Part shown: positions 1 through 27,152 of the stretch, piece by piece | Numbering within the stretch: the first letter of the stretch is position 1 | Layout: each line of letters opens with the position of its first letter | Origin: a virus | Virus record (IMG/VR): IMGVR_UViG_3300008050_000244 | Coordinates: 1 to 27,152 of that record | Length of the DNA: 27,152 bases | Direction: 5' to 3' (one strand) | Program-made: the position numbers and the translations under genes | The notes under the pieces: model-generated | What the model was told of the DNA's origin: nothing | The model's input: only the letters and a program-made list of their open reading frames with translations | Databases searched by the model: none

Positions 1-3000
1 GCTTGTCTAGATGCCACTTCTCAGGGTTCGCCCACTTCTGATACCACTTGCTTACCTCAGAAACTGCGTTGCCTTTCCCGAAGACTGTCGAAGCAATACC
101 GTGTAAGGAGAATCGCCCAACAACATCGAAGAACCCAAGACGCTTATAGTCCATATAGTCTTTCGGAGAAGGCGGGAATAGGTTGTCATCCTGAGGGGAG
201 AGCATCAGGGAGACCTGGGTTCTGGTGTACCACTCCTTTACATCTTTGATTGCCTTATTCTTCAGTGGCGAGAGCATCGAGGCCCCCACATTAAGAGTCG
301 CTCCAGCGGCGAAGATAACTGCTCCGGAGCGAACAACTCGACCAAACTGAGTCCCAACTGCCCCAGCTGCCTGCCACGCCATACGGAAGCCACCAGACTG
401 CCAAAAGCCAGCCCCTAGTGGGGCAAGAGCCTTGTACCCGATAGCAGCTCTCACAGCGGCTGAACGGTTTACACCAACCAGCAGGTTAGCCATAGCCTTT
501 GTGGCTACTGCTTGGGCAGCTGGTGAGGCACCAGGGGTAGTTAGAATCTGTGCAGCCCTCAAAACAATTTTTCTATTTGCTCTGGTTAGTCCAAGGAAAG
601 CAGCGCGAGTGGTAATACCATTCCTTAAGAGGAACGAACGAACACTTCCAGTCTTTGCTCCAGCAGCTAGGCCTGAAGCAGTAGCTGTTCGAATGGAGTT
701 CGCAACTCCAGCCTCGGTAACGCCAGCCTTAAGGGCTGCCGACCTCGCTGCGCCGACGCCAGCTCGTCCACCACCACCTAAGATAAACCTTCCGGCTCTT
801 CCTAGAAGCGCCCCGCCACCAAAGCGGGCTGCGATTACAGAGAGACCTGTACCAATTGCAAGAGTTGCTACTGGGTGATGGCTAATCCATCGACCCAGTC
901 TCTGGGTAAAGCCGAACTGTCCGTTCCATGTACCCCTTGTGTAATCCACAAAGTCGAGACGAGAATCAGTTGATTCTCCATACTGATACAGCTGACCAAA
1001 CTCCCAGCGCCCAAAGTGTTTAAGCTCAGGCTCAAGCATCAAGGAGCCTAGCAGTTTATGGGTACTCTGATATACATCAACCTCTGCACCCTCAGACTCA
1101 AACTCTCTACGCCCTTTTAGAATCTGTACCAGTTCGGTACCGAAAGACTGCACTACGATTTCGGCTAGGTCTCCAGCCTGAGTCCAAACAACATCAACTA
1201 CTCGTCCAGAGATAAGCACCTCTAGAGCATTCGGATCATCCGAATAGCCAGCACGCAACTGCACGTTCAGTCCAGGTCGTAGAACTACTGCTCCAAAAGG
1301 CTGGTCATTAGCCGAAGTCAACTGGATTGGAGAATCCCCGCGAACTCTCGCTGAAGGCTTCTCTGCCTGAATCTTGTCAGTCTTTTCTCGGTCAAAGTAG
1401 TCTAGGTCGGTAACTACATTTCGCTTTGTGCCATCCAGCGTACCTGCAATGTTCTGAAGAACAATAATCGCAGTGTCTGCAGGGTGGTTTCTATCCAAGC
1501 TAACGTTGAACTCTTTTACTCCGTTGTAAGAATAGAAATCATCGAAGTTCAGGAACCTACTCTCATTCTCATCCTCTTCAACAAACATTAGTTTAAAGGT
1601 GGGGAAAGCACGACGCATGGTTAGCTTCTCGGAAACGATATCCTTCGAAGAATCAATAGCAAGCTGCTTGAGCGAAGCAGGATCGAAAGCCATTCGGTGA
1701 GCGCCTATATGAGACTGTAGCTGGGTTCCGCGGATTCCACTCGCCACGGCATCTGCAGTGTCTTGGGTGATGTGCTCGCCCAGGTGTCCCTGCTTAGAAC
1801 CGAAGAAAATCTCAGTATCATTCACCTTGTTGACAAGCTCGACGTACTTGCTCGCATCTGCTCTCGGAACATTAGTGTAAAGGGGATTTCCGTCACCAAG
1901 TGATAGGAGCGGAGCCAAAGGCTTGATGTCCTGCTGAAGTGACTTGAGGATATCGACGCGCTTCTTCAAAGCCTTCTTTTTTGCAGAGATAGCCCTCTGT
2001 CCCTGGCGACCCTCAGCTGTTCTGCCAGCGGGAGATGCGCGACCACCACCGGCGGCAGCCCTTTGCTGCTGCTGGGTAAGTTCGTCAATCTTCTTTTCGA
2101 TCTGAACGATAGCGTTGTCGCCGCTCTTCAGCCACTCCTGATAGTCTTCTTCTGCGCCAGCATAGAAAGCCTCCTGCATCGGCCCAGCGTCTGCTGAGAA
2201 CGAGCCGTCCGCATTCATAAACTGTACTTCGTCACAGCCTTCAGGGTGATGAGTTAGACGATGAAGTAATGCTGACCGCTCAGTGCCCTCATCCATAATC
2301 GTAAGCTGCTCGATGTCCTCTGGATCTAATCCACCATCAGTCTGCATTTCCTTAAGGTGGCCGTAGGCACCTCTCATTGCGGGTTCAATGCGATCGGCAA
2401 CCTGGAGGGCTAGAGCCCCCTGAAGTGCTCCAGGGCCATCTTCGTAAACACTCCACATGTAGAAATCTGGAGAAGTCTGATGTAACTGATCTGGGTAATA
2501 CGGGTGAGCTGGAAGCTCAAGATCCGGATAGCAACCTGCACCCGTCCACTCGTCAGACTCAATGCCTGCTAGTAGCAATTCGTCTAATCCAAAAACCGCC
2601 AGGATGGAGCGGTTGGAAAGAAGCTCATCTGCAAGCTTACTAAGAGCTGCGTGTAGGTAGCGAAGCTTATTCTCTTCAGTTGACTTGCTAACTGGAAGGC
2701 CGACAATGACATTGCCATCGCCGCGCGAAGTTGGCGGCGATGTAATACCGTCGAACATAGAGTCTTCTCGGTCTTGAATCTCCTTGCTTTCAGCTTCGCG
2801 TCGCGCAGCAATATCTGGCGCCCTGCGCTGGATATAGGCCTCGTAAGGTCTAGCCTCTCGGTAGCTTGTGAGCCCGCCCTCAGTAACCTGCTCAATGGGC
2901 CCAGCGCCAATATCGTACCAAGCAACACTCGCCCTGATGCTCTCTGTAACTTCCTCGTAGGAGCGTCTCAGCTTTAGGCCATTCTGGTTGTCTCCAGCGA

Positions 3001-6000
3001 AAGCCAATCCAGAAAGAAATGGGATTTCGTTAAAGATAAACTCTGGCAGGCCTAACTCTAGGTCAAAGAAGCGCATGTATCGACGCACAACGTTGTGCTC
3101 AACGTTGACGGCTTCATTCTCTCGCATAGCCTTGAGGTGTTTCCACTCCTGCCCTTCAGGAACGAACGGCATAGAGATAAGGTCACCGACACCTCTAAGC
3201 GCAGTAAACGTAAATCCGCTAAGTAAATCTTCCAAGGCGTCCTGGCCGGGCGCAACGATCGAGGGGAACTTAGTTCTAAGCTCTCCTCTATCTACGGCAG
3301 GCAGAGACCCAACTTCGACAGGAATGTTCCAGAAGTCCAAGATTTTCTGGAACTCACTAGTAAGATCTGAATCAGAGAAGTTGCTAAGGCTAGGAACCTC
3401 TGACACGAAGCCGGTGTCCTTCCCAGACATTCTTCCTAGGAAGAGAACCTGAGAGTAGAAGAAGAAGAAACTTCTCCACATGGAGGGCTCGGTATCTGGT
3501 AGGTCGTAGAGCTGTTCTGAAATAACGCCTTCGTCAAGAGCCTCCTCTAGGTCGGTCTCAGACATGACAAGACGAGCAACCTGCTGGAGCTTATTCAGCG
3601 CCTGGTAGTAGTGAGAAAGCTCTTCCCAGTTAACTGTTCTCAGTTTAGGGTTGTACTCATAAAACCTGGTAGCGTCAACGACTTGTCGCGTAATGCTGCC
3701 ATCTCGTCCAGCTTCGTATCCATTCTCATCGAAATTGGAGCGCTGAATCTGAATCTCTTCTTCGTAAACATGTAAGTCTGGGTTTTGGCTAAAAGACTCC
3801 GCAATTGAATTGAGAGAAGTATCAATACCGTTTCTACCAAGAGTTTGCGCAGGCCTATTGTCGCCTACCTGAGCCGTAGTGCCTCTCTGAGTCGCTGCAG
3901 CACTACCACCAGAAGCATTAATTAAATCAATAAAGAAATTCTGATTTGCATCGCTTCTTCCTAGGCTGTGCTTCAGTTCAGTTCTCTGTCCATGCTTCGA
4001 GCCTGTATTCTCTGCAAGCGAAGTATACTGAAGTACTTCTGTGTTCCTCCGCGAGCTTGACTCAGCTAGAGTCGCAAACTTGGGATTTTGAGAAAGCGTA
4101 TCTACTGTTGAGGCATCGAGCTTGTTAGCAAGAGCCAGCAGCGCAGCCGTCTCGCCCTCATCCGAGAGGGCGAGACTATCTAGAGCGTGCAGGATTTCCT
4201 TGCGACGAACATTGAGATCGTCGGGGATGTTGTTCACTGGCGTAATTGGGTCTTCGCCATAGGGGTTCGTTTCAGTAACTTCTACAATTACTCCAGACAG
4301 CCCTGGGTTTCCGTCAATCGTGCGGGTTTCGGAAGAGCTAATACTTGTACGCTTCTTTACCTGCAGCTCTCCATTCTCTAGCTGAATTGCATCAGACTCA
4401 GAGAACGTTCCGAACAAACGAGTAATAAAGTGATCTGTTGACGCCGTCCAGCAGTCCGGAACAGGTCGGAATCTGCGCGAGTTGTACTGAAGCTCAGACC
4501 TCATGCCCTCAAGCCACTGTGCGGAATCAGACAAGCCAGCAAGCTTGTCATCATTCGCCAAGGAGACAAACTCAAACTGGAAGATAGGCTCAATAGACCC
4601 TAGGTGCTGGTGAGTTGGGAACTCGGAGCCAAGAATTGGGATTGAAGCAATAACATGAGATAGCCCACCGCTAACACCTGTAAGAACCATTCCCTCTCTA
4701 TAGAAGAGAGACATATCTTCCGGTGCTAGCGGGGAGCGCCAATCAATGTCGTTGTTTGCAGAATAAACTGTCTGCATGTTCAGCCTGCGCCAAACACCTA
4801 GGACGTCTGCATCGTTCTCGTAGTATCTCCAACCACCATTGTAAAGCTCTCCAACGATATCCTGGAGGCTCGTCTTTTCTTCTGGAGTTAATCCAAACTC
4901 GTCAATCTCTGCCTTCTTTGCGGCTTCGCCTTCAGCGTAAGCTTGCTGCTCTGGGGAGAGCGCAGAGCGAGCATCAGCGACACTATGCCCAAAGCGCTCT
5001 TCATAAGCGTCGGCCAGCGAAGGACCAGAAGTAGTTACCTCTGGTGCAGGCTCTGCGTCTTTCTCAACCTCAACAACGGGCTCAGGCCTGTCTGCGACGG
5101 GCCCCGTACCAAAGCCATCCTTATAGTATCTGAGAGGATCGACCTTAATTCCACGGACCGAGCCACGGCTCTTAGAGATACTCTCCCTGATGCTGAAGTG
5201 AAGGTGAACTGGAGTCGCACCCAGCGAACCAGTGAAACCTGCAGCAGCCTGTGTCGAGCGAGTAGAAATGTTTCCAGTATCACCCGTAATGCCAATGATC
5301 TGACCTTGTGTTACCCGGTCCCCACCCTTAACAGTAATTCCGTTAGCATCGAGGTGAGCGTAACCACTAATGATATTGTAAGTGCCCTCATCGTCTTGGT
5401 GCTCAATGTATAGACGTACACCTCCACCCTGTCGGTGGTTATTTGGGTTCTCCCAGATGCTTGCAGTCTGAACAACAAAGCCGTCAGCAACCGCACGTAC
5501 AGGCGTACCTACAGGGCAACGGATATCCAACCCCTTATGAAACCTCTTCTGGTCCTTCGCCTCTTCGTTAGTAAGCCCTTCCCTCTGGGCGGAGCCATGT
5601 GCTTCCATGCCTCGGTAAAGGCCCGGCGCAGCCTGTGCTTCCCCAACGTGGTTCTTCTCATCCTGAAGTAGATATTCGTCAGCAATTGGCCAGATGAATC
5701 CACTTGATGGGCGAGGACTGGCCTCGCCACCTGGACGCTCAGGACCAAGGGCTCGATAGATATCGAGAGCTTCTTTCGCAGCGCGCTCCTGCTGGCGCTG
5801 CTGCTTCAACTGAATCTTCTGGGAAAGCTCAACACTCTTGTAGCTGTGGTAAACGAAACTTAGGTTGCGAGACTTCTCATGCATCTTGCGAACCCAAGTG
5901 TTGCCCTCACCGCTTGGATACATTCCTAGCTCGTGCAGGCCATACACCTTCCGGCGAGTGCCGACGTGCTCCTCTGATGTGCTTAGTAGCTCGCCAATTC

Positions 6001-6871
6001 CCCACGGCTCGAATCTCTCTGGGTACTCACCGCCCTCGGTGATATCAGAGTAAACATCAATGCCAAAGTTGTTGAATAGAGCTTTCTGCTGCAGTGTATT
6101 AATGTAGCGAACATAGATATTCGAATCGCTCGGCCTCGTTACAAAACGAGCCGGAGCCATGTTTGAAGGCAGGGGTAGCAGATCGAATACTGAACCTCGG
6201 TGGGTAGCCTCAAGATCGTGTAAGGTGGGTCCCGAGCTACGACGCTCAGGCTCTGCAGCCATTACGTCATACTCCTGTACCGCCTGCCTATCAGAAGCTA
6301 CAACCTCAGGAAGCAAAGACTGGAGAGGTCTTAGACCCACGCCGAAAGTAGGAATAGTGAATCGCGCAACAGTCGGGTTCCCATCAAAGAACTCGCCAGT
6401 GTCGCCAGAGAGTTCGACAGGCCTCGTAACCCAATCATCCCTGAATAGGTAGTTGATAGAGTAGGGGAAGTAGTTGAACCAGCGAAGATCAAGCTGCACT
6501 ACATACGTATTCGGAGCCTTCGGCATAGGCTCTACGTGAAGCGAACTCATAGTAAATGCCATCTGCTGGAACTGCGGCCAGTGAGGTACCATTGCATGAC
6601 GCAAGTACTCGCTATCCACATAGCAGAACGGAGAGTGTCTGAACTGAACGATGAGCCTGTGTAGGTCTAGAATTAGCTCAGGAGTAAAGGTCATCTTTAC
6701 AGAAACCTGAGCCATTCCGTGCCCACTAGGAATCTTCGTGGACGCCTTTGAACGAAGTGTCTTCCACTTCCACTCCAAATCCTCCTTGCGCACAGAGATG
6801 TGCTGCGGAGGAATATAGAGGTCAATGTCGTTGATGACGAAGTTCCCCTGGCGGCCAGTCAGGAGTGGCAT
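1..6871 (-). CDS. Giant tail-tip/baseplate hub protein with M23 endopeptidase domain (3' end outside window)
   Basis: The ATG at 6871 directly follows the upstream stop (TAAATG), with an AGGAG site inside the last codons of that gene. I read the frame to base 1 without a stop, giving at least 2290 codons. Residues 1-150 look like a tail/baseplate structural domain. Residues 440-575 form a complete M23 (LytM/lysostaphin-type) peptidase: H445-x3-D449, H506 in YAHLD, and H556-L-H558. By family knowledge H445, D449 and H558 bind zinc, and H506 and H556 are catalytic. Residues about 745-800 carry a THQHLG-containing structural segment. A charged probable coiled coil spans about 1588-1645. Residues about 1740-1960 resemble a gp27/gpD-type hub barrel (the PG..V.L..GY..D pattern, then G.V..V). 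Residues about 1995-2195 are Gly/Ala-rich and hydrophobic. Inferred role: tail-tip hub that cuts peptidoglycan at infection. M23 is secure; the hub call is moderate. Confidence 0.85.
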   Translation of the reverse strand, partial: MPLLTGRQGNFVINDIDLYIPPQHISVRKEDLEWKWKTLRSKASTKIPSGHGMAQVSVKMTFTPELILDLHRLIVQFRHSPFCYVDSEYLRHAMVPHWPQFQQMAFTMSSLHVEPMPKAPNTYVVQLDLRWFNYFPYSINYLFRDDWVTRPVELSGDTGEFFDGNPTVARFTIPTFGVGLRPLQSLLPEVVASDRQAVQEYDVMAAEPERRSSGPTLHDLEATHRGSVFDLLPLPSNMAPARFVTRPSDSNIYVRYINTLQQKALFNNFGIDVYSDITEGGEYPERFEPWGIGELLSTSEEHVGTRRKVYGLHELGMYPSGEGNTWVRKMHEKSRNLSFVYHSYKSVELSQKIQLKQQRQQERAAKEALDIYRALGPERPGGEASPRPSSGFIWPIADEYLLQDEKNHVGEAQAAPGLYRGMEAHGSAQREGLTNEEAKDQKRFHKGLDIRCPVGTPVRAVADGFVVQTASIWENPNNHRQGGGVRLYIEHQDDEGTYNIISGYAHLDANGITVKGGDRVTQGQIIGITGDTGNISTRSTQAAAGFTGSLGATPVHLHFSIRESISKSRGSVRGIKVDPLRYYKDGFGTGPVADRPEPVVEVEKDAEPAPEVTTSGPSLADAYEERFGHSVADARSALSPEQQAYAEGEAAKKAEIDEFGLTPEEKTSLQDIVGELYNGGWRYYENDADVLGVWRRLNMQTVYSANNDIDWRSPLAPEDMSLFYREGMVLTGVSGGLSHVIASIPILGSEFPTHQHLGSIEPIFQFEFVSLANDDKLAGLSDSAQWLEGMRSELQYNSRRFRPVPDCWTASTDHFITRLFGTFSESDAIQLENGELQVKKRTSISSSETRTIDGNPGLSGVIVEVTETNPYGEDPITPVNNIPDDLNVRRKEILHALDSLALSDEGETAALLALANKLDASTVDTLSQNPKFATLAESSSRRNTEVLQYTSLAENTGSKHGQRTELKHSLGRSDANQNFFIDLINASGGSAAATQRGTTAQVGDNRPAQTLGRNGIDTSLNSIAESFSQNPDLHVYEEEIQIQRSNFDENGYEAGRDGSITRQVVDATRFYEYNPKLRTVNWEELSHYYQALNKLQQVARLVMSETDLEEALDEGVISEQLYDLPDTEPSMWRSFFFFYSQVLFLGRMSGKDTGFVSEVPSLSNFSDSDLTSEFQKILDFWNIPVEVGSLPAVDRGELRTKFPSIVAPGQDALEDLLSGFTFTALRGVGDLISMPFVPEGQEWKHLKAMRENEAVNVEHNVVRRYMRFFDLELGLPEFIFNEIPFLSGLAFAGDNQNGLKLRRSYEEVTESIRASVAWYDIGAGPIEQVTEGGLTSYREARPYEAYIQRRAPDIAARREAESKEIQDREDSMFDGITSPPTSRGDGNVIVGLPVSKSTEENKLRYLHAALSKLADELLSNRSILAVFGLDELLLAGIESDEWTGAGCYPDLELPAHPYYPDQLHQTSPDFYMWSVYEDGPGALQGALALQVADRIEPAMRGAYGHLKEMQTDGGLDPEDIEQLTIMDEGTERSALLHRLTHHPEGCDEVQFMNADGSFSADAGPMQEAFYAGAEEDYQEWLKSGDNAIVQIEKKIDELTQQQQRAAAGGGRASPAGRTAEGRQGQRAISAKKKALKKRVDILKSLQQDIKPLAPLLSLGDGNPLYTNVPRADASKYVELVNKVNDTEIFFGSKQGHLGEHITQDTADAVASGIRGTQLQSHIGAHRMAFDPASLKQLAIDSSKDIVSEKLTMRRAFPTFKLMFVEEDENESRFLNFDDFYSYNGVKEFNVSLDRNHPADTAIIVLQNIAGTLDGTKRNVVTDLDYFDREKTDKIQAEKPSARVRGDSPIQLTSANDQPFGAVVLRPGLNVQLRAGYSDDPNALEVLISGRVVDVVWTQAGDLAEIVVQSFGTELVQILKGRREFESEGAEVDVYQSTHKLLGSLMLEPELKHFGRWEFGQLYQYGESTDSRLDFVDYTRGTWNGQFGFTQRLGRWISHHPVATLAIGTGLSVIAARFGGGALLGRAGRFILGGGGRAGVGAARSAALKAGVTEAGVANSIRTATASGLAAGAKTGSVRSFLLRNGITTRAAFLGLTRANRKIVLRAAQILTTPGASPAAQAVATKAMANLLVGVNRSAAVRAAIGYKALAPLGAGFWQSGGFRMAWQAAGAVGTQFGRVVRSGAVIFAAGATLNVGASMLSPLKNKAIKDVKEWYTRTQVSLMLSPQDDNLFPPSPKDYMDYKRLGFFDVVGRFSLHGIASTVFGKGNAVSEVSKWYQKWANPEKWHLDK
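4149..4176. repeat. Perfect 11-bp inverted repeat inside the M23/hub gene
   Basis: Arms GTCTCGCCCTC (4149-4159) and GAGGGCGAGAC (4166-4176) pair perfectly around a 6-nt loop. No T-run follows on the coding strand, so it is not a terminator. It lies inside an uninterrupted reading frame. Confidence 0.85.
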
Positions 6872-9800
6872 TTAATCTCCTAGGATTCGGTCGATGTAAG
6901 AGCCGGTAATCGGCCTACGTGAGTCATTGATTCTAACAGAGGACTGACCTCCGATTCCATTCATGAAGTTCGTCAGCCTTGAGATGGCTTCCGGCCCACC
7001 TACACTTCCTCGGACCTGATAAGCATTAGAACGAGCGAAGTATGTCTCTGGCGTATTGATAGGAGTATCGGGCGAACCCATCATTCCCATATCGGCTGAA
7101 GAGCGTCCAGCACCAGTGCTAGATGAGAGTAGTGTACCCTGCGCAATCTCAGATTGCACCCTGTGGGACATATTCTCACCAGGCATAGACAAAGGAGTAG
7201 GAGCGTATCCCTCGAATCCCGTCATTGCGCCAACCGCTAGAGAACCCGCTAAGCCTAGGGCGATGGGCGCAATTAGTCGCTTATCCAATCGAGAAGCAGC
7301 ACCACTCACCTGGTCAAAAATAGTCGTAGCCTTAGCAACGCGGCGCTCGATGTCACTCATTTGGCCAAGAGCGATAGCGGCCTGTTCTAGACCACGGTTT
7401 TGAATTGCTGCTTCATACGACGAAACTGCATCAGCATTCTGTAAGAACCGAGCTAGCTGCTTATCTGTTTCGGGAACTCCGCTTGGCTGGCGATTTGCGA
7501 TGCTCTGTAAGAAGTCCACGATAGAGTCTAGGTTAAAGCTAACTCCCTTTACCCCAGCGCTCAGATTCGCAATCATCTCAGCACTAGCGCCGCCGGTCAT
7601 CCCAGACATTCCTTGGATAGTTACTGCCCCTGTTGCAAGCTCCTGACCCCTGAATGTCATATTTTTCAGGACAGACTTCATCGCGTCAGAGCCTTCGCCA
7701 CCCATCATTTGATGAATAGCCCAACGCAGCGGCCTTCCCATATCTACAGGTGAGTCAAGCTTCTTAGCCTTCAGCAAGGAGTCTTCTTGAAGAACCTTCA
7801 ATAGGTCCCAAGAAGCTCCAGCGATCTCACGAGTCTCATCCGTTCCGTAGCGAACGATTCCACTACGCAAATTTCCGAAAGCTACGTCAATCGCGCCTAC
7901 ATCCTTAGCCATGATCTCCTGAGCAATTTTGCCTTCTGTGAACTTGTGCAAGTTCTCAGCGATAGCACCCGGAGCTACTGTCGACAATACCTTTCCAGTT
8001 TCTGCAATTCCAGCCTTGGCCTGCTGCCTAAATACAGAAGTGCGAATAGCAGACACGAAATCTCTTTGCATCGACGACTTCCTGTTCATGCCGCCCAATA
8101 CCTTGCCAGCAGATTTGTCTGAGAGGAAGGTGAAGTGATAAGCATCAGAGTCGAAGTCACCAAACATCTTGTTAGCCCAGTCAACATTGAACGTCTGAGT
8201 TGAACCCATCCCCTTAATATTGACATTAGCTGTCATCTTCGGAATATAGACTTCACCACCACCATGGCCCGCCCAGCTATCAACAGACTGAGACATAGCG
8301 TCAAAGAATCTCTTCTTCTGCTTCCTTCCTAGGCCAGCTACATCATGGAAGCTACTTACCTTTAGGCTTCTTGCAAGTCGACTACCAGTCTTGGTCCCAG
8401 TAAAGGCTTGGAATGCTCTGTCCGCCCCACCGGTAAACTCTCGTGTATCGCGAAACACTTGTGTTGGAGTAACGTGTGAGGGTGCAAGCGTGGGATATCG
8501 TCCACCAATGGCAACTAGGCCTTGGTGTGCGCCGCGCTCCTGGCCTGTGAAGAACATGGAGAAGCGCCTACTCATATCAGCTTTTGCAGCTTCGCGGGAC
8601 ATACCCTCTGCCGTTGCTCCAGACATAAAAGTCTTCATAGCATCAGTGAATGCAGCAGTATTCATAAATACTGCCTGACCGCTTGCAGCTCTATAAGACC
8701 TAATCGCTCTCGCCTTCGAGGCGGCGTTGCTACCGCCTCGAATATCATTAAGCATATCAAGACTAGAACCCTCAGGGAAGACAGAGCCAAGCATAGACCC
8801 TCTGGTGACGTTTGTCATCGCGCCGGCAAAGAGGTCCGTCATGTTTCCGCGAAAGGCTCCTAGGCGGTCCTGGGCGACCCTGAATGCCTTTGAGCCAGCA
8901 CCCTGCGCAGTGGAAATTCGGAGTAGGTCATCATGAAGGGTTTTTACATTGCGAACGTACTGAGGAAAAATCTCAGTGGATGAACCATCTGCAGCACGAA
9001 TAGAAGTCCCTTTCATGTTCTCTAGAATGTCTCCACCTGGTAGGAATACAGAGGAGGATCCACCAAAAGCTTTCTCTGCGGCGGCTTGCACCTGCCTGTT
9101 CCCAGTGAAGTCGAGCGCAAGACCATCAGGGCTTTGCCTAAGAAGTGCTTCTACGGCTGCTTCTCCACCACCGCCAGCGGTGACAGACTTAGTGAACTTC
9201 TCCCAGTTCATCAGCGTTGGTCCCTCAACGCCTAGCTTGTGTGCGGCTCTCACGTCACCAAGACTAGTGTGACCTATCATCGTTGACATAGTCTTAGATA
9301 GCCCGCTCGCGACAGACATGTCACGACCAATGTTCTCCTTGCGCGCCAGGAACGAAGTCATTACTTCGTTTACTTCATCTGCGTTCATACCCATAGTGTT
9401 TCGTAGGCGCTCTGCAAGGAACTTGAATGAGCGAGGCTCTATAGAACCTTTCGCCGCACCGTATGTTAGGTACGGTGTCGGCGCCGCTGTAAGGGAGCCC
9501 ATCCCTATAACGGCCTTAGACTCAATGCCTTCCATAACGCCTGCTACCGCACCCTCCCCAAATGAACCTCGGATTGAGGCTTCGAGCCCAGAAGCGAATC
9601 CCTTTCCTGCGAATCTATTTCCTACAGCGTGAGCACCGCCTAAGACGGAGCCAGCCATTTGTGGAGAAATGTCATTCATGTATACCGCTGCAGACAATAC
9701 TTCGGTAGCAAAACTAGTCGCACGCTGGAGCTTGAGGGCTTGTGTCAGAGGGGTCTTGGCTCCTCTAAGAGTCGCGGCATCTAAGCCTGCGCCTTTTGCG

Positions 9801-12070
9801 AACCAGGCATGTAGATCGTCAGCCCCACCCCTGGACCCCCAGGGCCCCAGGCCTAGCAGATCTAATCCACCAACCATCTGGTTAACAAGATTGTCAACAG
9901 ACTTACGTAACATCGCGCCACTGGTGAAAAGTGTGCGATTCATATCCATCCCGGCTTCTCCAAATAGGGTCGCCGCAGTCATCCCACTACTACCTACAGG
10001 GATGCCTCTGAGCATCTTTCTAATGGCGCTTTCGTCTGCTTCAAGAGTTGTTCCCTTGAATAGGTCACCGAAGAGCTTAGTTCTCCCAGTGGAGAACTCA
10101 GCCTTTCCATGGATATGAATCTTGTGCTGCGGGTTCCTTCCGCCAGTCACACTTCCAGAAGCCCTGAGGTGCATACCGGTCATATCGGGATGAGCCTTGA
10201 TGAAAGCTTCCCTACCTTGAGGACCCATTCCGAGCGCACCCTTATGACTTAGAATTTCAGCTCTAGTCAAATAGACACTCTCGCCCTTGCTTGTAGCATG
10301 GGTAATCCTGTTGAGTAGCTTACGAGAAGAGAGATTGTGTTCTTTTGGGTTTAACACAGTCTTAACATATGGTGAACTGATGTTAGTCCTACCAGGCATT
10401 ATTGCTTCGCCTTCGCCAATTCCGAAACGAGTACTAGTCTTCTTCTCAGACATGTCAAAGAAGATAGCCTTGTTCATAGAACCCGAGACCATATCGTTGG
10501 CTACAGACATGTTTCCACCGTAGACCCTACGATCAGTTCGGCGCCCGACAGTAACGTTGGCTTGATTGTGGTGTGGGAAGATAAAGGTATCCCTTCCAAG
10601 CTGCTGGCCACGCCGAGCAGTTGTCAAAGAGGTTACCTGGGTTACTACTCCACCACCACGCATTGAGGAAGTATTGACACCCACGTTCATCGTGTCTCCG
10701 AACGGACCCCTGTTTACAGAAGGCTTCGATGACGGATGAAAGAATGAATCTTCTGGATGAAGGCTGGCGTCAGCAGCTAGCCAGGGCTGGAGATGGAAGG
10801 CCCTGTTTGAGTTAAGGGCTTCCATTCCGACAACGGTCATGTGCTGGCTACGAGTCCTGTATGCATTCAGTAGGTTTCGACCGTACTCATCATTCTGTAG
10901 GGCTGCCCGAGGTAGAGCTTCGCTAAACGAGAGGGTGTGCTCACCGAACGTCCTGGAGTCCAGCATCCCTAAGTTGCCACCAACCTTGTCCATCCGTTGC
11001 TCAAAATGGCGGACAAAGAATTCTTCTGTTCCAACGATTGAAGCTGTACCCATCTTGGGAAACATAAAGCTGGACTGGACTACGTCCTTGGTCAGGCGAA
11101 CCCTCTCGCCATGAGCAGCAAGCTGAAGCTCATCCATCTTTCCCGCGATTCCTGGTGCATCACCGAATAGCGGTGTTGCCGCATAAGGTGTAGCTAAAGC
11201 TTCTCCCGAGCGAATAATTTTAAGAGCCTCCCCGGGTCGATTCTTGCCTCCCCAAGAGGCAAGTTCCAGCGGAACAGAGGTAATGAACTTGTTGCCTTTT
11301 CGAATCTGAGCATAGTATGATACTCCAACAGAGCCCTCTTTGACACTGACTAAAGAAACGCTACCACCCGCTCGCTGGGTGATATTGTTGATGCGCTCGT
11401 AGAAGTTTGTTGCAGCACTACCCAGTTCTGTAGCTGAAATTTTGTTATACCCCGCGCCACCCATGCCTTTCATACTTACAACAGGTGATGCGATCTGCGA
11501 ACGAATGTCGAGAGCTGAATTCAATGAACGATTGAACTCGCGTCGTACTGACTCAGTGCTTGTCTCTCGGATAGTGCTTACAGCCTGCTCAATAAGCTTC
11601 TCACTGTTACGCAAAATATCATCGGACTCCGATTCCAGCATCTGGCCAAGGGACGTGCGGATACCTTCGAGTGCAGGGTCATTTCTTTGGAGATCTAAGT
11701 TGTCGATAGTCTCAAGTACGGATGTGATTACAGCTCGACGAGACTCAGCGCTCTCCGTGAGGATATCTTTAACGAACGTCCCTTTCGTTAGCTGCTCTCT
11801 AAAGCGCGCAGCCTGAGCATCCCGAGTGACAGCTTGCTCCTCGTGGATACGACGAAGGTTATCTCCAACAGAGATAGCCGTATTCTGGGCAGTGTTTGTC
11901 TTAAGATTGACAAGAGAGCTTGCATCGTTGGACTTAAGCGCACGCCAACCGTGCGCCACGCCGAACATCACTGGAGCTACACCTAGTGCCTGCTTCAGAA
12001 TGTTCGAGGTTGACTCGATAGGAGTTCTCGTAATGAGACTCGCCGGTCCGTTGGTGTTGTCGTTTGCCAT
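6872..12070 (-). CDS. Giant virion protein, 1732 aa; possible divergent double-psi beta-barrel RNA polymerase
   Basis: The ATG at 12070 shares its A with the preceding stop (TAATG), so translation is probably coupled; the only nearby SD is a weak AGG. The start has a short hydrophobic patch (about 27-42), followed by a polar, probably coiled-coil stretch (about 70-190). A hydrophobic segment lies near the C-terminus (about 1597-1615). Three segments recall multisubunit-type RNA polymerases. K665-x6-K672-G, followed by a GIPVG segment at 689-693, recalls the beta-subunit two-lysine barrel. R1191-Y-P-T-L1195 recalls the beta-prime RxPTLH motif. D1305-F-D-S-D1309 recalls DFDGD. Their order matches single-chain polymerases such as YonO and crAss-like gp66. 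The R-to-D spacing is 114 residues, against about 35 in bacterial beta-prime, and the usual Gly is Ser. Its place between a tape-measure-like gene and the tail-tip lysin suggests a virion protein, perhaps ejected. That it is a gene is certain; its function is not. Confidence 0.9.
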   Translation of the reverse strand: MANDNTNGPASLITRTPIESTSNILKQALGVAPVMFGVAHGWRALKSNDASSLVNLKTNTAQNTAISVGDNLRRIHEEQAVTRDAQAARFREQLTKGTFVKDILTESAESRRAVITSVLETIDNLDLQRNDPALEGIRTSLGQMLESESDDILRNSEKLIEQAVSTIRETSTESVRREFNRSLNSALDIRSQIASPVVSMKGMGGAGYNKISATELGSAATNFYERINNITQRAGGSVSLVSVKEGSVGVSYYAQIRKGNKFITSVPLELASWGGKNRPGEALKIIRSGEALATPYAATPLFGDAPGIAGKMDELQLAAHGERVRLTKDVVQSSFMFPKMGTASIVGTEEFFVRHFEQRMDKVGGNLGMLDSRTFGEHTLSFSEALPRAALQNDEYGRNLLNAYRTRSQHMTVVGMEALNSNRAFHLQPWLAADASLHPEDSFFHPSSKPSVNRGPFGDTMNVGVNTSSMRGGGVVTQVTSLTTARRGQQLGRDTFIFPHHNQANVTVGRRTDRRVYGGNMSVANDMVSGSMNKAIFFDMSEKKTSTRFGIGEGEAIMPGRTNISSPYVKTVLNPKEHNLSSRKLLNRITHATSKGESVYLTRAEILSHKGALGMGPQGREAFIKAHPDMTGMHLRASGSVTGGRNPQHKIHIHGKAEFSTGRTKLFGDLFKGTTLEADESAIRKMLRGIPVGSSGMTAATLFGEAGMDMNRTLFTSGAMLRKSVDNLVNQMVGGLDLLGLGPWGSRGGADDLHAWFAKGAGLDAATLRGAKTPLTQALKLQRATSFATEVLSAAVYMNDISPQMAGSVLGGAHAVGNRFAGKGFASGLEASIRGSFGEGAVAGVMEGIESKAVIGMGSLTAAPTPYLTYGAAKGSIEPRSFKFLAERLRNTMGMNADEVNEVMTSFLARKENIGRDMSVASGLSKTMSTMIGHTSLGDVRAAHKLGVEGPTLMNWEKFTKSVTAGGGGEAAVEALLRQSPDGLALDFTGNRQVQAAAEKAFGGSSSVFLPGGDILENMKGTSIRAADGSSTEIFPQYVRNVKTLHDDLLRISTAQGAGSKAFRVAQDRLGAFRGNMTDLFAGAMTNVTRGSMLGSVFPEGSSLDMLNDIRGGSNAASKARAIRSYRAASGQAVFMNTAAFTDAMKTFMSGATAEGMSREAAKADMSRRFSMFFTGQERGAHQGLVAIGGRYPTLAPSHVTPTQVFRDTREFTGGADRAFQAFTGTKTGSRLARSLKVSSFHDVAGLGRKQKKRFFDAMSQSVDSWAGHGGGEVYIPKMTANVNIKGMGSTQTFNVDWANKMFGDFDSDAYHFTFLSDKSAGKVLGGMNRKSSMQRDFVSAIRTSVFRQQAKAGIAETGKVLSTVAPGAIAENLHKFTEGKIAQEIMAKDVGAIDVAFGNLRSGIVRYGTDETREIAGASWDLLKVLQEDSLLKAKKLDSPVDMGRPLRWAIHQMMGGEGSDAMKSVLKNMTFRGQELATGAVTIQGMSGMTGGASAEMIANLSAGVKGVSFNLDSIVDFLQSIANRQPSGVPETDKQLARFLQNADAVSSYEAAIQNRGLEQAAIALGQMSDIERRVAKATTIFDQVSGAASRLDKRLIAPIALGLAGSLAVGAMTGFEGYAPTPLSMPGENMSHRVQSEIAQGTLLSSSTGAGRSSADMGMMGSPDTPINTPETYFARSNAYQVRGSVGGPEAISRLTNFMNGIGGQSSVRINDSRRPITGSYIDRILGD
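8715..8742. repeat. Perfect 10-bp inverted repeat inside the 1732-aa gene
   Basis: Arms TTCGAGGCGG (8715-8724) and CCGCCTCGAA (8733-8742) surround an 8-nt loop, within coding sequence. No T-run is present on the coding strand. Confidence 0.85.
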
Positions 12071-15000
12071 TACCTAAGCGCGTTCGCTATTCCTGAGAAG
12101 ATATCGGTCTCTCTGTTATCGTTCCACTCGAACTGACCTCGGCTGCCTAGCCATGAGTTCGTACTGTGTACTGTCATCTGCGGACCTGTTCCGTTTCCAC
12201 CGGGGTTAGCTAATCTATAAATAGCACCTTCGATGTATGTACGTCCAGGAGAGAAGGGGCTCTGCATAAGGAACTCATCGGAGCCCTCTAGGTAAGGCTT
12301 GCGAACCATTTGGCGCTCCTGGCTCTCCCACATATCGTACTCGTGGATATCCTTACCCAATGTACTAATGTACTTCATCTTAACATCGTCTAGGGATACA
12401 TCCTGGTGCCATCCGATCCAATCGTCATGAGGCATCGGGTCCATCATCAACTCAGCATACTTCTGACTTAAGAACTGCTCATCAAGCTGTCGTTGAGCGT
12501 ACGGAGACATTGTTGGGTCACCAGCATCTAGTCGATTCCATACGCTCTCGTAAAGAGCTGCCTGATCCCCTGGTACCATCTCAAGGATGCGCTTTCGGTC
12601 ACTACCAGCCGCATAGGCAAAGGAGTCAAAGAACTTCTTCTCTGAATCAGGCAGCGCCTTGTAGATACCTAGAGGATTACCCTGAGGGTTCACACCATAG
12701 CGAGTTTCGCTAGCCTGCCTTAAAAGCGCTCGCTTCCCGGCCTTGTCCCCCATTGCTCCAGCCTGGTTGGCTGCAGCCATAGTCTTTGCGAACTGGAGCT
12801 TGTCGAAGTACTCACCGACATCATCGGAGTCTTTTCTCCACGCAGGCTTGCCATCCCAGCCCAAGAAATTCGCAGCGCTGTGAGCAGCTGGTCTAAACCA
12901 ATCTCGAATTGGCTCGTCCCAGAAAGCTAAAGGGGTACCATATAGGCGCTCATATTCGTACTGCTCGATAGCTGAACGATTACTCAGGAACTTCTGAACA
13001 GGTCTGAAGCCCATTAGGGTCATGTACTCTACTGGTGCAGTGATACCTCTAAGGGTCTCTTGCGCATCGAACCAAAGCGGCTGTGTAATTCTAGACAAGG
13101 GGGTGATGATTGCAGCAGAGTCTGCCTGCTGCCAATTCATCTGGATCTGCTTCTCGTTAAGCATTCGATCCACACCGTCCATATACCTATTTACTTCAGC
13201 AGAAGTCTTTCCGGCTGCACGATTCTGATATAGGCCTTCGCGGGTCTTGAAGAACTCGCTAGAAGTTGGAGCAATATCAGCAAGGATTGCGTACCTATGG
13301 ATTAGCGGGTATGCCTCTGGGCGCAACCCGGCAAGTTCTGGGTGTAGCGACTGATAACCAGCTCCCGGAAGACGTACGTCTCCATGCTCTACGCTGCGAT
13401 ATGGGTCTCCGTAATGGAAGCGCGACGGGATCCAAGAAGGCATAGCATTGAGAATCGGGTTTCTCTGCTCAATCTCTGACCTGCGGCGAGGGACAAAGCG
13501 TCTCAACGCCTCAGTGGTGCCAAATAGACCGCCAAGCGCCATATCCCAATAAGACTCAACCGGAGATGTCATTTGTGCAGCTGATGCCAGCACAGGGGTT
13601 TGAGCACCGAACGTGGCCGACCCAGTAATCGCTGCAGTCATAACGTTCTTGAACCAACCTGTCATACCTTCAAGTTCTCTAAACTGATAGTTCAAAGAAC
13701 CAGCAAGGAAGCCGGGGGCGCCACTGGTAGTAGGCGTACCTGGGCCGAGCCCGCCGAGGTTGTAGCTTGGTTCACCGGGCATGGGCCTGGATGCAAACTG
13801 TAGTTCACCATCAGGTCCTTCTCGAACCCAATCGGAAACATGCATCAGTCGGGATGGCTTAATAAGCCTCCCGACGGTAGACGAAAGCAGTCCTCCAATT
13901 ACTGGAACATTCTCAAATGCTGCCATTGAAATCGGGTAAGGACGGTCGTAGTATTGCTGCCTCTCCAAATCGTAGGTGAAGTTCTTAATCCAGAACTTAC
14001 GCATTGGAGAAATCTTGTCCTCGTCTTCACCCCAAACAGCTTTCTGCTTACTGCGGTTCATCATGAGCGTGTACTCAGAGGGGCGATGATAATCTACGCC
14101 AAGGCCTTCGAACGGCGTACCGCCGCCTTCCCACCATCTTGACTTACCTACAGCTACCTGCTGGCGTCCAGAGTAGATATTAATCTTCTCGCCGGGCCCC
14201 TGGAGGGAGCCGAATACGCCCTTAGTTAGAACTGCATGGGCAGCAAAACCAGTACCGAAGAGCATACCCAGTCTTCCAAGACGGGTATTAAATCCCATCC
14301 CAGAGATAGCCTCTTTGTAAGCTTTCTCATCTAGAGAAGCTCCAAAGAATGCGTGATAAGCCTTTGCCCCTGTTGCTTCAAGCGTTCGCATTGCTCCAGC
14401 GCCGAAACCGGCACCAGACGGATATCTACGATTAATTGCTTCTAGCCTGGTAATTAGGGACTGGTTAACCCCAGTTTTGCGGACTTCCTGAAGTTTAGTT
14501 TCCTCTGCCAGCTCCCAAAGCTGGGAGAGTTTATTTGCGAGCTGTCGCTGACTATCTAGACCGTCGGACGCGGCAGCCCACTGCAAGCCAGCAAGATATC
14601 TTCGATGCTTGATAAACTCTGGGCCACGACTTCTCGCAATATTCTCATAGTAGTCAAACCCTAGTTGGGTCTGAGCCATAGTCTCTACTGAGCGATAGAA
14701 GTGTGAACGAATAGATCTTGTAGGTGGTACCTGCCCTGCAACTTCCGACATATTGATGCCGATTCGGTTGCGCAAGCTACTCGGAAGCATGCCATTCCAG
14801 CCATACTTGCTCTTAGCAATCTTGCCAGGAAGACTTCCGTGAGACAGGACTGCAACGCCGATACCTGTAAGCGCTCCAGTCTTCCAGTCACTAATTCCTG
14901 GGAAAAGCCCTTCGACAACCCTTCTGTACGCACTAGTACCAGTTATCGCACCAATGCCAGAGCTAGCAACGTCCAAGTTCACTGCAGTTGTAGCAATTCC

Positions 15001-16203
15001 AGGAATAACACCTTCGTCAAATCCTGGGAGAATCATTTGCCCAGCGAAAGAGGCCAGGCCTGCCATCATGGCAGCCTGTGGACCCTTGGCAAATCTACTC
15101 ACTACTCCTGAGACTCCAAGAGAGGTTAGACCTGACATTGCCAGGTGGCCAGGTAGTCCACCCTGGCGTCGAGCCCAATCTGTCTGAGAAAGACCGACAC
15201 CTAAGGCACCTACAGCTCCAGCCTTTACGCCGAATCTCATGAACATTGAGTGCGCTGGGCCAGAGCGAATCTTCATAGAGAAGCCCATCTTCTTCTGAAG
15301 CGCGCTGTCTACGTCTCTAACAAAAGGGATCTGCTCCATTGTTCCCTGGAGCAAGCGATTTAAACGCTCCATGCCTGAGGCAAATGGAGCTAGCGGCAAG
15401 GTGCTACGCCGCCCGATATCCGCGATAGTCCCAGCAGGGCCAGAGATCGAAGGAACTGGGAAATGTGTTGCTGGGTTGTAACGGCCTCCAGCCCCCATCG
15501 TCTCCTGAGCGAAGAATTGATCCGGCCTAAAGCCGTCAATCTCCGTCATCCCTAACTGCTGAAGAACTCCATACGCAGCTGTGTTCATTCCCTTATTGCG
15601 GGTGAACAAGTGCTCGTCTCCAAGAGTTCTCTCGAAGAGGCTAATTGAGTCAGACAGTAGGTGAGACTTGCTACCAGTCTTTAGATATAGGGAGCCTCGC
15701 CCGCTAGTAGAACCTTGGGCTCTCTCGAAAACAAGGGAGTCGGGTCCACCTGCAACTGGAAAAGATCCCTTACCAGCAAGCCCTAGCTTGCTTAGGTCTT
15801 GCCCAGTGATTCTCTCTAGGTAATCTAGGCTAAGGCCACCCTTACCCTGTAAAAAGGTCTTGTCCCACGAGCGCTGGTATACCTCGGCGCCACTTCCGGT
15901 AACAGACCGAGCTAGCCTCATCCCCTGCGCCGGAGCAGAAGTGAACGGAGACATCCATTCCGCTGCGCGGAAGGTGTTTGCAATACTAAATGGGGATAGG
16001 TTTCCAGCCAACCTTGCATTGGCTTGGAGAGAGTCAAAGAGGCTGTAGCCGCCTCCGATGCCTGCACTAGCAGCAGCTACACCGCCACCAATACCGAGGC
16101 CAACAGCGATTGCGAGGTTACTCGCTCGCTCGCCTCCTGGAAGATAAGGCTCTGCGGGATTAGATGTCCAGACTGTGGGACGCTGCTGATGCGGGCTGTA
16201 CAT
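12070..16203 (-). CDS. Giant virion protein, 1377 aa; tape measure or ejection/membrane-penetration candidate
   Basis: The ATG at 16203 follows an AGGAGA site that overlaps the stop of the preceding gene. The protein starts with a Pro-rich segment, then a Gly/Ala-rich hydrophobic stretch at about 29-53. Similar hydrophobic Gly-rich segments recur near 315-340, 371-420, 439-455, 641-663 and 854-878. The C-terminal third is soluble and charged, with a Trp-rich segment around 1260-1295 (DWIGWHQDVSLDDV). The gene directly follows two chaperone-like genes, the classic position of a tape measure, and such proteins often hold transmembrane segments used for channel formation. It lacks an obvious long coiled coil or repeats, so an internal or ejection protein is also possible. 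The stop overlaps the next ATG by one base. That the gene is real is certain; the role is inferred from position and hydrophobicity. Confidence 0.88.
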   Translation of the reverse strand: MYSPHQQRPTVWTSNPAEPYLPGGERASNLAIAVGLGIGGGVAAASAGIGGGYSLFDSLQANARLAGNLSPFSIANTFRAAEWMSPFTSAPAQGMRLARSVTGSGAEVYQRSWDKTFLQGKGGLSLDYLERITGQDLSKLGLAGKGSFPVAGGPDSLVFERAQGSTSGRGSLYLKTGSKSHLLSDSISLFERTLGDEHLFTRNKGMNTAAYGVLQQLGMTEIDGFRPDQFFAQETMGAGGRYNPATHFPVPSISGPAGTIADIGRRSTLPLAPFASGMERLNRLLQGTMEQIPFVRDVDSALQKKMGFSMKIRSGPAHSMFMRFGVKAGAVGALGVGLSQTDWARRQGGLPGHLAMSGLTSLGVSGVVSRFAKGPQAAMMAGLASFAGQMILPGFDEGVIPGIATTAVNLDVASSGIGAITGTSAYRRVVEGLFPGISDWKTGALTGIGVAVLSHGSLPGKIAKSKYGWNGMLPSSLRNRIGINMSEVAGQVPPTRSIRSHFYRSVETMAQTQLGFDYYENIARSRGPEFIKHRRYLAGLQWAAASDGLDSQRQLANKLSQLWELAEETKLQEVRKTGVNQSLITRLEAINRRYPSGAGFGAGAMRTLEATGAKAYHAFFGASLDEKAYKEAISGMGFNTRLGRLGMLFGTGFAAHAVLTKGVFGSLQGPGEKINIYSGRQQVAVGKSRWWEGGGTPFEGLGVDYHRPSEYTLMMNRSKQKAVWGEDEDKISPMRKFWIKNFTYDLERQQYYDRPYPISMAAFENVPVIGGLLSSTVGRLIKPSRLMHVSDWVREGPDGELQFASRPMPGEPSYNLGGLGPGTPTTSGAPGFLAGSLNYQFRELEGMTGWFKNVMTAAITGSATFGAQTPVLASAAQMTSPVESYWDMALGGLFGTTEALRRFVPRRRSEIEQRNPILNAMPSWIPSRFHYGDPYRSVEHGDVRLPGAGYQSLHPELAGLRPEAYPLIHRYAILADIAPTSSEFFKTREGLYQNRAAGKTSAEVNRYMDGVDRMLNEKQIQMNWQQADSAAIITPLSRITQPLWFDAQETLRGITAPVEYMTLMGFRPVQKFLSNRSAIEQYEYERLYGTPLAFWDEPIRDWFRPAAHSAANFLGWDGKPAWRKDSDDVGEYFDKLQFAKTMAAANQAGAMGDKAGKRALLRQASETRYGVNPQGNPLGIYKALPDSEKKFFDSFAYAAGSDRKRILEMVPGDQAALYESVWNRLDAGDPTMSPYAQRQLDEQFLSQKYAELMMDPMPHDDWIGWHQDVSLDDVKMKYISTLGKDIHEYDMWESQERQMVRKPYLEGSDEFLMQSPFSPGRTYIEGAIYRLANPGGNGTGPQMTVHSTNSWLGSRGQFEWNDNRETDIFSGIANALR

Positions 16204-16213
16204 CTAGAGTCTC

Positions 16214-16903
16214 CTACAGTGCTCTTCTACGCCTAGAAAGCTCCTGGACTTGCTGTTTCGTTAGAGTGGAACTTCGGTGCCCATTCTCTTCTATGAGGTG
16301 CGGGCCCATAGCTTTCTGAATAGCTCTGTTATCAGCATTGAAATCAACAGGCCCCTTGTTCTTCTTCTTTGCCTTCATTTCAGCCATCTCTTCAGGAGTT
16401 TTAATATCCTTGAGCTGCATACGCTGGAATTCTGGGTTTTGAAGACCAAGAATATTCTCTGCAATTGTAAACTTTTCTAGAAGCTCGGGGCGAGTCCATG
16501 CGCCCATATCTTCTAGAGAATAAGCAGAGAAAGCCATATTAATTACGGCCATCATGTGGTTCAAAACAGTGTCAGGTGGATTCGACTGTCGAGCAATCTT
16601 GATATCTTGCTTGAGGGTATCCTGCTCACAATCCCCAGAGAGCCACATCACCAACTGCCCAACAGAGACAGTTACTCCTGCGGGTAGCTCTTTAGAGATA
16701 AGCGAAGCAGTCCCCAAGTAGCACCGATTAAACACTTCCTCCGCAAGCACGAGAGGGGGCAATACGCCCCCGTCTCGTAGCTTAACGAAAACCTTGTATT
16801 CCTTCATCGTCAAAAGACGATATGAGAAAGAGATACCCAGTTCGGGGAAGGTGGTTCGGTATAGGCGACCGCCAGACTCTACTAGCGTGTCGATATCCAC
16901 CAC
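16214..16903 (-). CDS. Putative tail assembly chaperone, 229 aa
   Basis: Two adjacent GTG codons can start this frame, at 16903 and 16900; the GAGG at 16906-16909 is 5 nt from the second, so 16900 is the likelier start (228 aa). A domain at residues about 15-90 shows a ligand-like strand, then an RLLTMKEYKVF helix, EEVFNRCYL, and LPAGVTVSVGQLVMWLSG. The same series of elements appears in the preceding gene. The C-terminus is Lys/Arg-rich and probably disordered. Its place after the tube genes and before a giant tape-measure-like gene is where tail phages encode the chaperones that coat the tape measure during tube polymerisation (lambda gpG/gpGT position). The stop at 16214 lies inside the ribosome-binding site of the 1377-aa gene. 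The function is from context and pattern; no enzyme motif is visible. Confidence 0.85.
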   Translation of the reverse strand: MVDIDTLVESGGRLYRTTFPELGISFSYRLLTMKEYKVFVKLRDGGVLPPLVLAEEVFNRCYLGTASLISKELPAGVTVSVGQLVMWLSGDCEQDTLKQDIKIARQSNPPDTVLNHMMAVINMAFSAYSLEDMGAWTRPELLEKFTIAENILGLQNPEFQRMQLKDIKTPEEMAEMKAKKKNKGPVDFNADNRAIQKAMGPHLIEENGHRSSTLTKQQVQELSRRRRAL

Positions 16904-16905
16904 AA

Positions 16906-16910
16906 CCTCT
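16906..16910 (-). promoter_or_regulatory. Ribosome-binding site deciding a GTG start
   Basis: On the minus strand this reads AGAGG. It lies 2 nt before the GTG at 16903 and 5 nt before the GTG at 16900, so the second GTG is the more plausible initiator. No ATG occurs near the start of this frame. Confidence 0.6.
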
Positions 16911-17758
16911 TATAGCTGAGTAGTTAGAAGCATCGCCTGCTGAGCGTTGAGGAAGTATGAGTTCAGCATAATGACCTCGTAAAGACTCGGAACAACACCC
17001 GCCCTTGAGTTAATGAAAAACTCGATAGGTAGGCGCGGCCAAATCATTGCGTGCTGCACAATCTTCTCGGCCATCTTGTCCTGCATCGCCTGGTTTCCAC
17101 CCTGCTGTGCAATCTGCTCGGCCATCTGCTGAATCTGCTGCCACTGCCCTCGCTTCAGGTGAGTGAAGATATAGACATCGCCCTCTCCGAAGGCAATACA
17201 ATGGACCGCATTAGCTCCATACTGACGCTTCCAGGCATCAATCTGCGCCTGTCCTGGGGCTCCAGGAGTGTTACTCAGAATCTCTAGAATCTGATTATGC
17301 ATTGAGGGGGCTAGAACTTCTTCAGCTGCTGGAGCCTGCTGATCGAGTTCTGCCTGAAGAGCATCAAGCTCTTGACCTAGATCGGACACTGGTGCCTCCT
17401 GTACTGCCGCCGCCTGCTCTCTGCGCTTAGCCCTGGGTACCAGAGCCTTGGGAGGCGCTGAAGGGCGAGCAGAGGCTGAAGGGACAGGACGCTTCTTAAC
17501 CTGCTTGGGTAGTTTGAGTGTTGGTCGAACCGGAACCGGGACTTCGTACTCCACGGCTTCTGGCTGGACTGGCGCTTCTGGCGACCAGTCCTCTGTTGAC
17601 AGATCGTCGGCAAACGAATCTGCAAGCTGATCTAGTCCACTAAGGATCTGACCAGCTGAGGGGGCCTCGCTATTAAGCGCGGCGAACTCTTCCTCGGAAA
17701 GAGCGCCGCCGACTGCTAGGTGGGACGGCGTGGCTTCCATTCGGATATTTCTTGACAT
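16910..17758 (-). CDS. Putative tail assembly chaperone with long disordered N-terminal extension, 282 aa
   Basis: The ATG at 17758 is one base past the preceding stop (TAATATG). The only GGAG is about 14 nt upstream, so translation probably depends on coupling. Residues 1-150 are rich in Pro, Ala and Glu and low in hydrophobics, hence probably disordered. Residues 171-282 form a compact domain: QIDAWKRQYG, then VYIFTHLKRGQWQQIQQM, AEKIVQHAMIWP, and AGVVPSLYEVIM. The strand, LxRxxxxxI helix, EExVxxxxxxP and AGxPSxLxExI arrangement is typical of chaperone-like proteins encoded between tube and tape measure in large phages. It matches the domain order in the following 229-aa protein, so the two may be paralogs. 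I did not find a clear slippery site fusing the two frames. The gene is certain; the function is moderately supported by context. Confidence 0.87.
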   Translation of the reverse strand: MSRNIRMEATPSHLAVGGALSEEEFAALNSEAPSAGQILSGLDQLADSFADDLSTEDWSPEAPVQPEAVEYEVPVPVRPTLKLPKQVKKRPVPSASARPSAPPKALVPRAKRREQAAAVQEAPVSDLGQELDALQAELDQQAPAAEEVLAPSMHNQILEILSNTPGAPGQAQIDAWKRQYGANAVHCIAFGEGDVYIFTHLKRGQWQQIQQMAEQIAQQGGNQAMQDKMAEKIVQHAMIWPRLPIEFFINSRAGVVPSLYEVIMLNSYFLNAQQAMLLTTQL

Positions 17759-17759
17759 A

Positions 17760-18431
17760 TTAAACTAAAGCTCCTTGGGCTCTTCTTACATCTTTGGTTG
17801 TAAGCGTTCTTGCAAAAAATGAATACTCTTCTACGATAACATGCTCATTGATTTCAATGGCCTGCCCCCTGCCCACGATGAAGGCTGAGTTGATTAAGAC
17901 TTCGTAGAAATCAGCATAGTGGATTCTAATATCGAAGGGGCCCAGAAGTCCAACGTCTTTAGCTCCGGAAGTTGCAATGCCAAGTTGCTGGGGTGTTGAA
18001 GGGCCCCAGATATCTGACTCAAGCAAGCCTCTAACCCTGGAAAGCTGGGCTGGGTCATTTACGTCTACGTCTTGGATTACTTCCGCTGCACTTCGTGCGA
18101 CTGGGTTAAAAGTAGCGCCCTCTGGCTTCTCCTGCCATGGGTTTCCCACTGACGCTAACTCAAACTCGGTTAAAGGTTTACCCCCGGTCTTTCTTCCTTG
18201 CTTCACAGCATACCACAAGTAGTCTGGGTGAACGAAATTGATTACAAAGGAGCCCTGAATAAGCACCTGCCCCGGTGCGACGGCGTCAAACAATCTAGAG
18301 TTATACCCATAGATTGGAATCGCAGAGTCAATAAGGTTGAACTGGATAGCGCCAACCTCTAACGAGGGTTGGCCGTCAAAAGTGACCACAGTGTTAGCGC
18401 CACTGAAATACTCATATGAATAGAAAGACAC
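17760..18431 (-). CDS. Tail tube-like virion protein, 223 aa (third tube-like gene)
   Basis: The start is GTG at 18431, with a strong AGGAG 5 nt upstream; no ATG fits better. Residues 25-76 repeat the layout of the tail tube protein two genes upstream: a strand around GAIQFNLIDSAIPIYGY, then F-D-x-V-A-x-G-Q-V-L-I-Q-G-S-F-x-I-N-F. The family element is a strand ending in (P)IYxxx, a loop, then G-x-(F/M)-I-x-F. The rest is mixed beta and loop, with a C-terminal strand (EHVIVEEYSFFARTL) resembling the late strand of tube proteins. I infer a tube-fold protein such as a tail-completion, tube-initiator or baseplate-proximal ring component. It is encoded after the main tube and before the chaperones. 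Function is inferred from fold resemblance by eye. Confidence 0.88.
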   Translation of the reverse strand: MSFYSYEYFSGANTVVTFDGQPSLEVGAIQFNLIDSAIPIYGYNSRLFDAVAPGQVLIQGSFVINFVHPDYLWYAVKQGRKTGGKPLTEFELASVGNPWQEKPEGATFNPVARSAAEVIQDVDVNDPAQLSRVRGLLESDIWGPSTPQQLGIATSGAKDVGLLGPFDIRIHYADFYEVLINSAFIVGRGQAIEINEHVIVEEYSFFARTLTTKDVRRAQGALV

Positions 18432-18436
18432 GATAA

Positions 18437-18441
18437 CTCCT
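18437..18441 (-). promoter_or_regulatory. Ribosome-binding site for a GTG start
   Basis: AGGAG on the minus strand, 5 nt before GTG at 18431. It directly follows the TAA of the upstream 377-aa gene and fixes the start of the 223-aa gene. Confidence 0.8.
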
Positions 18442-18443
18442 GT

Positions 18444-19577
18444 TTACTTGCCCCAGATTTCAGGGCCTGTTGCGCCAGGCCTTACCGAGTTCTGACCCCA
18501 AATTGAATCAGAGTCACCTACAGCTTCAATTGAAACAGAAGTCCCTCCCTCGGACAGAACCTGAGTTTCGTCTCTAGCTCCACCCATTGCTGGAGAGCCA
18601 GCTTCAAAGGAAATGCGATCTAACTCATAGGCTAGAGCTGCTTCCCTTTTCATAACCGAATCTTCAATACTAGAGTCCTGGAAGTTTTGGTCCCCACCTT
18701 GGGCAAGCTCTCTTGCAATCTGATCTGGAACTACAGGGCTGAAAGCTGCAAAGTCTTTAATGTCTCTACAAACAAAGTTGAATGTCATTTCGCTTACCAC
18801 GTCATTTACAGACGTAACTAACCCCTGATCGAAAAGCTCAACACCTTGTAGTAGGAGGCATGCCGTAGCGCTACGAAACCGCGTCTCTGGACGACTAAGG
18901 ACTGCACCGGGATTCTCGCCAAAAGCTGGTCTCGATTCTTCCACTCTCGCCGGCGATACAGTCTCTAGGTGGGCAACCTCTGTCGTATAGACGAGAAGAA
19001 AGTCGAAAGGAGAGAGCATTGTGGCAACTTTGCCAGAATGAAGTACTTCGTCTAAGAAGAGTCCATCCCGAACAACTCGGTCCCCAGTCCGGGAGAAAGA
19101 GTTTGGTGGCGTCAACGGGTGACCCACACCCTTGTCGCCCATATCTACACTCCACTCACTGCCACGCCTATAAGCTTGAGGATCGGAGGGGTTTACATGC
19201 TCGGTTGTGCCAAACCTGCTGTTAAGCCTGTTCCTCGATCCGTACAATACGTCATCTGCTAGAAGCATGCGCAGCGGGTGGTCATCGATAACCGTAAAAA
19301 TCATAGAGCCAGCAACCATACGCACCGAGCGAGAGAAGCCCTTGACAGCTCTATACCCTAGCGCTCTAGCCGTACCTCTGGGCTCGTGGATAGAGAAAGA
19401 GATAGTGTGAAGAGACTCAAGAAATCGAGGATTACTGAAATTGCCTCGACCCGGAGGCGCATAAGGGTCTACAGGAAGCCAAGCGTAAGCTCTGGCATCG
19501 GCACCTGAGAAAGCATAGCGCTGCGAATGGTTGGCGCTGCCTACTAGCGGAGAGGACCCGATGGTCTGATTTGTCAT
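18444..19577 (-). CDS. Tail tube-like virion protein with C-terminal extension, 377 aa
   Basis: The ATG at 19577 has an AGGA site 7 nt upstream, directly after the U-tract of a terminator. Residues 52-105 resemble the tail tube: LHTISFSIHEPRG, then FSRSVRMVAGSMIFTVIDDH. This parallels FSRGKRGIAGTM in the 225-aa tube at the same place (residues 65-76). A later beta-rich part (about 200-270) contains VELFDQGLVTSVNDVVSEMT and N-F-V-C-R-D-I, which also matches the end of the tube protein (GFSIDDIVIENQMTYVCR). Residues from about 300 to the end form a polar, Gly/Ser-rich extension. Likely a tube-fold minor tail component, for example in the tail tip or the tube-baseplate adaptor. The gene is certain; the exact location in the virion is unknown. 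Confidence 0.9.
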   Translation of the reverse strand: MTNQTIGSSPLVGSANHSQRYAFSGADARAYAWLPVDPYAPPGRGNFSNPRFLESLHTISFSIHEPRGTARALGYRAVKGFSRSVRMVAGSMIFTVIDDHPLRMLLADDVLYGSRNRLNSRFGTTEHVNPSDPQAYRRGSEWSVDMGDKGVGHPLTPPNSFSRTGDRVVRDGLFLDEVLHSGKVATMLSPFDFLLVYTTEVAHLETVSPARVEESRPAFGENPGAVLSRPETRFRSATACLLLQGVELFDQGLVTSVNDVVSEMTFNFVCRDIKDFAAFSPVVPDQIARELAQGGDQNFQDSSIEDSVMKREAALAYELDRISFEAGSPAMGGARDETQVLSEGGTSVSIEAVGDSDSIWGQNSVRPGATGPEIWGK

Positions 19578-19587
19578 TACCTTTTCC

Positions 19588-19628
19588 TAAAAAGAATGGC
19601 GGAGAGCAACTAGGCTCCCCGCCATTCT
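19588..19628 (-). terminator. Intrinsic terminator after the tail tube gene
   Basis: On the minus strand, arms 19619-19628 and 19593-19602 pair perfectly over 10 bp (AGAATGGCGG with its complement). One A.C mismatch follows, then 4 more bp around a 6-nt loop, and a TTTTT run follows the stem. The run ends against the AGGA ribosome-binding site of the 377-aa gene, so no promoter fits between them. Downstream tail genes must rely on readthrough or on a promoter inside the tube gene. Confidence 0.88.
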
Positions 19629-19656
19629 ATCAATAGGGGTTCTGATTAGCTAGGAC

Positions 19657-20334
19657 TTAAACAGTTGTGAACTGCCCGTTGTTCTGGCTAAGGTCCCACG
19701 AACCTAGAGAGCGCCATGGGAGAATCGTCCGACACACATATGTCATCTGGTTCTCAATGACGATATCGTCGATGCTGAAACCAGAACCTTCGTTCAGAAT
19801 TTCTACACCGTAGATTCGCATAGTCGCCGCCTTACCATACTCATTCGCAGCAATAACTACGATGTCGAACGGTGGTACCTGGTCTACATACCAAGGAGCA
19901 CGAACTGTGAAGTTGTCTCCGAGGTCACCAGGATTGAACGGCGCTGTGGATACTCCGGTTAGGTCGCCTACGGCGCCCGAACCTGGGAGTGGGGTTGCGT
20001 TGTTGGGATCGTTGGGATCTGGGTAGATCTCATCGTTGTCGGCTACGAAGTTAGTCTGCGCGAATGCAGTATCGAGAATCAGGTGCTGATCAAGCAATAG
20101 CGAGATCATGGTTCCTGCGATACCACGCTTTCCACGAGAGAAACTTAGAGGGTCAACACGTCCCATGACGTAGATAGGAGCCTTCTCACGCTGAACAGCA
20201 TAAGAGAGCGCCTGGAGCTGACCAACGGGCTCGCCGTTAATCACCGCACGAATATCTACTCCTGAGTAAGACGTGAAGTGACGACTTAGCTCGGTTGAGT
20301 CAGAAGGTACGTTTGGTCCAAATGTACTAGGCAT
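19657..20334 (-). CDS. Tail tube protein, 225 aa
   Basis: The ATG at 20334 has a GGAG 7 nt upstream, which overlaps the sheath stop codon. The residue 39-86 region, QLQALSYAVQREKAPIYV then M-G-x-x-D-P-x-S-F-S-R-G-K-R-G-I-A-G-T-M, is a pattern I recognise from tail tube proteins of many large myoviruses. There it forms the beta-sandwich strands that make the hexameric ring around the DNA channel. The middle (about 105-140) is a loop rich in Asp, Asn and Pro, and the C-terminal part has the late strands with GFSIDDIVIENQMTYVCR. Position directly after the sheath gene, a usual length and the terminator right after it all fit a high-copy tube subunit. It stacks inside the sheath encoded just upstream. 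Confidence 0.85.
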   Translation of the reverse strand: MPSTFGPNVPSDSTELSRHFTSYSGVDIRAVINGEPVGQLQALSYAVQREKAPIYVMGRVDPLSFSRGKRGIAGTMISLLLDQHLILDTAFAQTNFVADNDEIYPDPNDPNNATPLPGSGAVGDLTGVSTAPFNPGDLGDNFTVRAPWYVDQVPPFDIVVIAANEYGKAATMRIYGVEILNEGSGFSIDDIVIENQMTYVCRTILPWRSLGSWDLSQNNGQFTTV

Positions 20335-20345
20335 TATCTATCTCC

Positions 20346-22649
20346 TTACCCTAGCTCGGATGCTTCCGCAGCGAGCGAAGTTTCGACCGTAATTCTCTCG
20401 ATTGAGAAAGGTGGAATCATCGTTAGGGCTACAGTGAGCCTACCGATAACCTTGTCCGATCGCGTGTAACGTAGCCTTGCGACTGCACCACCGTTGAAGC
20501 CGAGCTGACGCTCAGCCTTAAGGAAGCCGTCGATTGCTGTCTGTAGAGACAGCAGCTGCGTACTACTAAATGGCTTACCAATGTAGCCTCGGCAGATTCT
20601 TCGGATTCCCTCAAGCTCACGGTTCACAGAGCGAATCGTTGAGATGCGAGTCCAATCAGAACCAGGATGTGCAGCAGTCTTTGAGTTAACGATAACTGGA
20701 CCCACACCGTCTACCTGCTGTACACCGATGAATCGGAATCCAGCAAGGTCGTTCTGCAGAGTAATAGGTACTCGAACTGGGCTTACAATCGCAGTCATAA
20801 GACCGTTCTGCTCACCAATTGGCTCAAGGTTCTCTGCAAGTGTGGTTAGCTTACCTGCGAACGCTGCTTCGAAACTTCCTCGGTAGGTACCGAAGGAGTT
20901 TACATGGACAGGGTGCTCGTAGGTGATGAAGATATGCTTACCGATATCTACCGGCATACCATTCAGGTCTTCATCTTCGTCGCCATCGTCAATGCCGTAT
21001 GGGCGGCTGTTGTTCGGAAGATCGTCACCAACAGTCTTGATGAATCCACCATAAGCGAGACCGTTAGAGGCAGCGCCATTGACGAGCTGCTCGTAACGAT
21101 AACCCGCTGCACCAGTCATGAATGGGTCTCCAAGAAGCCCCACACCCTCGTCGGCGCTTGAGTTAATTCCGTCAACACCGCTGAAGTCCGTGAATACAGG
21201 ACGCTCACCAACCCACCCAGCTACGTCAAGGCGGGAGAACCCGTCAGGAGGCAGAGTGGAAACAACACCAATCATGGTACGCCAGCTTGTGCTTGCCCAC
21301 TCAAGGAAGGATGCTAGAGAGTGCGCAAAGTTAACCTCGCGAAGCTCTGCAACGGCGCCAGCCTGGAAGCGAGTATGCACTACGGCAGGGACGTCGTCGC
21401 CAGTTAGGTCTGCATGAGAAAGGTATGAGCCCGCAGGGAGATCAAACAACTCTGGGCCGTCCGGGGACATAGTTCCTGCAGAAGCAGAAGTAATAGTTGC
21501 CAGAGCGGTTGCAGGTCCAGAAAGGTTGAATCGTGTTTCAATCTGGTCGTCAGTTGAAACACCAGCCTCAATCTGGATTGAGATCGCGTTACCCACAACA
21601 CTTACTACCTCTGCACCAGCGGTACCGCCACCAGTGAATTCGATGCTTACAACCTCTCCCGCAGGGCCAGTAGCGACGGCGGTAAAGGTGTTGGTACCGG
21701 TATCAGTGATAACAGCAGTAGCATTAGTAGCTGTAAACAGTGTCGCTGTTGGCGACATGTAGACGAACTTCTTACCTCGGTAAGTAAGCTCCCAAGCATA
21801 ACCTAGGGCATCTCCCGCGCTCCCCGGTACTGGTACCGAGGTGTTGCCAGAAACAACATACGAAGGCGTATCGCCTCGCGACACGTTCGGATCGTCTAGG
21901 TGAATACCAGCGGGCACCACAATGTCGGCATCGCGGTGATCAAGTAGGTGGTAAGCTACCTCTAGCGCAGCAAAGCGCTCAGGTAGCGACGGGTCTGTAC
22001 CGTCGGCGCCGTTTGTCTTTGTCAGGGCAACAGATACAGCAGTCGCAGCGACGTCAGCCGTGAAACTACCCGTTACCATGTCAAGAAGCGTAAGTGCGTT
22101 GTCCGGGTCAGTGATATCGTTCAGCGCAAACAGGTCAAGACCATTGAGTGTGACATCAATAATGCCAGTATCAATGATCGGGATGCCGTCAATAGTTGCC
22201 TCTTCTGAATCGTAAACAAACTGACTCTCTAGCTTGTCGTAAACAAGGATACGAAGAGTATCGTTGGTTGCGTCGTCGTTAGTGTCAATCGGCTCTAGAA
22301 TTAGAGCGTACCTACTCAGAATTTCCGCATCGCGGAATTCTGGAGTAATCTGGAGTGTACCGCCGACGTTATCAGTAAGTAATACTGTGCCCTGGCTTCC
22401 ACCGATTCGCATAAGGAAAATGTTGTCAGCACCCTGAGCGCGGACCTCGTGGTACTTTCTGTACATCTCTGATGATGCACCGAATTCTGTACGTACTTCA
22501 CCAGAAGAGAGCCCACGAAATAGTTCGTAGGAAAGCCCACTGGGTGCGGTGCCGAGAATCAGGACTCGGGGCTGCGCCGATCCCGTGTCGGTAACAAGAT
22601 TACCGTCCAGGTACACAGCGCCAACGCCTGGGATATTTTCATATGGCAT
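20346..22649 (-). CDS. Contractile tail sheath protein, 767 aa
   Basis: The ATG at 22649 has a GGAGG 5 nt upstream. The N-terminus (GVGAVYLDGNLVT, then RVLILGTAPSG) and the C-terminal part (about residues 640-767: IGVQQVDGVGPVIVNSKTAA, W-x-R-I-S-T-I-R-S-V, YIGKPFSSTQLLSLQTAIDG, LTVALTMIPPFSIERITV) follow the standard sheath pattern. By family knowledge the C-terminal domain and terminal strands interlock neighbouring subunits, and contraction drives the tube through the envelope. The size exceeds T4 gp18 (about 660 aa). Part of this is explained by a beta-rich segment at about 305-392 resembling a repetitive module of phage structural proteins (GNAISIQIEAGVSTDDQI). An acidic loop lies at 553-562. 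Together with the tube gene it identifies the virus as a myovirus. Confidence 0.93.
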   Translation of the reverse strand: MPYENIPGVGAVYLDGNLVTDTGSAQPRVLILGTAPSGLSYELFRGLSSGEVRTEFGASSEMYRKYHEVRAQGADNIFLMRIGGSQGTVLLTDNVGGTLQITPEFRDAEILSRYALILEPIDTNDDATNDTLRILVYDKLESQFVYDSEEATIDGIPIIDTGIIDVTLNGLDLFALNDITDPDNALTLLDMVTGSFTADVAATAVSVALTKTNGADGTDPSLPERFAALEVAYHLLDHRDADIVVPAGIHLDDPNVSRGDTPSYVVSGNTSVPVPGSAGDALGYAWELTYRGKKFVYMSPTATLFTATNATAVITDTGTNTFTAVATGPAGEVVSIEFTGGGTAGAEVVSVVGNAISIQIEAGVSTDDQIETRFNLSGPATALATITSASAGTMSPDGPELFDLPAGSYLSHADLTGDDVPAVVHTRFQAGAVAELREVNFAHSLASFLEWASTSWRTMIGVVSTLPPDGFSRLDVAGWVGERPVFTDFSGVDGINSSADEGVGLLGDPFMTGAAGYRYEQLVNGAASNGLAYGGFIKTVGDDLPNNSRPYGIDDGDEDEDLNGMPVDIGKHIFITYEHPVHVNSFGTYRGSFEAAFAGKLTTLAENLEPIGEQNGLMTAIVSPVRVPITLQNDLAGFRFIGVQQVDGVGPVIVNSKTAAHPGSDWTRISTIRSVNRELEGIRRICRGYIGKPFSSTQLLSLQTAIDGFLKAERQLGFNGGAVARLRYTRSDKVIGRLTVALTMIPPFSIERITVETSLAAEASELG

Positions 22650-22663
22650 TGAAACCTCCGTTG

Positions 22664-23494
22664 TTAATCACAATAGCTTGCAGGCAAGCTGGTTGGTCTG
22701 TAATTGGCTAGAGGGAGTTCACCTACCAAGGCATTGCCCTCAAGCACCACGTTTTTAATCTTCGGGTGCGCTTTCACGAAGAATTCTCTAAACCGAACCG
22801 TGAAGTTAATCGGCCTATAGAACAGACGCTGACCTTGAGAAGTAAAGTAAGTGTCGGGTCCTCGATCCTTAAAAAAGAACTTCTCTACGCCTCGACTCTC
22901 AAAGACCCACGAATGGGTTACAAAAAGTTGTTCTAGCCATAGAGCGGTTCTATTCGCATCCTTATTAGTTTTAGCCCAACAAGTAAACTCAATCAAGTGA
23001 TCTAGTGGGCGTGACTCAATTTCTACTACCTTATTGGGGTAGTGAGGGCTACTCTCGTACCGCTCATGAAGGCTTCTTCTCTGCGGGCGTCCAGTACCTT
23101 TTGCATTCATCTTTGCAGGCTCTCGTCTCAGTAATCTGAAAGCGATAACCTCGTCTCCGTAGGAGTCGAATGGATCCGGTGGATACTCTTCAACCAGCGT
23201 TACCCTCTTACTCTCTTCCTTGTCTTCCTGCGCAACTTGAATCAGCTCTGCTGCCAAGGAAAAGAAACGCGGCAAACTCATTGACTGCTGAGTGGTCAAT
23301 AACCTCTCAACATTTGTATTCCAAGGGCTACTAGTAGAACCCCAGGGGCTATGAATCTCAGTAGGAAGCTCCCATTGAGACTTAATGCTGTCGCCATCAA
23401 GCAGATGAACCGTGAATGTCTCCTTAGCTTCCTCTAGCCTTTCGACAGGCACGTCTTCAACAAGCGTGGAGACTTCGGGATCTACGTTTGACAT
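22664..23494 (-). CDS. Putative tail terminator/neck protein, 276 aa
   Basis: The ATG at 23494 shares its A with the upstream stop (TAATG); GGAG lies 5 nt before it. Residues 1-70 are acidic and probably flexible. Residues about 150-240 form an alpha/beta unit: VVEIESRPLDHLIEF, W-A-K-T-N-x-x-A-N-R-T-A-L-W-L-E, then GVEKFFFKDRGPDTYF and LFYRPINFTVRFREFF. This layout (a strand, a helix of polymer-ring type, an R-G-V-x-x-F hairpin, then paired strands) resembles tail terminator/completion proteins (gpU or T4 gp15-like). These cap the tail and join it to the head. Position between the neck genes and the sheath gene is the usual one. The function is inferred; a neck or sheath-completion role is the alternative. 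Confidence 0.87.
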   Translation of the reverse strand: MSNVDPEVSTLVEDVPVERLEEAKETFTVHLLDGDSIKSQWELPTEIHSPWGSTSSPWNTNVERLLTTQQSMSLPRFFSLAAELIQVAQEDKEESKRVTLVEEYPPDPFDSYGDEVIAFRLLRREPAKMNAKGTGRPQRRSLHERYESSPHYPNKVVEIESRPLDHLIEFTCWAKTNKDANRTALWLEQLFVTHSWVFESRGVEKFFFKDRGPDTYFTSQGQRLFYRPINFTVRFREFFVKAHPKIKNVVLEGNALVGELPLANYRPTSLPASYCD

Positions 23495-24078
23495 TACGGC
23501 TCCAACCTAATGGAATCTTCTTCTCTGCAGTAAACTGCAATAAACTCTAACCTTCCAAAATCAGCACGACGCTCATCGATTGTCTGCGGCTTATAGATGG
23601 CCTTTCGTTTGTATGGTACTACTGCGTCCCCTTCGACATCAAGCAATAGTTCAACGATCTTGTCATCGTAGCGAATGATTGTGTCGTATCTGAAGTAAAA
23701 AACCTTGTAATCGGTGCGCAGTGTACCGGGGGTGAGCTTCATTACTCTATTAGCCATGCCGCCATCAGCACCTACATATGTCTCGTATGTGGTCGCAAAA
23801 GACTCATCCCAGAAAAAGCCCTCACCTAGGCAGAACGGACAGTCCTTCTCAGTATCAGGCTCGTGGGTAAGCTCATCCTTACAAGGGCAAGGGATTTTGG
23901 CACCATCGTCATCTCTTTGCATAATGCGAAGAAGTACAGGCTTCCCATGAGGAAGACTGTTTGGACCTCCAAAAAGAATCTGATCGAACTCCTCACGCAA
24001 ATCAATTTCACGACGACCGCCTGTCTGGCGGTTCGTCGCATTGCGACCTGCCGGATATAGTTTACGTGGAGAGGCCAT
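23494..24078 (-). CDS. Putative head-closure/neck protein with Cys4 cluster, 194 aa
   Basis: The ATG at 24078 overlaps the upstream stop (TAATG); the only SD-like site is a weak AGG about 9 nt upstream, so it is probably coupled. A four-cysteine cluster lies at C64, C66, C80 and C83 (CPC, 13 residues, CPFC-L-G-E-G), which could bind zinc. The remainder is beta-rich (YKVFYFRYDTIIRYDDKIVE, LEFIAVYCREED), as in small barrel head-completion proteins. The Cys cluster with a GEG turn is a feature I associate with neck or connector proteins of large myoviruses, but I cannot name the family securely. Its place between the 357-aa adaptor-like gene and the putative tail terminator supports a head-to-tail interface role. 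Confidence 0.86.
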   Translation of the reverse strand: MASPRKLYPAGRNATNRQTGGRREIDLREEFDQILFGGPNSLPHGKPVLLRIMQRDDDGAKIPCPCKDELTHEPDTEKDCPFCLGEGFFWDESFATTYETYVGADGGMANRVMKLTPGTLRTDYKVFYFRYDTIIRYDDKIVELLLDVEGDAVVPYKRKAIYKPQTIDERRADFGRLEFIAVYCREEDSIRLEP

Positions 24079-25151
24079 TAGGGCAGCCTATCGTTTCCAG
24101 AGAGGGCAGCTGGGATCGATCTCTCAATCACTGCGCGGGTTGGGCCGTCAGCGTGACCATGCCTAAAGCGTCTGAATCCTCTTGGACGAACCTTTGTGTT
24201 CTGATTAGGCACAGCATATGGGAACTGGTCAGAGTTAAACCAAAGTCTTCCAATTGGCCTACGGTCAGGGTCGTAGAGACCCTTCACGGCGAAGCTTGGG
24301 TTAAAGCCCTGGCCAGGAGTAATGCAGCCGCCAGAGTTGACAACTCGGAGCCACTCTCTTCGAAGCTCCTTGAGTTCGTCAAGGATACCCTTGAAGTCAG
24401 TGTTGTTCTGGATCATCAAGTCTGCGAGACGCTTAGTTTTTGGTCCCGCGCCAGCTGGTAAGAGCAGAAGCTTAATCATAGCGTCATAAGTAACGAACTT
24501 GGTCTTCGCTACAGCTAATCGCTGAGAGCATTTGCCTCCACCGTTGGGTGCGTACTGGTCAGCCTCAATTGAAGACCAATGAATCATCAGGCAGAGGGTG
24601 TCGTCGGGAATACCGTCGAGCCACGGACCCGCCTCCAATCGTACCAGATCTGTCGAAGCGTAGAGAGGGTTGTAGACAGTGCTGAAGGTTAGGATTACAT
24701 CCTCGCCAAGAGTGTCACCACTTACCGAACCTGCAAGACTCTCATCTAGTGTAATTACGATAAGCTGATTGTAGTCAAGACTCTGCTGACTCCAACTACC
24801 ACCAGTCACAACTTCCGTAGACAAGATTCTTGAAACCATGGTTGTCTGGATATCCCCTACCCAAACATCATGCCAGGTGCCAGCGGGCCCACCGCCTGGC
24901 ACAGTCCACACGTACTCATAAAAGCCTGTATCAATATTAGTAATGCTGTCCGGAGCAACAGTTACAGTGGCTCCAGAAAAATCATCAGCATTGACAGCCG
25001 CCTGGACTGTATCGAGATCTGAACTGGAATCATAGAGATACAACTCTAGAGTTCCTGAATCAACATTTACAGGCTCCCCACATGCATCTAGGAAGATGAC
25101 TCGGAGAGTGATAGCTTGACCTGCCGGAACACATGTTCTTTCGAACGCCAT
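24078..25151 (-). CDS. Ig-like plus helical protein, possible head-tail adaptor, 357 aa
   Basis: The ATG at 25151 has AAGGAG 7 nt upstream, overlapping the stop of the Ig-like gene. Residues 1-110 read as a beta-sandwich (VPAGQAITLRVIFLDACGEP, LELYLYDSS, GFYEYVWTVPG, GTWHDVWVGD), as in polysaccharide- or capsid-associated Ig-like folds. Residues about 185-250 are helical: DDTLCLMIHWSSIEADQYA, then A-K-T-K-F-V-T-Y-D-A-M-I-K-L-L-L. This recalls the short helical connector (gp6-type) adaptors that bind the portal. The C-terminus (about 290-357) is basic and Pro/Arg-rich, with an FRRFRHGHADG stretch. I infer an adaptor carrying an N-terminal Ig-like domain. No homolog is recognised with certainty. 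Confidence 0.87.
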   Translation of the reverse strand: MAFERTCVPAGQAITLRVIFLDACGEPVNVDSGTLELYLYDSSSDLDTVQAAVNADDFSGATVTVAPDSITNIDTGFYEYVWTVPGGGPAGTWHDVWVGDIQTTMVSRILSTEVVTGGSWSQQSLDYNQLIVITLDESLAGSVSGDTLGEDVILTFSTVYNPLYASTDLVRLEAGPWLDGIPDDTLCLMIHWSSIEADQYAPNGGGKCSQRLAVAKTKFVTYDAMIKLLLLPAGAGPKTKRLADLMIQNNTDFKGILDELKELRREWLRVVNSGGCITPGQGFNPSFAVKGLYDPDRRPIGRLWFNSDQFPYAVPNQNTKVRPRGFRRFRHGHADGPTRAVIERSIPAALSGNDRLP

Positions 25152-25161
25152 GTCAGTCTCC

Positions 25162-26268
25162 TTAGATTTCGATAGTTAGGACATCGTCAACCACTGTAAG
25201 CTTCTTAAAAAGCTCTACTGGCTGACCAGTCTTCGTTACAGAAGGTCCCGTGAAGGCTCCGCTCGCTGAGTGAGCCTCTACAGTTACGGTATCCTGGGTC
25301 ACTGTTGCTGGATCCAGGTCCTCGCTAAAGGTAATAGTGATGGTCCTTGTGGTTAAGGGAAGGTTAAAATCCCTGTCAGGAGGATCGCTATCTATAACAG
25401 TAAGTGCGCCACTCGGAGAAGTGAGGCCTGTAAGACCGCCAATGACAGAAGTACTTGCTGACGAAGGAACCGACTGGATGGAGCCGGTTCCAGTAGTGAA
25501 GCTAAACGAATATGAAGCCGCTAGATAAACTAGCGGCTCTACTGCGAATACGTACTCATCATTAAGCAGGAACCCAGAACCAGTAGCTCTTAACTGCAGT
25601 CCACTATCAAGGCGTCTAAAGCGCCTTGATGTGAGCTTGCCAGTTGTAGCAGAAGGCTCGCCAAGAGAATCAAACCACCACTTATATTTAGCAGTGCCGA
25701 TATCTCCAGCGAGAGTAATCTTCACATGAACTTCGTCTGAAACGGAGCCGAGGTACTGGCCAGCGGGAACAAGGTCTCCAGTAGTACTGGTTACGCTAGC
25801 CTCGTCTATGTCGAAGATTGTTCTCTGGGAAACGCCCCTATCGTCACCAACCTCTGCCTTGCCGATAATATATACGGTGTAGTTGGTATCTGCCGCTAAA
25901 GGCGCCTTCGGGGTTACAACGAGTTTTTGGGAGTAGGGACCTGCGGTTTCGTCAGCCTGACCTAGCACTGGATCAATATCGACCTCAGCGCCAAGGCCGT
26001 CAACGTAAACCACCTTGTAATCCGCAGGCACCGTACCTGTGAATCCAGGGGATTTTAGAAAATAAGAGTTCTCTCCCGTGTCCTGATCGATCCAAATAGC
26101 CTGGTCTGGACCACTGGTCTGATCGAAGTCGGGGCCGTAGATAACTACGTTAGAGATTGCTGAAGTTAGGTCAATGCCAACATCGAACGTAATCTCAATA
26201 TCAGCTCGGACGGGTATCCCCGTCGCTAGGTCGTTCGGATAGACCGCTGTTACTGTTGGTGCTGGCAT
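25162..26268 (-). CDS. Virion protein with bacterial Ig-like (Big_5-type) domains, 368 aa
   Basis: The ATG at 26268 follows GGAGG and begins inside the 3' end of the upstream 70-aa gene. Residues 3-135 match the Big_5/SbsA-like Ig pattern: VTAVYPNDLATGIPVRADI with I-T-F-D, ending in L-V-V-T-P-x-x-P-L-A-A-D-T-N-Y-T-V-Y-I. A second copy starts at about 285 (RTITITFSEDLDPATVTQDT) but stops at LTVVDDVLTIEI, before the usual closing L...Y-x-V strand. The middle (about 140-275) is less clear. Such proteins commonly decorate capsids or form head or neck appendages and may bind surface glycans. Position right after the capsid gene suggests a head decoration or neck fibre. Two perfect 9-bp inverted repeats lie within the gene. 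Confidence 0.88.
   Translation of the reverse strand: MPAPTVTAVYPNDLATGIPVRADIEITFDVGIDLTSAISNVVIYGPDFDQTSGPDQAIWIDQDTGENSYFLKSPGFTGTVPADYKVVYVDGLGAEVDIDPVLGQADETAGPYSQKLVVTPKAPLAADTNYTVYIIGKAEVGDDRGVSQRTIFDIDEASVTSTTGDLVPAGQYLGSVSDEVHVKITLAGDIGTAKYKWWFDSLGEPSATTGKLTSRRFRRLDSGLQLRATGSGFLLNDEYVFAVEPLVYLAASYSFSFTTGTGSIQSVPSSASTSVIGGLTGLTSPSGALTVIDSDPPDRDFNLPLTTRTITITFSEDLDPATVTQDTVTVEAHSASGAFTGPSVTKTGQPVELFKKLTVVDDVLTIEI
25516..25538. repeat. Perfect 9-bp inverted repeat inside the Ig-like gene
   Basis: Arms AGCCGCTAG (25516-25524) and CTAGCGGCT (25530-25538) with loop ATAAA. It lies about 70 bases from the next inverted repeat in the same gene. Confidence 0.85.
25606..25630. repeat. Second perfect 9-bp inverted repeat inside the Ig-like gene
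   Basis: Arms ATCAAGGCG (25606-25614) and CGCCTTGAT (25622-25630) with a 7-nt loop. Coding sequence continues through it. Confidence 0.85.
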
Positions 26269-26413
26269 CAGGCTCCTCCGGCTTAAAAGGCTTGATTTGG
26301 ATGGTTACGAATTCGCCATCTTCTTCGAACTCAGCGAATGCAGGCAAAGAGACAGGTCTTCCAGCTGCGAGGTCTTCTTTTTGTCCCTCGTCAAGATTAG
26401 CACGCCAACTCAT
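26201..26413 (-). CDS. Unknown small protein, 70 aa, overlapping the Ig-like gene
   Basis: I place the start at ATG 26413 (MSWRANLDEG), which has GGAGA 4 nt upstream. The longer frame from 26461 would begin inside the terminator hairpin and is unlikely. The first 45 residues look folded (GQKEDLAAGRPVSLP, FAEFEEDGEFVTIQIKPF). The last 25 are Ser/Asp/Pro-rich and overlap the 368-aa gene by 68 nt in another frame. I recognise no family. Position between the major capsid gene and the Ig-like gene suggests a small head-associated or decoration protein, but that is only context. Confidence 0.65.
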   Translation of the reverse strand: MSWRANLDEGQKEDLAAGRPVSLPAFAEFEEDGEFVTIQIKPFKPEEPDASTNSNSGLSERPSDGDTRPS

Positions 26414-26417
26414 AGGT

Positions 26418-26422
26418 TCTCC
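26418..26422 (-). promoter_or_regulatory. Ribosome-binding site for the 70-aa gene
   Basis: GGAGA on the minus strand, 4 nt before ATG at 26413, and 10 nt after the U-tract of the terminator. It supports the shorter start over the one at 26461. Confidence 0.65.
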
Positions 26423-26432
26423 AGGATAAAGT

Positions 26433-26465
26433 AAAAGGGGTGAGGCCCCGAAAGACCTCACCCCT
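26433..26465 (-). terminator. Intrinsic terminator after the major capsid gene
   Basis: A perfect 10-bp stem (26456-26465 with 26436-26445, AGGGGTGAGG and complement) has a 10-nt loop and is followed on the minus strand by TTTTAC. It lies 26 bases past the capsid stop and just before the ribosome-binding site of the next gene. It should cut downstream transcription relative to the capsid gene. Confidence 0.88.
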
Positions 26466-26491
26466 CAAAGTTTACCAGAGTTGCGCTTTGA

Positions 26492-27152
26492 TTACACTAC
26501 AGGAGTAGCTGGGTCAATCGCAGCAGCAGTCACAGCCGCAGCCTGAACAGTACCGTTGAAGAAGTTCTCCTCAAGAGCAACGTTCTTGAATACGCCAACG
26601 CCCTGGCCTTCGTGTGCAACGGCGAAGCCGTAGCGCTCACGAATCTTGACCTTGACAGTCTCAACACTCTCGTCCCGCCACTCAACGGTGGTCGGGTCCT
26701 CGTCCACGAGGTAGAAGCCTACGTTTCCTTCGGATAGAAGGAAGATATCACCGAGGTTGCTCTCGGGATCGTAAGTCACCAGTGGGGAGGTGATGATGTT
26801 GAGGTTGATGCCAGCGTAAGAAGGCATACGGAAGGCGGAGTTAGCGCGGTTGCTACGCTCCGCAAGAGCCGTCGGAGTGTCGCCGGACGGAGTACCGCCT
26901 GGAACAATTCTCTGACCTCTAGATGGACCCTGTCCACCCATAGCTCCGTTACTCCAGCCAGCCTGCGGACCGGGGTTGCCGGACCATCCACCGAAGTAGC
27001 TTCCGCCACCATGGTTGATGAGCATCGCTCGCATAACCGGGTCCTGAACAAACTTGTAGAAGAACAGTGGGTTCATAAGAAGAGTCGTAGCCGTGAAGCC
27101 CTCCTCTGACATATGAGCCATCGCTCGTAGCAGGTCGTCCATTCGCATAGAA
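26492..27152 (-). CDS. Major capsid protein, C-terminal part (5' end outside window)
   Basis: The frame is open through the right edge (no stop before the first Met at 27148), so the 218 residues from that Met are the C-terminal part of a longer protein. The visible pattern fits HK97-fold capsid proteins of large phages: an LLMNPLFFYKFVQDPVMRAM helix, a long loop, then INLNIITSPLVTYDP, D-I-F-L-L-S-E, V-D-E-D-P-T-T-V-E-W, KIRERYGFAVAHEGQGVG and V-F-K-N-V. By family knowledge the R-E-R-Y-G and K-N-(V/I) elements belong to the A-domain and the final strand. About 47 residues of the loop (46-92 from the first visible Met) are strongly Gly/Asn/Pro/Trp-rich. A strong terminator follows, as expected for the most abundant product. 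Confidence 0.78.
   Translation of the reverse strand, partial: SMRMDDLLRAMAHMSEEGFTATTLLMNPLFFYKFVQDPVMRAMLINHGGGSYFGGWSGNPGPQAGWSNGAMGGQGPSRGQRIVPGGTPSGDTPTALAERSNRANSAFRMPSYAGINLNIITSPLVTYDPESNLGDIFLLSEGNVGFYLVDEDPTTVEWRDESVETVKVKIRERYGFAVAHEGQGVGVFKNVALEENFFNGTVQAAAVTAAAIDPATPVV

Follow-up and report, generated by a model that had tools for sequence, protein, structure and literature searches.

A probable two-barrel RNA polymerase, fused into one chain, in the tape-measure slot of a contractile-tail cassette of a phage

The window, a stretch of 27,152 nucleotides of the IMG/VR virus record IMGVR_UViG_3300008050_000244, encodes a 1732-aa protein, P0001, that is very probably a single-chain homologue of the two-barrel (double-psi beta-barrel, DPBB) RNA polymerases located in a tail cassette, judging from its conserved residues and predicted fold. 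The probability that a single-chain two-barrel RNA polymerase is built into this giant tape-measure-slot protein of a contractile tail is put at roughly 85%. The phage would probably carry its own polymerase in the tail and inject it with the DNA to read the first genes. The divergent two-barrel polymerase suggested in the original prediction is upheld by the conserved active site, by the predicted two-half fold and by a Pfam match of the corresponding protein of Bacillus phage KLEB27-3.

Tail cassette and gene slot of P0001

The window represents a contractile-tail cassette, in which a tail sheath gene and chaperone-sized genes are accompanied by P0002, by P0001, and by a hub protein that includes an M23 peptidase. 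The main genes, all on the minus strand, are as follows.

20346..22649 (-), tail sheath of the contractile tail (phrog_16991, E 1e-29; ME3 and KLEB27-3 sheath)
12070..16203 (-), P0002, 1377 aa, structural protein of the virion, orf145-like and a homologue of ME3_35 (E 2e-43)
6872..12070 (-), P0001, 1732 aa, protein in the tape-measure slot, predicted to be a two-barrel RNA polymerase in a single chain
2..6871 (-), P0003, at least 2290 aa, baseplate-hub-like, with an M23 peptidase domain (domain match)

The P0001 gene lies between the orf145-like and hub-like genes, and its start codon is overlapped by the stop of P0002. The M23 peptidase domain of P0003 comprises residues 443-563 (E 1.6e-16).

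The gene order of the cassette and distant homology agree with Acinetobacter phage ME3, Bacillus phage KLEB27-3, and Moorella phage MTATph1, whose cassettes follow the layout of Bacillus phage 0305phi8-36. In the latter, the tape measure role has been assigned, tentatively and from length and position, to orf146, directly before the hub gene orf147 (PMC2147016). P0001 occupies this slot, which in the 0305phi8-36 lineage is thus tentatively the tape measure one, and the KLEB27-3 protein in the same slot was deposited as structural.

Invariant residues of the putative active site

P0001 alone had no match in Pfam, PHROGs, PDB sequences, INPHARED or IMG/VR. Relatives were retrieved by an IMG/VR search with its neighbor P0002 as a motif-free anchor, which yielded 80 loci (designated by L numbers). 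The motifs named in the original prediction, K665-LFGDLF-K672-G, G689-IPVG, R1191-YPTL, and D1305-FDSD, are all present in P0001 at the positions given, and the span 8144-10078 corresponds to its codons 1309-665. The following features of P0001 were delimited, with residue counts from an alignment of 24 sequences.

10055..10078 (-), K665..K672 (KLFGDLFK), the two predicted catalytic lysines of DPBB-B; 24/24 aligned, F667 23/24
9878..9925 (-), T716-Q731 (TSGAMLRKS...Q), likely beta-subunit post-lysine segment; K723 22/24, Q731 20/24
9431..9439 (-), E878-P-R880, between the two RNA polymerase halves; E 24/24, R 23/24
8486..8500 (-), R1191-Y-P-T-L, putative counterpart of beta' RxPTLH; R and P 24/24
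8216..8458 (-), insertion within DPBB-A between RxP and DxDxD, approximately residues 1205-1285; specific to clade A
8144..8158 (-), D1305-F-D-S-D1309, predicted metal-binding DxDxD; each D 24/24
7763..7771 (-), K1434-A-K1436, downstream lysines; K1436 24/24, K1434 15/24
7196..7261 (-), C-terminal hydrophobic segment, approximately residues 1604-1625; conserved in alignment A2, outside the RNA polymerase core, role putative

The alignment contained P0001 and relatives at 15-30% identity from two clades, A (P0001-like) and B, over 971 columns. Ten columns were fully invariant (K665, K672, E878, G1012, R1191, P1193, D1305, D1307, D1309, and K1436), among them all six residues whose invariance had been proposed as a check (K665, K672, R1191, D1305, D1307, and D1309). 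Together with P1193, these make up seven of the ten invariant columns and are those of the RNA polymerase active site. Since some aligned members (L084-L120) had been found with patterns that included DxDxD, the count was repeated on 13 sequences, namely P0001 of the window and 12 proteins retrieved via the neighboring gene with no DxDxD pattern. The seven residues were conserved in 13/13, and all ten columns remained invariant, joined by G554 and R880.

P0001 thus has DxDxD, an upstream RxP, and two DPBB-B lysines N-terminal to DPBB-A, the features of two-barrel RNA polymerases. DPBB-B would provide K665 and K672, and DPBB-A would provide R1191 and the metal-binding D1305, D1307, and D1309. 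The segment T716-Q731 (TSGAMLRKSVDNLVNQ; consensus TSxDMLKKx...Q) probably corresponds, by its position and pattern, to NPxGVPSRMN of the beta subunit. GIPVG at 689-693, originally taken for the GVPSRM counterpart, was ruled out as not conserved among the 24 sequences. K1434-A-K1436 possibly belongs to a trigger-loop or bridge region.

Two reservations of the original prediction were followed up. Serine in place of glycine in the DxDxD motif is within the range of the family, in which G, S, A, and K all occur at position 1308. The distance of 114 residues between R and D in P0001 is mostly due to the clade A insertion, which is largely missing from L011, clade B, and the L016/L118 homologue core; the gap amounts to roughly 45-75 residues in L011 and most of clade B, and to 40 in KLEB27-3 gp034 (RYPTI to DYDGD). 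Most of clade B, together with L011 and KLEB27-3, has an R-to-Q spacing of +10. The spacing is likewise +10 in E. coli beta' (RAPTLHRLGIQ).

Predicted fold

A first AlphaFold2 (AF2) model, for which 13 sequences were used, was of poor quality (pLDDT 59.4) and gave some RNA polymerase rows with no clear winner, a subunit of the AR9 non-virion enzyme being among the matches. The model of residues 530-1500 built from 24 sequences reached a mean pLDDT of 82.7 and a pTM of 0.81. When it was compared by VIA-align with Foldseek's top 1000 PDB chains, 78 chains had Z >= 8, and the best 50 of the 78 were all two-barrel RNA polymerases; Z values of 8-10 are moderate. QDE-1, the best among the matches listed, aligns along the entire length of the model (340 residues, Z 10.1, rmsd 4.3). 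Two halves were matched separately.

9458..10483 (-), beta/Rpb2-like half with DPBB-B, residues 530-871 (AF2 model residues 1-342; 8wa1_B, Z 8.9, 238 residues)
7649..9274 (-), beta'/Rpb1-like half with DPBB-A and the helices after it, residues 933-1474 (AF2 model residues 404-945; 8u9r_A, Z 8.6, 355 residues)

The structural check suggested in the original prediction therefore came out in its favor, with a model in which both RNA polymerase halves are predicted in one chain, matching QDE-1, beta/Rpb2, and beta'/Rpb1. The modeled order, beta-like and then beta'-like, would be that expected of a fused enzyme.

Foldseek itself gave no significant match in the PDB (best E 0.24). Against viral models (BFVD), three matches were better than 1e-3, one of them named a minor tail protein. 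The best were this siphovirus "minor tail protein" A0A8S5SD80 and an unnamed viral protein, A0A7R7G2L5 (E about 1e-7, probability 1.00), and the weaker matches include viral RNA polymerases. The two best matches may indicate a wider spread of tail-borne RNA polymerases. Thermus phage P23-45 gp96 and crAss-like gp66 were absent among the structural matches listed (best 50 of 78; Foldseek top 1000 chains).

Slot proteins of the relatives

DxDxD was found in the slot protein of 28/28 scorable relatives, about two-thirds along the protein. The scorable set consisted of 27 nonredundant loci from L004-L043 (ME3 is L036) and KLEB27-3 gp034; L020, with the slot gene cut at the contig end, and loci stopping before the slot gene were left unscored, and L042 was placed with the second clade. 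The slot proteins are often mutually dissimilar by BLAST. The profiles of clades A and B matched each other by hhalign (probability 99.5, E 3e-23, 579 columns), and matches of clades A and B to the distant slot groups (ME3, KLEB27-3, L025, L040, and L019) were weak over the full length. The distant groups are tied to clades A and B by synteny and motif. KLEB27-3 matched the DPBB-A segment profile with a probability of 97.8, the profile rows including KLEB27-3 itself. A few of the distant clades do not conserve the R of RxP.

The profile search advised in the original prediction gave a divided result, weak for P0001 and positive for KLEB27-3 gp034 in the same slot, in which Pfam RNA_pol_Rpb1_2 matches exactly at RYPTI...DYDGD with E 0.015, below Pfam's own cut-off. 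In the L009 contig, a single-family scan placed PF00623 at DFDGD (E 0.004 for one genome), although a full Pfam scan of L009 gave nothing. A weak profile match of P0001 is what the two-barrel superfamily would lead one to expect.

DxDxD is absent from the slot genes of MTATph1 and of clade C (L044-L083), and no homology between clade C and clades A/B was found by hhalign. The clade C slot genes (L051:12370-17085 and equivalents in L046-L077) have G-x-FDLDDK as an invariant motif, with RQP[TS] about 25 residues after it. These are motif kinds as in DPBB-A of RNA polymerases, in reversed order; the pair may represent a barrel of changed order or have no relation to one. In L049, L053, L060, L072, L076, L079, and L081 of clade C, the slot gene is split into at least two frames, possibly by introns, inteins, true gene splits or assembly errors. 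In MTATph1, the slot gene is followed by an annotated transposase gene (L003:19539-21026). Scanning of bacterial genomes gave only four short P0002 matches in Acidobacteria MAGs, 0/4 accompanied by a slot gene with DxDxD.

A DnaQ-like 3'-5' exonuclease domain is present in the slot proteins of KLEB27-3 (L002:20004-27308, residues 68-262) and MTATph1 (L003:15513-19442, approximately residues 870-1065; Pfam RNase_T, E 5e-5), and the two regions match each other by tblastn (E 2e-3). The N-terminal part of L011:6361-11820 probably contains such a domain as well. Unlike the KLEB27-3 and MTATph1 proteins, P0001 shows no DnaQ-like exonuclease domain.

Candidate second polymerase in near relatives

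The window is a 27-kb fragment, and candidates for a second polymerase come from the contigs of near relatives. In those of L004, L007, and L009 (161-193 kb), a free-standing protein of 952-1091 aa carries RxP[LMT] and DDDGD, and one of these candidates matches PF05183 (RdRP, E 0.0023). The L040 contig has a further frame of 508 aa with RNP..DSDGD. Candidate loci for a second RNA polymerase are L125, L129, L130, and L127.

Alternative explanations

It is unlikely that P0001, as a two-barrel RNA polymerase homologue, is no longer catalytic and has a purely structural role in the tape or tail. Such a fate would suit a mosaic, fast-evolving tail slot, and the variable R of RxP in distant clades and the slot genes of MTATph1 and clade C, which lack DxDxD, point the same way; clades A and B, however, keep exactly the catalytic residues while most columns have drifted, which is the pattern of a working enzyme. 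Polymerase activity of P0001 is proposed here as a prediction from conserved residues and model. That an active two-barrel enzyme is made in the infected cell, stays unpackaged, and is merely encoded among tail genes is quite unlikely. Gene position by itself does not prove packaging, but the slot is syntenic with the one assigned to the tape measure protein (PMC2147016), its KLEB27-3 occupant was deposited as structural, and near relatives already have a separate free-standing polymerase.

A tape or tail protein of unrelated fold, with D-x-D-x-D as a calcium loop and coincidental K and R residues, is very improbable. D-x-D-x-D by itself is common, and family searches do not recognize P0001; against this, the two K residues, RxP, and DxDxD are all invariant together, and the confident model is matched by RNA polymerases only, among the matches listed (best 50 of 78). 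The calcium-binding loop, which the original prediction had kept as an alternative for this motif, is not needed.

Proposed role and significance

As a polymerase built into the slot protein, P0001 would reside in the tail, pass into the cell along with the DNA, and carry out early transcription; in near relatives, a hand-over to the second, free-standing enzyme would follow. If this is true, a highly divergent tape-fused enzyme would occur across a broad group of large phages with contractile tails, and tail delivery of RNA polymerases would be a strategy that recurs. A likely identity is provided for a conserved giant protein not annotated as a polymerase in isolates ME3 and KLEB27-3, along with new material on how two-barrel RNA polymerases are rebuilt for passage through a tail tube. 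It is conceivable, if rather doubtful, that the 0305phi8-36-like contractile-tailed large phages, including ME3 and KLEB27-3, are an ancient lineage in which ruler, DNA conduit, and early RNA polymerase are one tape protein, with a re-ordered active site in clade C (GGFDLDDKG before RQPTG).

A full-text literature search gave no report of an RNA polymerase in a P0001-type slot in the main texts, earlier listing being possible in supplementary tables, including the RNA polymerase survey of PMC10770324. As tape-fused two-barrel enzymes, only those of Thermus siphophage P23-45 and its kin were found described in the texts searched (PMC10770324).

Comparison with known RNA polymerases

KLEB27-3 gp034 and ME3_36 share with P0001 the 0305phi8-36-like slot and DxDxD, and differ in having no detectable pairwise similarity to P0001 and annotations other than RNA polymerase. 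The crAss-like phages, likened here by description, differ from the window in tail type and gene context. Their gp66-type RNA polymerase likewise has two barrels in a single chain, and is regarded as carried in the virion in fusion with large proteins (PMC10770324). The jumbo phages phiKZ and AR9 have virion and non-virion two-barrel RNA polymerases, but these are split into several subunits, and the phiKZ virion enzyme is head-packaged and not encoded as a tail-cassette protein (PMC13282480).

QDE-1 and the eukaryotic RNAi polymerases, orf99 of 0305phi8-36, and YonO (PF05183 type) have both barrels in one chain, as is predicted for P0001. QDE-1, orf99, and YonO differ in being free-standing enzymes outside a tail cassette; orf99 is a gene distinct from the tail-slot gene (PMC2147016), and in a 2021 jumbo phage survey only the YonO-like enzyme ABS83659.1 was named for 0305phi8-36 (PMC7824862). 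P0001 gave no PF05183 match in the Pfam search. Its hhalign comparison with YonO was not significant, and the gp96-YonO control was equally weak, the method being blunt here. With gp96, a weak match was limited to the DPBB-A segment (probability 34, E 4e-4), and the full length was not significant. Membership in the gp96-type or YonO family was not claimed from matches this weak. Instead of YonO or crAss-like gp66, with which the original prediction drew its analogy, the nearest functional analogue is the tape-fused virion enzyme of P23-45 (PMC10770324).

gp96 of P23-45 is a tape-fused two-barrel RNA polymerase, active in vitro and proposed to transcribe during DNA entry (PMC10770324). Like gp96, P0001 is a predicted single-chain two-barrel enzyme in the tape-measure slot with RxP and DxDxD. 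P23-45 has a long non-contractile tail, and its 5002-aa gp96 has the polymerase in the N-terminal part with no clamp (PMC10770324), whereas the 1732-aa P0001 is encoded in a contractile-tail cassette and has its core mid-protein (approximately residues 530-1500), with a long helical region between the barrels. P23-45 encodes a virion and non-virion pair (PMC10770324), and its second, free-standing enzyme is paralleled by candidates in near relatives of the window. By analogy, the slot and free-standing candidates of L004, L007, and L009 would resemble this pair.
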